From positions 1 to 64,000 of the forward strand of contig JAKBKY010000002.1 of the NCBI GenBank assembly GCA_021832345.1: a DNA stretch of 64,000 bases. Reading direction: 5' to 3'. The notes beneath the pieces were generated by a model. It was not told the DNA's origin, did no database searches, and was given only the letters and a program-made list of their open reading frames with translations. Made by a program: the position numbers and the translations under genes. Source of the stretch: a bacterium (GTDB taxonomy: Bacteria > Vulcanimicrobiota > Vulcanimicrobiia > Vulcanimicrobiales > Vulcanimicrobiaceae). The stretch's first letter is position 1; every line of letters starts with the position of its first letter. Positions 1 through 64,000 of this stretch are shown here, piece by piece.

Positions 1-1
1 G

Positions 2-118
2 CAGCATCCGCGTGCGCAGTATCTGGTGGGTCGCGACGCGCAGATGCAGGCCATCGTCGCGGGCCTGCCCGCGGCAGCGCGCGACCATCTCCTGCGCCGC
101 GCCCTGCGCTTGCCGTAA
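2..118 (+). CDS. C-terminal end of an SDR-family oxidoreductase (partial)
   Basis: Only the last 38 codons are present; the gene enters from the left edge. The residues AQYLVGRDAQ followed by a basic, Leu/Arg-rich tail (RRALRLP) resemble the extreme C-terminus of classical short-chain dehydrogenases, which often read ARYLVGxDA. The NAD(P)-binding and YxxxK parts lie outside the window, so family assignment rests on this tail alone and the substrate cannot be inferred. Confidence 0.5.
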   Translation, partial: QHPRAQYLVGRDAQMQAIVAGLPAAARDHLLRRALRLP

Positions 119-224
119 GTCGCGCTCCTAGCGCGCGGCGGCGAGAGCGGAGATGCGGTTTTTCTCCATCCACAAACGTTCAATTTGGTGCGGCGTCGCC
201 GCATTTGCAGAGCCAAGTGCGACG

Positions 225-596
225 TTACACCGCGCTGCAATTCCCCAAAAATGTACTGGGGAGATGGCGGTTAAATCGCCCGTGTGCCATCCAAATGCCA
301 TCGGCGTAGTGGAGCGACATGCCGTGGTTTTCGTACCGGCATACGCCCTGAGTGGCGACCGGGTGCCATTCGTGATGGGCGTACGTGGCTGCATAGAGGA
401 CATTACCTGACAACGCGTCTCCTTGCGCAAAGACTTCTGGACCGATCTGTGCGTAGGCTCGAGTAGCCTTCGCAAGCGTAGGCATCTGGATCCGTTGGAC
501 TTCGCGGCCATCGGCAAGCAGCGTAAATACGTCTCCGTTTTGCGCGATCACAAAGCGGTGCGTACTATTGGACACAGCCGCCAGTTGTCGGTACAC
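225..596 (-). pseudogene. C-terminal part of a secreted protein split by IS3 copy 1
   Basis: This reading frame runs out of the IS element at 597 and encodes about 123 residues (YRQLAAVSNS, then HRFVIAQNGDVFTLLADG). The N-terminal part lies on the far side of the IS at 2209-2506. Removing the IS and one copy of the 3-bp target duplication joins HQQHL, V and YRQLAAV in frame, so the two pieces are one gene broken by insertion. Another frame continues to 128, so the 3' end may be decayed as well. I do not recognise the family. The high-GC codon use matches the core genome. Confidence 0.6.
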
Positions 597-647
597 CGGA
601 ACTTGTCAATAGATACGGCACCGGCAAGTTTTGTTTTCGTGTGAGTG

Positions 648-1725
648 TCAGGCTGCCGCCGCAGTCTCGGGCGGCGGGTTGATCCAAACGCTCGTCGGAG
701 GCGCCTGAGGCCTGGGTACACCATTCACGAAGCGCTCCGGGTTGCGCGCGTGCGCTGCGGCGAGGACGAGCGCTCGCGCGCCGATGACCTTGTCCGCTTC
801 GCCGTAGTGGAGCATCGCAGGCGTTAGGAGCGCGATCCCGCTGTGACGGTGCTCCGTATTATACCAGGGGAAAAACGTGCCGCAGAACGCTTCTGCTTCC
901 TCGCGCGTGTAGAAGCGCTCGGGGAAGCTGGGATGATATTTGAACGTCTTGAAGTGGGCCTCTGAAAACGGGTTGTCATCGCTGACGTACGGTCTGCTGT
1001 GCGACGGTTCTACGCCGAGCGCATCGAGCAGGTCGATCGTCGTCTTGGCCACCATTGGGCCGCCGCGGTCGGCGTGGAGGATCGTGGTCCCCGGTGCGAT
1101 GCCTTCCCGCCGCATCACTTCGGAGATAAAGCGGCCAGCCAGCTTGGCGTTCTGCCGATTCGCGAGCATCCAGCCAACCACAAACCTACTGAAGATATCG
1201 ATCATGACGTAGAGATGGAAGTATGAGCCCTTCGCGTGGTGCGGTCGCGAGCAGCTCTGGTTTGGTGTAGGCGGGATGCCGTATCAGATCTCGTCGCTCA
1301 CGCACTTCGCTGCTCTCGCGTAGCAAGCGATACATCGTGCTGATCGAGCAGAGATACACGCCCTGGTCCAGGAGTACGGCGTAGGCCTGCGGCGGGGCCT
1401 TATCCGCGAACTCCGCACTGCGTAATATCGCGAGCACCCTTGCTCGTTCAGCCTCGGTTAGCCGCCGATGGCTGCGCCGGCGGGCCGTGCCCGCGATCGG
1501 GCTGATGCTTCCCGCCGGTTCGGCGCCATGCGCCGTGGGATCGGCGGTGCTCGCGGCTGCGCCGCTGCGCTCCGGCGATCCGGAGTTGCGCCAGCGTAGA
1601 AGCGACGAGCGACTTACCCGTAGCGCCTCGCAAACGGTTCGCGTGGGAGTCTGCATACACAATTCATCCGCCACGACGATCAGTTCTCGTCGCTCGCGTC
1701 GGTCTCGGGGCTCACCGGATCCCAT
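648..1725 (-). pseudogene. IS3 OrfB transposase with internal deletion, copy 1
   Basis: OrfB is read by -1 frameshifting from orfA. Its N-terminal HTH_21-like part reads RLTEAERARVLAIL to TKPELLATAPRE and is followed by a frame change. The DDE half resumes at KGSYFHLYVMIDIFSR and keeps the second Asp (LHADRGG) and the Glu (FSEAHFKTFKY). IS3 transposases normally have a WSWDITKL-type segment with the first Asp between these two blocks. About 13 residues are missing at roughly 1230-1236 and the frame is broken. The same lesion is in copy 2, so a base-calling error in this copy alone is unlikely. Confidence 0.85.
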
Positions 1726-2129
1726 CCCAGGAGCCCCGCTGCTTTTTTTTGCAACTCGCGAATCAGTTCAGCGCGCTCCAGACGTCGACGCAACTTGCGT
1801 ATCTCGCGCTCCAGCTCAGCAATCCGCGCTACGGCCGTCTTGGCATCACGGGCCTTCTGCGTGCGTTCACGCCGCGCGGCCGTGTCGTATTCTCCGCGAT
1901 CGCGCTCGCGCCGCCAATTGGCCAGCAGCGACGAGTATATCCCCTCGCGCCGCAAGAGCGCTCCCTGTTCGCCTGACGCGCACGCGTCAGCTTCACGCAC
2001 GATTCGCGCCTTCTCGTCGATGCTGAAATGCCGGCGGGCTCGCTTCGCGGACACCCGCGGATCGGCTACGCCTGGATGTGAGCGAATATCGCCCGCGATC
2101 TCGGCTTTGTGCTCTGGAAGTTGTTCCAT
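1680..2129 (-). CDS. IS3 OrfA transposase helix-turn-helix subunit, copy 1
   Basis: 149 residues. The N-terminal half carries a transposase helix-turn-helix (RRHFSIDEKARIVREADA, then LLRREGIYSSLLANWRRER). The C-terminal half is a charged coiled coil (ARIAELEREIRKLRRRLERA), the usual OrfA dimerisation/leucine-zipper region. The end of the gene contains an A8G run, the classic site at which IS3 ribosomes slip -1 to make OrfAB. This subunit appears intact and could bind the IS ends, although OrfB is defective. Confidence 0.88.
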   Translation of the reverse strand: MEQLPEHKAEIAGDIRSHPGVADPRVSAKRARRHFSIDEKARIVREADACASGEQGALLRREGIYSSLLANWRRERDRGEYDTAARRERTQKARDAKTAVARIAELEREIRKLRRRLERAELIRELQKKAAGLLGWDPVSPETDASDEN

Positions 2130-2208
2130 TGATATGCTATTCTTGTCCCCGCCCCGTGCTCATTTGTTTTGGAAGGTTGCCGGTACCATCTCATATTGAC
2201 ACACAGGG

Positions 2209-2506
2209 CACGAGGTGTTGCTGATGCACATCTTGCGACGCGATGAAGACATGAAGGCGCTTGTTGATATCCGGTCGTCGTACAAGTCCGATTTGGACGA
2301 AGATTTGATGGGGAGTTCCCGCCGATTCTCCGACGACCATGATCCAGTTGGCGTACCAGCTCGCGTTGGCGGCTACGGCGGGCAGTGATAAGGTCGCGGC
2401 GACTGCGCGGCGTGCCGTTAGAACGCGTCTGCGCCAAAGCGCCGGCGCTGCACCATGCGAGCGCTGACGCGAGAGCAATCGAAAACAGTCTACGCGTAGG
2501 TATCAA
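2209..2506 (-). pseudogene. N-terminal part of the secreted protein split by IS3 copy 1
   Basis: A TTG start at 2506 would give a signal peptide (IPTRRLFSIALASALAW, then CSAGALAQ). The reading then has to change frame near 2400-2420 to reach AVAATLSLPAVAANASWYANW and the part ending HQQHLV at the IS border. The other half is 225-596. The gene is therefore hit twice, by a frameshift and by the IS. Function unknown; the restored product would be an exported protein of roughly 220 residues. Confidence 0.5.
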
Positions 2507-2814
2507 GTGCGTGGGGCTCGGGGAGGGTGTGGGGTCGGGAAATGGCCCAGGCTGCGGATTAGGCGTAGGCGTTGGTTGCGGGCGTGGTGACGCAGCGACC
2601 GTATTGGCCATATTGGCCGTGACACTTCCAATGATCGTAACTACTTCTCCATAATGCAGATCCCCTTCGTCGCGTTTCAGGTTCTGTCGCTTGACGGTTG
2701 CAGACAATCCACTTCACGATCCCGGGCTCGTGAAGTGGTGCGCACGGCTTGGCGGGCTCCAAGCGGTACTGCGGACGGGCGTCGAGGCTCGCGCCTGGGT
2801 GTGAGCGATCGTCA
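2507..2814. other. Region without a convincing gene
   Basis: One minus-strand frame is proline-rich (PRPQPTPTPNPQPGPFPDP at about 2520-2605) and runs directly into the signal-peptide region of the broken secreted gene. It may be a decayed upstream gene end or chance coding in a GC-skewed stretch. I see no clear promoter, RNA or intact gene. Confidence 0.3.
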
Positions 2815-2905
2815 GCCTCCGGAGGTGCATCTGCGCTGGGTCATCTCGAATCGGAAGGCGTTCGCCGCGTCGATGCAGCGGCTACACCGCCTCCGCAATC
2901 GCCGC
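2815..2905. repeat. Dispersed repeat, left half (locus A)
   Basis: The stretch around 2823-2880 is about 80% identical to 27186-27245, sharing GGTGCATCTGCG- and GTCATCTCGAATCGG-like blocks. At 27.2 kb this segment is followed within about 30 bp by a second conserved segment. Here that second segment lies at 3698-3760, about 800 bp away, with an IS6 remnant and a TA module in between. Confidence 0.5.
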
Positions 2906-2921
2906 AACTGTGCTGCGCGCC

Positions 2922-3065
2922 GTGCCAGGACCACCGAGCGGTCAAGCGCATCATCCTCGCCGGCATCGAACTCATGCGCTTGCCTCGCAAAGGGCAACTG
3001 CGCAGCAATTCTATTCATTGCAGCCCAGTTCTGCACGCTGACCCGGACACGACAGAACCCCGTGA
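2922..3065 (+). pseudogene. IS6-type transposase C-terminal remnant
   Basis: One plus-strand frame reads CQDHRAVKRIILAGIELM followed by RKGQLRSN. This matches the end of the IS6 transposase at 3896-4584 (EQDHRAVKRI and ILAGIEIMHMIRKGQMQSN) with about 13 residues deleted between the two motifs. The following CAGTTCTGCAC and ACAGAACCCC resemble the right end of that element. It is the decayed 3' end of a related copy. Confidence 0.7.
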
Positions 3066-3082
3066 AGCCATAAACCTCCCTA

Positions 3083-3364
3083 TTACAGGCCTAGTTCGCT
3101 ATGTGAACCGAGGCGCACTAACTCCAGCGTGTCGGCGTCCGGCTTCCGGTAGATCAGCACCAAGTCCGGCTTGACGTGGCAGTCTCGGTAGTCCTTCCAG
3201 TCGCCGGTTAAAGCATGGTCGCGTGCACGTTCCGGCAGAGCCACATCCGTCGCCAGTGATGTAATCGCTGCCAGCAGATTGTTGTCCAGGGCCGCTCGGT
3301 GTCGTCCGGCCTTCTCGCGCTTGTAATCGCGCTTGAATTGCGTGGTGCGCTTAATCCGCCGCAT
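3083..3364 (-). CDS. YafQ/RelE-family toxin (mRNA interferase)
   Basis: 93 residues, the usual size for YafQ. Family features are the basic N-terminus RTTQFKRDYKRE, the LPERARDHALTGDWKDYRDCH region, VLIYRK, and RLGSHSELG at the end. The last block contains the C-terminal His region of YafQ toxins, which cleave mRNA in the ribosomal A site. The start overlaps the end of the antitoxin gene by 14 bp, the expected antitoxin-first arrangement. The module sits between an IS6 remnant and an IS6 element, consistent with mobility. Confidence 0.85.
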   Translation of the reverse strand: MRRIKRTTQFKRDYKREKAGRHRAALDNNLLAAITSLATDVALPERARDHALTGDWKDYRDCHVKPDLVLIYRKPDADTLELVRLGSHSELGL

Positions 3365-3614
3365 TCAGGTCGGCGAGTAGGTTGCCCACACTACCCACCG
3401 TCACCAGGTCACCGCGACGCGCGGCTTTCATGGCCTCGATAGTCTTCTCGTTCGGTACAAGCGGCTCGAACGGCAGCGCCTTCTCGTGTGCAACGCGGGT
3501 TAAGAGGATGCGGAAGGCATCCGACACCGTAAGCCCCATGGCCGCGAGCACAGCGGCCGCTTCGTCTTTGATATGCTCGTCGATACGAGCGCGAACAACG
3601 GAGTTTGCAGGCAT
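3351..3614 (-). CDS. RelB/DinJ-family antitoxin
   Basis: 87 residues from an ATG at 3614 preceded by GGGAGG. An upstream in-frame ATG would fall within the promoter, so the shorter start is chosen. VVRARIDEHIKDEAAAVLAA followed by GLTVSDAFRILLTRVA is the ribbon-helix-helix signature of RelB/DinJ. The C-terminal part would wrap the YafQ toxin encoded next. A textbook sigma-70 promoter lies just upstream, and autorepression is expected from the family. Confidence 0.88.
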   Translation of the reverse strand: MPANSVVRARIDEHIKDEAAAVLAAMGLTVSDAFRILLTRVAHEKALPFEPLVPNEKTIEAMKAARRGDLVTVGSVGNLLADLNAAD

Positions 3615-3642
3615 GAAATGACCTCCCAGAGTATCGAGCCAC

Positions 3643-3671
3643 ATTGTAGCCCAAACGAGTTGAGTTGTCAA
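3643..3671 (-). promoter_or_regulatory. Sigma-70 promoter of the dinJ-yafQ pair
   Basis: On the minus strand TTGACA (3666-3671) is separated by exactly 17 bp from TACAAT (3643-3648). The antitoxin ATG lies about 29 bp further on with GGGAGG before it. Confidence 0.75.
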
Positions 3672-3697
3672 TGTGCCCTATACCGTTCCTTGAGGGC

Positions 3698-3760
3698 CAT
3701 GCGGCTACCGGCCACGTCGCCCTCGGCGGGCGCGATTGCGGGCTGGGGTTGACAACTGCT
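3698..3760. repeat. Dispersed repeat, right half (locus A)
   Basis: The stretch GCTACCGGCCACGTCG and the following GCGATTGCGGGCTGGGG resemble 27281-27335. It is the counterpart of the left half at 2815-2905. Confidence 0.45.
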
Positions 3761-3844
3761 GCGGAGAAGCTAAGCATATCTAGGCAAACGTATGTTCCCG
3801 TGATACACTGAACGAGTGAAGTTAGCGGAATGGGCGCAGCGCCA

Positions 3845-4656
3845 GGTTCTGTCGCGTTAGGGGATTCCTTGGAGCCGTGAAGCGAATGGGCTCCGGTGAT
3901 GAGTGCGGTGAAGAGCGTGATCCAGCGGCTGCGGTTTCCCTTGGAGGTCATGCTGGTCTGTGTGCGGTGGTACGTGGCCTATCCCTTGAGTCTGCGCCAC
4001 CTCGAAGAGATGATGCAGGAGCGCGGCGTAAGCGTCGATCACTCCACGATCCACCGCTGGATCATCAAGCTGGTGCCGGTCGTGGAAAGACCTTCCGTCG
4101 ACGGAAGGTCGGAACGAGGTGGCGCATGGACGAGACCTCCATCAAAGTCGGTGGGCACTGGAAGTACCTCTATCGCGCGGTGGACAAGGCCGGCCACACC
4201 GTGGACTTCGTGCTCACGGCCAAACGCGATCGAGCTGCGGCGCAACGGTTTCTCACCCGAGCCATCGGGAACAACGGTCTTCCTGAGAGCATCGCGATTG
4301 ACAAGAGCGGCGCCAACACCGCCGGCATCGAAGGCTATAACGTCGAGCATGACGCGACGATCGCGATTCGGCAGTGCAAGTATCTCAACAACATCGTCGA
4401 GCAGGATCACCGGGCGGTCAAGCGCATCGTCCGACCGATGCTGGGCTTTAAGTCGTTCCATTGCGCCCGCGTCATCCTCGCCGGCATCGAGATCATGCAC
4501 ATGATTCGCAAAGGACAGATGCAAAGCAACGGCGGAAGGACGCTCTCCGCTGCGCAGCAATTCTATTCGTTGGTAGCGGGATAACCGAGAGAGGGGTGGT
4601 TACGACAACATCACGCGACCCAGTTCTGCACTCTGACACCGTAACGCGACAGAACC
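3845..4656 (+). mobile_element. IS6-family insertion sequence (812 bp)
   Basis: Perfect 15-bp terminal inverted repeats GGTTCTGTCGCGTTA flank one transposase gene, and the length matches IS6 elements. No 8-bp target duplication is visible (left CAGCGCCA, right CGCGAACT), so one flank may have been rearranged. The same 15-mer occurs alone at 26401-26415, and a decayed 3' end at 2922-3065. Confidence 0.9.
3896..4584 (+). pseudogene. IS6-family transposase, frameshifted
   Basis: The N-terminal part (LRFPLEVMLVCVRWYVAYPL, then SLRHLEEMMQERGVSVDHST) reads from 3896. At about 4087 the frame changes within GGAAAG, and the rest (FRRRKVGTRWRMDETSIKV onward) is in the next frame to 4584. A single missing A would repair it. 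All three DDE residues survive: MDET, AIDKSGAN and EQDHRAVKR. It is recently inactivated, or a base-calling slip. Confidence 0.88.
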
Positions 4657-4684
4657 CGCGAACTCAATCTCGCGCGCGCGGCCA

Positions 4685-4719
4685 TGCCGGCAGGGGCCAA
4701 GTTTTGACGGAAGCGTAAA
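4685..4719. repeat. 35-bp repeat, copy 1
   Basis: TGCCGGCAGGGGCCAAGTTT and the following TGACGGAAGNGTAAA recur at 7961-7995 with one difference. Both lie in gene-poor sequence next to mobile debris. It may be the end of an unidentified element. Confidence 0.6.
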
Positions 4720-4748
4720 GTGGGCGCGAAGCGAGCCTGGCGGCCGGA

Positions 4749-4880
4749 TCATCGGCTCAAGGGCGGCGCCGGAGTCCTTTGGGCAGCTTTGTGGCGTGCC
4801 AACGTAGCGCTCCGCCCGGCATTATGCTGCTGTGCTGCGCAGGACGACGCGGCTACCGCCGTCAGAAGGATCGCGATCAT
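4749..4880 (-). CDS. Possible small lipoprotein (doubtful)
   Basis: From an ATG at 4880 the frame gives 43 residues beginning IAILLTAVAASSCAAQQH, a short hydrophobic stretch ending in a lipobox-like ASSC. No ribosome binding site stands out, and the tail is low-complexity. It may be the remnant of a longer lipoprotein gene. Listed because nothing else covers this stretch. Confidence 0.2.
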   Translation of the reverse strand: MIAILLTAVAASSCAAQQHNAGRSATLARHKAAQRTPAPPLSR

Positions 4881-5033
4881 GCGCTGAGCGTGGATTCCAT
4901 CGGGCCTCGATCTTGGTCGATGAGGTAAGCCTGGTGGGGGCTTTGGCGAAGGCGTGTTCACATATATATGTTTGTCTTGGCTTGATTTGTTCACGCATAA
5001 GTGTTATTTTATACCACGTCAGGACACGTATAT

Positions 5034-5528
5034 ATGAACGAAAATCAAGCTGCCCTTGCCCGCAAGCAATTGGAACGACGCCTAGCGCCCCTCCGGGAGA
5101 TGACGCTCGTTGCCCCCCCCAAAGGCTGGATCAAGGCCATTCGGGAGTCCCTGGGCATGACTGCCCGCCAACTCGCCGCTCGCATGGGCGTCGCGCCCTC
5201 GCGTATCCCGGCCATAGAGAAAGCGGAAGTTACCGGTGCGACCGAGTTGAGGACACTGCGGCAGGCTGCCGCGGCGATGAACTGCGCCCTCGTTTATGCC
5301 TTCGTGCCGATTGAGCCGCTCGACGACATACTGCGCGATCGCGCGATACAAAAGACGCGGAGGGACGTTGCGCGCCTCGATCACACTATGCGCCTTGAAA
5401 ATCAGGCCCTGCTCAAAGCCGATCTCGACGCCGAACAGCAGCGCACGATCGACCTCATCCTATCCGGCTCACTGCGGGGTCTATGGGACGAGGAACGGGA
5501 TCATCATGCCCGATCCCCTGTTCGATAG
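5034..5528 (+). CDS. Mobile mystery protein A (XRE-type DNA-binding partner of Fic protein)
   Basis: 164 residues from the ATG at 5034, preceded by AGGA; a longer frame begins at 5001. The helix-turn-helix is MTARQLAARMGVAPSRIPAI, followed by EKAEVTGATELRTLRQAAAA, typical of the family that accompanies Fic-domain mobile mystery protein B. The next gene starts 23 bp before this one ends. In such pairs protein A is thought to be an antitoxin or regulator; that role is inferred from context. The AT-rich upstream stretch contains repeated TTCAC motifs that may be operator DNA. Confidence 0.85.
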   Translation: MNENQAALARKQLERRLAPLREMTLVAPPKGWIKAIRESLGMTARQLAARMGVAPSRIPAIEKAEVTGATELRTLRQAAAAMNCALVYAFVPIEPLDDILRDRAIQKTRRDVARLDHTMRLENQALLKADLDAEQQRTIDLILSGSLRGLWDEERDHHARSPVR

Positions 5529-6096
5529 TGACGATAACGCGAACACGCCCCTCACGCCAGAGGAGCGCGAAGGTCTCATCCCGTCCTATATCACGCTGCG
5601 ACACGAGTTGAACGAAGCCGAGCAGATCAATATCGGCAAGGCCCTACGCTGGGCCGATTCCCGCAGGCGCGACATTCTCGATCGGAATTTTCTAAGCGAA
5701 CTGCACCAGCGGATGTTCGGCGACGTATGGTGTTGGGCGGGACAATATCGTACGACCCCCCGCAACACCGGCGTCGAGGCCTATCGGATCGTCACGGAAG
5801 TGCAGCTAGCCATCGACGATGCGCGATTCTGGGTCGACCATGCTACCTATCCGCCAGACGAAATCGCAGTGCGGTTCAGCCACCGGCTCGTTTACGTTCA
5901 CCCTTTTCCGAATGGCAACGGGCGCTTTTCGCGTCTTGTCGGCGATCTTCTCGCCCGTCAGCTAGGGCAGCCGCCCTTCACGTGGGGACGGGCAAATCTG
6001 GTTAATGCTGGAGAGACCCGGGCTCGATACGTCGAGGCCCTACAGGCCGCCGACAATCACGACATTGGGCCGTTACTGCTTTTCGCCCGTTCTTAG
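5506..6096 (+). CDS. Mobile mystery protein B, Fic-domain protein
   Basis: 196 residues. The Fic active-site motif VHPFPNGNGRFSR is complete (HxFxxGNGR), with the preceding QRMFGDVWCWAGQYR that positions it. Fic enzymes usually transfer AMP from ATP to a hydroxyl of a target protein. The translated overlap with protein A (23 bp) suggests coupled synthesis. An inhibitory helix motif of the S/TxxxE(G/N) type is not obvious to me. The module is mobile, consistent with its setting between two IS remnants. Confidence 0.88.
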   Translation: MPDPLFDSDDNANTPLTPEEREGLIPSYITLRHELNEAEQINIGKALRWADSRRRDILDRNFLSELHQRMFGDVWCWAGQYRTTPRNTGVEAYRIVTEVQLAIDDARFWVDHATYPPDEIAVRFSHRLVYVHPFPNGNGRFSRLVGDLLARQLGQPPFTWGRANLVNAGETRARYVEALQAADNHDIGPLLLFARS

Positions 6097-6283
6097 GCAC
6101 GTTTGTTCCCTACCCGTCATTGCGAACCATCGCCGACCACAGCAACGAGAACCAGGTCCGCAGAGGCGCAGCCCGGATCCGTGTGTAGAATGGTGGTCCT
6201 GCCGCTGCCGTCGAGGTAGCCAGCGGCCATCGGGCCAACTCTTGTTATTGTGAAGAAAACACGCATGCAAGAGAAAGGACCCG

Positions 6284-6540
6284 ATGACCATTCCGAATCT
6301 TACCCACGAACAGCGTGAGGCCCTGGCGGAGCTGCTGACCAGCAAGGACGTCGACCTCTTGCGCGAGATGCTGGGCGCGGTCTACGATGCGGCGATTCGC
6401 GCCCAGTTTGACCAGCGCAACGGCACGCGCACGCGAGGCCTCACTACGCGAGCAGGCTCAATCGATCTGGAGATACCGCGATCCCGGGAGACGCCATTCC
6501 GCCCGACCGTCATCGAGCAGTTCCGACAAAACCTGACCGC
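6284..6540 (+). pseudogene. IS256-family transposase N-terminal remnant
   Basis: From an ATG with GAAAGGA upstream, the first 80 or so residues follow IS256-type transposases: LTHEQREALAELLTSKDVDL, then LREMLGAVYDAAI, QRNGTRTRGLTTRAGSIDLEIPR. After PTVIEQFRQN the similarity stops, and none of the DDE catalytic region is present. Sequence from 6541 to 6769 shows no recognisable gene. Confidence 0.75.
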
Positions 6541-6769
6541 ACTGGGGTTCAGAATTCAGGAGCGCAAAGGTTCAATCTCTCGCGAGCGCTCCCAAGCATT
6601 AGGGCCAGGGCGGTTCCAATGCTTGTGGTCCCCTCGTTCCGCTCTACGAGCGGCGAGCCGGGCTGCGGCGCGGCGCGCTCCGCTGGCGCCGCGTCCTCGC
6701 TCGGTCGGCTGAAGGGAGCACGGCCTTAGCTAGACAGCGATGGGTGCTTGCAAACTGCGGCGATCGGCG

Positions 6770-6809
6770 TATAATGGGCATTATAACAGCGGATTATCGG
6801 AATATAATC
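6770..6809. promoter_or_regulatory. Paired AT-rich palindromes, probable operator of the Xre-RES module
   Basis: TATAATGGGCATTATA (6770-6785) is a perfect palindrome with 7-bp arms. GATTATCGGAATATAATC (6792-6809) has 6-bp arms. They lie 27-66 bp upstream of the antitoxin start, overlap potential -10 hexamers, and stand out in GC-rich DNA. Autorepression by the Xre antitoxin is inferred. Confidence 0.6.
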
Positions 6810-6835
6810 AGCGGGTCACGAGAAGAGAGACAACG

Positions 6836-7204
6836 ATGCCATTGACGCTAATAGCCCCCCTGGGCAACGTGCTTACCGATGCCGGAAGGGTCGACGCAAA
6901 GAAGCTTGCCCACGAGCTCGACATGACCATCCCGAAAATAGCGCCCGCATTGGGGAAGTCAGCGCGTTGGCTAAACGAAAACCCGACCGCACCGAGCATC
7001 CAGGCGGCGGCCTTGCAGCTCGTCGATGCAATGAATGCCCTTGCCGATAGCCTGGGCGGTCTCAAATTCGCAAACGCGTGGCTGAAAACACCAACGGATG
7101 AATTTGCTAAACGTTCGCCGGCAGAGGTACTGCAACGAGAGCCGAACGGTCTTGAGGCCGTTATTGGATTGATCGACGCTATCGTAAGCGGTGAGCCCGG
7201 CTAG
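6836..7204 (+). CDS. Xre/MbcA/ParS-family antitoxin of a RES toxin
   Basis: 122 residues from ATG 6836. The longer frame from 6740 would cross the operator palindromes. An N-terminal helical DNA-binding region (DAKKLAHELDMTIPKIAPAL) is followed by the C-terminal toxin-binding fold typical of MbcA/ParS antitoxins (NGLEAVIGLIDAIVSGEPG). The stop codon overlaps the toxin GTG by one base, so translation is likely coupled. Family members sequester the RES NAD-degrading toxin. Confidence 0.85.
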   Translation: MPLTLIAPLGNVLTDAGRVDAKKLAHELDMTIPKIAPALGKSARWLNENPTAPSIQAAALQLVDAMNALADSLGGLKFANAWLKTPTDEFAKRSPAEVLQREPNGLEAVIGLIDAIVSGEPG

Positions 7205-7812
7205 TGCACGACAACCTGCGCAGGCTCCTCGAGAGCGCCATCCCCGCAGCGCCGTTGCGGGGATCGTTTTTTCGCGGAGTGCCACTCGCTCACATTGGCA
7301 CTCCGCTGAGCGCAATCGGCTCGATTAGACGAGGCGGACGATACAACGCCAAGGGCGCCTTCGAGGTGTCGTATCTCGCCGATCGTCCCGATAATTCCCT
7401 TCGCGAGGTTGGTATGCTTACCGACGATGGTGGCACGCCCATCGCCGCTCCAAGCCCATCCTTCATCATCTGCACCGTCGACGTGTTACTCCAACACGTC
7501 GTCGATCTGTGCGATGACGGCACCCGCCGAAAAATCGATGTTCGTCTGGACGAACTCGTGAGCGCATGGCGGCTGATAGTCGCGCAGGGAAACGTTCCGA
7601 TGACGCACACGCTCGGCGCCGCGGCTCGCGAGGCGGAGATTGAGGCGTTGCTCGTCCCATCGGCGAAGCACCCGGGCTCTTCGAACCTTGCCATCATTCG
7701 CGATCGTCTACGCGAAGGCAGCAACTTCAGCATTTATAAGGCGGACGGTTTTCCAGCGGGCACAGAGACCACCGTTCGTGGAACGTATCGCCCGCGCTTG
7801 GCCCGTCGATAA
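7204..7812 (+). CDS. RES-domain toxin (NAD+-consuming)
   Basis: 202 residues from a GTG that shares its G with the antitoxin stop. RES landmarks are visible: FFRGVPLAH, GGRYNAKGAFEVSYLADRPD and NSLREVGML, giving the conserved Arg, Tyr/Ser and Glu positions. Known relatives (MbcT, Res) deplete NAD+ by phosphorolysis or hydrolysis; which one applies here cannot be told. Length is usual for the family. Confidence 0.85.
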   Translation: MHDNLRRLLESAIPAAPLRGSFFRGVPLAHIGTPLSAIGSIRRGGRYNAKGAFEVSYLADRPDNSLREVGMLTDDGGTPIAAPSPSFIICTVDVLLQHVVDLCDDGTRRKIDVRLDELVSAWRLIVAQGNVPMTHTLGAAAREAEIEALLVPSAKHPGSSNLAIIRDRLREGSNFSIYKADGFPAGTETTVRGTYRPRLARR

Positions 7813-8216
7813 CATTCAGTTATTGTTGCGGGTCGCAGGTAAATAGGAACTCCAAGCTATTCGTTGCGCCCCCGACGGCCTCGTGATCCTGAAGCTCAGC
7901 CGCTGCCAGGTTGGTAGTGTAGCGCCTTACCGCGTAGGCAAACGATGCTTGTTCCGAACGTGCCGGCAGGGGCCAAGTTTTGACGGAAGAGTAAACTCGT
8001 ATCGGCTATGTGCGACGTTCGATACCCGAGATAGCGAGCCGAACTTCGAGTTCTGGGCTCATCCCGCCGGTCGCGTCTGTTTCGGCTTCAGCACGAGTTT
8101 TGCGCCACCCGACGCACCACCCGACTACTACTACTGACGCGGCACCGCTAAGGCAACTCTTGCCTATTATTGCGAGCAGCGAGGGACGTTAGCCCCACAT
8201 CGGCGTTTCCGCGTCC
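7813..8216. other. Gene-poor stretch with the second copy of the 35-bp repeat
   Basis: Contains the repeat at 7961-7995 (see 4685-4719). Short open frames have no codon or homology signal I trust. A fragment around 7998-8035 (RIGYVRRSIPE) vaguely recalls a resolvase start but goes nowhere. Confidence 0.4.
7961..7995. repeat. 35-bp repeat, copy 2
   Basis: Identical to 4685-4719 except at one position (GGAAGAGTAAA versus GGAAGCGTAAA), in the same orientation. Confidence 0.6.
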
Positions 8217-8876
8217 TTACTTGCCGTGCATGAGCACCAGCGAGATGTTGTCCGCCGACCCGTCGTTGTACGTTCCTTCATACCGCGTGATCACGATTGT
8301 GATGTCGGCGCGCGTTGCATCCTTTGGAACAACGCCTGATTGCGATCGATACAGGAGACCAGTGACATCGTGGCGTTCCTGCGGCGTGACCGGACCGAGT
8401 ATGACGCTTCCAACGCCGTCACCATGCGCATTCAAAAACGTAACGGTCGCTGTCGCGTGGTCGTTCTGGTTCTCCCAGCCTCCCAGCCAGGCTGAGAACG
8501 TGTAGCGGCACACTCCGAGCCGAATCGCGGCAGCCGATTCAAGCAGGGAGATTGACTGCGTCGCGGTCGATCGCGGGGCGTTGCCGCCTTCGAAGTCATT
8601 CTTTCCCCGGTTCGGTGGACCAGGGGAAGTCTCGTTAGGAAAACCGCCGGGAATTCCGTACTGTACCGCCGTGAACTGTCCGGTTGTTCTCCAGTCTGCC
8701 GGCCTGACGATCTGCGTGCTACTTGCGGCACCGGTGTTCGCCTCCGCATTGCCATTACGCACTAGGTTTCGTCCGAACTGGCTCGCGGCAGCCGTGGGTG
8801 CGTAAGCCGCCGCGGTCGTTGCCAATAGCAGCATTACGCCGGCTACGATCGTTCCTAACTTGAGGGAATTCGTCAT
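8217..8876 (-). CDS. Secreted protein with a carbohydrate-binding-like beta-sandwich
   Basis: 219 residues with a perfect AGGAGG before the ATG. The N-terminus is a signal peptide (LGTIVAGVMLLLATTAAAYA). The mature part starts NLVRNGNAEANTG, contains ARSTATQSISL-like strands and ends ADNISLVLM. This pattern, NxGAE near the start and DNIxLxL at the end, is seen in CBM4/9-like and related jelly-roll domains of exported proteins. No catalytic domain is attached. Substrate unknown. Confidence 0.65.
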   Translation of the reverse strand: MTNSLKLGTIVAGVMLLLATTAAAYAPTAAASQFGRNLVRNGNAEANTGAASSTQIVRPADWRTTGQFTAVQYGIPGGFPNETSPGPPNRGKNDFEGGNAPRSTATQSISLLESAAAIRLGVCRYTFSAWLGGWENQNDHATATVTFLNAHGDGVGSVILGPVTPQERHDVTGLLYRSQSGVVPKDATRADITIVITRYEGTYNDGSADNISLVLMHGK

Positions 8877-8981
8877 CGTTCCTCCTACGTTTCTCGTCGA
8901 TGCGTCTTCACGAAAGGGGCAGCGCCAAAGTGCTCCGCTCCCCTGCTGAGTTGACAGTCTAAGCTGTCGAAACCCCCCTTA

Positions 8982-9202
8982 CTTCGCTGCTACCGGCAGC
9001 GTTCGGTTAGGTTATCTCGGTTCGGCGCTACGCGCCGGTGGGTCGGGCTCGACGCGATCTCCGATCGCATCTCCGCCGACCCGAACAGCGTCGTGCTTCG
9101 TTTGTCGCAATCGCCCGACCTCCTGGGTCATCCGCTTGCTCCAAGTTGCGTCCTACGGCTTTATTTCGGCTCGGTTTTGGCCGGAAAGGCCGCTCTGAGC
9201 GT
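8982..9202. repeat. 221-bp dispersed repeat, copy 1
   Basis: About 93-95% identical to 14023-14243, same orientation. It contains short self-complementary parts (GGCGCTACGCGCC; GGCCGGAAAGGCCG). The minus strand can be read as SGLSGQNRAEIKP, then stop, then DATWSKRMTQEVGRLRQTKH, but a stop codon in this copy argues against a conserved protein. Both copies border truncated genes. Confidence 0.8.
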
Positions 9203-9229
9203 CGCAGGCGGTCTTTCGCATCAAGCTGC

Positions 9230-9595
9230 TCATGCCGCTCTCCCGAGCGCGGTTTGCTCTCCGAGCAAGAGCGCACGCTGTGTTGTAAAAGACGCGCCAC
9301 CGCTCGGCCGCAGTATGGTTTGGATCACCCGCTCGGCAACGGCGTTGCCGGTTGGGCGACCGACCGGAGAAAACGTGTGATTGACCTTCCACTCGTCGCA
9401 GAGCTGCTCGCAATCCGCTCCGGTGTACACCGAACCGTGGTCGCTGCGCAGCTCGAAGTCGTCGGGAACGATCGCGGATTCACCAAACGTTACCTGCAAT
9501 GAATCTTCGAGCGGCTTGAGAATCGCCGGCGCGTCCTGCGCCTTGGTTACGCCGATCTCGAAGACTGTGCGGCAGCCATTATCGATAACCGGCCA
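9230..9595 (-). pseudogene. Transposase integrase-core fragment
   Basis: One frame encodes VIDNGCRTVFEIGVTKAQDA, then FELRSDHGSVYTGADCEQLC and GRPTGNAVAERVIQTI. This is an rve/DDE core with the second Asp (SDHGS) and the Glu (NAVAERV). The N-terminal part and first Asp are absent. Its right edge abuts the truncated recombinase and its left edge the 221-bp repeat, so it is a scrap left by rearrangement. Confidence 0.7.
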
Positions 9596-10496
9596 GCCAA
9601 TCGATGTAGCCTTCGTGGTGACCGGGAAGGAGTACCGCCCACTGCTCGCGCGGCAGACATCGAATGCGTTTGCGGCTGTTGCCGTGTTCGTCGATGGTCT
9701 GCTCTCGGCGCGACTTACCGTAGGCGTATGCGCCGGCGTAGACGGGATTGTGCAGGACGTTGTAAATAGCGGTATAGGTTGGCGCGGCCCAGCGAAGGGG
9801 CGCGGATCCGTGAACCTGCAAGGGAAACGATAAGCCTTCGCTGCGAAACCATAGCCACACCCGGCGCGCAGAGCCGAACTCCTGAAAGCGTTCGAAAACG
9901 GCGCGTACGGCAGCCCGGACGGCTTCGTCAGGATGGAACAGGACTTCGCCGTCGGCCTCGCCCCAGACCAAGCCGATCGGCAAGCCGCGACGCAGCTCCC
10001 CGCGGGCGGCTTTGTTGCGAATGCCGCCGTCCAGGCGGGCGCGCAGCACATAGAGCTCTGCTTCGCTCATCGTGCCCTTCAACCCCAGCAAGAGGCGATC
10101 GTTGAACAGCGACGGATGGCAGACGCCGTCCGCATCGCCAATGAGCGTGTTGGTCATCGAGCACAGGTCCAGCAGGCGATACCAATCGGTGTTATTGCGT
10201 GCCAGCCGCGAGACCTCCAGCCCCAGGATGATGCCGACGTGCGCCAGCGCAACCTCGGCAGCCATGCGTGCGAAGCCGGTACGCTGATGCGCTGTCGCAC
10301 CCGACAGGCCGAGGTCCTCGTCGATGACGACGATTCGATCGCTGGCCCAGCCCAACGCCTCGGCTCGCTGCCTCAGTGCGTACTGGCGCGCGGTGGACTC
10401 CCGATTTTGCTCGACCTGCGTGGCCGACGACTGCCGTACGTAGACGATCGCGTTGCGGCTCAGGTGCGAAGACGTGACCTTGGTGATCTCACTCAT
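9579..10496 (-). pseudogene. Large serine recombinase, 3' truncated
   Basis: About 300 residues from ATG 10496. The resolvase domain is clear: NAIVYVRQSSATQVEQNRES with the catalytic Ser, then DEDLGLSGA and GIILGLEVSRLARNNTDWYRLL. The Recombinase domain follows (AIYNVLHNPVYAGAYAYGKS). Reading ends abruptly at HHEGYIDWLAGYR, where relatives continue with a zinc-ribbon and coiled-coil region. A transposase fragment replaces that part. Upstream a frame ending EASSDDE overlaps the start, perhaps the tail of a small companion gene. Catalysis without the C-terminal region is doubtful. Confidence 0.85.
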
Positions 10497-10942
10497 CGTC
10501 ACTGCTCGCTTCCACGATTGTGGCCGCGGCGGCGGCCTTGGCGATGACGAGCGCGAGGCGTCGCGTGAGCGCCTCGCGATGAGCGGGATCGACCGCCTAC
10601 CCTGTCAACCGTCTACCGGGGCCGGGCCAATACGTGTCGCTGCATTTCCTCGGCGCAAACGAGTACGCCGACCCTCACAACGTCGCTAGAAGATAGCTTG
10701 CCCTTGCCTCCGTCCTTTGCGTGGGCAAGAGGAGTTACCAAACTCCCTCAAATGAAATCGTGAAAGGGCGCGCTTGCTTATTGGACGGTGAGCGACATCG
10801 AAGCGAGCGTGAAGGGGCTCGTAGTCGCGGGCGGTACCGTTGTAACGTAGGTTTTTACAAGGAGAATGAGAACCAACTAGCGCCTCTCTACCGAACTACG
10901 CGCAGAGACCGCGACAAACGCTGCTTCAAGCCGAGGTGCATC
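10497..10942. other. Gene-poor stretch between recombinase and DUF5946 gene
   Basis: Minus-strand codons for AHREALTRRLALVIAKAAAA and TIVEASSDDE end on the recombinase start, but no start codon is available, so this is a remnant. The plus-strand frame into the DUF5946 gene from 10721 is basic and unlike protein. No RNA or repeat recognised. Confidence 0.4.
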
Positions 10943-11449
10943 ATGGGGGATAAGGAACTGGGCCCAATCACAACATGCTCCTGCGGAGCAGCATTGCCGC
11001 GAATCGCGAGCGATGTCACGCATCGCTATATTGTCTCCACTCCCGAATGTTGGGCATGCTTCTCGGAAGTTGTCGGTCGCGAATATGGGAATCCGGCGCT
11101 CTTCGGCGCAGTTCATCAGCTCACCGTTGACGCCTACGCTGCGCAACACCCACAAAGCCAACCCGCAAAGTCCTTAGTCGGTCACCTTGTGTCGCTTTAT
11201 ACAACAGTAGAATGCAGTGCCGACCAGAGAGAAGGCCGAGATACGCTCAAGAGATTCGTCGAAAGCAGAAAGTCATTCCCGGAGTTAACGCCGCCTTCTG
11301 ATCTCGGCCCTTTGACTATCGCTGACGTGTTAGCGTCAGATAGTCCTGACCTGCATCGGGAGACTGTCAGACGCTGGGCCCTGCAAGTATGGCGGGCTTG
11401 GCAGAACGAGCACCCCACAATTATCGCGCTCGCAAAGACCGTCCGATGA
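10943..11449 (+). CDS. DUF5946 family protein
   Basis: 168 residues from ATG 10943. Landmarks of the family: CSCGAALP near the start, THRYIVSTPECWACFSEVVG, and FGAVHQLTVDAYAAQHPQSQ with the conserved His residues, then SLVGHLVSLYTTVE. The fold appears helical with possible metal ligands (Cys, His). Biochemical function is not established. Base composition is lower in GC than the core, in keeping with acquired DNA. Confidence 0.7.
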   Translation: MGDKELGPITTCSCGAALPRIASDVTHRYIVSTPECWACFSEVVGREYGNPALFGAVHQLTVDAYAAQHPQSQPAKSLVGHLVSLYTTVECSADQREGRDTLKRFVESRKSFPELTPPSDLGPLTIADVLASDSPDLHRETVRRWALQVWRAWQNEHPTIIALAKTVR

Positions 11450-11470
11450 AATTGTCGAACCCCCAAGCCC

Positions 11471-11499
11471 GTCCTTCGACAGGCTCAGGATGACAAGGA
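11471..11499. repeat. Short dispersed-repeat motif (GTCCTTCGACAGGCTCAGGA)
   Basis: This motif followed by TGACAAGGA is a sequence I have seen scattered in intergenic DNA of unrelated bacteria. It lies 22-50 bp after the DUF5946 stop and may act in 3'-end formation. Only one copy is visible here. Confidence 0.35.
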
Positions 11500-11508
11500 C
11501 AATGTCGC

Positions 11509-11884
11509 TCAAAACATCCCGTTTGCGTTTGGAGAATCTTTTGGAATTGGCTGGGCAACGTCCCAAAGTTCGGCGATGCGGCCATTCTTGATACGGAAAA
11601 GATGCACGGCGGCGAAGCCCGGCTCATCCGGCTGCAACCGTACGTGTCCGTGAACCATTACCAAATCTTGGTCGCTAAGCGTGTGGTGCACTTGGTAAGT
11701 CTTGTTTGGAAACCGTTTTTCGTTCTCTTCCATGCCCGCTTGGAGTGAAGAAGCGTCACCGCCAAAAAAACGGATTGTGGTGGCGGAAATCGGGAGCGAC
11801 GTACTTTTCATAGGCCTCGCGAATTTTGCCGGAGGTTGCAAGTCGCAAGAAAGATACGGCTATCTCCTCGTTGGATTGATTCAT
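11509..11884 (-). pseudogene. SnoaL/NTF2-like family protein, frameshifted
   Basis: ATG 11884 begins NQSNEEIAVSFLRLATSGKI, then REAYEKYVAPDFRHHNPFF. The reading must then change frame in a run of seven T (minus strand, about 11763) to continue GGDASSLQAGMEENEKRFPN, TYQVHHTLSDQDLVMVHGHV and end LWDVAQPIPKDSPNANGMF. This is a classical SnoaL-like cone fold, usually of unknown catalytic role. A homopolymer slip may be a sequencing error. IS3 copy 2 lies only 5 bp upstream of the start codon and removes its promoter. Confidence 0.8.
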
Positions 11885-11940
11885 CGGTTCGGAACTTGTC
11901 AATAGATACGACACCGGCAAGTTTTGTTTTCGTGTGAGTG

Positions 11941-13018
11941 TCAGGCTGCCGCCGCAGTCTCGGGCGGCGGGTTGATCCAAACGCTTGTCGGAGGCGCCTG
12001 AGGCCTGGGTACACCATTCACGAAGCGCTCCGGGTTGCGCGCGTGCGCTGCGGCGAGGACGAGCGCTCGCGCGCCGATGACCTTGTCCGCTTCGCCGTAG
12101 TGGAGCATCGCAGGCGTTAGGAGCGCGATCCCGCTGTGACGGTGCTCCGTATTATACCAGGGGAAAAACGTGCCGCAGAACGCTTCTGCTTCCTCGCGCG
12201 TGTAGAAGCGCTCGGGGAAGCTGGGATGATATTTGAACGTCTTGAAGTGGGCCTCTGAAAACGGGTTGTCATCGCTGACGTACGGTCTGCTGTGCGACGG
12301 TTCTACGCCGAGCGCATCGAGCAGGTCGATCGTCGTCTTGGCCACCATTGGGCCGCCGCGGTCGGCGTGGAGGATCGTGGTCCCCGGTGCGATGCCTTCC
12401 CGCCGCATCACTTCGGAGATAAAGCGGCCAGCCAGCTTGGCGTTCTGCCGATTCGCGAGCATCCAGCCAACCACAAACCTACTGAAGATATCGATCATGA
12501 CGTAGAGATGGAAGTATGAGCCCTTCGCGTGGTGCGGTCGCGAGCAGCTCTGGTTTGGTGTAGGCGGGATGCCGTATCAGATCTCGTCGCTCACGCACTT
12601 CGCTGCTCTCGCGTAGCAAGCGATACATCGTGCTGATCGAGCAGAGATACACGCCCTGGTCCAGGAGTACGGCGTAGGCCTGCGGCGGGGCCTTATCCGC
12701 GAACTCCGCACTGCGTAATATCGCGAGCACCCTTGCTCGTTCAGCCTCGGTTAGCCGCCGATGGCTGCGCCGGCGGGCCGTGCCCGCGATCGGGCTGATG
12801 CTTCCCGCCGGTTCGGCGCCATGCGCCGTGGGATCGGCGGTGCTCGCGGCTGCGCCGCTGCGCTCCGGCGATCCGGAGTTGCGCCAGCGTAGAAGCGACG
12901 AGCGACTTACCCGTAGCGCCTCGCAAACGGTTCGCGTGGGAGTCTGCATACACAATTCATCCGCCACGACGATCAGTTCTCGTCGCTCGCGTCGGTCTCG
13001 GGGCTCACCGGATCCCAT
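11941..13018 (-). pseudogene. IS3 OrfB transposase with internal deletion, copy 2
   Basis: Same as the OrfB of copy 1, including the loss of the WSWDIT-type segment and the frame break at about 12523-12529. The remaining LHADRGG Asp and FSEAHFKT Glu are intact. Since both copies have different target duplications but one shared lesion, the deletion predates at least one transposition event. Confidence 0.85.
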
Positions 13019-13422
13019 CCCAGGAGCCCCGCTGCTTTTTTTTGCAACTCGCGAATCAGTTCAGCGCGCTCCAGACGTCGACGCAACTTGCGTATCTCGC
13101 GCTCCAGCTCAGCAATCCGCGCTACGGCCGTCTTGGCATCACGGGCCTTCTGCGTGCGTTCACGCCGCGCGGCCGTGTCGTATTCTCCGCGATCGCGCTC
13201 GCGCCGCCAATTGGCCAGCAGCGACGAGTATATCCCCTCGCGCCGCAAGAGCGCTCCCTGTTCGCCTGACGCGCACGCGTCGGCTTCACGCACGATTCGC
13301 GCCTTCTCGTCGATGCTGAAATGTCGCCGGCTGCGCTTCGCGGACACCCGCGGATCGGCTACGCCTGGATTTGAGCGAATATCGCCCGCGATCTCGGCTT
13401 TGTGCGCTGGAAGTTGTTCCAC
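12973..13422 (-). CDS. IS3 OrfA transposase helix-turn-helix subunit, copy 2
   Basis: 149 residues, differing from copy 1 by a few substitutions near the N-terminus (EQLPAHKAEIAGDIRSNPG versus EQLPEHKAEIAGDIRSHPG). The helix-turn-helix, coiled coil and the A8G slippery run (13036-13043 on the minus strand) are intact. Confidence 0.88.
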   Translation of the reverse strand: MEQLPAHKAEIAGDIRSNPGVADPRVSAKRSRRHFSIDEKARIVREADACASGEQGALLRREGIYSSLLANWRRERDRGEYDTAARRERTQKARDAKTAVARIAELEREIRKLRRRLERAELIRELQKKAAGLLGWDPVSPETDASDEN

Positions 13423-13507
13423 TGATATGCTATTCTTGTCCCCGCCCCGTGCTCATTTGTTTTGGAAGGTTGCCGGTACCATCTCATATTGACACACAGG
13501 GGTTCGA

Positions 13508-14008
13508 CTATTTAAGCTGCGCCCATACACTTCCTGTATCCAGATACTGTCTCATGAAGTCTATTTTCCCATCTGGATTGATATGGTAAGTGAAGCATTG
13601 GGCAACTCTGTACTTCTGACCTAAGAAACTATTTGGGTCTTTCGGCCAAGGCCATTTTTGTTCGTTACCGAACTTAATCACCTCCTCGCTGATTGTACCG
13701 ATATTCCAGTACTCAAAAACCCCCCAATTCTTGGTGGCGACGTTGCTTATAACGATAGGTTCTTTCTTATCTGCTGACCCCGCCTTGAGCCACGACACAA
13801 CTTGGTCTTTACCTTTGATTGCTTTATTGTAGGGCATCATTCCCCATTCGATATCGTCTGTGATTTGCGCCTCGGCGGTGGTAATGTCTCCTGATACAAT
13901 CGCCCAAATAAAGGTCGAAAAAACTGTCGCTCTTGACCCTGGCTTTAACGCTTCAGTACTAAGATCAATCGATTTAACGGTTTCGGAATTAAGGTCACCT
14001 GCGTTCAT
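13508..14008 (-). CDS. NTF2/SnoaL-like protein with low-GC codon use
   Basis: 166 residues. TVFSTFIWAIVSGDITTAEA, then DDIEWGMMPYNKAIKGKDQV and VAQCFTYHINPDGKIDFMRQ fit the NTF2-like fold of ketosteroid-isomerase/SnoaL type proteins. Codon use is far poorer in GC than nearly all neighbours, a sign of transfer. The stop lies 6 bp from IS3 copy 2, and another NTF2-like gene lies beyond the IS in the same direction. Substrate unknown. Confidence 0.7.
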   Translation of the reverse strand: MNAGDLNSETVKSIDLSTEALKPGSRATVFSTFIWAIVSGDITTAEAQITDDIEWGMMPYNKAIKGKDQVVSWLKAGSADKKEPIVISNVATKNWGVFEYWNIGTISEEVIKFGNEQKWPWPKDPNSFLGQKYRVAQCFTYHINPDGKIDFMRQYLDTGSVWAQLK

Positions 14009-14022
14009 ATTGCTGCCCCTTG

Positions 14023-14243
14023 CTTCGCTGCTACCGGCAGCGTTCGGTTAGGTTATCTCGGTTCGGCGCTACGCGCCGGTGGGTCGGGCTCGACGCGATC
14101 TCCGATCGCATCTCTGCCGACCCGAACAGCATCGTGCTTCGTTTGTCGCAATCGCCCGACCTTCTGGGTCATCCGCTTGCTCCAAGTCGCGTCCTGCGGC
14201 TTTATTCCAGTTCGCTTTTGGCCGGAAAGGCCGCTCTGACCGT
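14023..14243. repeat. 221-bp dispersed repeat, copy 2
   Basis: Second copy of 8982-9202. It begins 15 bp upstream of the low-GC NTF2-like gene and ends in the tail of a truncated coding fragment. Here the minus-strand frame lacks the internal stop, so the repeat can be read through to AEPR and a stop at 14053. Confidence 0.8.
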
Positions 14244-14492
14244 GCGCGTCGAAGGCGACGAGCCGGGCGGCTCCGTACGCCGTCACGCGGATGCCGCTCA
14301 GTGCGTGATTGCTCCCGTTGCGAATGCGGAGCCGCCAGTGCTTGGCCTGCGCCTCATCAAAGTTCACGAAGGCATCGTGGGTCGTCGCCGTCCGTGCGAC
14401 CGTACCCGAGGCCATCGACTCCCACGTTTGCTCATGCTCGCTGCTCTGGAGCGTCACCCTCTGGGGATGAAGCGTGACACGGGCGTTGGGCG
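14243..14492 (-). pseudogene. C-terminal fragment of a beta-sandwich protein
   Basis: One frame reads LGVTPNARVTLHPQRVTLQS, then AQAKHWRLRIRNGSNHALSG and IRVTAYGAARLVAFDA. This is protein-like and recalls the final discoidin-like strand set of DUF3999-type envelope proteins. It has no start of its own: upstream it would have to come from inside the nuclease-fusion gene in another frame. Downstream it reads into the 221-bp repeat. Treated as a leftover 3' end. Confidence 0.4.
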
Positions 14493-16325
14493 TTACACCG
14501 AGTGGAACGAATCGCCGTCGAAGACCACCAATGCATCGCCTGCGATTACGGCGGCGGATTCGATGGGGTTGGTGAGCCAGGCGATCGCGAGCATGACGTC
14601 GTCGCGCGTACAGGCTTGTTTGGAGCCGGCGGCATGCAGCACTGCGTCGACGAGAAGCATTGCGGCATCGACTGTGAGATGCGGGGCGTTGGCTGCGCCG
14701 CCTTGTTGTGCGGCGGTGCGTTGTGCATTCCAGCCTTCGCGTTGGAGGATGGCGGCGATCGTGGTGACGCGCTTGGCTTGGCCGTGCCGGCGTTGCCAGA
14801 GCAGATCGCCGAGGACATCGCTTGCGTATCCCGGCACGAGAATGAGGGCACGCAATTCCACCGGTGTTGCGGCGATGCCGAGCAACGCAATGAGATCCGA
14901 TGTGGTGAGCGCCGTGACCTTGTGCGTTTGCAATTCGCTGAGCAGCTCGGATTCGTCGGAGAATGCTGGTCCGACGATCACGCCGTAATCCGCTTGGAGC
15001 TCTGCGACCTCTTTTGCCACCTCGGCGCAATCGGGTTGCGTGACGATCGTTTTCGCACTCTTGCACTCGATGGCGACGCGATAGCCGAGCGGCCCGAGGA
15101 TCGCATCGGCGATGCCGTCGGCCTGACCGTGCCCACCGAGATGCGTGGTGAGAAATCCCAGTTGCGCGAACGCATCGCAGACGGCGATTTCGAAGGCGGC
15201 CGGATCGTCGCCGGTTGCCGTTGTGGTGAGGCGCTCGCAGAGTGCTTGCGTTCGTGCATCGTCGGGAGTTGCAGCTTGCGGCGTGAGAACCGGCCAATCG
15301 TCGGCGGGTTCGTTGATGCGAAAATTGCGTTGCTCGTCTTGGACGATCGGTGATTTGCGACCGCGACCGATGGCACGCGCGATATATTCGATGAGCGCGC
15401 TATAGACGTACTTACGTAACGTCGTCTTGGGGATGAGGCCACGTTCGATCGCTTCGGCGCAGAGCGTTTGCGCATCGCGCGCAACGCCGTCGCTGAGAAT
15501 GTCGATCGCGGCGTTAATAATACGCCCGCGCGGTTCGGGCGTGTGCCCCGGTGAAACGGCCATCGCCGGTAGCGGCATCGTTTGCGCGCCGATCTCGGCA
15601 ATTTGACGCGCGAAGCGATCGCCGTGGGATTTCAGGCGATTGGGGAACTCCGCCGCGGTGCACGCCACGGCCCCGATTGTCGCGAGTTCATCCCAGGTGA
15701 TCGGCGTACACATCGGCAGCGATGGTGCGCCGCGCAGGCTATAGGGAAGCGCGCTATAGCGGCCGCGGGCGTTGCTCGATACGTGGATGTGCACGCGATT
15801 GGGATCGTGCGTGTTGGGCTGGTTGCTCAGCAGCGCCGGATGCGCGGCGACGACTGGATTGACGACACCATGCAACCATGCGCGCACGGCGACGGCGTGC
15901 GGCGCATCGCTCAGCGGAATCCAGAGTGCGATGCCGCCGAGGCCGTCGGCGAGTGGAATTGCCGCGATACTCTCGCGCGTGAGGGCCGCGCGCAGCAGCG
16001 TTGCGGCTTCGCGGACGAGGTGCCAGGGTGTTTGCCGCGCTTCGATGAGAATTCGCCCGAAGCGGAGGCGATCTTCATCGGTGACGAGGCCCGCCCATGA
16101 GTAAAATTCAACGGCGTAGTAGCGATGCACGCACCACAGCAGCTTCGACGCACTCAGGGGAATCTCGGTGACGGCGAAATGCGGTTGGCCGTGAAAGCCG
16201 GGCGGAAAATTCGCGTAGACGATGGGTTCGTCGGCGAAGTGTGCGGCGATCAGGGGTGCCGCGTGGTCATAGTGTGCGAGGAGATGCGGGACGAGAGCCG
16301 CATCGTCAAACTTGCGCGCTTCCAT
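14493..16325 (-). CDS. Fusion: inactive LigD-polymerase-like domain, HTH and Mrr-type nuclease
   Basis: 610 residues. Residues 10-240 follow the LigD polymerase (primase-polymerase) fold: LLAHYDHAAPLIAAHFADEP, YAVEFYSW, SSNARGRYSALPYSLRG, CTPITWDEL. The metal ligands are gone. The DxD site reads FGRILIE, the SGxGxH motif reads DGLGGIA and the third Asp reads His181. Residues 265-345 resemble a HARE-type winged helix (LCAEAIERGLIPKTTLRKYV). Residues 375-480 form a PD-(D/E)xK nuclease domain: D403 (QADG), E420 and K422 (VAIECKS). The rest is unassigned. Likely role: nucleic-acid sensing and cleavage in defence, an inference. A TnpB remnant lies upstream. Confidence 0.75.
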   Translation of the reverse strand: MEARKFDDAALVPHLLAHYDHAAPLIAAHFADEPIVYANFPPGFHGQPHFAVTEIPLSASKLLWCVHRYYAVEFYSWAGLVTDEDRLRFGRILIEARQTPWHLVREAATLLRAALTRESIAAIPLADGLGGIALWIPLSDAPHAVAVRAWLHGVVNPVVAAHPALLSNQPNTHDPNRVHIHVSSNARGRYSALPYSLRGAPSLPMCTPITWDELATIGAVACTAAEFPNRLKSHGDRFARQIAEIGAQTMPLPAMAVSPGHTPEPRGRIINAAIDILSDGVARDAQTLCAEAIERGLIPKTTLRKYVYSALIEYIARAIGRGRKSPIVQDEQRNFRINEPADDWPVLTPQAATPDDARTQALCERLTTTATGDDPAAFEIAVCDAFAQLGFLTTHLGGHGQADGIADAILGPLGYRVAIECKSAKTIVTQPDCAEVAKEVAELQADYGVIVGPAFSDESELLSELQTHKVTALTTSDLIALLGIAATPVELRALILVPGYASDVLGDLLWQRRHGQAKRVTTIAAILQREGWNAQRTAAQQGGAANAPHLTVDAAMLLVDAVLHAAGSKQACTRDDVMLAIAWLTNPIESAAVIAGDALVVFDGDSFHSV

Positions 16326-16408
16326 GCGCGGTTAGTCGACGGCGAATCGCCCCAGCCCTGCCTTCGCAAACCGCAGGCTCGGCCGCGTACCGCAATGGAG
16401 CACTTGAA

Positions 16409-16948
16409 TCACTCTCCGGCCTGAAGGCCGAAGATTCTTGGGCCCGTACTGGTCGATGCTCTCCGCAGCCCTCGGCTTTCGCCTACGACGTCTGCGGCCT
16501 CGCATCGGGCTCGGGGCCTTGTAGCGGACGACCGGCTCCGACGATGCGCCTTCCGAGACGCATCGTGAACGCGAGCAGAGCCCACGTTCCTCGCCGGTTG
16601 GGAACCACTCGACGCCGCCCGCTTCAGGAACGATTCCATACCCGGCCAAGCCGCAACGGCTTGACGAGCGTCGAGAAAATCATGCTCGCAATATCGCGCG
16701 AGCCACGCGCTATACACGTCGCGCTGAACGACGCCGGATCCGTCGCGTAGCACGTGCGTGCGTTGCGAGAGCGACTTCTTCACATAATCGCCGGTCGTAT
16801 GATCGTATTGCGACAACTTCGTTTTCTTGGTGTCGATCGGTACGTAGCGTGCGCCAAGACGCTTGATTTTCGAAAGCAGCGTCGAGATCAGCAGTGACGG
16901 CGTGCGAACGCCGACCGAACGGCCGAAGTTGCGTTCATCGATGTTTTT
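16409..16948 (-). pseudogene. TnpB-like (IS200/IS605 OrfB) C-terminal fragment
   Basis: Reading from a stop at 16949: RNFGRSVGVRTPSLLISTLL, then RYVPIDTKKTKLSQYDHTTG, KKSLSQRTHVL, VVQRDVYSAWLAR. These match the RuvC-III and target-binding end of a TnpB subgroup (TKLSQ, KKPLSQR, VQRDxYSAFLA). The N-terminal half is missing. After the coding end, CGGCCTGAAGGCCG forms a hairpin, as expected for the element's right end and guide-RNA scaffold. It is a dead remnant next to the nuclease-fusion gene. Confidence 0.7.
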
Positions 16949-16980
16949 CTAGCTATGGGATGGCGCCCATGCACTCTGGA

Positions 16981-17388
16981 TCAGAGTGGCGTTCGCGTTC
17001 CTTCGCAAGCGTGCATTTGCGCGGCAAGCGATCCGGCAACAGACACCGGAACACCAAGGCTCTCCAAAGCGACTGCTTGGTTTATTGACCCACCACCAAA
17101 CGAAAGAACTGTCCACGTACTCCCTGTGAGCTGTAAGAGAACTTCACCAGCGCCTTCTCCAGCGATCCAATCAACAAGTGCATAATTTTGTATCACAGTG
17201 GTATGCTGGACAGTAGGGATCATGGTGAACTGCTCGTTGGCCGCATAGGCATCGACTGCTTGAGTAATAGCCGGAACATTCTGACAGACTCCGGCACTCG
17301 CTGGCGTGCAGAGACTAAAGATGAAACCGATGCACAACGTCGCGGCCATAATGTGCCCTAGAAGGTTTTGTTTTATGATTCTTGACAT
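16981..17388 (-). CDS. Small secreted protein downstream of an NlpC/P60-like gene
   Basis: 135 residues with AAGGAG seven bases before the ATG. The signal peptide is GHIMAATLCIGFIFSLCTPA, cut near ASAG. The mature part (NYALVDWIAGEGAGEVLLQL, then WTVLSFGGGSINQAVALESL) is compact and without known catalytic motifs. It begins 12 bp after the stop of the NlpC/P60-like gene, so the two are one transcription unit. A periplasmic inhibitor of the hydrolase is one possibility, purely from the arrangement. GC content is below the core average. Confidence 0.6.
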   Translation of the reverse strand: MSRIIKQNLLGHIMAATLCIGFIFSLCTPASAGVCQNVPAITQAVDAYAANEQFTMIPTVQHTTVIQNYALVDWIAGEGAGEVLLQLTGSTWTVLSFGGGSINQAVALESLGVPVSVAGSLAAQMHACEGTRTPL

Positions 17389-17400
17389 GACCCATTCTCC

Positions 17401-17766
17401 TTATGGAATGTGGTAAAAGCGTGGTTGTACATTGGGCGAATATGGCCAGTTTGGGCCGGAAAATGTCGGATTGGATTCATCGCAAAAACAGTGCTCGCTA
17501 CTTGAATTCGAGAACACTAATGTGCATCCAGCATTCGCGCATATTCCAATATGCCCGTCTTGCCCTTGAACATCAATGTCCCCTTGCTGCGGCTGCGATG
17601 TCTGATCGTTTGCAGCACGCAAAGCGGCTTCCACAGAAGGTACCAAATCGGGATTCGCGCCCATCGTGTACCCAAGGACGGCCTTCAATATCTTATTCAC
17701 CATGTACGCACATCCTAGCACTCCGCCATCAGGCCCATTGGCGGACGACCATCGATCCGTATACAT
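17401..17766 (-). CDS. NlpC/P60-like cysteine peptidase domain protein (possibly 5' truncated)
   Basis: 121 residues from ATG 17766. GCAYMVNKILKAVLG carries the catalytic Cys. NPDLVPSVEAALRAA, GDIDVQGQDGHIGICANAGC with the His, and the SNSSS block match secreted NlpC/P60-type endopeptidases. No signal peptide or ribosome site is seen at this start. The frame stays open upstream (about 35 more codons to a TGA near 17872) without ATG or GTG, so the true N-terminus may be lost. It is the first gene of a pair with 16981-17388. Confidence 0.65.
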   Translation of the reverse strand: MYTDRWSSANGPDGGVLGCAYMVNKILKAVLGYTMGANPDLVPSVEAALRAANDQTSQPQQGDIDVQGQDGHIGICANAGCTLVFSNSSSEHCFCDESNPTFSGPNWPYSPNVQPRFYHIP

Positions 17767-17961
17767 GTATAACGCTTCGTTGTAGATTTTGTGCGCATTT
17801 GAATGCCCACCACTGCCCTGTGCAGGCTCATGGTTTTGTTCCGTAAGAGAATTCTCTTCGAAGAATCGGAATCAGCCGCAGAGTTGGCCACAGCCCTGTA
17901 GGTTATCGTGGGTGTGCGAGCGCTCGCGACGAAGTGCCGGGAGTCCGGACCCGAACCGGCT

Positions 17962-19416
17962 CTACGCGACGAGCTTGAGTTCCAACGCGCGCCGCACGAG
18001 TTCCGCGCGGCGCGTTACGCCCAGGATGCGATGCAAGTCGCCGATGTGCTTACGGACCGTGCTTTCCGATAGCCCGAGGTCTGTCGCAACCTGTTCGCTC
18101 GTCTTTCCGGCGCAGACGCCCCGGAGCACTTGGAGGCGCCGCTCCGTGAGCCCGGGTGGCAACTCAGCGTATCGTCGGTACGCGAGCGCGAAGAGCGATC
18201 GCGGATACCTGTCCGTGACTACACCCACGCGCTCCAGCCACTTCCGATCGCCGCAGGCCTCAAAGGCGCGCAATGCGGTGGATGCCGCACGGAAGACGTA
18301 CCCACACCGGCGGAAGAGTCGGTACGCCTCTTTGCTTCGTTCCAGCGCCGTCTCAGAGGATTGGGCGATCATTGCTTCGGCAAAGGCGCGGTAGGCTTGA
18401 AGCCGTGGGCCGTGCGCCACACCGAGCGCGGTCGTCGGCATCACCTGCTGTGCGCGCTGGAACAGGCGCTCCGCGCGTTCTCGATCTCGCGATAAAACGT
18501 CCATCGCGCCGAAGAGCCCGAGCGGCTCTTCGTGCGAGGCATGCTCCCAATCGAATCGCTCGAAGGCCGTAAACGCAAGTTCGACGGCCGCCTCCGCATG
18601 GAGATGCGCATCGCTTGCCAGCGCGATGCGCGCGGCGTCGATGTGGGAGACGCCCCGGCACAGATCATCTGGAGCGCTCGCCATGGCCGCGTCCAAATGC
18701 GTCAGGGCGGCGATATACTCGCCGTCCAGCGCCCTCCGCCACGCGAAGGCGCGTTCGCCGTAGTAGCGGTCCTGAAGCGAGATCCTCCCCCAAGGCACCT
18801 TGCGCAGAACATCTTCGGCGTAGGATCCGATCTCGCCAAGTTCGATTTCACGGAGCAAAACGGCCAGCGGATGCGCGAGCAGCATGATGCCGCCAATATC
18901 CAGGTTGCCTTGGCAAGCCCGGGTGAGCGCGTTGAGCAACAACTCGGCTTGGCGTTGCAGGTCGCCTCGGCTGGCCGCACACCACGCTTCGAGCGCGACG
19001 CGCCGTACTTTTTGATCGAGCGTCTGCGGAGGATTTTCGGGGAATAAGCCGCGGATGTTCGTGGAACCGCGCATCCACTCGACCATGGCGCGGACGAGCG
19101 CAACCTCCGCTCCTCCAACTGCCGTCGCAGCATGGATGGTCTCGGGGAACGCGGCTGTCGTTCGATTGCGTGCCACGTCGGCAAAGAACATCTGCGCTTC
19201 GCCGATCGCACGTTGGTCAGCGCTTGCGGCGAGATCGCGGAGTTCACGCGCCGCTGCCCAGACGCGGTCGTAATCGCGTTGTCGTAACGCGATGCGTAGG
19301 AGCACATCCGCGCGTGCACCGCAGGGGTGACAGCTCGCAAGGAGGCCGAGCGCCTTCGTATACTCCCCGCTCTGAAACGCGGCCAAGGCGTCTTCCACCA
19401 GCGAAGGCCTTTGCAT
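17962..19416 (-). CDS. LuxR-family regulator with TPR-like helical sensor region
   Basis: 484 residues. The first 400 are Ala/Leu/Arg-rich helical repeats (ALAAFQSGEYTKALGLLASC-like), as in MalT/AfsR-type sensory arms but without a P-loop. The C-terminus is a complete LuxR helix-turn-helix: GLTERRLQVLRGVCAGKTSE, then QVATDLGLSESTVRKHIGDL and HRILGVTRRAELVRRAL. The helical part probably binds a protein or peptide. The gene upstream in the same direction, 67 bp away, encodes a secreted repeat peptide, a candidate ligand or target. Confidence 0.85.
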   Translation of the reverse strand: MQRPSLVEDALAAFQSGEYTKALGLLASCHPCGARADVLLRIALRQRDYDRVWAAARELRDLAASADQRAIGEAQMFFADVARNRTTAAFPETIHAATAVGGAEVALVRAMVEWMRGSTNIRGLFPENPPQTLDQKVRRVALEAWCAASRGDLQRQAELLLNALTRACQGNLDIGGIMLLAHPLAVLLREIELGEIGSYAEDVLRKVPWGRISLQDRYYGERAFAWRRALDGEYIAALTHLDAAMASAPDDLCRGVSHIDAARIALASDAHLHAEAAVELAFTAFERFDWEHASHEEPLGLFGAMDVLSRDRERAERLFQRAQQVMPTTALGVAHGPRLQAYRAFAEAMIAQSSETALERSKEAYRLFRRCGYVFRAASTALRAFEACGDRKWLERVGVVTDRYPRSLFALAYRRYAELPPGLTERRLQVLRGVCAGKTSEQVATDLGLSESTVRKHIGDLHRILGVTRRAELVRRALELKLVA

Positions 19417-19483
19417 GGCAGGTGCCCTTCCAGGTGGAGCAGGCGGTACCCTGGAGCGCCGCCTGCCCGCCGTGGCTGCTGGA

Positions 19484-19672
19484 TTAACTCAGCGGGCCTC
19501 CGATCGAGTCCGCGGGCGCCACGGGAGCGCTTGGCGCCGCCGTCAAGGGACCGCCGATCGAGTCCGCCGCGGTGGGCGTCGCCAGCGGCCCACCGATAGA
19601 GTCTGCCGGCTTAAGCGCCGGGCCCAAGTGTGCGGTAGCCAGGCCCAGCAAGAACGCGAGTAACTGAAACAT
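19484..19672 (-). CDS. 62-residue secreted peptide with three ADSIGGPL repeats
   Basis: The ATG follows AAAGGGTG at a good distance. Residues 1-17 are hydrophobic (FQLLAFLLGLATAHLG), a short export signal. The rest is low in complexity and contains ADSIGGPL at 23-30, 36-43 and 54-61, separated by Pro/Ala/Thr linkers. The eight-residue unit is invariant, although codons differ (CTCGATCGG and CTCTATCGG forms of the DSIGG part), which implies selection on the peptide. It stands directly before the LuxR gene. A processed signal or a small cell-wall-binding peptide are both possible; I know no family for it. Confidence 0.6.
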   Translation of the reverse strand: MFQLLAFLLGLATAHLGPALKPADSIGGPLATPTAADSIGGPLTAAPSAPVAPADSIGGPLS

Positions 19673-19850
19673 GAGGTTTCACCCTTTCTAAGAACGAGCT
19701 GCGGAAGCAGAGTAGGTAGTCGCTTCCGACCATATATTTCGCCATCAACGCCGAAAATCGCTCGCTCGTACGTCAAAGCGCTCCGTTCGCCGCACCTGGT
19801 CTCCTTAAGCAAGTATGGCGTTCGACGCTGGCCGGCCGTAGCGTGGCCGC

Positions 19851-20426
19851 ATGGACGAGCAAGTGACCCTCCACGCGCTCGATCGGCTTGAAGCGGAGCG
19901 CAAGCTGCGGTCGATCCCCGCGGTGTTGCTTGAGACCACCTGGGTCTTGGACGCCCAGGTCGAGGCGGTGATCGATGCCCTGTTGGCGGCGGCAACGGCC
20001 GGCGACGAACGAGCCTACGCCCACGCCCGGCATGTCGGTGAGTGGTGTGCCCGTATAGCCGCCAACCTCCCCTGCGCGCCCGGGGCTGCCTTCATGCGCC
20101 GCTGCGGGGTGCTGGCCGATCTCGATCCGGCCGTCCTCGAGCGCGTACGCGACGTGCGAGACTGCGCTGCGGTCGTGCGCGCGTTTCAGCGCCTACGGAT
20201 CGTCGAGGAACGCGAGCCGGAGGTGCTCACGGCAGCGCTCATCGTGGCCGCGGCCGATGAGTTCGATGCGCTGATCTTCGAAGCCGACGAAGAGCGGCGG
20301 CTCTCGCCAAGCGCTGCGCTCCGGACGATTTGCGCCGCAGCCAACGAGCAAACGCGGCCGATCGTTCGCGCGCTCGTCCAGACGCTGCGCAACGTGCCCG
20401 CAGATATCCTCGCGGCGATCGCTTAG
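19851..20426 (+). CDS. HD-GYP-like domain protein lacking the metal site
   Basis: 191 residues. HARHVGEWCARIAANLP, AFMRRCGVLADLDPAVLERV and AALIVAAADEFDALIFEADE, then RLSPSAALRTICAA, follow the order of HD-GYP phosphodiesterases. The canonical H-D pair at LLHDIGK reads VLADLDP, and the GYP loop is missing. It is probably a non-catalytic sensor. It is divergent from the repeat-peptide and LuxR genes (178 bp between starts). The assignment rests on pattern, not on conserved ligands. Confidence 0.45.
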   Translation: MDEQVTLHALDRLEAERKLRSIPAVLLETTWVLDAQVEAVIDALLAAATAGDERAYAHARHVGEWCARIAANLPCAPGAAFMRRCGVLADLDPAVLERVRDVRDCAAVVRAFQRLRIVEEREPEVLTAALIVAAADEFDALIFEADEERRLSPSAALRTICAAANEQTRPIVRALVQTLRNVPADILAAIA

Positions 20427-20602
20427 CTTGCGTATCGAGATCTTCATGCCGTCAGGTTGCGCTGCTCATGCCGTTCCCAGCGCATCGTTGCTGCTGTAAG
20501 GGCGATGTAAGGTCGCCCCAACAGGCATGATTCTCTTGAGAACCTCGCTTGCTCCGCTATGCGACATGCGCTGGATGGGACGCCGCTAACCAGCACACAG
20601 GA

Positions 20603-20639
20603 TCTTGATGCCGCCGCCTTCGCGCTGACGGCATCAAGA
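20603..20639. terminator. Perfect 11-bp stem between convergent genes
   Basis: TCTTGATGCCG (20603-20613) and CGGCATCAAGA (20629-20639) pair with a 15-base loop in the 359-bp gap between the ends of the HD-like and outer-membrane genes. There is no T-run, so a Rho-independent role is uncertain. The rest of 20427-20785 has no gene I can support. Confidence 0.4.
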
Positions 20640-20785
20640 CCTATGCGGCGTGTCAGCGTACCCGAGCCTGCGATGAACGTCATGTTATCGGGACTTCCGC
20701 GAGATCGTGGAGGGCGTGCATGTCGTGACTCGTTCTCGGGATCTGCGATGGTTGGCCGCCGCTACCGGCTGACCCGTGCGACCGG

Positions 20786-22888
20786 CTACGTGCCCTTTGC
20801 GGCGCCGGCGTAGAATATCCACTTCAGGAAGAGCGCAGGAGTCGTGGTCAGCGCGTTTGGATCGCCATAGACCACGTAGAACTCGTTATGCCCATGCAAG
20901 TAGTGAAACGCGGCGCTGAGGTTATCGGCAAAGATCGGCGTAAAGTTCGGCAGAACGTAGGCATTCGGGAAGTTGATGCCGTTAATGCGGCGTGCGCCGA
21001 GCGAAAGTGAGGCATCGCGCGAGAACTGCCAGTTCACGGCGGCGCTGTTGAGCCACTGCCGGAATGACGGCTCGTCTGCTCTCTGCGATGCATAGGCGTT
21101 CTCGTTGAGGCTGAGCGAGAGGCTAATCTGCCGACGAAGTGGAACCGTGTCGAAAAACTGCCACGTCGTCGCGCGACCGTGATAGTAGGCACCGGCGCCG
21201 TAGATAAGCCCGATGGGATAGTTGGAGTTCAGGTTATAACCGATCATAGCGCCCGCGTTGTCGTTTGAAAAGGGAAGGTACTCCCCTTGCGAGGTCAGGA
21301 CGTAGGTCGATTGCTGGAAGACGTGCAGCGAAAGCAAGTTCTTGAGGTCGAGATTGACCTGATAGCCGGCGTTACTCTGCGCCGGCCGGCCGAGGTGATT
21401 CCAGAAGCGCGCGGCGTTCGCGGAGATTTGAATGTCTTGAATCCGCGAGTGAACCGGAAAGTGGACGGTCTTTTGGCCGAATGATAAATAGCCGGCGATA
21501 TCGGGCTGTGCCACGTAGCCGTCAACCGGGTTGTATTGCGATCCGACGAACTGGCGCGCCACAATAAACGTCGTATCGGCGCTGGCGTAAGCGCCTCCAA
21601 GTTCCCCGTACCGTGCTTGCGCGGGATCGGTCACGAAGGTTCCGTTTTCACGGCCATAGTTCGCATACACGAAGACATGGCCGCGTGGATTAGCATAGCC
21701 GCCGTTGATCTCCGTGGTCGAGTCGGTGAAGAGCGGCGTGTTGACCGACACGCGCTGGGCGTTGACCCCGATGGCATGCGTTGGAGTCGAGTCATAGTAG
21801 TCCACTGCACCGGCGGCATCCGTGCGTTGTGTGCCGACAGCATCGAAGCCGGAGAACTTGAAGAGTCCCTGCGTGCCTTCGATGCCGTAGCCTTGCCGAA
21901 ACGTCGGGATCAACGGCGTGTAGAGCGAAATTGGGCAACTCATGCAGCCAAAATGACTATCGAACGCAATGATCTGCGTGAAGAACGGACGCACTTCTTG
22001 GTACTGCCGTGGAAAGGCGGTAGGCGAGATCGTCTGCTGATCGATTGCGACGTTGGAGTAATCGGGATGGAACGAACCGACGAAGGACGCCGTCGGTGTA
22101 ATCGGGACGGCCATGTCGAGCCCCATCTGTGAGGTCGATCCACCGGCAGCAGCGGATCGCGCAACCCCGAGGACGTAGGGCTGGAAGCGGGCTTTCGGCC
22201 GCGTTGATGCGGCGTGCGCGTGAGTACCGGCGGGCATCATGCCCACGAGGGTGCCGTCGTAGACGGGATCCGTGGTGCCCATTGCCGCCGGGTTATAACT
22301 CCATACATCGGTGCTGTTGGTCCGCACGGCAAAACGCAGAAACTGCGCAATCCAGCGATGCGAGCCGCCGGTGCGTATGACGGAGAACGGAACGTGCATC
22401 GTGACGGTATAGCCGCTCGCGTTCTCGCGCCCGGCCGCCGTCCACGTCGGCGTGTAGGCGCTGTTCTCGCTGGAGCTTTGGAACCGAGCACCGCGAGCGT
22501 TGGCGATGAAGGTGTAGGCAAAGCCCTGCGTGCCTTGGGGATTGAGCGCAAGCTGCACGTTGTCGTCGCCGAAGACGCCCGGCCCGTTGCTGAGCGTAGC
22601 GGCTTGGATCGGCGGCCTCTCACGCACGACGAAAGCCACGTCGATCCCGGTGGGATCCTGCGCGACGTAGGCGATCGCCGGCTTAGCCGCTGCGCGGCGA
22701 TTGGTATAGTCGTAGGCCAGGACGATGCGGGTCGCCGCCTTCCAACTCGCATCGACGCGTCCAGTCATCGTCGGTTCCTTCGCTAAGAACGGCACGACGA
22801 TGGATGGAGCCGAGGCTGCTGCCGCCACAGCGGGCCGCCCGATAAGCAAGAGTAATGCCGTCACAACGGCCGCGAACGCAGACTTCAT
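20786..22888 (-). CDS. Outer-membrane barrel protein with CBM9-like domain (DUF5916 type)
   Basis: 700 residues from ATG 22888, chosen because a signal peptide follows (FAAVVTALLLLIGRPAVAAA); the frame is open to 22945. Residues about 35-220 match the CBM9-like module: MTGRVDASWKAATRI, GIDVAFVVRERPP, FGDDNVQLALNPQG, AYTFIANARG, ENASGYTVTMHVPFSVI. The remainder is aromatic-rich alternating strands ending in GHNEFYVVYGD and KWIFYAG, typical of DUF5916 barrels in diderms. Possibly glycan or polymer related. Lone gene, convergent with the HD-like gene. Confidence 0.75.
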   Translation of the reverse strand: MKSAFAAVVTALLLLIGRPAVAAAASAPSIVVPFLAKEPTMTGRVDASWKAATRIVLAYDYTNRRAAAKPAIAYVAQDPTGIDVAFVVRERPPIQAATLSNGPGVFGDDNVQLALNPQGTQGFAYTFIANARGARFQSSSENSAYTPTWTAAGRENASGYTVTMHVPFSVIRTGGSHRWIAQFLRFAVRTNSTDVWSYNPAAMGTTDPVYDGTLVGMMPAGTHAHAASTRPKARFQPYVLGVARSAAAGGSTSQMGLDMAVPITPTASFVGSFHPDYSNVAIDQQTISPTAFPRQYQEVRPFFTQIIAFDSHFGCMSCPISLYTPLIPTFRQGYGIEGTQGLFKFSGFDAVGTQRTDAAGAVDYYDSTPTHAIGVNAQRVSVNTPLFTDSTTEINGGYANPRGHVFVYANYGRENGTFVTDPAQARYGELGGAYASADTTFIVARQFVGSQYNPVDGYVAQPDIAGYLSFGQKTVHFPVHSRIQDIQISANAARFWNHLGRPAQSNAGYQVNLDLKNLLSLHVFQQSTYVLTSQGEYLPFSNDNAGAMIGYNLNSNYPIGLIYGAGAYYHGRATTWQFFDTVPLRRQISLSLSLNENAYASQRADEPSFRQWLNSAAVNWQFSRDASLSLGARRINGINFPNAYVLPNFTPIFADNLSAAFHYLHGHNEFYVVYGDPNALTTTPALFLKWIFYAGAAKGT

Positions 22889-22964
22889 GGTAGTTGTACG
22901 CCAACCAGGCGACCGTGTTTCAGGCGGGCTTGGGTCGAGCAGCATGCCCTTGCCTGAGACTATT

Positions 22965-22995
22965 GACTAGTTTGTATTTCTTTACTAAACTAGTC
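22965..22995. promoter_or_regulatory. Operator palindrome of the phd-PIN module
   Basis: GACTAGTTT (22965-22973) and AAACTAGTC (22987-22995) are perfect inverted arms around a 13-base centre, ending 2 bases before the antitoxin ATG. TTGACT overlaps the left arm and TACTAA the right one, so bound antitoxin would block the promoter. No Shine-Dalgarno is visible. Confidence 0.7.
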
Positions 22996-22997
22996 GT

Positions 22998-23219
22998 ATG
23001 AAGACCGTCGGCCTGTTTGAAGCGAAGACGCACCTCTCAGCTCTCGTTGACAAGGCCCGAGTCGGGCAAGTCACGCTGATCACCGTGCGGGGTAAACCTG
23101 CCGCATGCATCGTTCCGGTTCAGAACGATGCCCCCGAGGATGCGGTCACCCGTCTCCTCGCAAACACGTGCCCTATGGGCATCTCGATCCGCGAGGCCAT
23201 CGACCAAGGACGCACGTGA
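22998..23219 (+). CDS. Phd/YefM-family antitoxin
   Basis: 73 residues. KTVGLFEAKTHLSALVDKAR, then GQVTLITVRGKPAACIVPV is the standard Phd fold: N-terminal DNA-binding and dimer part, then a short toxin-binding tail (MGISIREAIDQG). Its stop overlaps the PIN toxin GTG by two bases. An operator palindrome lies immediately upstream. Confidence 0.9.
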   Translation: MKTVGLFEAKTHLSALVDKARVGQVTLITVRGKPAACIVPVQNDAPEDAVTRLLANTCPMGISIREAIDQGRT

Positions 23220-23611
23220 AGTTCGTTTTGGATGCGTCAGCGACGTTGGCATTTATCTTTCCCGACGAGCGCGACGACGCGGCGATTCGCCTCGCCCATC
23301 GACTGCGAGAGACTCAAGCGATTGCACCGCTCATATGGCGATGGGAAGTCCAGAACGCCATCATTACCATCGAGCGCCGCGGGCGCCTCGCAGCCGATCA
23401 GACTAGCGCCTTGCTCGACGCGGTTGCCGAGCTCCCCGTCACGCTCGATACCAGCGAAGGCAGTCACGTCGAGATCGCTCGCCGCTTCAACCTCTCGGCC
23501 TACGATGCACTCTACCTCGACCTAGCGTTTCGCCGACACCTACCACTGGTAACCCGCGACGTGCGACTCCGGCAGGCCGCACACCGTCTCGGCGTGACAA
23601 CCGAGAACTAA
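23216..23611 (+). CDS. VapC-like PIN-domain ribonuclease toxin
   Basis: 131 residues from the GTG at 23216. PIN acidic residues: FVLDASATLAF, RWEVQNAIITIERRG, NLSAYDALYLDLAFRR, and LVTRDVRLRQAAHRLG near the end. Such proteins cut tRNA or rRNA. The pairing with a Phd-type rather than AbrB or RHH antitoxin is common. Confidence 0.9.
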   Translation: MKFVLDASATLAFIFPDERDDAAIRLAHRLRETQAIAPLIWRWEVQNAIITIERRGRLAADQTSALLDAVAELPVTLDTSEGSHVEIARRFNLSAYDALYLDLAFRRHLPLVTRDVRLRQAAHRLGVTTEN

Positions 23612-23614
23612 CGC

Positions 23615-24562
23615 TTATCGGGAGGCTTCGCGCGCCCAGGCGACGGTTTTTTCAGCGGCGCGCTCAACGTCCGTTGGAGCGACGCCGAAGCGCGCGCGAA
23701 ATCGGCTATCGTCGACCACGAAGGGCTCGTCCCACTGGTAGCGCATGTGTGCAAGCTCGCGCATGGGCGGTGAGACGATGCCAAGGGTTTTGGGCAGCCA
23801 GCGCGGGATCTCCGTCAGGCGTATCTCACGGCCCAGGTACTGCGCGCAGCGACGGGCAAGCGTACGCATCGTCTCGGCCGGCGTACACGGCAGCATCCAA
23901 GGTCCGCCGTACGCGCTCCGCTCGGCGCAACCCAGCGTCGCTAAGCCGGCGGCGACATCCGGAATGTAGTGGTAGGTGTGAACGGCGTCAGGATCGATCG
24001 GTACGCGCACCGTTTTGCCGGCAAGTGCAGGGCGCCAGAAGATATCACCCATGAAACTCGCGCTGCCGCCGCCCGGACCATAGAAATCCGACGCACGGCC
24101 GATCATCGCCACCACATCTCCGCGACGGTGCGCATCAAAGAGTCTTTGCGCGACACGCGCGCGTATCTCGCCAAGTGGGCTGCATGGGTTGACGGGAGAG
24201 TCTTCGCTGAGCAGGTGGCCGGCCGGTTTCCCCAACGCATAGACGTTATCGAGCACGACCAGCCGCGCGTTATTCCGCCCGGCTGCCTCAATCAGGTTAT
24301 CCATCCAGCGCGGCAGAGCATCGGCCCACACCGCTGCGCTGTAGGGCGGATTCATGCAGTGGTAGAGCGTCGTAGCTCCGGCGGCGGCCTCGATGCACAC
24401 CTGGCGATCGCTCGCATCGCCCCTTCGCACCTCTACGCCCGCGGCAGCAAGCGGAGATCGTTGAACAATGCGCACGCGCTTGCCGGCCGCTGCGAGTTGC
24501 TCCGCCAGACGTTGCCCAACCTGGCCCGCACCGAAAATAACGTGAAGCTCAGCGTTCTCCAT
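23615..24562 (-). CDS. NAD-dependent epimerase/dehydratase family protein
   Basis: 315 residues from ATG 24562; an ATG at 24580 is also in frame. Atypical Rossmann start: HVIFGAGQVGQRLAEQLAAA (GxGxxG). Then LVVLDNVYALGKPAGHLL, where SVYVYG is usual, and GRASDFYGPGG with HTYHYIPDVAAGLATLG. This matches extended SDRs acting on unknown substrates. The region before its start is a 218-bp stray copy of the 3' end of a deacetylase gene (24583-24800), so its native promoter may be lost. Confidence 0.8.
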   Translation of the reverse strand: MENAELHVIFGAGQVGQRLAEQLAAAGKRVRIVQRSPLAAAGVEVRRGDASDRQVCIEAAAGATTLYHCMNPPYSAAVWADALPRWMDNLIEAAGRNNARLVVLDNVYALGKPAGHLLSEDSPVNPCSPLGEIRARVAQRLFDAHRRGDVVAMIGRASDFYGPGGGSASFMGDIFWRPALAGKTVRVPIDPDAVHTYHYIPDVAAGLATLGCAERSAYGGPWMLPCTPAETMRTLARRCAQYLGREIRLTEIPRWLPKTLGIVSPPMRELAHMRYQWDEPFVVDDSRFRARFGVAPTDVERAAEKTVAWAREASR

Positions 24563-24582
24563 GCACCTACCATACATCACAG

Positions 24583-24800
24583 CGGCAATCGCGTCATCTC
24601 CATACCGTCACGTAACGCCGTGGCGGCGTATACGACCCCCGGCTAGCATCCCGGACCACGGTGAGGATGGCGTTCACCACCTCGGACGGGGTCTCGTTCC
24701 AGACCCCGACATCCAATCTGGTGAGTCGGTCAGGATTCGCCCCAGGCGTGAGCGCCCAGCCGAGCGTGGTGAAGAGATAACGGTAGCCGGCCTGGTGTGT
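24583..24800 (-). pseudogene. Duplicated 3' end of the polysaccharide deacetylase gene
   Basis: About 97% identical to 35235-35451 in inverted orientation. It encodes the deacetylase C-terminus (HQAGYRYLFTTLGW, then PPRRYVTVWR) and continues past the stop codon to GATGACGCGATTGCCG. It ends 21 bp before the epimerase start and borders a transposase fragment on its other side. Confidence 0.85.
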
Positions 24801-24898
24801 GGCCGACGACAATTATCTGTGCGCCGGGAGACCGGCGCATTGACTCGTTGGAAATGCTATTCCGGCGGGAACGGAAAGGCAGATTGAGGCGAATCAGC

Positions 24899-25290
24899 AT
24901 GGGAACACGGACGGAATTGCTCACGGCGGTGGGCACACGGTACCGGGCGGCATCGAGGAGGGAGAAGGCAAGGATTCTCGACGAGTTCGTGGCGGTGACC
25001 GGTTACCATCGGAAGCACGCCATCCGCCTTCTGCGTTCTGATGCCCCGCTAGGGCGATCGAGGGCGGTGCGCAACCGCCTGTACGATGAGGCCGTGCGGC
25101 AGGCGCTCATCGTCCTTTGGGAAGCCAGCGATCGGCTTTGCGGGAAGCGCCTCAAAGCGGCGATCCTCATCCTGATCAACACGATGGAGCGGTACGGTCA
25201 CCTCGATCTGCACCCGTCGGTGAAGGAGCGACTCTTGCAGGTCAGTGCCGCGAGTATCGACCGACTCCTGAGCGAAACGCGGAGGCGGCG
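24899..25290 (+). pseudogene. Transposase/integrase N-terminal fragment
   Basis: From ATG 24899: GTRTELLTAVGTRYRAASRR, then EKARILDEFVAVTGYHRKHA, IRLLRSDAPL and VLWEASDRLCGKRLKA. This is the N-terminal region of a large transposase family annotated as integrase catalytic region. After SAASIDRLLSETRRRR the match ends, so the DDE domain is missing. Confidence 0.7.
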
Positions 25291-25512
25291 CTGTTGCAGG
25301 CGCACCAACAAAATGAGGCATCCATTCTTGCCAAGCGCGGCGCGCTGGAAGCGTCCGGCGTCGTGTTTCTGGCCCTCGTGACGGTCGGTGCGGCCGCCCC
25401 GCTTCTTGTCGGTGCTTGGCTATGGGCTGTAGCGATACTGAGAGGGAAGTGCGAAAATGAACACCATGAAAATGTTGCGGTTGCTAGCCTGGAGCCTGCG
25501 GTTCCTCTTTGA
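25283..25512 (+). pseudogene. C-terminal remnant of a small membrane protein
   Basis: In the frame ending at 25512, AALLQAHQQNEASILAKRGA is followed by a transmembrane stretch (SGVVFLALVTVGAAAPLLVG) and a charged tail (EHHENVAVASLEPAVPL). It has no start of its own and is fused to the transposase fragment, so its 5' part was removed by the insertion. Family unknown. Confidence 0.35.
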
Positions 25513-25573
25513 CCCGAATGGCGCACGCGACGAGGTCGCTCAAGCGGCCAAGAGCGGGCACCCTTACTGCTAA
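25457..25573 (+). CDS. Possible 38-residue small protein
   Basis: ATG 25457 follows GAGGGAAG at a suitable distance and reads NTMKMLRLLAWSLRFLFDPN, then GARDEVAQAAKSGHPYC. It overlaps the end of the membrane-protein remnant in another frame. It may be the next gene of the same lost operon. Only the ribosome site and plausible composition support it. Confidence 0.3.
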   Translation: MNTMKMLRLLAWSLRFLFDPNGARDEVAQAAKSGHPYC

Positions 25574-25848
25574 CGCGTGGAGGCCTTTTCAGCTATATCT
25601 CGCGCCTCGTCGTCCAGGTTGCCTCCCCGATTCGGCACCTCCATGCCTGCGCGCAGACGGCGGGACACCCCCCTCTCTTACGCCCGCCTGCAATTCGCAC
25701 GCAATAGGAGCGCGATTAAGGGGTGACCACGAGGGAAGATCGATGCGAGCCTTGGCTGGGAATACGCCCAATAGCCCGAACGCATGGCGACCTCGCGCAG
25801 CGTGAAGCGCTTGGAATGAACCAACGCGCCGCCGCCGAATCGATCAGC

Positions 25849-26088
25849 ATGGCCGAATTGAAATACACCGTGATCTTGGAGCCGGACCAGGATGCCTTTC
25901 AAGTCATCGTGCCAGCCCTTCCCGAGATCGCAACGTTTGGCGCCTCGGTCGAGGAAGCGTTAACGATGGCCCGTGAAGCCATCGAACTCGCGCTCGCAGT
26001 CCGTAAAGACGAGGGCGAAGAGATTCCGCCGAGCGATTCGTCGGCCACGCGGGTTGAAGCGATCGCGGTCACGCTCCCTGCGGCTTAA
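25849..26088 (+). CDS. HicB-family antitoxin
   Basis: 79 residues from ATG 25849; an ATG at 25816 is also possible. KYTVILEPDQDAFQVIVPAL, then PEIATFGASVEEALTMAREA and IELALAVRKDEGEEIPP is the typical degenerate RNase-H-like HicB fold. The stop is directly followed by the HicA TTG. Antitoxin-first order as shown is one of the two usual arrangements. Confidence 0.88.
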   Translation: MAELKYTVILEPDQDAFQVIVPALPEIATFGASVEEALTMAREAIELALAVRKDEGEEIPPSDSSATRVEAIAVTLPAA

Positions 26089-26310
26089 TTGAGCAAACTT
26101 CCGCAGGTTCGCCCAGGCCGCCTGGTTCAAGCGTTGCGGCGCGTTGGTTTTGAACCGCTTGGTCAGCATGGCTCGCACCTTGCGCTGAGGCGTGGTCCCG
26201 TGAAGGTCATCGTACCGATGCATGCGGGCCAAGACGTGCCACCGGGCACGCTGCGCGACATTCTCAAGCGCGCAAACCTCATGGCTGACGACCTACGCGA
26301 TCTCCTATGA
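26089..26310 (+). CDS. HicA-family mRNA interferase toxin
   Basis: 73 residues from a TTG that abuts the HicB stop. RLVQALRRVGFEPLGQHGSH, then LALRRGPVKVIVPMHAGQDV and PPGTLRDILKRANL shows the dsRBD-like HicA fold with the catalytic His in GSHLALRR. It cleaves mRNA and is neutralised by HicB. Confidence 0.88.
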   Translation: MSKLPQVRPGRLVQALRRVGFEPLGQHGSHLALRRGPVKVIVPMHAGQDVPPGTLRDILKRANLMADDLRDLL

Positions 26311-26400
26311 GCACGTACCTGGGGTTTGAGCACGCACCGTGAGAGACGGCTGCGTAACACCCGCATCAAACACGTCGGGTAGATCCGATGGAGATATTTC

Positions 26401-26415
26401 GGTTCTGTCGCGTTA
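26401..26415. repeat. Solitary IS6 terminal repeat
   Basis: GGTTCTGTCGCGTTA, identical to both ends of the IS6 element at 3845-4656, stands alone. It directly precedes the GTG of a CPBP protease gene and marks the scar of a lost or rearranged IS6 copy. Confidence 0.75.
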
Positions 26416-27162
26416 GTGAGTCAGAGTGAGGTAATCGCGATCGGTCCACGCGATATTCAACCCGCAAGTCTCAACCAGCCCTTCATTCAGCTGATCGAGG
26501 CTACGCGGCTTCACGTTTGGATTCCAGTTGCATTCGCGACATTTTTGCTCACGGCGTTTTTGCTCCCTTCCCTGAGCCTCTTGGGAATGAGGCATCAAAG
26601 CGTCAAGGGCATATTGAATGCTTTCAACGATCCTTGGGTAGCGTACGCTTTCGTGCTCAGCGGGATGCTCTTGGCGCTATGGAGTGCTCGCGGGGAAGCT
26701 CTGCATCTCCGCGAGATACTCGTGGGAAGACTTTCATACTCAACTGCTATTGGTGTCGGCGTACTCATCCCGCTTCTTATTGCTTCCCCTTATGTACTCT
26801 TCACTCTTGTCACCATCGTCCTTCAAAGGACCCTCCCACTAATAGCGGAACCACCGGTGCTCGGAACATCGGTGGTAGGCATCGTTTTTGTGAGCGTGCT
26901 TGGTCCGATAGTGGAAGAGGTGTTTTATCGGGTATGGATTCAGTCCGTGCTGCAACGACATTGGGGAATATGGGGGGCGATCGTTACCGGCGCACTTTTT
27001 GATGCAGAACACGTGGCTACTTGGTTATGGGTATTGCCGCTCGCGATCACCGTCACATGGCTGCGTTACAAATACGGCTCCCTGCTCGTGACGCTGGTTG
27101 CGCACATAACGAATAATAGCGTGGTCGTACTCCTGTTCTTCTTGGCTGGCAAACGGCTCTGA
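26416..27162 (+). CDS. CPBP-family intramembrane metalloprotease (Abi/CAAX type)
   Basis: 248 residues with about seven membrane segments. The conserved motifs are PIVEEVFYRVWIQSVLQRHW (EExxxR), FDAEHVATWLW and LVAHITNNSVVV. Prokaryotic relatives act in bacteriocin self-immunity, peptide processing or unknown roles. The GTG start is the first base after an IS6 terminal repeat, so the true N-terminus may have been altered by the IS. Moderate GC, unlike the core. Confidence 0.8.
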   Translation: MSQSEVIAIGPRDIQPASLNQPFIQLIEATRLHVWIPVAFATFLLTAFLLPSLSLLGMRHQSVKGILNAFNDPWVAYAFVLSGMLLALWSARGEALHLREILVGRLSYSTAIGVGVLIPLLIASPYVLFTLVTIVLQRTLPLIAEPPVLGTSVVGIVFVSVLGPIVEEVFYRVWIQSVLQRHWGIWGAIVTGALFDAEHVATWLWVLPLAITVTWLRYKYGSLLVTLVAHITNNSVVVLLFFLAGKRL

Positions 27163-27177
27163 TCGTATCGTCAACCT

Positions 27178-27340
27178 CCCGGGGCCCGGGGTGCATCCGC
27201 GTTGCGTCATCTCGAATCGGCGGGCGTTCACCGCGTTGCTGCGGAGGTTTCACAATCGTCGCGAAGGGATCGCCGGCCACCGGTCACGTCGTTGACGTCG
27301 TATCGGTGATCGGCGGCAGTCGTGATCGTGGGCTGGGGTG
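27178..27340. repeat. Dispersed repeat, contiguous form (locus B)
   Basis: 27186-27245 matches 2823-2880 and 27281-27335 matches 3698-3750. The two parts are close together here and separated by an IS6 remnant and the YafQ/DinJ module at locus A. The next bases (27348-27368, ATCCACAAACATTCGATTTG) match 168-188 with two differences. Confidence 0.5.
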
Positions 27341-27343
27341 GCC

Positions 27344-27541
27344 TCATATCCACAAACATTCGATTTGGGGATGCTCCGAGGCTGTTGGGATGGCATACTC
27401 GGCGACGACGCCGGGCCCTGGTGGCGTCGGCCCAACTGGGTTAATGCCCCCGCCCTGCAGACCGCCGCAAGCGGTGAGCGCCAACGCGAGCGCAGCGCTC
27501 GCAAACAGGGCAAGCGTAGCGCGCAAGCATGGCATGGGCAC
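27344..27541 (-). pseudogene. Lipoprotein N-terminal fragment overlapping the WYL gene
   Basis: From ATG 27541: PMPCLRATLALFASAALALA, then LTACGGLQGGGINPVGPTPP. It is a convincing lipoprotein signal with lipobox LTAC and a Pro/Gly linker. AEYAIPTASEHPQIECLWI and a stop follow. The linker plus IPTAS recalls the start of Vgb-like propeller lipoproteins, so this is probably a truncated one. It shares about 100 bp with the 3' end of the WYL regulator in another frame. Confidence 0.5.
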
Positions 27542-28448
27542 GTTCGACGAGCATCCGGCGCAATTCGATCGGTTCGAGCAGTTCTACGGCGTCGTTCCAT
27601 GCGATGACGTGGTGCAATGCGACTTCGATATCCGGGAAGAAGATGCGCACGACATTTGCGTCGGTGGCGTCGATCACCTCAAACGGCCAATAGCTGGTGA
27701 CGTCGGCCATGGCGTCGGGTGCAACGCGCAGGATGATGGCGGTCTCCCTGGGGCGTTCCAGCCGGAAGCGCGTCGTGGACTCTCTCCAGTACTCATCAAG
27801 AACGAAGTCCGGGGGGCGCACGAAAGTTTCCGGCAACGCTGCGGCGTGCTCGATGCGATCGACGCGAAAGCTGCGCAGGCCGGACGACGTTTGCGCAACG
27901 AGGTACCAGACGCCGGCTTTGGTCACGAGCCCCAAGGGATCGAGGGTGCGCGTCGTAACTGCGCCTTTGCGGTCGATGTAGCGTAACTCCACCTTCTGGT
28001 CGCTCCATACGGCGCGGTGCAGCAGGGCCAGGCGCTCAACCGGCGGATCGCTCGAACTCCAGCGCCGTTGGTCGATGTGGATGCGCGCGCGCGAGCGTTC
28101 GGCGGCGCGGCGTTGCGGGTCGGCAAGTCCGCCGCGGATCTTTTCAAGGGCGCGTTCCAACTCACGGCTCAGGCCGAGGTCCGCCAGCGCCGATGCCCCT
28201 GAGATGAAGAGCGCTCGCACCTCGTCTTCGCCGAACTGGGTGAGCGCCTGGCGGTAGCCCGCCGTCAATGCGATGCCGCCGACGGCGCCGCGTTGCGCGT
28301 AGACGGGCACACCGGCCGCGCTCAACGCGTCGACGTCGCGATAGATCGTTCGCTCCGAGACCTCGAGCCGTGCTGCAAGCTCTCGCGCGGTACGCTGCGG
28401 CGCGGCCTGGAGCAGAAGCAGTAATGCGAGGAGGCGGTCGGATTTCAT
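27441..28448 (-). CDS. WYL-domain transcriptional regulator (YafY type)
   Basis: 335 residues. N-terminal HTH_11 (LLALLLLLQAAPQRTARELA, then ARLEVSERTIYRDVDALSAA), a linker, and a WYL domain (VWYLVAQTSSGLRSFRVDRI; RFRLERPRETAIILRVAP). Relatives normally end near MLARYA; here CPVCERCARVGAHRLRRSAG is added because the 3' end runs into a lipoprotein gene fragment in another frame. It is divergent from two glyoxalase-like genes, with a palindrome between them, and probably represses them in response to a small ligand. Confidence 0.88.
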   Translation of the reverse strand: MKSDRLLALLLLLQAAPQRTARELAARLEVSERTIYRDVDALSAAGVPVYAQRGAVGGIALTAGYRQALTQFGEDEVRALFISGASALADLGLSRELERALEKIRGGLADPQRRAAERSRARIHIDQRRWSSSDPPVERLALLHRAVWSDQKVELRYIDRKGAVTTRTLDPLGLVTKAGVWYLVAQTSSGLRSFRVDRIEHAAALPETFVRPPDFVLDEYWRESTTRFRLERPRETAIILRVAPDAMADVTSYWPFEVIDATDANVVRIFFPDIEVALHHVIAWNDAVELLEPIELRRMLVERAHAMLARYACPVCERCARVGAHRLRRSAGRGH

Positions 28449-28470
28449 CGCAGGGGCAGGATGGCAAATA

Positions 28471-28485
28471 TGACAGAACCTGTCA
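28471..28485. promoter_or_regulatory. TGACAG-AAC-CTGTCA palindrome, probable WYL operator
   Basis: A perfect 15-bp dyad 23 bp upstream of the WYL start and 68 bp upstream of the first plus-strand ORF. On the minus strand it contains TTGACA, a plausible -35 for the regulator, so autorepression is likely. Confidence 0.6.
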
Positions 28486-28552
28486 AGTATAGCGCGCTAT
28501 GCTGGGCGGGACCTCACGTGCGAGGCATTCCTATTAGGAGGAAAGACCAAGC

Positions 28553-28663
28553 ATGACTCTCCAACTCGGCGGCACCGTGCTCTTCTCACCTGTTCCTGAG
28601 TTTGCAGGAACGCGAAACGAGTTCTTTCGAACGCCCGGTCCTATCGCCGGAGGAGTTGCATAA
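28553..28663 (+). CDS. 36-residue leader ORF coupled to a VOC gene
   Basis: ATG 28553 follows AGGAGGA. It encodes TLQLGGTVLFSPVPEFAGTR, then NEFFRTPGPIAGGVA. Its TAA overlaps the next ATG (TAATG), and the final codons supply the GGAGGAG ribosome site of that gene. It may be the decayed end of a gene or a genuine leader peptide for translational coupling. Confidence 0.45.
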   Translation: MTLQLGGTVLFSPVPEFAGTRNEFFRTPGPIAGGVA

Positions 28664-29034
28664 TGGCAGTATCCGCCAGAGCCAACCTTCAGCTTGTCTA
28701 CGTGTCCGACATCGAACGTTCGACGGCATTCTACAAGACGATTTTCAAAATTGAACCATTGTTTACGAGCCCCCGCTATGTGGCATTCCCTGCCGGCGGC
28801 GAAGCACTGTTTGCCATTTGGACCGGCGGTGAAAAGCCGGATGCGTCGGTGCCGCGGTACTCTGAAATCGGCATCATGTTGCCAACCAATGCAGATGTAG
28901 ATCACCTCTATGAGGAATGGCGACACAACCCTGACATCAAGGTTGTCCGTGAGCCATACACCGAAGTTTTTGGCCGCACTTTCCTTGTCGCAGATCCCGA
29001 TGGTCATATTATTCGGGTATGCATGGTAGATTAA
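28663..29034 (+). CDS. VOC (glyoxalase/bleomycin-resistance fold) protein 1
   Basis: 123 residues. NLQLVYVSDIERSTAFYKTI at the start and LVADPDGHIIRVCMVD at the end give the two beta-alpha-beta units of the fold. The final Glu ligand (DPDGHxIE) is Arg here, so metal binding may differ. It is 14 bp from the next VOC gene and part of a unit facing the WYL regulator. Substrate unknown. Confidence 0.85.
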   Translation: MAVSARANLQLVYVSDIERSTAFYKTIFKIEPLFTSPRYVAFPAGGEALFAIWTGGEKPDASVPRYSEIGIMLPTNADVDHLYEEWRHNPDIKVVREPYTEVFGRTFLVADPDGHIIRVCMVD

Positions 29035-29047
29035 AGGAGATAACCTC

Positions 29048-29401
29048 ATGGTGACCGGTATCGACGTTCAACTCTATAACGTCCAGGATTTCAACCGCGC
29101 CCTTGACTTCTACACCGCCTTCCTCGGGCGTGAACCCACCCAGTTGCATCGTATCGGTGACGGGGGATGGGCAGAGTTCGAGCTGCCCGACGGCTCATGC
29201 TTTGCCATCGGCAAGCATGAAAACTTCCCCTGGCAAGCCGGCTACAACATCATGTTTGCGGTTCCCGATGTCGACGAAGCGGTCCGCTTCGTGCGTTCGC
29301 GCGGCTGCACGGCAAGCGATCCGAGCGAGAGCCCCGTCTGCCGGATGTCGTTTGCTCAAGACCCGGAAGGCAATCACATCGTCTTGCATCGCCGCAAGTA
29401 A
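29048..29401 (+). CDS. VOC (glyoxalase/bleomycin-resistance fold) protein 2
   Basis: 117 residues with an AAAGGAG site. GIDVQLYNVQDFNRALDFYT begins, FAVPDVDEAVRFVRSRG and FAQDPEGNHIVLHRRK end the protein. The last metal-ligand position reads NHIVLHR rather than NxIELx, again divergent. Together with protein 1 it may form a heterodimer. Confidence 0.85.
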   Translation: MVTGIDVQLYNVQDFNRALDFYTAFLGREPTQLHRIGDGGWAEFELPDGSCFAIGKHENFPWQAGYNIMFAVPDVDEAVRFVRSRGCTASDPSESPVCRMSFAQDPEGNHIVLHRRK

Positions 29402-29412
29402 GCCGGCCTCAG

Positions 29413-30204
29413 ATGGTGTTCGATCCGTTGCGTGTAGCGCCTAATGCCCGCGCACTGGCGCTCCACGCGGAAGCGGCTGTAGCGCCGCCGGAACTCGAAC
29501 GTCATCGGATCGACGGAGCAATCGTAGAGATGACTCGCGCCTGCCCGGGATACCACTTCGGCAATCGTTTCATTCTCGACCGACCGCCGACCGCCGAGAC
29601 TCTTCATCGCTGGATTGCTCGCTATCGCGAATGCTTTGCGTGGCGCAGCGTGGAGTACCCGGCGGTCTTAACGTGGTTCGAACCAGCCGGGGAAGCGGTG
29701 AACGTTGCCTCGTTCGAAACGGAGGTGGAAACGCTGTTCGTTGCGCCTGGAGAAGTGCAGATGGTACGATCTCCGCTGGAGGCAAACGCTATCGTGGCCT
29801 TCTCCAGCGAGCGGCACTGGCAGCAACTCGTCGAACTCGAATGCGCCACGTACCACTGGGGCGAGGCGTTCATGCAATGGCGTGCATCCGGTTTTCGCGC
29901 GCTCATGGATGCGGGACATGGCGCATACTACGGCATCCTTGGCGAGGACGGCACGATGCTCTGCGCTGCCGGTGCGTACTATTACCGTGACGTCGCCCGC
30001 TTTGCCGGCGTCATAACGAAAGCGGAACAGCGTGGCCGTGGGCTCGCCCGGCTGCTCATCACCGACGTTCTGCTGCAGATGCAGAAACGAGCGAATACCA
30101 TAGTTATTGCTGCGCAGACGGGTTCTCAGGCAGCTTCGCTGTACGCGAGGATCGGCTTCACGCCGTTTCTGTACAGCCACTCAATGGTCGTCCGCCTCAC
30201 GTAG
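29413..30204 (+). CDS. GNAT-family N-acetyltransferase
   Basis: 263 residues. The N-terminal half (about 120 residues) resembles the inactive first domain of two-domain acetyltransferases. The C-terminal half holds AYYGILGEDGTMLCAAGAYY, then GVITKAEQRGRGLARLLITD, the acetyl-CoA loop (QRGRGLA), and QAASLYARIGFTPF. It starts 11 bp after VOC protein 2 and probably belongs to that operon. Confidence 0.85.
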   Translation: MVFDPLRVAPNARALALHAEAAVAPPELERHRIDGAIVEMTRACPGYHFGNRFILDRPPTAETLHRWIARYRECFAWRSVEYPAVLTWFEPAGEAVNVASFETEVETLFVAPGEVQMVRSPLEANAIVAFSSERHWQQLVELECATYHWGEAFMQWRASGFRALMDAGHGAYYGILGEDGTMLCAAGAYYYRDVARFAGVITKAEQRGRGLARLLITDVLLQMQKRANTIVIAAQTGSQAASLYARIGFTPFLYSHSMVVRLT

Positions 30205-30233
30205 GATCCTGGAGCGGACGAACAACCGGGTGG

Positions 30234-33023
30234 TCACGAGAGTGCTTCTACGCACCTCAAGGTTTCGGAGAGCGAAAGTGCCGTTCCAGTGCTGTAGGCC
30301 GTATCGAACCCTTCGCTTCCGAGAGCCGAAACCAGGGTCGCGACGAGATTGTTATAGGTGCTTGCATTCATTGCATCGCGGGTCGATTGTAGGCGTTCAA
30401 ACGTCGCATCCGCAAAACCAAGGAGTTGTGCGGCTGTCTCATGTTTGCCCAGGGCCGAAGCGAGACGCCCCGCATTTGTCGTCGCGTATGCGAAGACGAG
30501 GTCATTCGTCAGCATTGCAAGGAGGCGAAGTCCCCGTGCGAAGAGGTCGCTTGCAGTATCGAGATTGCCTCTCGTAAGTTCTAGGTCTGCGAGGTTGGCG
30601 AATGCAATCGCATACCACCGATTGCGGCGCGTCCCGCTACCTAGAACCGTCGCTTCGTGCAGGTAGACGGCTGCCCGATCGAACTCTTCGCGCCGAAAAG
30701 CGATCCCCGCCAGATTCGTCAACTGACGTAGGATCGCAAACCGTCGCCCCAGCCGCCGAGCGATACGTAGGCTGCGCTCCGCAAGTTCCTTCGCTTCGTC
30801 AAACTGCGTATCAAAATAGGCCTGCATTGCCAATCCGTTGAGAGCGTCCACCACGCCCAGACGGTCACCGGATGCCTCGAAGAGCTGCAATGCTTCGGCG
30901 AAGAGCATCCTCGATCGCTCGAGGTCCTGGGCGCACTCGCGTAGGGCGATAGCAAGTACGCAGGCGGCTCGCGCGTACGTGTGGGTATCTCCGCTGTCGC
31001 GACTGGCCAAAATCGCCTGTTCTGCCGGAGCGATGGCGTCGTGAGGGTGCCCGGCATAGAGCAGCATCCAGGCTAGGCAAGCGTTGCCCCGGGGGATAGC
31101 CGCCGCAGGAATCGCTTGCAGAGCCATTGCGCGTGCAATCCAAGCCGCCCCTTCGTGGGTTAGGCCAAGCTCTAACCAAACGGGAACTAAATCGAGGCAG
31201 AGCGCCGCGCCGACCGAGGGCGCGAGTTCGTCGTCGAGCGCCCTCCGAAGCGCGGTGCGCGCGTTGTCTAAATCATCGAGGATCTCCGGGAGCCAGAGCC
31301 GCGTCGGGGTGGTTGGCCAGGTGCCTGCCATCGTTGCTGCCCGGCGCGCAACGTAGGCGATATGGCGGGAAGGGGTCGTGGTCGCGTCGACGGAGTCGTG
31401 GAGCAAGTCGAGAGCGTATTCACGCGTTGCTTCCAAGAAACGAAAGCGCTGCGGCCCATCAGGGCGCGTGACCGAAAGGACCAGGGACTTATCCACCAGG
31501 TGCCCGAGTGTCTCGGGTATGCGCGAACGCTCCAGGCTCTCGTTGGCGCAGACCTCCCGCGCAGCCTCAAGCGTCCATCCTCCGCTAAAGACTGCAAGGC
31601 GGCGAAAGAGCTGCTGCTCCTGTTCGGTGAGTAGGCGATAACTCCATGAGAAAAGCGCTCGCAGCGTGGAGTGACGAGAGTGTTGCGTCTGCAGACCTTC
31701 GTTGAGAAGCGCGAAGCGTTCGGTCAGCTCTGCGAGTAAGTCATTCGGAGCGAGTGCGCGTAATCGCGCGGCTGCCAGTTCGATGGCGGTTGGAATGCCG
31801 TCGACGCGGCGGCAGATCGAGGCGACCGTCTGGAAATTGCCGGCGTTGATGTCGAACTCCGGGAGCACAAGCCGGGCGCGTTCTTCAAAGAGGCGAACGG
31901 CAGCCAACTCCCGGGTCGCGGCGAGATCCAACTCCGTATCGCTGTCGTCGGCGCCAAAAGGCAAAGACGGAACGCTGAAGATGGCCTCACCGTGCGTTTT
32001 TAGCGCTTCTCGCCCTGTTGCGAGAATGCGTATGGACGGGCAGCGTTCGAGGATGGCATCTGCGAGCGCTGCGATGGGGGCGCGAAGATGCTCGCAATTA
32101 TCGAAGACGAGGAGCGCGTCGCGAGCTTGCAGCCAGAGCACCGCAGCGTGGAGCGCCTGATCGGCGTCACGAGCAGCGATGCCTAAGGCTTCGGCAAGGG
32201 CCACCGCTACGAGATGCGGATCGAAAAGCTCGGAGAGTTCAATCCACCAGACGTCATCGCGAAATGAAGGGCGCATCGTTTTCGCAACGGAGAGCGCAAG
32301 GCGTGTCTTCCCGATGCCGCCGGGGCCGGTGAGCGTGACAAGGCGATGTTTGTGTAGCAGCTCGGCAACCTGCTCGCAGTCACGATCTCGGCCGATCAAG
32401 GACGAGCGTTCCGCAGGAAGACGAGCGTTACGATGGAGGTGCGTGCCTTCATCGTCGTCTAAACACGTGCGATTTCGCCCACTGCGTTTTGCTGCGTACA
32501 GGGCGGCATCCGCTGCTGCCATGAGCAGTTGAGGGGTGTCGAGAGAACCCGGGTGATATTCGGCGAGGCCGATGCTGATCGAAACGGCAACCGATCCCGC
32601 GTCCTTCGTGCGGACATCGAGTTGCGCGACGGCGCGGCGAAGCCGTTCGGCAATCTCAAGGGCAGCGTGGCCGTCCGTATCGGGAAAAACGATGATGAAC
32701 TCTTCACCGCCGTAGCGCCCCACGAAGTCGCCGTCACGAATCTCTTGCATGAGCGCAGTCGCCACCATGCGTAGACAGTCGTCGCCTGCGAGATGGCCGA
32801 AGCGATCGTTAAAGCTCTTGAAGAAATCGATGTCGGCGAATGCAACGCTCATGTGGGAGGAGTGAGCGCTGGCCGCAACGCAGACGCGCTCGAGAAACTC
32901 GTCCACGGCGCGCCGATTGGGAAGGCCGGTTAATGAGTCCGTGAGCGCGAGTTTCAGGAGATCGTCTTTGGAGACTCGTGGGCCTCGCGCAGAACTCCGC
33001 CGCCGGTGAATGCTCATCGACAT
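30234..33023 (-). CDS. GGDEF diguanylate cyclase fused to STAND NTPase and TPR repeats
   Basis: 929 residues from ATG 33023; upstream codons are open but lack family character. Residues 25-185 are a complete GGDEF domain: DSLTGLPNRR, ADIDFFKSFND, RYGGEEF at 103-109, and an RxxD product-inhibition site (RDGD, 96-99). Residues 205-560 are an AfsR/MalT-type STAND ATPase: Walker A TGPGGIGKT (232-240) and Walker B LLVFDN (304-309). From about 620 on there are TPR-like helices. No DNA-binding domain is present. Likely it makes cyclic di-GMP under control of a ligand-sensing switch; this architecture is unusual to me. Confidence 0.85.
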   Translation of the reverse strand: MSMSIHRRRSSARGPRVSKDDLLKLALTDSLTGLPNRRAVDEFLERVCVAASAHSSHMSVAFADIDFFKSFNDRFGHLAGDDCLRMVATALMQEIRDGDFVGRYGGEEFIIVFPDTDGHAALEIAERLRRAVAQLDVRTKDAGSVAVSISIGLAEYHPGSLDTPQLLMAAADAALYAAKRSGRNRTCLDDDEGTHLHRNARLPAERSSLIGRDRDCEQVAELLHKHRLVTLTGPGGIGKTRLALSVAKTMRPSFRDDVWWIELSELFDPHLVAVALAEALGIAARDADQALHAAVLWLQARDALLVFDNCEHLRAPIAALADAILERCPSIRILATGREALKTHGEAIFSVPSLPFGADDSDTELDLAATRELAAVRLFEERARLVLPEFDINAGNFQTVASICRRVDGIPTAIELAAARLRALAPNDLLAELTERFALLNEGLQTQHSRHSTLRALFSWSYRLLTEQEQQLFRRLAVFSGGWTLEAAREVCANESLERSRIPETLGHLVDKSLVLSVTRPDGPQRFRFLEATREYALDLLHDSVDATTTPSRHIAYVARRAATMAGTWPTTPTRLWLPEILDDLDNARTALRRALDDELAPSVGAALCLDLVPVWLELGLTHEGAAWIARAMALQAIPAAAIPRGNACLAWMLLYAGHPHDAIAPAEQAILASRDSGDTHTYARAACVLAIALRECAQDLERSRMLFAEALQLFEASGDRLGVVDALNGLAMQAYFDTQFDEAKELAERSLRIARRLGRRFAILRQLTNLAGIAFRREEFDRAAVYLHEATVLGSGTRRNRWYAIAFANLADLELTRGNLDTASDLFARGLRLLAMLTNDLVFAYATTNAGRLASALGKHETAAQLLGFADATFERLQSTRDAMNASTYNNLVATLVSALGSEGFDTAYSTGTALSLSETLRCVEALS

Positions 33024-33349
33024 CTCAGGGCATTCGATTGCCCGCGTCGCATAACCAGCGACGTTACACGTTTTCGTCGCGAGCCCTCTTGGCGATTCTA
33101 GGCCCTGCCGGCTCTCCACGCTTTCCGGCAGAGAGCGGGCAGACCCGTGGATGTTTCGTGCGCTCTCGCGCCCGTGCCGGAAGCGGCGGCGCTGCAGGAG
33201 CCGGCGCGGCAACCCCAAAGAGCACGTCGCACGGCGGTACGAGCCGGCTCTATCGCTGTGTTCGTGTTATGCAGGGGAGTGCTCATGCGTCACGTGCTCT
33301 CGATGTTTGTCGGCGGAAACGATGCGATCTCCCCTCAGGAGTACCGGCG
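33024..33349. other. Divergent intergenic region
   Basis: 326 bp between the starts of the GGDEF-STAND gene and the CPBP protease gene. It should hold both promoters. No strong -35/-10 pair, repeat or RNA stands out. Confidence 0.5.
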
Positions 33350-34225
33350 ATGATGAGACTGTTTAAGGGCCGCGGCGGTGTGCGAGCCGGTTGGCGTTTC
33401 CTGGCATATTTGGTGCTATTGGCGGCGCTGGCCGCAGGCGTCGGCCGCCTTGAGTTTTGGTTCGTGATGACGTTGCATCTGCGTGACGATCTCGCACCGG
33501 TTCCCTTGCTTTTAGACGAACTTACCCTCCTGATTCCGGTCCTCGTCGCGACGCTTGTGATGGCTTGGTTCGAAAGGCGCTCGGTGCTGTCGTACGGCTT
33601 CACCCCGTCGCGTACGGCGGCCGTGCCCAGGCTGATCGAAGGCGCCGTCCTGGGAGCGATCCTGACGGCCATCGTTGCCGTCCTGATGCTGCTCTTCGGT
33701 GGAATGCGTATCGAGAGCTTTGGCTTGCACGGCTGGGGCTGGATCGCTTATCCGCTTGGATGGGCGGCCGTGATGCTGCTGGTCGGCTTCACCGAAGAGG
33801 CGGTGTTCCGCGGCTATCCGCTGATTGCGCTCGCCCGCGGAATCGGTTTTCTTCCCGCGTCACTCGTCGTCACGTTGCTCTTCGGTGCGGCGCATCTAGG
33901 CAAGGCCGGTGAGAATGCGATCGATATCGGGAATATCATGCTTTTAGCACTGGTCATCTGCTTCTCGTTTTGGCGCACCGGCTCGCTCTGGCTCGCCGTA
34001 GGGTTTCACAGCGCATTTGATTTCATGCAGATCTTCGTGATCGGCACGCGCAACGGATCGCAAGTGCCGGTTGGGACGCTCCTCCACGCGACTTTCCCCG
34101 GCCCGGCGTGGGTGAATGGCGGCCCACTCGGCACGGAAGCCAGCATCTTCGTTCTTCCACTGACGCTTGCGCTGTTTCTCTACATCGCCTGGCGCCATCC
34201 GCATCGCCGGCTTGTACTCGACTAG
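33350..34225 (+). CDS. CPBP-family intramembrane metalloprotease
   Basis: 291 residues from ATG 33350 with CAGGAG in front. Eight or so membrane helices. Motifs VGFTEEAVFRGYPLIALARG (EExxxR), TLLFGAAHLG and LAVGFHSAFDFMQ give the three metal-binding sites. It differs in sequence from the CPBP gene at 26.4 kb. Physiological substrate unknown. Confidence 0.88.
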   Translation: MMRLFKGRGGVRAGWRFLAYLVLLAALAAGVGRLEFWFVMTLHLRDDLAPVPLLLDELTLLIPVLVATLVMAWFERRSVLSYGFTPSRTAAVPRLIEGAVLGAILTAIVAVLMLLFGGMRIESFGLHGWGWIAYPLGWAAVMLLVGFTEEAVFRGYPLIALARGIGFLPASLVVTLLFGAAHLGKAGENAIDIGNIMLLALVICFSFWRTGSLWLAVGFHSAFDFMQIFVIGTRNGSQVPVGTLLHATFPGPAWVNGGPLGTEASIFVLPLTLALFLYIAWRHPHRRLVLD

Positions 34226-34312
34226 TGCGTTGTGCGAACGCTACGGTTTAGGCAAGTACGGCTGCCGGGCGGCGTTCGTTGCGCGAGGAGAAGCGTTGGC
34301 ACGCCCGGCGAG

Positions 34313-35440
34313 ATGAAACCGGTATCGCGTGGAGGAGGGGTGATGATATGTTTTTGCCTGATGCTTTCCGCGTGTGCACCGTCGCAACACCATGCGCAGC
34401 AGAGAGTCCAGCCTTCTGCGAGTTCCACTCCCGGTGCTCAGCGGACGCTCATCCCTGCCGGTAGTTCGGCGAGGCGCAGCACTATCGAGCCCAACGTATC
34501 GACAGGCATGCGTGGAAAGGCTCGCAGTTGCCGCCCGCATGTGTTCGATGAGTTGCGTCTCAAGCCGCCATTACGCCGGGAGCGCCAAGCGGTCGCGAAC
34601 GCAGCACCGGCGGCTACTCATACTTATTATCGCAACGTAGTGGTTGTCCTGACCTATCACGATGTGGCGCGTCGGGTTCAGGCTGAAACCGATACCGTCT
34701 CTCCAGAACAGTTTGCGGCCCAGATTGCCCGGCTGCAGCAGGGCGGCTTTCACTTCATCTCGTTATCCAAACTTCAAGCTTTTCTCTCCGAAGGAGCTGC
34801 GGTTCCGTCCAATGCCGTGTGTCTGGTCTTCGACAACGGTTACCGTGGTATCTATCGCTATGCTTTCCCCCTGTTGCGGCGGCAACGCATTCCCGCTACG
34901 GTCTTCCTGATCGTTTCTTATGTGGATCGCCTCGAAAACGACCTGACCTGGACGGAAATCGCGAGCATGAGCCACAGTGGCGTGTTTCGCTTTGGAACTG
35001 AAACATATAATCTTCATCGCGCGGTGGCCATCGATGCCGCGGGCGATACCACGGCGGCGACGGTGGGGCGCGCCTTGCTTGCCGACGGTCAGCCCGAAAC
35101 GTTAGCTCACTATCGTCGACGCGTACTCCGTGACCTGAGTCGGGCGCGCAGGATCGTCGAAGCCAAAACGGGTCAAGCGGTCGATACCATGGTCTACCCG
35201 TATGGCCAGTATACCCCGACGCTCGTGTCGCTGGCACACCAGGCCGGCTACCGCTATCTCTTCACCACGCTCGGCTGGGTGCTCACGCCTGGGGCGAATC
35301 CTGACCGGCTCACCAGATTGGATGTCGGGGTCTGGAACGAGACCCCGACCGAGGTGGTGAACGCTATCCTCACCGTGGTCCGGGATGCTAGCCGGGGGTC
35401 GTATACGCCGCCACGGCGTTACGTGACGGTATGGAGATGA
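34313..35440 (+). CDS. Lipoprotein polysaccharide deacetylase with altered active site
   Basis: 375 residues from ATG 34313 (MKPVSRGGG, hydrophobic stretch, lipobox LSAC). An internal ATG at 34343 has a stronger GGAGGAGG site but leaves a signal without positive charge. NodB fold: VVVLTYHDVARR, AVCLVFDNGYRGIYRYAFPL, FGTETYNLHR, DTMVYPYGQYTP. Family members use TFDDG and SHTxxH for a metal; here these read FDNG and TETxxH, so metal binding is likely weakened. About 100 residues of low complexity precede the domain. Its 3' end is duplicated at 24583-24800. Confidence 0.85.
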   Translation: MKPVSRGGGVMICFCLMLSACAPSQHHAQQRVQPSASSTPGAQRTLIPAGSSARRSTIEPNVSTGMRGKARSCRPHVFDELRLKPPLRRERQAVANAAPAATHTYYRNVVVVLTYHDVARRVQAETDTVSPEQFAAQIARLQQGGFHFISLSKLQAFLSEGAAVPSNAVCLVFDNGYRGIYRYAFPLLRRQRIPATVFLIVSYVDRLENDLTWTEIASMSHSGVFRFGTETYNLHRAVAIDAAGDTTAATVGRALLADGQPETLAHYRRRVLRDLSRARRIVEAKTGQAVDTMVYPYGQYTPTLVSLAHQAGYRYLFTTLGWVLTPGANPDRLTRLDVGVWNETPTEVVNAILTVVRDASRGSYTPPRRYVTVWR

Positions 35441-35524
35441 CGCGATTGCCGAAGTATAGTTGAAGGAAACTCGCCTCCGTTTGATGTCATGCCAAGTTTC
35501 GCGAGCGGTACGCTCCTCCAGCAC

Positions 35525-36440
35525 ACGAGCTGTGGCTTCAGGGGTTGTCGACGCGTGATTTCGAGCCATCGCTGCGTGCCCTGGTGGGTGAAACGGCGCC
35601 GCTCTCACCGTCGTCCATCTCGCGCATCAACAAGCAGTTCCTTGACGATTACCGCGCCTGGTCGCAGCGCCCGATCGCCGATAAGTACGTCTACTGCTGG
35701 GCCGATGGAGTGTATCTCGACGCCGGCGCCGAGCAAGAGCAGCGTGTCATGCTGGTGGTGATCGGCGTTGATACTGAGGGCGCGAAGGACCTATTGGCCA
35801 TCGAAGACGCTTTCGGTGAAAGCGCCGAGAGCTGGGCGACGCTTTTCGAGAGCCTGCGTGAGCGCGGTCTCAAGAACGTCGCGCTCCTTGTTGCGGATGG
35901 CGCACAGGGCATTTGGAAGGCCTTCTCAGCCGTTTTCCCCCGGGCAAAGCAGCAGCGTTGCTGGCTCCATTATGCCGATGTCGGCATAAGCTCCATAAAA
36001 TTCGCAACGTCGAAGACAAAGTGCCCGAGAAGCACCGGGAGACGATCCACGCTCGGCTCACCGAGGCGATGATGGCCGATAGCCGGCCGCAAGCCGAACG
36101 TCTGCTCGAAAAGCTCGCTCGCGAGCTTTCCAAACGGTATCCCAAGGCCGCTGCCTGCCTGCGCGACGACGTCGCTCGCCTCACCGCATACTACGACTTT
36201 CCAAAGCCGCACTGGAAGCATCTGCGAACGAGCAACGTGATCGAGTCGAACTTCGATCCCGTGCGCTCGCGGACGAACGTCTGCAAACGAATGCGCAGTG
36301 CAGAATCGGCAACCTATCTCGTGTGGGCCTTGCTCGTGCGCCGCAAGTCGCACTGGCGCCGCTTCAACGGTTACGCGTTACTTCCGCAGGTGCATCAAGC
36401 GATGATCAACAAACCTATTGCGCTGCGCAAAGTAGCGTGA
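35525..36440 (+). pseudogene. IS256-family transposase, 5' truncated and frameshifted
   Basis: LSTRDFEPSLRALVGETAPL, then PSSISRINKQFLDDYRAW and KYVYCWADGVYL with the first Asp, VIGVDTEGAKDLLAI, LLVADGAQGIWKA with the second Asp. After QQRCWLH a 26-bp insertion (35971-35996) shifts the frame. Then LHKIRNVEDKVPEKHRETIH, NVIESNFDPVRSRTN with the Glu, ends RKVA. The N-terminal quarter is missing. Confidence 0.85.
35964..35996. other. 26-bp palindromic insertion scar inside the IS256 gene
   Basis: GCTCCAT occurs twice (35964-35970 and 35990-35996) and encloses TTATGCCGATGTCGGCATAA (35970-35989), a palindrome with perfect 9-bp arms around TG. Without the 26 bp the transposase reads CWLHKIRNV in frame. 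The structure looks like two element ends left after imprecise excision, with a 7-bp target duplication. Confidence 0.65.
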
Positions 36441-36459
36441 TATAAGTGAATCACGCTAC
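36432..36459. terminator. 10-bp stem overlapping the IS256 transposase stop
   Basis: GTAGCGTGAT (36432-36441) pairs with ATCACGCTAC (36450-36459) around an 8-base loop; the stop codon TGA is inside the left arm. It could be a terminator or part of the IS right end. No T-run follows. Confidence 0.5.
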
Positions 36460-36593
36460 GCCGCTTCGTGGCGCTCCCCCGGAAATCGGCACAACCTCCG
36501 GTTGCTACGATAACCCCGGATGCGCGACAGCGTTATTGCCACGCTTGAGTGGGAACTACTCGTCAAGCACCGCTTCAAGACCCAGCGCGAAGC

Positions 36594-37004
36594 TCAGATA
36601 AACGCTCCGGCATCCACGTTGAAGAGATCGGCGAGTTTCCTGGCTTGTGCCTTACTGACTTGTCTGCAACCGTTCAGAATAGCCGATGCGGCCGCACGAT
36701 CGCCGAGCGCCTGCGCAACCTGCGTTTGAGTGATGCCTTTTAGCTCCATCAACTCGCGAAGTGCTTCTAAAGGATTCGGCCTGCGCCAACGAGCGGCTCC
36801 GGCGCTGCGTTCGAAGTCGGCAACCAGTGCGCAGAGTACACGATAGTATTCCGTTTCAGCGGGAGAGCGGCTCTCAGCGTGTATCGTCAGCTCTTCAATC
36901 TCGCGCATTGCCGCATCGTAATCGCGCTTCGTGTCGATTGCATGCGGTCGGCGCCTGCTCAACAGCTTAGCGTATTCGCGTTCCATCGCTGCCGTCATTT
37001 CCAT
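36594..37004 (-). CDS. higA: HigA-family antitoxin (XRE)
   Basis: 136 residues. A helical N-terminal region (EIEELTIHAESRSPAETEYY) precedes an XRE helix-turn-helix: PLEALRELMELKGITQTQVA, then QALGDRAAASAILNGCRQVS. This matches HigA antitoxins encoded after their toxin. Its start overlaps the toxin end by 10 bp. Acts as inhibitor of HigB and repressor of the operon (family knowledge). Confidence 0.88.
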   Translation of the reverse strand: MEMTAAMEREYAKLLSRRRPHAIDTKRDYDAAMREIEELTIHAESRSPAETEYYRVLCALVADFERSAGAARWRRPNPLEALRELMELKGITQTQVAQALGDRAAASAILNGCRQVSKAQARKLADLFNVDAGAFI

Positions 37005-37279
37005 CTCCCTTTGCTGTAGGTAGCGTGCGTAAGAAAGCTCCGTACCACTACGACTCGTTCCGCATAATCGATCACGGCAATCAGCCGGTACTTATTCTCT
37101 TTAACGTTGAATACCGTGAACGGTGGTACGTAGTCGGCCGAGGGAAAATCGGCTTTGAGTTGGGCAAGATTGGTCCACGCGGCTGCAGTCACAGCCATTC
37201 TCCACATTGCTAACGCGTTCGCCGCATCGCCGTGCTTGAGAGCAGCCTTCTGGAGCGCAACTTGGCCAACGATCCGCAC
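36995..37279 (-). CDS. higB: HigB-family mRNA interferase toxin
   Basis: 94 residues from GTG 37279. RIVGQVALQKAALKHGDAAN, then TNLAQLKADFPSADYV, TVFNVKENKYRLIAVIDYAE and VVVRSFLTHATYSKGRWK has the RelE-like HigB fold with the basic residues and final His-Tyr region used for ribosome-dependent mRNA cleavage. Toxin-first order is the HigBA signature. The start is only ten bases from the -10 box, so the mRNA has almost no leader. Confidence 0.88.
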   Translation of the reverse strand: MRIVGQVALQKAALKHGDAANALAMWRMAVTAAAWTNLAQLKADFPSADYVPPFTVFNVKENKYRLIAVIDYAERVVVVRSFLTHATYSKGRWK

Positions 37280-37288
37280 GTCAAATAC

Positions 37289-37317
37289 AGCCTAGCAGCC
37301 AAGGTGAATGTTGTCAA
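37289..37317 (-). promoter_or_regulatory. Sigma-70-like promoter of higBA
   Basis: TTGACA (37312-37317) and TAGGCT (37289-37294) with a 17-bp spacer on the minus strand; the GTG start follows ten bases downstream. Confidence 0.6.
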
Positions 37318-37367
37318 TATGCCAACAACCTAGCGAGGCTCCCGCCGGGGCTCGATAGCGGATTGCG

Positions 37368-37389
37368 ACCCCAGCGTCGTCGCTGGGGT
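37368..37389. terminator. 9-bp GC-rich stem after the tRNA-Glu gene
   Basis: ACCCCAGCG and CGCTGGGGT enclose TCGT. It lies 18 bp beyond the 3' end of tRNA-Glu in its direction of transcription. No T-run follows on that strand, so termination is only suggested by position. Confidence 0.45.
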
Positions 37390-37406
37390 GTCCGGCTTTT
37401 AGAATG

Positions 37407-37482
37407 TGGTAGCCCTAGCGGGATTCGAACCCGCGTTACCGCCGTGAGAGGGCGGCGTCCTAGGCCTCTAGACGATAGGGCC
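37407..37482 (-). tRNA. tRNA-Glu (anticodon CTC)
   Basis: 76 bases including an encoded CCA. Acceptor GGCCCTA pairs with TAGGGCT, the anticodon stem CCGCC/GGCGG encloses CTC, and the T-arm contains GGTTCGAATCC. It is 5 bp from tRNA-Gln, and the two are probably co-transcribed. Confidence 0.95.
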
Positions 37483-37487
37483 GCGTA

Positions 37488-37558
37488 CTCCCGGTCATGG
37501 ACTCGAACCACGATAAGCAGAGTCAGAGTCTGCTGTCCTACCATTAGACGAACCGGGA
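37488..37558 (-). tRNA. tRNA-Gln (anticodon CTG)
   Basis: 71 bases without an encoded CCA. Acceptor TCCCGGT pairs with ACCGGGA; anticodon stem GCAGA/TCTGC encloses the loop CTCTGAC, anticodon CTG; T-arm GGTTCGAGTCC. The pair of tRNA genes marks the change from the mosaic region to conserved chromosome. Confidence 0.93.
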
Positions 37559-37749
37559 TTGGCGACGGTGGCTATACTACACGGTTGAGGCTGACTCTTG
37601 CAACGGCGGGTCGGCGGCGCGAATCTGCCTGGAGTTGCCTCCGTGTGGAATGCGTAACGCCCTGGACGGTGCGTGTAAGAAGAAGCAAGCTGCAGGGCGA
37701 ACCCTCTGCGCATTGAGTCTCTCTGTCGTAACTAGGTGAGGAGCAGTCG

Positions 37750-38835
37750 TTGCAGGCAGTCGTGCTGGTCGGAGGCGAGGGGACGCGCCTGCGCCCGTTG
37801 ACTTACGGCACCCCCAAGCCCATGGTCCCGATCGTCGGCGTGCCGTACTTGGCGCGCACCATGGAGCGCCTCTTCGAGGCCGGCATCCGCGAGGTGATCC
37901 TGGCCGCGGGCTACATGCCGCAGGCCATCGTCGACTACTTCGGCGACGGCTCGCGCCTGGACATGGAGATCACCTACGCCATCGAGCAGGAGCCGCTGGG
38001 CACCGCCGGCGCCTTGAAGAACGTCGAGCAGCATCTCACCGGGCCGTTCTTCGTCTTAAACGGAGACGTCCTGACCAGCCTCGACCTGACCGCCATGATG
38101 GCCTTCCATCGGCAGGCCGGAGGGCTCGGCGTCCTCCACCTGATCCGCGTCGAGGACCCCTCCGCCTTCGGTTGCGTCGTGCGGGGCGCCGACGGGCGCA
38201 TCGGCCGCTTCGTGGAGAAGCCGCCCCAGGGCAGCGAACCCACCGACGAAGTGAACGCCGGCACCTATCTGCTCGAACCCGAGGTCCTGCAAGCGATTCC
38301 CGCCGGGCGCAACGTCTCCATCGAGCGGGAGACCTTCCCGCAACTCCTGGCCGCCGGCAAACCGCTCTATGCCTACGTCACCCAAGATTACTGGATCGAT
38401 CTCGGCCGCCCCGAGCACTACCTGGCCGCCCACCGCGACATCCTCTCCGGAGCGATGCCGCTGCGTTTGGAGCCCGGCCTCACCGGAGCGGTAGCCCAGG
38501 CTAAGCATCATAGCGTTCGCTTGTTCGCTCCGGTGCATCTCGACCCTGACGTGCAGATCGAGCCGGGCGCCGAGATCGGGCCAAACGTGGTACTCGGACG
38601 GGGCTGCCGCATCGGGGCAGGCGCCGTGCTGCGCGACTGTGTACTCTGGGAGGATGTCGTCGTCGAGGCCGGCGCGCTGATCGAGGAGGCGATCGTCGCC
38701 AGCCGCACCCGAATCGGCCGCGGCAGCGTCATCGGCCGCGGCAGTGTCATCGGCCATGATGTCGAAGTCGAAGCGGGCAGTATCGTGGCGCCCGGCGCGC
38801 GTCTAGGCCCTGGGACGCCGCTGCCGATCCCGTAA
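37750..38835 (+). CDS. Sugar-1-phosphate nucleotidyltransferase with left-handed beta-helix
   Basis: 361 residues from a TTG preceded by GAGGAG. The Rossmann-like part holds LVGGEGTRLRPLTYGTPKPM with the GxGTRLxPLT and PKPM nucleotide sites, EPLGTAGAL, FVLNGDVLTSLDL and the YWIDLGRPEHYL end. From about 255 there are hexapeptide repeats (IGPNVVLGRGCRIGAGAVL). It probably makes GDP-mannose or a dTDP/ADP sugar. An 18-bp unit, ATCGGCCGCGGCAGCGTC, is tandemly duplicated (GRGSVIGRGSVIG). It starts a cassette with two carbohydrate genes. Confidence 0.9.
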   Translation: MQAVVLVGGEGTRLRPLTYGTPKPMVPIVGVPYLARTMERLFEAGIREVILAAGYMPQAIVDYFGDGSRLDMEITYAIEQEPLGTAGALKNVEQHLTGPFFVLNGDVLTSLDLTAMMAFHRQAGGLGVLHLIRVEDPSAFGCVVRGADGRIGRFVEKPPQGSEPTDEVNAGTYLLEPEVLQAIPAGRNVSIERETFPQLLAAGKPLYAYVTQDYWIDLGRPEHYLAAHRDILSGAMPLRLEPGLTGAVAQAKHHSVRLFAPVHLDPDVQIEPGAEIGPNVVLGRGCRIGAGAVLRDCVLWEDVVVEAGALIEEAIVASRTRIGRGSVIGRGSVIGHDVEVEAGSIVAPGARLGPGTPLPIP

Positions 38836-38926
38836 AGCCTTGCTCGTAGCTCAGAGCGAGCAAGCGTTTTAGGCCGTTTGCCATTTGGGTATAAGAGGCA
38901 TGTAACTCCGGAAGGAGGATGGTAAC

Positions 38927-40126
38927 GTGCACGGCCTGCCGACCGCACTTCGTCTCGGCGTTCCGAGGACGCTGTTTCTTGGGTCATTCCCACCGCGCGA
39001 ATGCGGCATTGCGACCTTTACAAACGATGTCGTTGAGTCCTACGATCGCGCCTTCGGCTGCAAGAGCCAGGTGGTCGCCGTGGATGAACCGGGCGGCGAT
39101 CTGCGCCGCTATGGCCCCCGCGTCGTCGCTCGCCTGCAGGAGGCCCAGCGCTCCTCCTACGTGGAGGTGGCCGCCAAGATCGACCAGCTCGGCGTCGAGG
39201 TTGTCAACGTGCAGCACGAGTACGGCCTCTTCGGCGGCGAACGCGGTGAGTGGCTGCTCGACCTGCTCCACCACCTGCGCAAGCCCGTCGTCGTGACGAT
39301 GCACACCATCCTGCCGGAGCCCGACGCGGCGATCCTGCGCGTCACGAGCGCCCTCTGCGATGCGGCGAGCGCCGTCGTCTCGCTCTCGGAGACGGGGCGC
39401 GATCTGTTGCTCTCCTCCTACGGCGTACAGGCGCAGAAGGTACACGTCATTCACCATGGCGTCCCGGACGTGCCCTTCCGCACGACCGACGTGGCCAAGG
39501 CGTCGTTCGGCATCGGCGAGCGGCTGGTGATCTCCACCTTCGGGCTGATCAATCGCGGGAAAGGGCTCGAATACGCCATCGAAGCGATGCGCGCCGTCGT
39601 GCAACGCCATCCCGAGGCGCTCTACTTAATTCTCGGCGAGACGCATCCGGTGGTCCGCCGCAGCGAGGGCGAGTCCTACCGGCAATCGCTGGAAGCGCTG
39701 ATCGCAAAGTTTGGGCTGGTCTACAACGTGCGCCTGATCGACCGTTACCTCGATTTTGATGAGCTGGTCGCCTATCTGAGCGCCACCGACATCTACCTGA
39801 CGCCCTACCTCAATCCGATGCAGATCGTCAGCGGAACGCTGGCCTATGCGGTCGGTTGCGGCAAAGCGATCGTCTCGACGCCGTATCTCTACGCGCAGGA
39901 GCTGCTGGCCTACGGGCGTGGTTTTCTCTGCGAGTTTCGCGATGCGCCGTCGATCTCGGCGCAGCTCCTGGCGCTCCTCGATGATCCGGATCTGCGTCAC
40001 GCAACGGAGCGACGCACGTATCGCTTCGGCCGGCAGATGACCTGGCCCAACGTCGCGCGCCAGTACGGACGTCTCTTGGCAAGCGTCTGCTTGCCGCCGG
40101 AGCCGGCGTTGGTCTGTGCGGTCTGA
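38927..40126 (+). CDS. GT4-type glycosyltransferase
   Basis: 399 residues from a GTG with AAGGAGG upstream. TLFLGSFPPRECGIATFTND at the N-terminus, VNVQHEYGLFGGERGEWLLD, VHVIHHGVPDVPF and FGLINRGKGLEYAIEAMRAV are typical of GT-B fold, GT4 mannosyl- or glucosyltransferases that use nucleotide sugars. TYLNPMQIVSGTLAYAVGCG-like text holds the usual donor-site Gly-Ala stretch. Acceptor unknown. Confidence 0.88.
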   Translation: MHGLPTALRLGVPRTLFLGSFPPRECGIATFTNDVVESYDRAFGCKSQVVAVDEPGGDLRRYGPRVVARLQEAQRSSYVEVAAKIDQLGVEVVNVQHEYGLFGGERGEWLLDLLHHLRKPVVVTMHTILPEPDAAILRVTSALCDAASAVVSLSETGRDLLLSSYGVQAQKVHVIHHGVPDVPFRTTDVAKASFGIGERLVISTFGLINRGKGLEYAIEAMRAVVQRHPEALYLILGETHPVVRRSEGESYRQSLEALIAKFGLVYNVRLIDRYLDFDELVAYLSATDIYLTPYLNPMQIVSGTLAYAVGCGKAIVSTPYLYAQELLAYGRGFLCEFRDAPSISAQLLALLDDPDLRHATERRTYRFGRQMTWPNVARQYGRLLASVCLPPEPALVCAV

Positions 40127-41189
40127 GCTGGGTCCCATCGATCTGCCGCCCCTCACCCATCTCGTCGCGCTCAGCGACGACGTTGGGATCATTCAACACG
40201 CCGCTGAGAACATCCCCAAACGCTGGACGGGCTATTGCACCGATGATGTAGCGCGCGCCTTCATGGTGGCGCTCGCGTACCTGCGCCTGCATCCACGCGA
40301 TGAAATGGCGCTGCGCTTAGCCTCGACGTACCTCGCCTTTCTCTGCGATGCGCAGCGCGAGGACGGTCGTTTCCGCAACTTCATGAGCTACGCGCGAACC
40401 TGGCTCGAAGAGGTTGGCTCTGAAGATAGCTGTGGCCGGGCGGTGTGGGCGCTGGGATACGGTCTGCGGTACGCGCCCGACGAGCGTTGGAAACGCGTCT
40501 GTGCCGACGCGTTGCTGCGTGCTCTGCCCGTGCTTGGCGGCTTGGGAGCGCTGCGCGCGCGCGCCTTTGCGGCGTTGGGGTTGGTGCATGCGCTCCGCAG
40601 CGATGCCCACGCCGCCGACGGCCTGGCGGCGGCTCTGGGCGCGTGCATCGCGCCGTTGCAGGCCGCTCACGCCCGCATCGCCACCGAGAACTGGAACTGG
40701 TTCGAGCCCGTCCTCACCTACGACAACGCGCGCTTGCCGCAGGCGCTGCTGGCCGCCGGCGGCGTCCTCGGGCAGGCCGCGAGCATCGAGATCGGCCGGG
40801 CAACCCTGCGTTTCTACCGGGAGGTGACGATGGCCGACGGGCTCTTTGTGCCCATCGGCAACCTCGGCTGGTATCGTCGCGGCGGGGCGCGGGCTCGCTT
40901 TGCTCAGCAACCGCTCGAAGCCGCCGCGATGGTGGAAGCGCAGCTCGCGGCCTTCGAGGTTGACGGCAGCGCGGTGCATCTGAGCGCGGCAGGGCTGGCG
41001 TATGCGTGGTTTCTCGGCCGCAACAGCCTGGGGCTGCCGCTCGTGCGCGAGGGCGCGTGCTTTGACGGCTTGGAGGAGAACGGTGTCAATCGCAACGCGG
41101 GCGCCGAGTCGACGCTCGCCTATTTGGCATCCGGTTACGCGCTTGCACTCGTCGATGAAGGTCGCTCCGGGCGTATCGAGGCCGTTTGA
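40116..41189 (+). CDS. Glycosidase-like (alpha/alpha)-barrel protein
   Basis: 357 residues from GTG 40116, overlapping the glycosyltransferase by 11 bp. GIIQHAAENIPKRWTGYCTD, DVARAFMVALAYLRLHP, DGRFRNFMSYARTWLEEVGS and ATENWNWFEPVLTYDNARLP follow an all-helical toroid found next to GT4 enzymes and GH130 phosphorylases in many bacteria. It is usually labelled glycosyltransferase or uncharacterised. Tight coupling implies work on the same glycan. Confidence 0.75.
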   Translation: MRSELGPIDLPPLTHLVALSDDVGIIQHAAENIPKRWTGYCTDDVARAFMVALAYLRLHPRDEMALRLASTYLAFLCDAQREDGRFRNFMSYARTWLEEVGSEDSCGRAVWALGYGLRYAPDERWKRVCADALLRALPVLGGLGALRARAFAALGLVHALRSDAHAADGLAAALGACIAPLQAAHARIATENWNWFEPVLTYDNARLPQALLAAGGVLGQAASIEIGRATLRFYREVTMADGLFVPIGNLGWYRRGGARARFAQQPLEAAAMVEAQLAAFEVDGSAVHLSAAGLAYAWFLGRNSLGLPLVREGACFDGLEENGVNRNAGAESTLAYLASGYALALVDEGRSGRIEAV

Positions 41190-41216
41190 GCCTGCGCGTC
41201 GAAGAAGAGCAAGCCG

Positions 41217-43379
41217 ATGATCCTTGAACCTGAAACTCTTAACGATGTCCAAACCACTGCGGTCCGCCATACGGATGGCCCGTGCCTCATCTTTGCCGGT
41301 GCCGGAAGCGGGAAAACCCGCGTCTTGACGCACCGCATCGCCTACTTGTTAGGCGAGCGCAAGGTGGCGCCCGATCGCATCTTTGCGGTCACCTTCACCA
41401 ATAAGGCCGCCGGTGAGATGCGCTCTCGCCTGGCAGCGATGGTGGGTGACGTCAGCCGCGACCTGTGGGTTGGAACCTTCCATGCGACCTGCGCGCGCAT
41501 TCTGCGTCGCGAGGGCAAGCGCATCGGAATCGCGCCGTCGTTCGCCATCGTGGACGACGCCGACCAGCGTGGGCTCGTCAAAGATATCCTCGCCGATCTC
41601 GATTACGACGAGCGTCAGCTCTCGGCCGGAGCGTGCCTGGCGGAGATCTCCAAGGCGAAGAACGCCTTGCAGAAGCCCGATGATTACGCCGAGAAGTCGA
41701 CCTCTCTGCTGGCCGAACGGTTCACCAACGTCTACCGCGAGTACCAGCGCCGCTTAGCCGAATCCAATGGGCTCGACTTCGACGACCTGATCGTGCGGAC
41801 GATCGATCTGCTGGAGACCGATGCGCCGACCCGCAAGAAGTATCAAAGCCGTTTCGAGTACATTCTGGTCGACGAGTATCAGGATGTGAATCAGGCCCAA
41901 TACCGTCTGTTGTCGATCTTGGCCGGGCAGCATAAGAACCTCACCGTGGTGGGCGACGACGATCAGTCGATCTACTCGTGGCGCGGCAGCGACTATCGCA
42001 TGATCCTGCGTTTCGAGCAAGACTTCCCGGGCGCGAAGGTCTTTACGCTTGAGGAGAACTATCGCAGCACGCAGACGATCCTCGACGCCGCCAACGCTTT
42101 GGTGAAGGTCAATACCACGCGCGCTCCCAAGCAGCTCTTCACGCAGCGCGGCCACGGCGAGCCGGTCGATGTGTACGGCGCCACCACCGAACGCGATGAG
42201 GCCCGCTTCTCGGTCGAACGCATCAAAGAGGCCGTGCGCGAAGGCGCCGCCTATCGTGATTTCCTGATCCTCTATCGCACCAACGCGCAGTCGCGCGTCT
42301 TTGAAGAGGCGCTCATCTCCGACGGCGTGCCGTATCGCGTGATCGGCGGCGTCGGGTTCTACGCGCGCACCGAGATCAAGGACACGATCGCCTATCTGCG
42401 CTATATCGCCAACCCCTCCGATGCGCTCGCGTTCAAGCGAATCATCAACGTCCCACGTCGCGGCATCGGTCAGCAGACGCTGGCCGCTCTCACGGCGGCC
42501 GCCGCCGCCGACCGCGTGTCGGTGGCCGAAGCCGTTGCCGACTCCGCGCTCTTGCAGCGGGCCGTGCCCAAGAAGCTCAAGGAACTGGAGCGCTTCGCTG
42601 CGTTGATGGCGAGCCTGCGCGAGCGCGCGCAGCAGTCTTCCCTCGGCGACCTCGTGGTCACCGTGCTCGAAGACACCGGCTACATGCGCGAACTGCAGTC
42701 GGAGGAGACGCACGAGTCGCGCGCTCGCATGGAGAACTTGCAAGAGTTTGTCGGCGTCGCGCGGGAGTACGAGAAGAGCGACCCCGAGGCGACGCTTGAG
42801 GGTTTCCTGGCGAACGTCGCGCTGATCAGCGATCTGGATACGTTGGATCCGGACTCGTCCTACGTCACCTTGATGACCTTGCATGCAGCCAAGGGGCTCG
42901 AGTTTCCGACGGTCTTCCTCACCGGGATGGAAGAAGGCGTCTTTCCGCATTCGCGTACGCTCAACGATCCCCACGAACTCGAAGAAGAGCGCCGGCTGGC
43001 TTACGTCGGCGTTACGCGAGCGATGGATCGCCTCTACATCACCTATGCGCAGCGGCGCATGATCTTCGGCAACACCTACGCGTACCCGAAGTCGCGCTTC
43101 CTCGAAGAGATGGCGACGTTACGCTTTCTCACCGGCGAGACGGCTCCGCCGCCGCGGCCTGCAGGCGGGCGCTGGCGCGAAGTCGCCATTCACGAGAGCG
43201 CCGGTGCGGGCGTGCATATGGGCTTGAACAAGGGCGATCGCGTTCGTCATCCCAAGTGGGGCGAAGGCATGATCGCGGACCTCATCGGCGCCGGTGGCGA
43301 CGGCTTGGTCACCATCGACTTCCCCAACGTGGGGCAGAAGATGCTCATGCTCAAGTACGCGCCGCTCGAGAAGCTCTAA
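41217..43379 (+). CDS. pcrA: UvrD/PcrA-type ATP-dependent DNA helicase
   Basis: 720 residues. All SF1A motifs: FAGAGSGKTRVLTHR (Walker A), FAVTFTNKAAGEM, LVDEYQDVNQAQYR (Walker B), VGDDDQSIYSWRGSD, LEENYRSTQTI, LMTLHAAKGLEFPTVFLTGM and RRLAYVGVTRA. The C-terminal VHMGLNKGDRVRHPKWGEGM is the PcrA Tudor-like region that contacts RNA polymerase. It unwinds DNA 3' to 5' in nucleotide excision repair and recombination control. Confidence 0.95.
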   Translation: MILEPETLNDVQTTAVRHTDGPCLIFAGAGSGKTRVLTHRIAYLLGERKVAPDRIFAVTFTNKAAGEMRSRLAAMVGDVSRDLWVGTFHATCARILRREGKRIGIAPSFAIVDDADQRGLVKDILADLDYDERQLSAGACLAEISKAKNALQKPDDYAEKSTSLLAERFTNVYREYQRRLAESNGLDFDDLIVRTIDLLETDAPTRKKYQSRFEYILVDEYQDVNQAQYRLLSILAGQHKNLTVVGDDDQSIYSWRGSDYRMILRFEQDFPGAKVFTLEENYRSTQTILDAANALVKVNTTRAPKQLFTQRGHGEPVDVYGATTERDEARFSVERIKEAVREGAAYRDFLILYRTNAQSRVFEEALISDGVPYRVIGGVGFYARTEIKDTIAYLRYIANPSDALAFKRIINVPRRGIGQQTLAALTAAAAADRVSVAEAVADSALLQRAVPKKLKELERFAALMASLRERAQQSSLGDLVVTVLEDTGYMRELQSEETHESRARMENLQEFVGVAREYEKSDPEATLEGFLANVALISDLDTLDPDSSYVTLMTLHAAKGLEFPTVFLTGMEEGVFPHSRTLNDPHELEEERRLAYVGVTRAMDRLYITYAQRRMIFGNTYAYPKSRFLEEMATLRFLTGETAPPPRPAGGRWREVAIHESAGAGVHMGLNKGDRVRHPKWGEGMIADLIGAGGDGLVTIDFPNVGQKMLMLKYAPLEKL

Positions 43380-43437
43380 CCTTCGCGTCGTCGTACGCGA
43401 AGATGATCTGCGCCCGTTCATAGAGGCGATGCAACAG

Positions 43438-44163
43438 ATGGGCAACGAGCCGATACGCGTGGCGATTGCGGGGATTTGCGGCCGCATGGGCAGCCTTGTC
43501 CGCGACGTCGTGGAGAGCGCGCCAAGCCTGCGATACGTGGGCGGTCTTGCGCGTTGCGCGCAGCCGGAGGAGCGCGTCTATAGCGATATGGCGCAGCTTT
43601 GTACGCAGAGCTTGCCCGATGTGCTGGTCGACTTTACCGTCGCTGCGGCTAGTCGCGACCTGGTGATGACGGCAGTGCGCGCCGGCGTGCGTCCGCTGAT
43701 CGGCACGAGCGGCTGGAACGCGCAGGATCGCCAGGCGCTGGCTCAGGCGCTCGACGAGCGCGGCATCGGTGGTCTGCTCGTTCCGAACTTCGCCATCGGC
43801 GCGGTGCTGATGATGCGCTTCGCGGCGCAGGCCGCAGCGCAGTTCGTCGGCGTCGAGATCGTCGAGATGCACCACGACGCCAAGCGCGACGCCCCGAGCG
43901 GCACGGCGGTGCTGACCGCCGAACGCATCGCTGCGGCGCGCGCCGATGGACTCGTGCCGGTGATTCACAGCGTGCGCTTGCGCGGGCTGCTCGCGCATCA
44001 AGAGGTGCTGCTCGGCAACGACGGCGAGGTGCTGACCATCCGTCACGATACGCTCTCGCGCGACGCGTTCAAACCCGGCATTGCGCTGGCACTGGCCTCC
44101 ATCGGGAGCCTGCGCGGGCTGCATGTCGGGCTCGAAGCGGTGCTCCCGGAGCCGCGCTCGTGA
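43438..44163 (+). CDS. dapB: 4-hydroxy-tetrahydrodipicolinate reductase
   Basis: 241 residues from ATG 43438, 11 bases after GAGG (ATG 43429 is alternative). RVAIAGICGRMGSLVRDVVE is the NAD(P)H site, LVDFTVAAASRDL, LIGTSGW, NFAIGAVLM, VEIVEMHHDAKRDAPSGTAV the substrate and catalytic segment with His-His and Lys. It reduces the product of DapA on the way to diaminopimelate and lysine. First gene of a unit with asd, lysC and dapA. Confidence 0.95.
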   Translation: MGNEPIRVAIAGICGRMGSLVRDVVESAPSLRYVGGLARCAQPEERVYSDMAQLCTQSLPDVLVDFTVAAASRDLVMTAVRAGVRPLIGTSGWNAQDRQALAQALDERGIGGLLVPNFAIGAVLMMRFAAQAAAQFVGVEIVEMHHDAKRDAPSGTAVLTAERIAAARADGLVPVIHSVRLRGLLAHQEVLLGNDGEVLTIRHDTLSRDAFKPGIALALASIGSLRGLHVGLEAVLPEPRS

Positions 44164-45158
44164 AGGTGGCCGTCGTGGGCGCGACCGGAGCCGTCGGCCA
44201 AACGATGCTCGCGGTACTCGGTGAGTCGGGGCTGGGCGTGGAGCAGCTCGGAGCCTTTGCTCAACGCGCGCACAGCGAGGAGCTTCGCTTTCGCGGGCGC
44301 CCGGTCGACGTGCAACCCGCAAGCGATGCGCTGCTCTCCGCGTACGACGTGGTCTTCTTCGCCGGTGGTGACGTCGCAAGCCGTCAGTACGTGCCCTCGT
44401 TGCTGCGTCGCGGCGCGGTGGTCATCGATAATAGCGCCGCCTACCGGTTGGCGCAGGGCGTACCGCTGGTGGTCCCTGAGATCAACCCCGATGTCGTCGG
44501 CGCCGGCGATCGCCTCTTTCCGGTCGGCAACTGCACGGCGATCATTCTCTGCATGGCACTCGAACCGATCCGAGCGATAGCGGGCCTGCGCAGCGTCTAC
44601 GTCGCGACCTACCAGGCGGCCAGCGGCGCAGGGCGCGCCGGGCTCGAAGAGCTGGCTGCAGGCGAACGCGCGCTCGTGTACGGTGAAGCGGAGCCTGTGG
44701 GCGTGGTCTTTCCTGCGGGACTGGCGCGCAACGTCGTGCCGCAGGTCGGCGCGCTCGCAGCCGGCGGTTGGAGCGATGAAGAAGAGAAGGTGGCCCAGGA
44801 GACGCGCAAGGTGCTCGGCGTGCCGGATCTGCGCATCTCTGCGACCTGCGTTCGCGTTCCGGTGCGCACCGCTCACGCCGAGGCGGTCTTTCTGACGACC
44901 CAAGAGTCGACGAGCGTTGAGGCGCTGGGTGAGCGTCTTGCTCGCGCGCCCGGACTCCGTTTCCACGTCGCTGGGATCGTGACGCCGCGCGAGGTTGAGG
45001 GCAGCGACCTCGTCCACGTGGCGCGTCTGCGCGCGCAAGACTCCTCCGGGCGGCGCTTCGCGCTCTGGGCGGTCGGCGATCAGCTTCGCAAAGGCGCCGC
45101 CACCAATGCCGTCCAGATTCTCCAACTGCTGGTCGCCAAAGGCTTCGTGCGCGCATGA
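44160..45158 (+). CDS. asd: Aspartate-semialdehyde dehydrogenase
   Basis: 332 residues from a GTG overlapping dapB by 4 bp. VAVVGATGAVGQTMLAVLGE is the NADP site, FPVGNCTAIILCMAL holds the catalytic Cys, SVYVATYQAASGAGRAGLEE, RVPVRTAHAEAVFL with the His. It reduces aspartyl phosphate to the semialdehyde, the branch point for lysine, threonine and methionine. Confidence 0.95.
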   Translation: MKVAVVGATGAVGQTMLAVLGESGLGVEQLGAFAQRAHSEELRFRGRPVDVQPASDALLSAYDVVFFAGGDVASRQYVPSLLRRGAVVIDNSAAYRLAQGVPLVVPEINPDVVGAGDRLFPVGNCTAIILCMALEPIRAIAGLRSVYVATYQAASGAGRAGLEELAAGERALVYGEAEPVGVVFPAGLARNVVPQVGALAAGGWSDEEEKVAQETRKVLGVPDLRISATCVRVPVRTAHAEAVFLTTQESTSVEALGERLARAPGLRFHVAGIVTPREVEGSDLVHVARLRAQDSSGRRFALWAVGDQLRKGAATNAVQILQLLVAKGFVRA

Positions 45159-46378
45159 CCGGCACGCGGCCGGTCGCCGTCCTCAAGTTCGGCGGCACGT
45201 CTGTGGCCACGAGCGAGCAGCGTGCTGCTGCAATTGCGCGCATCCGCGAATCCCGGCAGCGCGGCTTTGCCACCGTCGCGGTGGTCTCGGCGATGGGGCG
45301 CGCTCCGGCTCCGTATGCAACCGATTCGCTGGCAGCGCTCGCCGGTCACGCGCAGCCGGATGCAAACGTCGATCTCCTGCTCTCCTGCGGCGAAACGATT
45401 GCCGCCGCGCTCACCGCGTATGAAGCCTGTCTTCAAGGCGTGCCCGCGCGCGCGCTCACGGGCACCCAAGCCGGCATTATCACCGACGGCCGTGCGGGAG
45501 ATGCGACGCCTCTCCGTGTCGAAGCGGCGGTGCTCAGCCGGCTGCTCGATGCCGAGGTCGTGCCGATCGTTGCCGGCTTCCAAGGCGCGACCGCCGACGG
45601 AACGGTGACGACGCTTGGTCGCGGCGGCAGCGATCTCTCCGCGATTGCGATCGGGCAGGCGCTGGGTGCCGAACGCATCGACATCTACACCGACGTTCCC
45701 GGCGTCATGACGGCCGATCCGCGGCGAATCGAGGATGCGCACCCGATCGAGCGCGTCTCGCTCGAAGAGATGATCGAACTTTCGCAACACGGCGCCAAGG
45801 TCATGCACGATAAGGCCGCCGAGTTCGCGCAGCGCAGCGGCACGCGCTACGAGCTCAAGAGCCTGCGCACCGATGAGGGCACGATCGTCGACGACCATGC
45901 CGAGCATCGCCGCCCGGTCAGCGGCATCGCGCTGAAGAGCCGCATCACGTGGTTTCGCGCCATTCGCGGCGACGTCGATGCCCCCCAAGCTCGGATGCAG
46001 CTCGAACTCGAGATGTTCCGCCGGATCGCGCATGCCGGCATCTCGCTCGATCAGGTCTCGATCAACCAAGGCGGTGTATCGTTTGGCGTGCAGGGCGATC
46101 GAGGCAACGAGATGCGCGAGCTGCTCGGAGACCTCAACCTCGCGGTGCGCGTGCGTGAAGGGTGTGCGAAGCTTTCGGTGGTCGGCGCCGGCATGCGCGG
46201 CACCCCGGGCGTCGTCTACTCCGTGGTCAGCGCGCTCTCGGCCGCCAACGTGGAGATCATTCACTGTACCGACAGCAACATTACCATCTCCGTGCTCGTG
46301 CCCGAGATAGATGCGCAGCGTGCCGAACGGGCGGTTCACGACTACTTTCACCTCGATGAAGGAGTACCGGCATCATGA
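45155..46378 (+). CDS. lysC: Aspartate kinase
   Basis: 407 residues, 4-bp overlap with asd. KFGGTSVATSEQRAAAIARI is the kinase start, LSCGETIAAALTAYEACLQG, LGRGGSDLSAIAIGQALGAE and IYTDVPGVMTADPRRIEDAH complete the active site. Two ACT domains close the protein (VSINQGGVSFGVQGDRGNEM and VVGAGMRGTPGVVYSVVSAL), so feedback inhibition by lysine and/or threonine is expected. Confidence 0.95.
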   Translation: MTGTRPVAVLKFGGTSVATSEQRAAAIARIRESRQRGFATVAVVSAMGRAPAPYATDSLAALAGHAQPDANVDLLLSCGETIAAALTAYEACLQGVPARALTGTQAGIITDGRAGDATPLRVEAAVLSRLLDAEVVPIVAGFQGATADGTVTTLGRGGSDLSAIAIGQALGAERIDIYTDVPGVMTADPRRIEDAHPIERVSLEEMIELSQHGAKVMHDKAAEFAQRSGTRYELKSLRTDEGTIVDDHAEHRRPVSGIALKSRITWFRAIRGDVDAPQARMQLELEMFRRIAHAGISLDQVSINQGGVSFGVQGDRGNEMRELLGDLNLAVRVREGCAKLSVVGAGMRGTPGVVYSVVSALSAANVEIIHCTDSNITISVLVPEIDAQRAERAVHDYFHLDEGVPAS

Positions 46379-47271
46379 ACCTCGGCAGCGTTCTCACCGC
46401 CATGGTGACGCCCTTCGACGCGCACGGAGCGCTCGATGTGCCGTTGGCCGCGCGCCTTGCGAGTTGGCTGGTCGAGCGCGGGAACGACGGCTTGGTGATC
46501 GCAGGCTCAACCGGCGAGGGCATGTCGCTCGATGCGGCGGAGCGGCGCTCTCTCTTTGCCGCGGTCGTGCAAGCGGTGGGCGGCCGGGCGGCGACGATCG
46601 CCAACGTCGGCAGCAACGATACGCGCGCCACGATCGCCGCAGCGGCGCAGGCACAAGCCGCCGGTGTGGATGCGCTGCTCGTGGTGGTGCCCTACTACAA
46701 CAAGCCGACCCAGGGCGGGATGCTGGCGCACTTCGGCGCCGTCGCTCAAGCGACGAGTCTGCCGATCCTCGTCTACAACATCCCCGGGAGAACCGCCGTC
46801 AACATGCTGCCGCAGACCTTGCTCGAGCTTGCGCGCCGGCACTCCAACATCGTGGGCGTCAAAGAATCCAGCGGCGACCTCAAGCAGATCGCCACCATCC
46901 TGCGCGATCGCCCCGACGGCTTTCGCGTCTTCGCAGGCGACGACCATCTCTTCTTGCCCTGCCTGGCACTGGGGGCCGACGGCGTCGTCGGCGTTGCATC
47001 GCACCTCTGTTCGTGTGAGTTCGTGCAGATGCGCAACGCCTATAACGGCGGTTATGTCGCACAGGCTGCGCGCATCCATGCGCGGTTGCTGGCGCTCTTC
47101 GATGCCCTCTTTGCCACGACGAGCCCGGCTCCGATCAAATGGGCGATGGAGCAGATGGGCTTTGCGGTGGGCGCACCACGGCTTCCGCTGGAGGCGCTGC
47201 CGCCGGAGTTGGCGCAACGCCTTGCGCCGTTGATCGAACCCTACACCAGCGAGGTCGCCCAGTCGCGATGA
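46375..47271 (+). CDS. dapA: 4-hydroxy-tetrahydrodipicolinate synthase
   Basis: 298 residues, 4-bp overlap with lysC. TAMVTPFDAHGALDVPLAAR, GSTGEGMSLDAAERRSLFA, VVVPYYNKPTQGGMLAHFGA with the catalytic Tyr, YNIPGRTAVNM, and NIVGVKESSGDLKQIATIL with the Schiff-base Lys. It condenses pyruvate with aspartate semialdehyde. The gene order dapB-asd-lysC-dapA covers four successive or linked steps. Confidence 0.95.
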   Translation: MNLGSVLTAMVTPFDAHGALDVPLAARLASWLVERGNDGLVIAGSTGEGMSLDAAERRSLFAAVVQAVGGRAATIANVGSNDTRATIAAAAQAQAAGVDALLVVVPYYNKPTQGGMLAHFGAVAQATSLPILVYNIPGRTAVNMLPQTLLELARRHSNIVGVKESSGDLKQIATILRDRPDGFRVFAGDDHLFLPCLALGADGVVGVASHLCSCEFVQMRNAYNGGYVAQAARIHARLLALFDALFATTSPAPIKWAMEQMGFAVGAPRLPLEALPPELAQRLAPLIEPYTSEVAQSR

Positions 47272-48020
47272 GCGTGGATATCCTCGGGTGCCGGCTCGAT
47301 CCGTTGGATGCCGACGCGGCGGTCGAGGCGATCGTGCAACTCGCCGATGCGCACGCCGGCGCTGTGGTGGTGACGCTCGGCACGGAGATGGTCGTCTACG
47401 CGCAGCGCGACACGCGCTTTCGCGCGGTGATCAATAGCGCTGCGCTCTGCCTCTGCGACACCGTCGGAGTTCTGGCGCTCGCTCGCAAGCGTGGTGCGAC
47501 GCTCCGGCAGCGCGTCACCGGGGTCGAGCTGGTCGAGCGTCTCTGTGCGCGCGTAGCGCAGACGGGGCAGAGCGTCTACTTCCTCGGCGGTGCGCCGGGC
47601 GTGGCTGCGCAAGCCGCGGCTCGCCTTCAGGCGCGTCTGCCGCAGCTACGGATCGCCGGTACGCGCGATGGATACTTCGAGCCGGAGCGCTCCGGGCAGA
47701 TCGCCGAAGAGATCGCGCGTAGCGGCGCGGCCCTGCTCTTCGTCGGCATGGGCTCTCCGCGGCAAGAGTTTTGGCTCGCCGAATGGCTGGGCACAAGCGC
47801 AGCGGGGGTCGGTCTTGGAGTCGGCGGCTCGTTTGATGTCTTGAGCGGGCGCGTCGCGCGCGCGCCGGCAGCGTGGCGGCGGTTAGGCTTGGAATGGCTC
47901 TACCGTCTGGTGAGTGAACCGTCGCGCTGGCGGCGGCAGTTGGCCTTACCCTACTTTCTGTGGTTGGTTCTGCGCGAGGGTCGTTCGACGCGCCGGACGG
48001 GAAGCAAGAGTGTGATATGA
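47268..48020 (+). CDS. WecG/TagA/CpsF-family glycosyltransferase
   Basis: 250 residues from ATG 47268 (4-bp overlap with dapA). VTLGTEMVVYAQRDTRFRAV, RVTGVELVERLCARVAQTGQ, VYFLGGAPGVAAQAAARLQA, VGMGSPRQEFWLAEWL and GVGLGVGGSFDVLSGRVARA are the conserved blocks. Such enzymes add N-acetylmannosamine(uronic acid) or similar to an undecaprenyl-linked sugar in exopolysaccharide or wall polymer synthesis. Coupled to the lysine genes by overlap. Confidence 0.9.
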   Translation: MSVDILGCRLDPLDADAAVEAIVQLADAHAGAVVVTLGTEMVVYAQRDTRFRAVINSAALCLCDTVGVLALARKRGATLRQRVTGVELVERLCARVAQTGQSVYFLGGAPGVAAQAAARLQARLPQLRIAGTRDGYFEPERSGQIAEEIARSGAALLFVGMGSPRQEFWLAEWLGTSAAGVGLGVGGSFDVLSGRVARAPAAWRRLGLEWLYRLVSEPSRWRRQLALPYFLWLVLREGRSTRRTGSKSVI

Positions 48021-49060
48021 AAGCGATGATCCTGGCCGGTGGTCTCTCGACGCGGCTCTATCCGCTGACGAAACAGGTGCCCAAACCGCTCGTTCCGGTG
48101 GCCGGTGAACCCAACGCCGCGCATCTCCTGCGCTATCTGGCCGATGCGGGCTTCGATGAAGTCGCCATCAACGTGCACTATCTGGCCGAACGCATCGTCA
48201 CGGCATTGGGCGACGGCGCGCGTTTTGGCGTGAAGTTGCGCTACCTCCACGAGCCGGAGTTGATGGGTAGCGCCGGCGCACTCAAAGCGCTGGAGCAGTT
48301 CTTTAGCGGCGAGACCTTTGTTGTCGTCGGTTGTGACGATCTCACCGATATGAGTCTGGCCGCGCTGCTCGACTTCCATCGCAGCAGAGAGGCCATCGCG
48401 ACGATCGGTTTGGTGGAGCGCGAGTGCGTCGAGCAGTACGGCGTGGTGGTCACCGACCCCGCGGGGAAGGTGGTCGGGTTTCAAGAGAAACCTGCGCGCG
48501 GAACCGAGCGCAGCCGCCTGGTCAACACCGGCATCTACGTCTTCGAGCCCGAGATCTTCGCGTGGATACCGCCGCAGACGTTCTACGATTTCGGTGCGCA
48601 AGTCTTTCCGGCGTTGCAGCAGGCCGTCGCGGCCTTCTACGGCTACGATGCGCGTGGGGCGTACTGGTGCGATATCGGAACGCCTTCGGAGTACCGGCGC
48701 GCCAGCCACGATCTGCTTTCGGGTGGTTTCTCCATCCCGGGCGTTCAGGCCACCGGCATCGATGCCTCGGCGCGCATTGCATCCGACGTGCAGATCGAAG
48801 GCCCCGTCTGGATCGGGCCTGGGGTGCAGGTGGGGCAAGGCGTTCGCATCGTCGGTCCATCGGTGTTCGGTGCGGGCGCGTGCGTCGGCGACGGTGCGTG
48901 CGTCGAACACAGCATTCTATGGGACGGAGCGCGCGTCGGCAGTGGAGCGCAGGTGCGTGAGGTCATCCTCGGCATGAACTATGTGGTCGCCGATGAGTCG
49001 GTCGTAGAGGGCCTGGTGCTGGCTCACGAGTGCGAGCCGGACGCCGCCGCGATACCGTAA
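48017..49060 (+). CDS. NDP-sugar nucleotidyltransferase
   Basis: 347 residues from ATG 48017 (4-bp overlap). KAMILAGGLSTRLYPLTKQV, then PKPLVPVAGEP, ELMGSAGALKALEQFF, VVVGCDDLTDMSLAALLDFH and AYWCDIGTPSEYRRASHDLL define the fold; a short left-handed helix follows (ASDVQIEGPVWIGPGVQVGQ). It is distinct from the enzyme at 37.7 kb. It probably supplies an activated hexose to the adjacent WecG-type transferase. Confidence 0.9.
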   Translation: MKAMILAGGLSTRLYPLTKQVPKPLVPVAGEPNAAHLLRYLADAGFDEVAINVHYLAERIVTALGDGARFGVKLRYLHEPELMGSAGALKALEQFFSGETFVVVGCDDLTDMSLAALLDFHRSREAIATIGLVERECVEQYGVVVTDPAGKVVGFQEKPARGTERSRLVNTGIYVFEPEIFAWIPPQTFYDFGAQVFPALQQAVAAFYGYDARGAYWCDIGTPSEYRRASHDLLSGGFSIPGVQATGIDASARIASDVQIEGPVWIGPGVQVGQGVRIVGPSVFGAGACVGDGACVEHSILWDGARVGSGAQVREVILGMNYVVADESVVEGLVLAHECEPDAAAIP

Positions 49061-49119
49061 TCGGCTAACCAACCGCGACAAGCGACTAGCGCCGCCTACG
49101 TACCGAGGGATGGCAGGGC

Positions 49120-49752
49120 GTGATCTTAGCGGTGCTCGATCTGCTCTTCCCGGCCCGGTGCGCCGTCTGCGCGCGCATCGGCAGCGGGCTCTGCGTTGCA
49201 TGTGCTCCGGTCGTGCCGGCGCGGACGCTGCGGAGCGCCACGTTACAGGTGAGCGCGCTTGGCGCGTACGAGGCGCCGTGGCGTAGCGCAGTGCTGGCGC
49301 TCAAGGATGGCCGTCGCGATGTCGCGGCCGCTCTGGGTCGGCGGCTCAGCGGATTGCTGCCCGAGAGCGTCGGCCTCGTGCCTGTGCCGACGACCGCGGC
49401 TCGTCGTCGACGACGGGGCTTTGACGGGGCTCTGCTTCTCGCGCAGATCGTTGCAGCGCGCACCGGCGGCAGCGTCTACCCGGTCTTATCGCAGGTGGCA
49501 GGTGATGCCCAACGCGGCCGCTCGCGTTCTGCTCGGCTTAAAGCGCGTGGACGATTCCACTGCGCGCAGAGCGTGCCGCCGGGTGCACGGTTGATGCTCG
49601 TGGACGACGTCATGACCACCGGAGCAACCTTGGAAGACTGCGCCGCCGCCCTGCGGCGTGCCGGAGCGCAGGTCGATCGCGCCATCGTGGTTGCCGCGAC
49701 GCCGTGGGAGCGGATTCGCACGCTCGTCACACCAACCCTCACGATGATATAG
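49120..49752 (+). CDS. comF: ComF-family phosphoribosyltransferase-like protein
   Basis: 210 residues from a GTG with AGGGATGG upstream. A Cys-rich N-terminus (LLFPARCAVCARIGSGLCVA, CAPVV) is followed by LVPVPTTAARRRRRGFDGAL and the PRPP loop LMLVDDVMTTGATLEDCAAA. ComF takes part in DNA uptake in competent bacteria; its biochemical step is not settled. Confidence 0.9.
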   Translation: MILAVLDLLFPARCAVCARIGSGLCVACAPVVPARTLRSATLQVSALGAYEAPWRSAVLALKDGRRDVAAALGRRLSGLLPESVGLVPVPTTAARRRRRGFDGALLLAQIVAARTGGSVYPVLSQVAGDAQRGRSRSARLKARGRFHCAQSVPPGARLMLVDDVMTTGATLEDCAAALRRAGAQVDRAIVVAATPWERIRTLVTPTLTMI

Positions 49753-49901
49753 CCGTTCAATCTGATTTCATGAACTCGGCGAGATTCTCGATGATATCCC
49801 GGTTGCACGCCCGTTCTCCCGCGGTCGAATAATGCACACGGTTCATGGCCCGACCAAGCTGTGAAGGCAAGTCCATCGTGAGTTAGCCTTCACCGCGCCG
49901 G

Positions 49902-50306
49902 TTGGTCGCGAAGTTCTATCGTGGGCTCGACGGAAGCGAACCCGTTAACGAGTTCATCGAGAAGCGTAAACCTGCGGTTCAAATCGCTATCGACCGGCAA
50001 ATCGATCGGATCAACGCTCTCGATGAGGAGCATCCGCAGCTCGCCTTTCCGCACAGCTCGCAGATCGAAGGTGAACTACGCGAGCTGCGCTGTCACTACG
50101 GCCGAACGCTCTATCGAATCTTGTATCGCCGTAGCGTTCAATTCATCGTTCTACTGCATATCTTCGAGAAACATGATGAAGCAGTTCCAGAGGTGGACAA
50201 GGAGATTGCGCGCGAGAGGTGGGCGGACTTTCAGAAGCGCATGGCCGCCAAGCCACGTAAGCGCCCAAGCCCGATCGGAAAGAAGGCGCCACCCAAGCGT
50301 TCTTGA
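49902..50306 (+). CDS. RelE/HigB-like toxin (phage Gp49 type)
   Basis: 134 residues from TTG 49902; no ATG is available. VAKFYRGLDGSEPVNEFIEK, then FPHSSQIEGELRELRCHYGR, TLYRILYRRSVQFIVLLHIF and EKHDEAVPEVDKEIARERW match the Gp49/HigB-like ribosome-dependent RNases, with a longer basic tail (KPRKRPSPIGKKAPPKRS). Followed 34 bp later by an XRE antitoxin. Confidence 0.85.
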   Translation: MVAKFYRGLDGSEPVNEFIEKRKPAVQIAIDRQIDRINALDEEHPQLAFPHSSQIEGELRELRCHYGRTLYRILYRRSVQFIVLLHIFEKHDEAVPEVDKEIARERWADFQKRMAAKPRKRPSPIGKKAPPKRS

Positions 50307-50340
50307 CTCACTTTCTCACATCTGATAAGCTGAGTAGGTC

Positions 50341-50685
50341 ATGCCGCGCAAAGAATCTGCCCGTTCAGTTAGCCCGATCGGCCAGGATGCTAAGCAAGCT
50401 GCGGCACGTCGCCGAGCCTCCGATCCCAAGTATGCCGAACTCGAGAAGAAGCACGAGGTAGCGCTCGCGATTGCAGACCTCGTGATTCTCCATCGTACCC
50501 GAACGGGGCTCACTCAGGAAGCTCTGGCCTCCCGAATGGGGACGAGCGTCTCTGCGATTTCGCGTCTGGAGTCAGGCTTTCACGTTCCCTCGATCGATAC
50601 ACTACGCAAGCTTGCTGGTGCGCTTGGCGGTCGCGTCAAAATCGATATCGTCGACTACACCCCTGGGCATAGCCCGCTTCGTTGA
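50341..50685 (+). CDS. XRE-family antitoxin
   Basis: 114 residues. LILHRTRTGLTQEALASRMG, then TSVSAISRLESGFHVPSIDT is the helix-turn-helix; RVKIDIVDYTPGHSPLR ends. It matches HigA-like antitoxins of Gp49-type toxins. The N-terminal 45 residues are charged and probably contact the toxin. Confidence 0.87.
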   Translation: MPRKESARSVSPIGQDAKQAAARRRASDPKYAELEKKHEVALAIADLVILHRTRTGLTQEALASRMGTSVSAISRLESGFHVPSIDTLRKLAGALGGRVKIDIVDYTPGHSPLR

Positions 50686-50766
50686 CGATAAAGGGCTTCC
50701 CCAGCGCCCCGTCACCGCGCTGTTCGTCGAGAAACGAAGAAGAGCGCAGGGAGAATCTGCAAGACT

Positions 50767-50956
50767 ATGGCGACGGTTGGCGGTGTTCTTGGTATCGTCG
50801 GGTGGGTACTCGCATGGATGCCGCGTCATCTTCGGGTCGATCGGTCTTGGCCGCGCTCAGCAAGGTAACGTAGGCAATGGGATGGCTATCACTGGACTTG
50901 TCTTGGGGATCCTCACGATCGTCTGGAAACTGATTCCGGGATTCAATCTGATGTAG
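50767..50956 (+). pseudogene. Small DUF4190-like membrane protein, frameshifted
   Basis: ATVGGVLGIVGWVLAWMP reads from ATG 50767. About 50823 the frame changes and continues VIFGSIGLGRAQQGNVGNGM, then AITGLVLGILTIVWKLIPGF. The two halves together make the usual two-helix DUF4190-type protein, a regulator of uncertain role. A single-base insertion would explain it. Confidence 0.7.
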
Positions 50957-51031
50957 CGGCACACCGGTTGCCATCGGATGCGCTGCCACACCGAGGTCTC
51001 CGGCTCCCGTGCCGGCATGAGCGTTCAGCGA

Positions 51032-51469
51032 TCACGCGGGCAACGAGAGCGGGAACTCGACGCGCAGTCGCTTAAAGCGGAGAAAATCACGGTCATTCGT
51101 GTACAGCGTCGCTCCGTTCTCGATAGCGTGCGCGGCGAGATGCGCGTCTGGAACAAGCGGTCCACGAACCTGGGCTTCGACCGCAAGCTCACCGAGGATC
51201 TCCCAATGACGAGCGCTCGGCAGAACGAGGATGGCCGACGGTTGGGAGAGCCAATCGTCCACCAGGGAGCGCGCCGTCTCTATGTCAAACGGACGCTCGA
51301 ACACGCGCCCGTCCGTAACGAGACGCACAAAAGCGACGATCGTTGCAATGGTGAAACCGACGGGCTCCGTTTCGGCCATGCACGACTCGAACCACGAACG
51401 CGCACGCTCATGCACGGGTGATTCGGCATCGTACGCATACACGAGAAGATTCACGTCGAGTAACTTCAA
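51032..51469 (-). CDS. vapC: VapC PIN-domain toxin
   Basis: 145 residues. KLLDVNLLVYAYDAESPVHE, then WFESCMAETEPVGFTIATIV, GPLVPDAHLAAHAIENGATL and YTNDRDFLRFKRLRVEFPL contain the four acidic PIN positions. It is of the kind (TIGR00028-like) that cuts tRNA or rRNA. Overlaps vapB by 4 bp. Confidence 0.9.
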   Translation of the reverse strand: MKLLDVNLLVYAYDAESPVHERARSWFESCMAETEPVGFTIATIVAFVRLVTDGRVFERPFDIETARSLVDDWLSQPSAILVLPSARHWEILGELAVEAQVRGPLVPDAHLAAHAIENGATLYTNDRDFLRFKRLRVEFPLSLPA

Positions 51470-51708
51470 CGGCGAGCGGCACCGTCAAGGCGATCGAGTA
51501 GAGCCTCGACGTTCGTCACATCCGCGCCCTCTCGCAGCCCCAGGCGCCGCGCATGCACACGGAACGGCCGAGCCGGGGTCGGGTTGCTGCGCAGCAAGCC
51601 GAGGCGAAGCGTCTCGTTGACGACGGCTTTGAAACTCCGGCGCGTGCGGCGCGCCTCGTCGCCGAGTTTTTGGGCAATGTCTTCGTCGAGGGTCAGAGTT
51701 GTTCTCAC
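51466..51708 (-). CDS. vapB: VapB ribbon-helix-helix antitoxin
   Basis: 80 residues from GTG 51708. RTTLTLDEDIAQKLGDEARR, then TRRSFKAVVNETLRLGL is the ribbon-helix-helix; the tail (VTNVEALLDRLDGAARR) would bind VapC. The GTG lies inside the operator palindrome and about seven bases after TAGCAT, so the message is probably leaderless. Confidence 0.88.
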   Translation of the reverse strand: MRTTLTLDEDIAQKLGDEARRTRRSFKAVVNETLRLGLLRSNPTPARPFRVHARRLGLREGADVTNVEALLDRLDGAARR

Positions 51709-51743
51709 ATCATGATGCTATTCAAAACGCATCATGATGTCAA
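51707..51743 (-). promoter_or_regulatory. Promoter and operator of vapBC
   Basis: ACATCATGATGC (51707-51718) and GCATCATGATGT (51729-51740) are perfect 12-bp inverted arms. On the minus strand TTGACA (51738-51743) and TAGCAT (51715-51720) sit 17 bp apart within and between them, so VapBC binding would cover the promoter. Confidence 0.75.
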
Positions 51744-51824
51744 GTCCGGTCCGGCTGGCGGCAACCTCCGGAAACCAGCTATACCGGGTCCTCGAGGCGT
51801 TCGGCGTCATGCGCTGCCTCGAAG

Positions 51825-51847
51825 CGGTGACGATCACGGCGTCACCG
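51825..51847. other. Perfect 8-bp hairpin upstream of ribD
   Basis: CGGTGACG and CGTCACCG enclose ATCACGG. It lies about 120 bp before ribD in a 257-bp gap. No FMN riboswitch (RFN) signature is present there. Function unknown. Confidence 0.35.
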
Positions 51848-51965
51848 TTAGCGCGATCGCATAGTGATCGTCTATTCCGCGCAATCGAAATCGTTCGAGT
51901 AACAGACGTCGTGACTGATCGTCCAAGCAGAAGAGTACATCGCGGCACTGCCGAAGAGGTTGCCG

Positions 51966-53051
51966 TTGGATTTCTTGCAACGAGCGGTGACGCTTGCCAA
52001 ACGGGGCAGCGGCAACACCTTCCCCAACCCCATCGTCGGCGCGGTCCTCGTCAAGGACGACGTGGTGATCGGCGAGGGTTTTCATGCATACGCAGGTTCG
52101 CTGCATGCGGAGGCAGCCGCGTTGGGAGCGACGGCCGACGCCCGCGGTTCGACGCTCTTCGTCACGCTGGAACCGTGTGCGCATGTGGGGCGCCGGCCGC
52201 CGTGCACGCAGGCGATTCTCGCAGCCGGCATTCGCCGGGTCGTCGTCGGAGCCATGGATCCCGATCCGCGTACGGCCGGCAGAGGCGTGGCGCAACTGCG
52301 TGCTGCCGGTGTCGATGTTGACGTTCGCAACGATCCCCGCTGCGAACGTCTCATCGAAGATTTTCGAGTCTGGGTGTCAGGCGATCGCCCATACGTTGCC
52401 CTCAAGATGGCAAGCTCGATCGACGGATACGTGGCCGGCTCACCGGCTACGACGCAGCGGTTAACCGGAGCGGCGTGGTTTCGCCGGTTACAGCACCTCC
52501 GCTACTCCTTCCAGGCCGTCATGGTTGGAGCTGGAACGGCTCTGGTGGACGATCCGCTGTTGACCGTTCGCCGCGGCGCTCGCCACGTGCCGTTCGCGCG
52601 GATCCTGATCGGTGGGCGGCGTAGGCTTGCGCCGACTCTGCGCGTCTTCTCGCCGTTGCCGGGGTACCGGCGAACGATTCTCGTGGTAGCGGATGATGGC
52701 GCCCCTTGGGTACGGGAGCTAGAAGGGGTGAGCGATATCGTCCTCGCACCCGGCGAACGGGGTGACGTCGATCTCAAAGGGGCACTCTCATTCATGCGCG
52801 AGCACATGGCGATCCATTCCATCTTGTGTGAGGGCGGCCCGAACCTCGCAGCGAGCCTGCTCGGTGTCGGTCTTGTCGATCGATTCTTCTGGGTGGTGGC
52901 TCCCACGCTGCTCGCCTCTCCCACGTCGGTGCCGGCGGTATCGAGGATCGACGGGAATGCGAACCGGGCGGCCTGGAAGTTCGACAGCGTGAAGAAGATT
53001 GGGGACGACGTGTTGATCTCGGGTTCGGCGGCGCGATGTTTAGCGGATTGA
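51966..53051 (+). CDS. ribD: Bifunctional riboflavin deaminase/reductase
   Basis: 361 residues from TTG 51966, seven bases after GAAGAGG; a TTG at 51960 is also in frame. Deaminase: NTFPNPIVGAVLVKDDVVIG, SLHAEAAALG and EPCAHVGRRPPC (zinc His and Cys). Reductase: PYVALKMASSIDGYVAG, RLTGAAWFRRLQHLRY, MVGAGTALVDDPLLTVR, ILCEGGPNLAASLL. It carries out the second and third steps of riboflavin synthesis. Overlaps ribE by 16 bp. Confidence 0.94.
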   Translation: MDFLQRAVTLAKRGSGNTFPNPIVGAVLVKDDVVIGEGFHAYAGSLHAEAAALGATADARGSTLFVTLEPCAHVGRRPPCTQAILAAGIRRVVVGAMDPDPRTAGRGVAQLRAAGVDVDVRNDPRCERLIEDFRVWVSGDRPYVALKMASSIDGYVAGSPATTQRLTGAAWFRRLQHLRYSFQAVMVGAGTALVDDPLLTVRRGARHVPFARILIGGRRRLAPTLRVFSPLPGYRRTILVVADDGAPWVRELEGVSDIVLAPGERGDVDLKGALSFMREHMAIHSILCEGGPNLAASLLGVGLVDRFFWVVAPTLLASPTSVPAVSRIDGNANRAAWKFDSVKKIGDDVLISGSAARCLAD

Positions 53052-53650
53052 TTGCGTACCGTGGGACGGTGCTTCGAACGAGCGCGCATGCAGGAGGCGG
53101 TCTGCGACTGGCCGTCGCGTGCGAGGGCGTCGAGCAGGAGGCGCCTGTCACCAAGGATTCGATTGCGGTCAACGGCGTCTGCTTGACGGCGGCATCGATC
53201 GTCGAGCGCGAGGTCGAGTTCGATGTGATTCCCGAGACGCTCGCGCGCAGCGCCCTCGGCGCGCTGCAACCGGGCGAGCGCGTCAATCTCGAGTATTCGC
53301 TGCGTCTGGGCGATCGGCTCGGCGGCCACTTGGTCTACGCGCATGTCGATGCCACCGGCGCGGTGCTGGCTCGCACGGCGCAGGGGCAAGGCGAACGCGT
53401 GCGCATCGAACTGCCGCCGTCGTTGCGGCGTTTCGTCGTGGAGAAGGGCTATATTGCCGTGGACGGCGTGAGCCTCACGGTGGCAAGCGCGCAGAATGGA
53501 TGGTTTGAGTTGGCGCTGATCCCAGAGACCTTGCAGCGGACGACGCTTGGGCAGCGTCCCGTGGGATCGCGCGTCAACCTGGAAGTCGATCCCATCGCGC
53601 GCTATGCGCTGGCCCAGGTGCAGACGCTCGGTTCCGAGATCGGCGCATGA
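53036..53650 (+). CDS. ribE: Riboflavin synthase alpha chain
   Basis: 204 residues. Two similar halves as expected: FSGLIAYRGTVLRTSAHAGG with NGVCLTAAS and FDVIPETLARSALG, then GGHLVYAHVDATGAVLAR with VDGVSLTVAS and ALIPETLQRTTLG. It dismutates two lumazines to riboflavin. It lies between ribD and a thioesterase gene that overlaps by 4 bp. Confidence 0.94.
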   Translation: MFSGLIAYRGTVLRTSAHAGGGLRLAVACEGVEQEAPVTKDSIAVNGVCLTAASIVEREVEFDVIPETLARSALGALQPGERVNLEYSLRLGDRLGGHLVYAHVDATGAVLARTAQGQGERVRIELPPSLRRFVVEKGYIAVDGVSLTVASAQNGWFELALIPETLQRTTLGQRPVGSRVNLEVDPIARYALAQVQTLGSEIGA

Positions 53651-54096
53651 AGTTTCGCGACAGTATGCCCGCAGGCGCGCGAACCTTCGAGACGCGCGTA
53701 CGCGTGCAATGGGCGGATATCGACGCGGCGAGGATCTGCTACTTCGTCGCCTATTGGCGCTTCATCGAAGGCGCCGAGATGGAGTTCTTTCGAGAGCTTG
53801 GCTTTGCGTATGATGCGATCTTCGAGCGGTTCGATATCTGGCTTCCACGGGTCAACGTGGAAGCACAGTACTATGCGCCGGCGCTGATCGACGATTGGTT
53901 GCGCTTGCGAACGCATATTATCCGCGTCGGCGCTTCGAGTATCACTTGGCAGACCGTCGTCTTTAACGAGCGCACGGGGGAGGCCGGCGCCGTCTTCACG
54001 CTCACGGTGGCATGCATGGAACGAACCTCGAAGAAAGGATGCCCTCTTCCGGCTGAACTGCGCGCGGCGTTGCTCACCTGCGTAGCCGCGGGCTAA
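53647..54096 (+). CDS. Hot-dog acyl-CoA thioesterase (YbgC/FadM type)
   Basis: 149 residues. TRVRVQWADIDAARICYFVA, then YWRFIEGAEMEFFRELGF carries the catalytic Asp position (DIDAAR) and helix of the 4HBT family; LPRVNVEAQYYAPALIDDWL follows. It starts in the ribE stop (4-bp overlap). Substrate unknown. Confidence 0.85.
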   Translation: MKFRDSMPAGARTFETRVRVQWADIDAARICYFVAYWRFIEGAEMEFFRELGFAYDAIFERFDIWLPRVNVEAQYYAPALIDDWLRLRTHIIRVGASSITWQTVVFNERTGEAGAVFTLTVACMERTSKKGCPLPAELRAALLTCVAAG

Positions 54097-54097
54097 A

Positions 54098-55117
54098 ATG
54101 CGCGTCGCGATGCTCATCGAACCCGGCCGCATCGAGTTGCGCGAGGTCGAGCGGCCGGTGCCTGCGGCGGGTGCGCTGCTCCTGCGTGTGCGCGCTGCCC
54201 TCACCGACGGAACCGACGTAAAGGCGTATCGTCGCGGGCACCCGCAGATGCCGATGCCGACGCGCTTCGGGCACGAGCTGAGCGGAGATGTCGTTCAGAT
54301 CGGCGCAGGGGTGGCGAGCTTCGCCGTCGGTGACGCGGTGATGTGCGTGCATTCGGCTCCCTGCGACGCCTGCTTTTGGTGCGCGCGCGGTCAGGAAGAG
54401 CTCTGCGAGACGGTGATGTCGACGAAAATCCTGGGCGCGTATGGCGAGTATATCGAGATCCCCTCGCATATCGTCACCCGGAACTGCTTCACCAAGCCCG
54501 TCGATCTCTCATATATCGAGGCGGCCTTCCTCGAGCCGTTGGCCTGCGTCGTCCATTCGATCGCCATGCTTGCTCTGCAATCCGCAGAGTTCGTTGCCGT
54601 GATGGGCGACGGCGGCTTTGGGCTCTTGCATGCGTTGGTGCTTGCCGAGCGCGGGGTGCGCGTCGTGCTCGTCGGCCGGCGCGCGGAGCGCCTGGCGATT
54701 GCGGCTTCGCTCGGCATCGACGCGGTCGATGCTCGCTGCGTCTCGCCCGCCGAAGCGATCCTGGCGCATAGCGACGGCCGCGGGGCCGACGCGCTGATCG
54801 AATGTACCGGGCGCCGGGATGTTTGGGAGGCGGCGCCGCTGCTCGTGCGCCGAGGAGGCCACGTCGCTCTCTTCGGTGGTCTGCCGGCCGATGCCCGGGT
54901 GAGTTTCTCGGCTGCTCGCCTGCATTACGACGAAGTGCGTTTGTTCAGTCCCTTCCACTTCACGCCGCGTGCCGTGCGCGCCGCCTACGAGCTGCTCGCT
55001 CACCATCGCATCGCGGTGCGCCCGCTGATCACCGACGTCGTCCCGCTGGCGCGCATCGGCGAGGTGTTCGCTCGCCTCGATGCAGGCGACGGCGTGAAGT
55101 TTGCGATCGAACCGTGA
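54098..55117 (+). CDS. Zinc-type alcohol dehydrogenase, catalytic Cys replaced
   Basis: 339 residues. MDR fold: FGHELSGDVVQIGAGVASFA, structural zinc loop CDACFWCARGQEELC, Rossmann VAVMGDGGFGLLHALVLAER. The first catalytic-zinc ligand, usually CGTD, reads DGTD, so the metal site may be altered. The downstream gene is a relative; together they may be two subunits or act successively on a polyol or amino-alcohol. Confidence 0.85.
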   Translation: MRVAMLIEPGRIELREVERPVPAAGALLLRVRAALTDGTDVKAYRRGHPQMPMPTRFGHELSGDVVQIGAGVASFAVGDAVMCVHSAPCDACFWCARGQEELCETVMSTKILGAYGEYIEIPSHIVTRNCFTKPVDLSYIEAAFLEPLACVVHSIAMLALQSAEFVAVMGDGGFGLLHALVLAERGVRVVLVGRRAERLAIAASLGIDAVDARCVSPAEAILAHSDGRGADALIECTGRRDVWEAAPLLVRRGGHVALFGGLPADARVSFSAARLHYDEVRLFSPFHFTPRAVRAAYELLAHHRIAVRPLITDVVPLARIGEVFARLDAGDGVKFAIEP

Positions 55118-55146
55118 GGGGCGCAGCGATCTCGCTTCCGCGCGAG

Positions 55147-56175
55147 ATGCGAGTGCTCGTCCTCTACGACGTGGACGATCTGCGCATCGAGCGGCGTGCC
55201 GTCCCGGAGTTGAAGGCAGGCGAACTCTTGGTCCGGACCGTCGCCAGCGGTATCTGCTCGGGCGATATCATGGCGTGGTACGTTCGGCGAAAGGCGCCGT
55301 TCGTGTTGGGACACGAGCCGGCCGGCGAGATCGTGGCGCTTGGCCCGGGTGCGCCCCCCTGTGATGAAGACGGTCGTCCGTATGCCATCGGCGAGCGCGT
55401 CGCCGTCCATCACCATGCGCCCTGTTTTGCGTGTCGCGCGTGCGAACGCGGTGATTACGTGCAGTGCGCGACCTGGCGCGCATCGCAGATCGATCCCGGA
55501 GGCATCGCCGAGTACTTTCGCGTTCCGGCTGTCAATATGCGCGATACGTTGCGACTCCCCGAGGGCGTCTCGTGCCTCGATGGTTCGCTGGTGGAGCCGC
55601 TCGCCTGCGTGGAGAAGTCGTTACGGCGTTCCGGGCTACAGCGGGGCGATCTGCTCTACGTCATCGGCTTGGGGGTGATGGGGCAGATGCACCTGCTCGC
55701 CGCGCGCGCGTCGGGCGCCCAGGTGATCGGCAGCGACTTCTCCCCTGCGCGGTGTAACCTCGCGCAACGCAACGGTGCCGCGGCCGTCCATCCCGGTCAT
55801 GCGCTCGAAGCGCTGCGAGCGGCAAGCGATGGGCGTGGCGCCGATGTGGTGATCTGCGGCCCCGGCACGCGGGAGGCGCTCGAGCATGCCGTGAGCGTTG
55901 CGGCTCCGGGAGCGACGATCGTGATGTTCACGCCGCTACCGCCCGGTACGTCGCTGTGCCTCGATGCCGGGCGTCTGTATTTTTCGGATCTGCGCCTGGT
56001 GGCGTCGTACTCCTGTGGCCCGCCGGATACGCGCGCTGCCCTGGCGCGCATCGAGCGCGGTGAGGTAACGGCGGCACTGCTCGATGCGCGCGAAGTCGCC
56101 CTTGATGCCGTACCGCAGGCCTACGCCTTGCTGGCATCGGGGCAGGTCGTTAAACCGATCGTGACGTTCCCTTGA
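55147..56175 (+). CDS. Zinc-type alcohol dehydrogenase
   Basis: 342 residues from ATG 55147; GTG 55114 overlapping the previous stop is also possible. GICSGDIMAWY (catalytic Cys), FVLGHEPAGEIVALGPG, CFACRACERGDYVQC (structural zinc), YVIGLGVMGQMHLLAARASG (NAD site). Resembles threonine/sorbitol-type dehydrogenases. It is convergent with the MFS gene, whose end overlaps by 26 bp. Confidence 0.88.
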   Translation: MRVLVLYDVDDLRIERRAVPELKAGELLVRTVASGICSGDIMAWYVRRKAPFVLGHEPAGEIVALGPGAPPCDEDGRPYAIGERVAVHHHAPCFACRACERGDYVQCATWRASQIDPGGIAEYFRVPAVNMRDTLRLPEGVSCLDGSLVEPLACVEKSLRRSGLQRGDLLYVIGLGVMGQMHLLAARASGAQVIGSDFSPARCNLAQRNGAAAVHPGHALEALRAASDGRGADVVICGPGTREALEHAVSVAAPGATIVMFTPLPPGTSLCLDAGRLYFSDLRLVASYSCGPPDTRAALARIERGEVTAALLDAREVALDAVPQAYALLASGQVVKPIVTFP

Positions 56176-57367
56176 GCGGGTCTCCGGCGATGCGCGTTCC
56201 GCGGAAGAAGTACCAGAACAAACCGGCGTTGGCCAACTGCAGGATGCCGGCCAGCAGCAGCGGGATCTCAAAGAATCCGTTTTCGTAGATCGCTCCGGCG
56301 ATCGTCGGCCCCAGTGCCGAGGTCAAGCGCACCGGAACGTTAGAGAATGCGGTGGTACGCGCTCGCTCTTCGGATCGTACGTTGCCGACGGCGACGTTCT
56401 GACGCACCGGCAGAGCGACGACGTTGATCAGCGTGCGAATGATGAAGATCGTTCCTGCGATGAAGAAGGTCGGTGAGAACGGTAGGATGATGAGCAGCAG
56501 AGCGGCGACGGTGCGCGAGGCGACCACCGTGCGAATCGCGCCGCCGACCCGTGCGACGACGCGCTCCACCGAGAGATAGGGCAGAATGCCGGCGAGATTG
56601 GCGATAAGAAAGAGCGCCGAGATGGCCGCCACCGGGGCGCCGTAGCGCAGGTGCAGCCAGAGGATGAACATCGGCCCGAGCATCCCGATCGCCAGACCGT
56701 TGACCGCGTTGGTGATCGCGAGCTTGCCGATGATGCGTCGCGCTCCGCGGCTCAAGCGCGGGCTCGACTGGTGCGTTCTCGGCGGTTCGTGCAGGCGCCA
56801 GGCGAAGACGATCAGTGCCAGCTCCGCGACGACCGCACTCCAAAAGAGCGGGGTGTACCCGAAGCGAGCTGCGCTGGCCGTGGCCAGCGCCCCCGCGGCT
56901 GAGGCCACGACGCCCACCACGCCGAAGTGCCCGAAGGCGCGGTTACGCCGCTCGGGGAGCGTTACGTCGGCGATGAAGGCCTGTTCGACCGCGAAGACCG
57001 GTCCGAAGGCGTTGCCGGCCGCCGCACCGCCGCCGCGGCCGATGGAGCTCAAGGCCCCGGCGATCAGGAGCACCGCATAGGGCGCGCCCAGAGCAAACGT
57101 CGCCGCGCCGCCGGCTCCTAAGAGGGCCAGCAGCGCCAGAACGACGCGTCGTCCAAAACGATCCGCCCCCACCGCCGCGCCGATAGTCAAGCCCAGGCCC
57201 CCGGCCGCGCCCGCGGTCATGTAGGCGCCGATCGCAACCGGGCCCACACCGCGCTCCGCGAGAACCAGGGGCACCGCCAGGCCCAGTACGCTCTGGGCGA
57301 AACTGCGCGCCGCGCGTCCGGCGAAGAGCAGCCGAAGGTTCGAGGCGGCAGCGGTGTCGGATATCAT
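56150..57367 (-). CDS. MFS transporter
   Basis: 405 residues from ATG 57367; codons further upstream are not part of the family. About 12 helices, with GADRFGRRVVLALLALLGAG as the loop 2-3 motif (GxxxDRxGRR). It diverges from ribBA with 36 bp between starts. Export or uptake of a flavin-related compound is possible, only from the setting. Confidence 0.85.
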   Translation of the reverse strand: MISDTAAASNLRLLFAGRAARSFAQSVLGLAVPLVLAERGVGPVAIGAYMTAGAAGGLGLTIGAAVGADRFGRRVVLALLALLGAGGAATFALGAPYAVLLIAGALSSIGRGGGAAAGNAFGPVFAVEQAFIADVTLPERRNRAFGHFGVVGVVASAAGALATASAARFGYTPLFWSAVVAELALIVFAWRLHEPPRTHQSSPRLSRGARRIIGKLAITNAVNGLAIGMLGPMFILWLHLRYGAPVAAISALFLIANLAGILPYLSVERVVARVGGAIRTVVASRTVAALLLIILPFSPTFFIAGTIFIIRTLINVVALPVRQNVAVGNVRSEERARTTAFSNVPVRLTSALGPTIAGAIYENGFFEIPLLLAGILQLANAGLFWYFFRGTRIAGDPLKGTSRSV

Positions 57368-57368
57368 C

Positions 57369-57397
57369 TTGACAGTTGTAAACTCCAGGCGTAGGCT
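57369..57397 (+). promoter_or_regulatory. Promoter of ribBA
   Basis: TTGACA (57369-57374), 17 bp, TAGGCT (57392-57397). The ATG begins 7 bases after the -10 box, so transcription probably starts at the start codon. AGTTGTAAACT in the spacer is a small dyad, a possible site for the protein's own HTH domain. Confidence 0.6.
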
Positions 57398-57403
57398 CGC
57401 CCA

Positions 57404-58825
57404 ATGATGACGTTTGCCGAGACCTTGAACGCGGCGATGGATCGGGCGGGTTACACGGCCGCTCACGTGGCGCAGAAGAGCGGCCTCACGGAGTCCGCGA
57501 TCTCTCTGTTGCGTTCGGGGCGACGCGAGCCCTCGTATCGTACGCTGCAGGCGTTGGCCGGGGTCTTCCCGGAGCTGGGCGCGCCGCCGCCGCGGGTCGT
57601 CTCGGCGTGCGATCGCATCGAGGAGGCGATCGCCGACATTGCCGCCGGGAAGATGGTGGTGGTGCTCGATGATGAGGATCGAGAGAACGAGGGCGATCTG
57701 GTCCTGGCGGCGCAGATGGTCACCCCGGAAGCGGTTAACTTCATGCGCAAAGAGGCAGGCGGACTGATCTGCGTGCCGATGACCGGCCGGCGCTTGGACG
57801 AACTGCAGATTCCCGCGATGGTCAGCGACAACACCGCTGTTCACGAAACGGCCTTTACGATCTCCGTCGAAGCGCGCGACATTACCACCACCGGCATCTC
57901 GGCGCACGACCGCGCCGCAACCATCGCCAAGCTCATCGATCCCCAGGCGACGCCTGCGGATTTCTTGCGGCCCGGGCATATGTTTCCGCTGCGTGCGCGC
58001 GATGGCGGCGTCCTCGTGCGAGCTGGGCAGACCGAAGCGGCGGTAGATCTGGCGCGCTTGGCCGGGCTCTACCCGGCAGGGGTGATCTGCGAGATCATGG
58101 CCGACGACGGAACCATGGAGCGTTTCGACGGGTTGCGTGCCTTTGCGGGCCGACACGGGCTGAAGCTCGTCACCGTCAAGGATTTGATTGCCTACCGTAT
58201 GAAAAACGAACAGCTCGTCAAACGCATCGCGCAGTTTAAGTTCCCGACAGACGTCGGGAACTGGAGCGGGATCGCCTACGAATCGACCGTCGACGGCAAT
58301 ACGCACGTGGCGCTCGTCATGGGCGATATCTCCGACGGTCGAGATGTCTTAGTGCGCGTTCACTCGGAGTGTCTGACCGGCGACGCCCTGCACTCCATAC
58401 GGTGCGATTGTGCCGCGCAGCGCGATGGTGCGATGGCGATGATCGCTGCGGAAGGGCGCGGCGTCTTTCTCTACCTGCGTCAGGAAGGCCGCGGCATCGG
58501 CTTGGCCAACAAACTGCGAGCCTATGAGCTTCAAGATCATGGAGCGGATACGGTCGAAGCCAACGTTGCGCTGGGGCTGCCCATCGACAAGCGCGATTAC
58601 GGCATCGGTTCGCAGATTCTCGCCGACCTCGGCGTCAAAGAGCTGCGCATCATCACCAACAATCCGCGCAAGATCTTCGGGCTTGAGGGATACGGTTTGA
58701 CCATCAGCGGGCGCGTCTCGCTGCAGACGGTGCCGACGCCCCACAATCGCGTCTACATGGCGACCAAACGCGCCAAGCTCGGTCACCTTTTGGATGGCAG
58801 TGTCGGAGAGGCGGTCGTCTCATGA
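57404..58825 (+). CDS. ribBA: XRE-HTH fused to RibBA (DHBP synthase and GTP cyclohydrolase II)
   Basis: 473 residues. Residues 1-60 are an XRE-type helix-turn-helix: TLNAAMDRAGYTAAHVAQKS, then GLTESAISLLRSGRREPSYR. RibB follows: VVLDDEDRENEGDLVLAAQM, FMRKEAGGLICVPMTGRRL, HDRAATIAKL, RAGQTEAAVDLARLAG. RibA completes it: VRVHSECLTGDALHSIRCDC, RQEGRGIGLANKLRAYELQD, IDKRDYGIGSQIL. It makes the two first intermediates of riboflavin synthesis. The DNA-binding addition suggests direct autoregulation. Overlaps ribH by 4 bp. Confidence 0.92.
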   Translation: MMTFAETLNAAMDRAGYTAAHVAQKSGLTESAISLLRSGRREPSYRTLQALAGVFPELGAPPPRVVSACDRIEEAIADIAAGKMVVVLDDEDRENEGDLVLAAQMVTPEAVNFMRKEAGGLICVPMTGRRLDELQIPAMVSDNTAVHETAFTISVEARDITTTGISAHDRAATIAKLIDPQATPADFLRPGHMFPLRARDGGVLVRAGQTEAAVDLARLAGLYPAGVICEIMADDGTMERFDGLRAFAGRHGLKLVTVKDLIAYRMKNEQLVKRIAQFKFPTDVGNWSGIAYESTVDGNTHVALVMGDISDGRDVLVRVHSECLTGDALHSIRCDCAAQRDGAMAMIAAEGRGVFLYLRQEGRGIGLANKLRAYELQDHGADTVEANVALGLPIDKRDYGIGSQILADLGVKELRIITNNPRKIFGLEGYGLTISGRVSLQTVPTPHNRVYMATKRAKLGHLLDGSVGEAVVS

Positions 58826-59322
58826 AGACTGACGGGGTCGCCGGCGCGGCCGCATCGCTGCCGAACGCCGTGGGCAAGCGCGTCGCCATCGTCGCGGCTC
58901 GTTTCTATGCGCAGGTAGCGGATTGGTTGGTCGATGGGGCGGCGCGGGCAGTGCACGTCTGCGGGGTCGCCGAGGCGGACGTGGAGCGATTCGACGTGCC
59001 GGGGTGTTTTGAACTGCCGCTGGCGTGCAAGCAGTTGCTTGAAAGCGGGCACTTCGATGCGTGCGTGGCGCTCGGTGCGGTGATCCGTGGTGAGACCGCG
59101 CACTTCGATCTTGTCGCGGGAGAGTGCGCTCGCGGAATCATGGATGTTGCGCTCGACACGGGCCTTCCCATCGGCTTTGGGGTAGTGACCACCGATACGT
59201 TGGCGCAGGCCGAGGAGCGCGCCGATCCGCGGCGCGGCGATAAAGGTTACCACGCGGCCTTGGCGGCGCTCGCGCTCCTCGAGGTGGTGCCGGCCACGCC
59301 GCGCGCCGGTTTCCGTACCTAA
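58822..59322 (+). CDS. ribH: 6,7-dimethyl-8-ribityllumazine synthase
   Basis: 166 residues. VAIVAARFYAQVADWLVDGA, VPGCFELPLACKQLLESGHF, ALGAVIRGETAHFDLVAGEC and GFGVVTTDTLAQAEERADPR are the conserved blocks, with the active His in TAHFD. It combines the RibB and RibD products. It is translationally coupled to ribBA. Confidence 0.94.
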   Translation: MKTDGVAGAAASLPNAVGKRVAIVAARFYAQVADWLVDGAARAVHVCGVAEADVERFDVPGCFELPLACKQLLESGHFDACVALGAVIRGETAHFDLVAGECARGIMDVALDTGLPIGFGVVTTDTLAQAEERADPRRGDKGYHAALAALALLEVVPATPRAGFRT

Positions 59323-59325
59323 AGT

Positions 59326-60375
59326 ATGTCGTTGCGCGAGCGACTGGCGCCCGTCTGGTGGGAGCACCATGCCGTGGGGTACATCGATCAGCGCCGGCTT
59401 CCGCACGAGGTGCGCCGAGAGAGCGCCGCCAACCTCGATGAGCTGATCGAAGCGATCAGGACGCTTGCCGTGCGCGGTGCACCGTGCATCGGCATCTTCG
59501 GCGCGTACGGTGTCGCGCTCTTGCGCGCCTCGATTGCCGATGAGCTGCAGTTTCAGGCGGCTGCAGAACGATTACGCCAAGCACGACCGACGGCGGTGAA
59601 CCTGGCGTGGGCCGTCGATCGCATTCTGGCCTCCTCCGATATGCTCGCGCAGGCGCACGCGCTTGCCGGCGAACAGGTGGCGGTCGATCGGGCGATAGCC
59701 GAGGCGGGGCTCGAACTCTTCGGTAAGGGGATGCGCGTTCTCACCCATTGCAATACCGGCGCCCTTGCGACCGGCGGCGAAGGCACGGCGCTTGGCGTCA
59801 TCATTGCAGCGGCTGCCGCCGGCAAGAAACCGCAAGTCTACGTCGATGAGACTCGCCCGCTCCTGCAAGGGTCGCGGCTGACGCTCTTTGAACTCGCGCA
59901 AGCCGGCGTCGACGCAATCTTGCAGGTGGACGCCGCTGCCGCGATTTCGATGCAGCGCAACGCGATCGATCTGGTCATCGTCGGTGCCGACCGCATTGCG
60001 CGTAACGGCGACACCGCAAATAAAGTCGGCACCTACGGGTTGGCCATCCTCGCGGCGCATCACGGCATCCCGTTCTATGTTGCGGCACCGCGTTCGACGT
60101 TTGACTTCGCGCTGGCCGGCGGATCGGATATCCCCATCGAGATGCGCGCGGAGCATGAAGTGACTTCGTTTGCGCGCACCGCTGTCGCGCCCGAAGGCAG
60201 CGTAGCCTACAACCCGGCCTTCGATGTGACTCCCGCGCACCTAGTCAGCGGCTTCATCACGGAGTACGGCGTGTTGCGTCCACCCTACGGCGACGCCCTT
60301 GCCGACCTCGAGTCGCGCCCCTCGCTCGGCGCGCTGCTTGCCGTGCGTTGCGCCTCCTCCGAGCGCGCTCGTTGA
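59326..60375 (+). CDS. mtnA: Methylthioribose-1-phosphate isomerase
   Basis: 349 residues. RGAPCIGIFGAYGVALL, LTHCNTGALATGGEGTALGV with the catalytic Cys, VDETRPLLQGSRLT, VIVGADRIARNGDTANKVGT with the catalytic Asp, and YNPAFDVTPAHLVSGFITEY. It converts methylthioribose-1-phosphate to the ribulose form in methionine salvage. The other salvage genes are not in the window. Overlaps holA by 4 bp. Confidence 0.94.
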   Translation: MSLRERLAPVWWEHHAVGYIDQRRLPHEVRRESAANLDELIEAIRTLAVRGAPCIGIFGAYGVALLRASIADELQFQAAAERLRQARPTAVNLAWAVDRILASSDMLAQAHALAGEQVAVDRAIAEAGLELFGKGMRVLTHCNTGALATGGEGTALGVIIAAAAAGKKPQVYVDETRPLLQGSRLTLFELAQAGVDAILQVDAAAAISMQRNAIDLVIVGADRIARNGDTANKVGTYGLAILAAHHGIPFYVAAPRSTFDFALAGGSDIPIEMRAEHEVTSFARTAVAPEGSVAYNPAFDVTPAHLVSGFITEYGVLRPPYGDALADLESRPSLGALLAVRCASSERAR

Positions 60376-61361
60376 AGTACTACGAGTTCATCGACAAGGC
60401 GCCCGCCGTGGGACGGCTCGTCGTCATCGAAGGCACGGCGCGGCTGCTCGCAGAGCAAGCCCTCGCAACGCTGCTCGATCGCGTGCTGCCGCCGGATCTG
60501 CGTGCCCTCAACCTCTCGCAGTTCGGCCCGGCGGATCTCGACGATACGGCGCCCATTCGCGAAGCAATGCAGGCGATGCCGTTCCTTGCCGATCGGCGCG
60601 TCGTGGTGATCAACGATGCGCAGACGCTGCGTGCGCAGCCGCGGCGCGATCTGTTCGATCTGCTGCAGAGCGTGCCGGAGGGCAGCACGGTCATCGTCAT
60701 GGATCTGCTCGCGCCACGCTCGGCCAAACCGCAGGGCCTGGGCGCCTTACTGGGGCGCGCCGCCTTGCGCATCGACACCTCGATGAGTGACGAGGTGCGC
60801 CAGCGGTTCATCGGCGAGACGCTGTCGGCGCTCGGGGCGAGCGCCGAGCCGCGGGTGATCGATGCGCTGGTTCGCAGCGAAGCGGATCTGGGAGCGGTGC
60901 GTAACGATCTGCAGAAGCTGGCGCTTGCCGGGAAGAAGATCACCCTGCGCGATCTGGAGTCGGAGAGCCTGGTGGGCGACGAGCCCAAGGCGTACAAGTT
61001 CGCGAGCTTCGTCGTCGAGGGCAAGACGGCGCGTGCCCTCGCGGTCGCAGGCGAACTCTTTGCCACCGACCCGCGTGGCGCGGCCATGCCGCTGCTCTCG
61101 GCGCTGGCCACTGAGTGCGGGTTGATCTGGGAACTGGCGCGCCCGGGAGGCGCGCTGCCGGCACGCGTGGCCTGGCGGGAACGCATGCTTCGGCCGCTGG
61201 CAGCGCAGATCGGGGCACGACGAGCGCGAGCGGCACACGATCGCGCGATGCGGGGGTGTGAGGCCATCGTGACCGGCCAGTCCGGCAACGATCCGGAGGA
61301 CCAACGGACTCTGGTTGAACGAATCGCGATCGAGCTCTCCGCCTTAAGGGCGCCTCGATAA
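60372..61361 (+). CDS. holA: DNA polymerase III delta subunit
   Basis: 329 residues from TTG 60372. KYYEFIDKAPAVGRLVVIEG, LADRRVVVINDAQTLRAQPR, GSTVIVMDLLAPRSA, ADLGAVRNDLQKLALAGKKI and PKAYKFASFVVEGKTARALA fit HolA, which opens the sliding clamp as part of the clamp loader. Its last codons form one arm of a 30-bp inverted repeat (61345-61374). Confidence 0.85.
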   Translation: MKYYEFIDKAPAVGRLVVIEGTARLLAEQALATLLDRVLPPDLRALNLSQFGPADLDDTAPIREAMQAMPFLADRRVVVINDAQTLRAQPRRDLFDLLQSVPEGSTVIVMDLLAPRSAKPQGLGALLGRAALRIDTSMSDEVRQRFIGETLSALGASAEPRVIDALVRSEADLGAVRNDLQKLALAGKKITLRDLESESLVGDEPKAYKFASFVVEGKTARALAVAGELFATDPRGAAMPLLSALATECGLIWELARPGGALPARVAWRERMLRPLAAQIGARRARAAHDRAMRGCEAIVTGQSGNDPEDQRTLVERIAIELSALRAPR

Positions 61362-61513
61362 ATCCAGGCACTCGTCTTGAACCCTCGGAGAACGCACCTG
61401 CTTCGTCGTGTGCTCAGTCACAGATCACGCTGTATATGCTCCCTCGCACCCTCCTCGCATCTGCATTCCCCGAGCGCCCAATCCGAGTACCTGGATTTAT
61501 CGAGGCGCCCTTA
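61345..61513. repeat. 30-bp near-perfect inverted repeat between holA and purB
   Basis: Arms 61345-61374 and 61484-61513 pair at 29 of 30 positions (TAAGGGCGCCTCGATAAATC on the left) and enclose 109 bases. The left arm contains the last five holA codons and the stop, so the right arm is an inverted copy of a gene end. Possibly a mini-element or an inversion scar; in RNA it would form a long hairpin. Confidence 0.8.
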
Positions 61514-61523
61514 CGTCGCAAGT

Positions 61524-61562
61524 AGGTGCCGGTTCTTGGGTCCGCCAAGGGGGAGGGCACCT
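61524..61562 (+). promoter_or_regulatory. Nested hairpin in the purB leader
   Basis: AGGTGCC (61524-61530) pairs with GGCACCT (61556-61562). Inside, CTTGG (61535-61539) pairs with CCAAG (61545-61549). The structure ends 24 bases before the purB ATG. It resembles no riboswitch I can name; regulation by a purine-related ligand is a guess. Confidence 0.45.
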
Positions 61563-61586
61563 GGGCGCGAACGTTCGCCTATCCCT

Positions 61587-63008
61587 ATGGATGCCGCGAC
61601 CTATCTTTCACCGTTCTCATGGAGGTACGGTGCGCCGGAGCTACGCTCGCTCTTCTCCGAGCGGACGCGCCGCACGTTGTGGCGCGCGGTCTGGGTAACG
61701 CTGGCACAAGCACAGGCACGCGAGGGGCTCATCACCGAGGAAGAGGTCGCCGACCTGCGCGCGCACGCGGGTGAGATCGATCTCGAAGCGGCCCTGGCCG
61801 TCGAGCGCGAAATTCATCACGATCTGATGGCCGAGATTCGCGTCTTCGCTTCGCAGGCCAAGATCGGCGGCGGTAAACTCCATCTCGGCGCGACGTCGAT
61901 GGACATCGAGGACACGGTAGAAACCTATCGCACCCGACGTGCGCTCGCGCATATCGGCGCCTTGCTGCACGATCTGCTGCGCGAGTTTGCCGCTGCCATT
62001 CGCGAGCATGCCGACCGAGTCTGCATGGCCTACACTCATCTGCAGCCCGCCGAGCCGACGACCCTGGGCTATCGTCTGGCGGTCTATGCGCAGGATCTGA
62101 CGATTGACGAGGCCGCGTTGCGCTTTGCCTTTGAGAACGTGACGGCCAAGGGCTTGCGCGGTGCCGTCGGAACCGCCGCCTCCTACGAACACCTCGTGCA
62201 CCACAGCGGTCGCTCCGCCGAGCTTGAGGCCTACGTGCTGGAGCGGTTCGGCTTGCGCGCGCGAGAGATCGCCACGCAGACCTATCCGCGCAAACTCGAC
62301 TACCTCGTCCTTTCGGCACTAGCGGGCCTGGGCGCATCGCTCTCAAAGTTCGCAGCCGATGTGCGCATCCTCAGTTCGCCCGGCTTTGGCGAAGTGGCGG
62401 AACCCTTCGGTCGCGCGCAGGTCGGCAGCTCGGCGATGCCGTTCAAACGTAATCCGATCCTGAGCGAACGCATCGATTCGCTCGCCCGGCTCCTGCCGGG
62501 ATACGCCGATGTCGCCTGGCAGAATGCGGCCACGAACTACCTGGAGCGCACGCTCGACGACAGTGCAAATCGCCGCGCGATTCTTCCCGAGGCGTTCCTT
62601 TGCGCCGATGAACTGCTGAGCCTGACGCACAAGATCGTTCGCGGCTTGCAGATCGACGAGCGCCGCATCGAGCAGAATCTCCACACCTACGGCGTCTTCT
62701 CCGGTACCGAAGCGATCCTCATGGAAGCGGTGCGTGCCGGCGGGGATCGGCAGAGCCTTCATGAAGTGTTGCGCGACGTGGCGATGGAGGCATGGGACGC
62801 GTTGCGGCGCGGTGAGGAGAACCCGCTCGCCGATCTGCTCGTGCGGCGCCCCGAGCTCACGGCGCTGCTCGACGGCGCGACGATCGTCGCGCTGCTCGAC
62901 CCGAGCAAACACATCGGCACCGCACGGGAACGCGCGCGTGCCTTGGCCGAGCGCATCGATGCGCTCGAACCATTCCCTACACAACCGGAGGTCAGCATCA
63001 CATCGTGA
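61587..63008 (+). CDS. purB: Adenylosuccinate lyase
   Basis: 473 residues from ATG 61587. SERTRRTLWRAVWVTLAQAQ, KLHLGATSMDIEDTVETYRT, TAASYEHLVHHSG, QTYPRKLDYLVLSALAGLGA and the signature VGSSAMPFKRNPILSERIDS are those of PurB. It splits SAICAR and adenylosuccinate. The 4-bp overlap with the SAICAR synthetase gene joins two successive steps of purine synthesis. Confidence 0.95.
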   Translation: MDAATYLSPFSWRYGAPELRSLFSERTRRTLWRAVWVTLAQAQAREGLITEEEVADLRAHAGEIDLEAALAVEREIHHDLMAEIRVFASQAKIGGGKLHLGATSMDIEDTVETYRTRRALAHIGALLHDLLREFAAAIREHADRVCMAYTHLQPAEPTTLGYRLAVYAQDLTIDEAALRFAFENVTAKGLRGAVGTAASYEHLVHHSGRSAELEAYVLERFGLRAREIATQTYPRKLDYLVLSALAGLGASLSKFAADVRILSSPGFGEVAEPFGRAQVGSSAMPFKRNPILSERIDSLARLLPGYADVAWQNAATNYLERTLDDSANRRAILPEAFLCADELLSLTHKIVRGLQIDERRIEQNLHTYGVFSGTEAILMEAVRAGGDRQSLHEVLRDVAMEAWDALRRGEENPLADLLVRRPELTALLDGATIVALLDPSKHIGTARERARALAERIDALEPFPTQPEVSITS

Positions 63009-64000
63009 ATAAAGGCATTGAAATTGCGCGGGGCAAGACGAAGGTTCTTTATGAATCGCTCGGTCAGCCCGACCAGCTCGTCGTTATGCAGACCGACGCG
63101 ATCTCCGCCGGCGACGGCGCGCGCCGCCATCAGATCGCGGGCAAAGGGCGCCTCGCCGCGCAGACCACCGCACGCGTCTTCCGCTTGCTCAACCTCTGCG
63201 GCCTGCCGACTCATTATTTGAGCGGCGGCGAAGATGACGACCAGAACGAGATGCTGGTGCGCCGTTGTAATATGATTCCGCTTGAAGTCGTCGTGCGCGG
63301 GGCTGCAGCCGGCTCGTTCGCCAAGCGTCATCCTGGAATCGCGCAAGGCTCGATGCTGATGCCGCGGGTGATCGAGTTCTTCTTTAAGGACGACGCCGCC
63401 CACGATCCGCTTATCACGAACGATCAGATCGTCGAACGCGGCCTAGCCTCCCCGGTGGAGGTAGGTGCTATGACCGAGATCGCGCGCTTGGCCTTTGAGA
63501 TGTTGGCACACGCGTGGCGGCGACGCGATACGCTGCTCGTGGATCTCAAAGTGGAGTTTGGAAGGCTTGCCGGTGGTGAGAACCAAGGCCAGTTGGTGCT
63601 CGCCGACGTCGTCGACAACGATGCATGGCGCATCTGGCCGCAGGGGCGCCAAGAGTTGATGCTCGATAAGCAACTCTATCGGAATCTGCCCGAGGTGGAT
63701 GATGCGGCGCTGGCACGCGTCAAGGAAGCCTATGAAGAGGTCGCCGACATCGTAGGATCGTTTCCGCAGATGCGTCCGGGGATGGTGGCGATGTTCGCCG
63801 ACGATCAGGGCTACGAGGACCGCTTTGCCGAGGTGGCGGCGGCCCTTGGCCAGTTCGGCATTCCCTCGATGCGTCGCGTCGCAAGTGCGGTCGTTACGCC
63901 TGGGTACGCGTTGCAGATCGTGGGCCAGTTCGAGGCTGCCTTCGCCCGTCTGCTCTACGTTGCGTTGGGCGATCCGATGCTCTATGCACTGCTCGATCAT
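63005..64000 (+). CDS. purC: SAICAR synthetase fused to a degenerate PurE-like domain (partial)
   Basis: 332 codons from GTG 63005, open at the window edge. Residues 1-235 are PurC: EIARGKTKVLYESLGQPDQL, LEVVVRGAAAGSFAKRHPG, TLLVDLKVEFGRL, LADVVDNDAWRIWPQGRQ. LDKQLYRNLPEVDDAALARV links, as in animal PAICS, to a PurE-type Rossmann domain from about 258. There GSxSD reads ADDQG and SAHRTP reads SAVVTP, so the carboxylase/mutase residues (Ser, His, Arg) are missing. The second domain is probably structural or regulatory. Confidence 0.88.
   Translation, partial: MNKGIEIARGKTKVLYESLGQPDQLVVMQTDAISAGDGARRHQIAGKGRLAAQTTARVFRLLNLCGLPTHYLSGGEDDDQNEMLVRRCNMIPLEVVVRGAAAGSFAKRHPGIAQGSMLMPRVIEFFFKDDAAHDPLITNDQIVERGLASPVEVGAMTEIARLAFEMLAHAWRRRDTLLVDLKVEFGRLAGGENQGQLVLADVVDNDAWRIWPQGRQELMLDKQLYRNLPEVDDAALARVKEAYEEVADIVGSFPQMRPGMVAMFADDQGYEDRFAEVAAALGQFGIPSMRRVASAVVTPGYALQIVGQFEAAFARLLYVALGDPMLYALLDH

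Follow-up and report, generated by a model that had tools for sequence, protein, structure and literature searches.

The locus and its gene

The window, by which we mean the whole 64,000-nucleotide stretch of bacterial DNA analysed here, carries on its minus strand an open reading frame (14493-16325) with an ATG start and no internal stops that encodes a protein of 610 residues. The features discussed below are as follows, in window coordinates.

14493..16325, minus strand: whole gene, 610 aa, a dead LigD Prim-Pol domain followed by a winged helix-turn-helix (HTH), a predicted Mrr/FokI-like nuclease and a further winged HTH
15579..16313, minus strand: residues 5-249, LigD primase-polymerase fold, catalytically dead (Pfam, PDB profile, VIA-align, residue audit)
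15276..15542, minus strand: residues 262-350, winged helix/HTH that belongs to no Pfam family (model; aligns with FokI from residue 302)
14874..15218, minus strand: residues 370-484, predicted Mrr_cat/FokI-like PD-(D/E)xK nuclease with D403, E420 and K422 present (Pfam, profile, fold match)
14517..14873, minus strand: residues 485-603, conserved helical C-terminal domain with a winged helix at its end (alignment, model, fold search)
14497..16392, minus strand: transferred unit, with 98.3% identical DNA in another genus (G020)

Pfam assigns residues 62-237 to LigD_Prim-Pol (E 6.6e-22) and residues 374-481 to Mrr_cat (E 3e-7), both above the curated cut-offs. The protein scores far under the cut-offs of the NCBIfam LigD models, and none of the models of PADLOC 2.0 matches it at E values up to 10. 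An AlphaFold2 model, for which 30 aligned relatives served as input, has a pLDDT of 86.5 and shows a winged helix at residues 262-350, where an HTH had been placed, from the letters of the sequence, between the polymerase-like and nuclease domains. The domain make-up of the protein and the inactivation of its polymerase part are close to certain, and as the protein is one member of a family the arrangement is not due to chance.

The sequence-only reading had set the gene in accessory DNA among insertion sequence (IS) debris, and its surroundings bear this out, with a resolvase/recombinase ORF, an IS-integrase fragment and repeated IS segments. Two IS copies form direct repeats that are 99% identical and 11.3 kb apart (597-896 and 11890-12189), and a second repeat pair, of 228 bp and 95% identity (8975-9202 and 14016-14243), has its latter member just downstream of the gene. 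A DUF5946 protein (10721-11446; E 1.2e-34) lies between IS fragments close by. The copy of the gene in another genus (G020) shares 98.3% DNA identity over 1,897 bp, the ends of the match being the stop codon and a point 67 bp upstream of the start. Set against recA genes that are 83% identical between the two genomes, this gene-bounded identity points to a recent between-genera transfer of a one-gene unit of ~1.9 kb. Beside the G020 copy lies a 73-bp piece that matches window positions 9434-9505, in the IS region.

A polymerase fold that has lost its active site

The N-terminal part keeps the LigD-polymerase scaffold, as had been read from the motifs YAVEFYSW, PYSLRG and TPITWDEL, all three of which are present. 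PDB structures of LigD polymerases match the family profile at 8e-27, and residues 5-249 of the model align with LigD polymerases (VIA-align) at Z scores of 26-27 and ~20% identity, with Z 27 reached over 236-249 residues (249 residues and rmsd 2.6 for 2fao; 236 residues and rmsd 2.4 for 2iry). The same part of the model matches human primase and CAPP, the CRISPR-associated Prim-Pol (PDB 7nqd), at Z ~16. CAPP is catalytically active; the family resembles it in the Prim-Pol fold and in that cas1 is found within 10 kb of three family loci, but differs in that its domain is dead, is nearer to LigD and carries a nuclease.

The claim that the three metal-binding aspartates and the SGxGxH motif are replaced proved equally sound. 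In the numbering of the M. tuberculosis PolDom, which is used for all LigD residues below, Asp137 has become L93 in the window protein, Asp139 E95, Asp227 H181 and the histidine of SGxGxH A133. These losses run through the family: in an alignment of 41 family polymerase domains with 21 true LigD polymerases, all from one phylum, Asp137, Asp139 and the SGxGxH histidine are each kept in 0/41 family domains and Asp227 in 7/41 (lost in 34), whereas the true LigD polymerases have D, D, H and D at the four catalytic positions in 21/21. Comparison with LigD in this alignment reveals no compensating catalytic residues in the family domains. The 41 inactivated domains form one clade, which a fully supported branch (100/100) sets apart. 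Between the window copy of the gene and that of G010, dN/dS is 0.22 in the polymerase part, 0.03 in the HTH, 0.08 in the nuclease and 0.13 in the C-terminal domain, and the first of these values indicates that the inactivated domain is still under purifying selection.

The 5'-phosphate pocket of the LigD polymerase, made up of Asn13, Lys16 and Lys26 (PMC3898472), has likewise been lost, with Lys16 kept in 1/35 family domains, K or R at the position of Lys26 in 8/40 and Asn13 in 1/24, against 20/20 for each lysine and 18/19 for Asn13 in the LigD proteins of the phylum. Residues that deal with the DNA end (PMC3898472) are also nearly absent (Arg53 1/41, Phe63 1/41, Gln230 0/40), and Pro55 (37/41) and an aromatic residue at Phe64 (39/41) are retained. 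Residues conserved in the family alone, R91, N185 and S191, flank the former active site. The net charge per 100 residues of the polymerase domain shifts from +1.5 in LigD to -0.9 in the family, and the net charge is negative in the polymerase, nuclease and C-terminal parts, so that the N-terminal module shows no obvious capacity to bind DNA. In sum, the protein is like LigD Pol and other NHEJ Prim-Pols (PF21686; PDB 2fao, 2iry, 5dmu) in its fold, its PYSLR and TPxxWxEL motifs, Pro55 and the aromatic residue at Phe64. It is unlike them in the absence of DxD, the histidine, in most members Asp227, the 5'-phosphate pocket, Arg53 and Phe63, and furthermore in having no ligase domain, in its fusion to a nuclease and in residing in a host that has no Ku.

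Is the protein a repair factor?

The sequence-only reading had proposed a non-catalytic sensor of nucleotides or DNA ends that drives a nuclease, as a new type of defence or repair factor. An end sensor of the NHEJ or LigD kind is unlikely, given that the residues which grip the 5'-phosphate and splay the DNA end (Lys16, Lys26, Arg53, Phe63) are missing from most or nearly all members, that positive charge has been lost, and that profile searches of the window genome (98% complete) find Ku and true LigD polymerases to be absent. The nucleotide sensor is weakened, insofar as it would use the old NTP site, by the loss of DxD and of the Ser and His of SGxGxH.

A repair factor in a wider sense, which would act within NHEJ or alongside it, the dead polymerase holding breaks or gaps for the nuclease to trim, could draw on the fold, which is that of the NHEJ polymerase, and on the presence of Ku in most relatives' genomes. 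It is nonetheless improbable. Besides the window genome, G010 and G022 carry an intact family gene and lack both Ku and a true LigD polymerase, the lysines of the 5'-phosphate pocket are gone along with Arg53 and Phe63, and a gene that is patchily distributed, was recently transferred and has left relic copies ill suits a housekeeping role. In G020 the intact family gene is accompanied by a LigD-like polymerase, and Ku is absent. An NHEJ accessory was rejected as the main reading, Ku and LigD being missing from several hosts. The repair half of the earlier proposal therefore has little support, and the support for the defence half is indirect.

A predicted nuclease domain, found elsewhere behind known readers

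The PD-(D/E)xK residues had been thought intact and are so throughout most of the family, D403 and E420 being present in 46/46 nuclease domains and K422 in 44/46; E379, E435 and E464 are invariant, fully or nearly, across the family. The lysine of ExK is replaced by E in L114 (9220-10308) and by S in L123 (1802-3634), which are perhaps inactive nucleases. In the window protein D403 and E420 are 17 residues apart, a spacing equal to that of the residues which we take to be their FokI counterparts, D450 and D467. On the strength of its sequence and fold, the domain is a Mrr/FokI-like PD-(D/E)xK nuclease that is predicted to cut DNA.

Residues 356-514 of the model match HindIII at Z 15.4 and rmsd 2.6. 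Residues 262-502 match FokI 302-578 at Z 16.6 with an rmsd of 12.9, which means that winged helix and nuclease are placed differently from those of FokI. The PD-(D/E)xK core with D403/E420/K422 is thus shared with FokI (PDB 1fok, 2fok), HindIII and the Mrr_cat nucleases, and with FokI also the order of winged helix then nuclease; the N-terminal part of FokI, in contrast, is unmatched and has a dead polymerase in its place, and the window protein has a winged helix after the nuclease. Modelled alone, the C-terminal domain gives generic winged-helix matches only (Z ~9) in a fold search, and the Pfam HARE-HTH model matches none of the ten family HTH segments that were compared with it.

In Actinomycetota and Chloroflexota a homologous nuclease domain is found behind EVE (L170, L171, L173 and, weakly, L175), behind a GHKL ATPase (HATPase_c_3; L172, L176, L179) and behind Mrr_N (L174, L178). 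These proteins share with the window protein a homologous C-terminal effector nuclease behind a sensor, although the sensor module is unrelated, no part is derived from a polymerase and the HTH is a different one. The nuclease domain seen in L170-L179 gives the impression of a general plug-in effector. Restriction enzymes use EVE domains, which bind modified bases, as specificity domains (PMC11090510). With a homologous nuclease standing behind EVE readers elsewhere, the dead polymerase is likely to be the equivalent of a reader.

Distribution of the family and its split forms

In 60 relatives a search at the protein level brought up, besides many true LigD polymerases, ~15 near-full-length members, which come from the same family, order and class; further members came to light when 149 genomes of the phylum were searched with a profile. 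Scanning all species genomes by pattern gave 30 loci, those named belonging to Eremiobacterota/WPS-2, and two further loci that share the nuclease domain only. Outside the phylum no fused or dead-polymerase member stood above the LigD background, either in the nuclease-pattern scan of 84,980 species genomes, which divergent members can escape, or in a full-profile search of 301 Chloroflexota and 296 Actinomycetota genomes. As found here, by comparison of sequences, the family appears to be confined to the window's own phylum (Eremiobacterota/WPS-2). Searches of viral contigs and of PHROGs gave no match to the whole protein, those of plasmids gave LigD-like matches to the polymerase part and none to the whole, and no account of such a protein was found in the literature, largely open-access, that was covered.

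In one subclade the polymerase and the HTH-nuclease are separate adjacent genes, in either order (L101-L104, L106, L107, L109, L116), and one member within it, L115, is fused; the pairing of polymerase and nuclease therefore looks functional. A split pair is also present at L062, with the polymerase at 4829-5665 and the nuclease at 5728-6774. HTH-nuclease proteins that have no polymerase part beside them also occur (L108, L110, L111, L112, L114). Conversely, one genus has stand-alone dead LigD-type polymerases of ~260 aa with no nuclease gene nearby (L039 7997-8788; L125 4009-4830; L126 4915-5691; L127 2966-3763; L128 2583-3329), so that the domain may have a role of its own. Some of these stand-alone genes have alike surroundings, with a GNAT-like ORF.

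These forms bear on the possibility that the polymerase-derived domain is a scaffold or dimerisation part only and that, as ordinary Mrr/FokI-type enzymes do, the protein takes its specificity from the winged helices. The unpaired HTH-nuclease proteins agree with it, and so does purifying selection that is stronger on the HTH and nuclease than on the polymerase part, but the conserved family-specific polymerase residues and the upkeep of the domain as a separate adjacent gene suggest that it does more, and we find a pure scaffold doubtful.

Decay is also seen. Several relatives are frameshifted or fragmentary, and the window's own genome holds a relic second family copy on contig C5 (L130 9399-10130), with polymerase and HTH pieces in a short ORF. 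A functionless decaying remnant is nevertheless very improbable, since intact ORFs occur in many genera, the nuclease residues are kept and dN/dS is well below 1. Directly behind the intact fused gene at L030 lies a second, polymerase-only copy with stops (10797-11603), which suggests tandem duplication followed by decay.

Company of defence genes and proposed function

Across 33 loci in 23 genomes, cas1 lies within 10 kb of three loci against 0.14 expected and a C5 methyltransferase within 5 kb of two against 0.04 expected, where the expectations derive from genome-wide densities, the clustering of accessory genes is ignored and locus positions were transcribed manually out of search tables. 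This excess shows defence-island-like company and not a functional link. L022 is adjoined by Cas9-cas1-cas2 and L032 by type I-C cas genes (read by eye, with cas1 confirmed by Pfam), and a relic on G017:C2 also adjoins cas1. Elsewhere L121 has MTase_III and REase_III (methyltransferase and restriction subunit of type III) beside it, L109 an HNH/SAVED-type effector and L024 AbiEi. The PADLOC counts of neighbours have no matched control set, and cas1 and the C5 methyltransferase were tested against density instead. Many family loci, the window locus among them, have no defence gene nearby.

A C5 methyltransferase was found near 3/34 loci examined, adjoining L033 (co-directional) and lying near L034 and L115; adenine methyltransferases were covered via PADLOC models only. 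No cognate methyltransferase, as a type II restriction-modification system would have, lies beside the window gene, the C5 methyltransferases of its genome being on another contig. A narrower form of the reading preferred below would be a strict type IV-like, modification-dependent enzyme, whose dead polymerase reads modified bases in place of the EVE domain of its cousins. The EVE-bearing cousins, the finding of no methyltransferase near most members and the conservation of R91, N185 and S191 beside the old active site are all consistent with such an enzyme. However, C5 methyltransferases do adjoin some members, and the pattern fits a methylation-sensitive enzyme equally; we regard the strict form as rather unlikely. 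Together with the scaffold role it is the main rival of the reading that we prefer.

Proteins that couple a reader to a nuclease are a known route to restricting foreign DNA. By our preferred reading the window protein is probably a restriction-type defence nuclease that is encoded by a single, horizontally mobile gene and uses a dead polymerase as its reader. A role in defence is likely; we infer that the protein cuts DNA, that reading falls to the dead domain and that foreign DNA is what it targets. A LigD-derived Prim-Pol domain would have been inactivated once, in the ancestor of the family, and would now serve as a recognition or regulatory module; the winged helices would hold DNA, and the FokI/Mrr-like PD-(D/E)xK domain would cut it once the N-terminal module meets its ligand, which may be a feature of foreign nucleic acid or a nucleotide or protein made by a phage. 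More tentatively, the family could be a new class of innate immune sensor, in which the reshaped cleft (R91, N185, S191) recognises an intermediate of phage replication or repair, or else a nucleotide made by the phage, and licenses the FokI-like nuclease, whether fused or next door. The literature covered nowhere describes a reader that is a dead LigD polymerase, and if this is what the domain is, a repair enzyme has been turned into a sensor. The system is a tractable one, with a single gene, clear catalytic residues, EVE-reader cousins for comparison and natural split versions that separate sensor from nuclease.

Homologous proteins lie by two distant family loci (L028 1580-2854 and L102 12994-14295), and two of this set are SoFic (Fic-type) in PADLOC.
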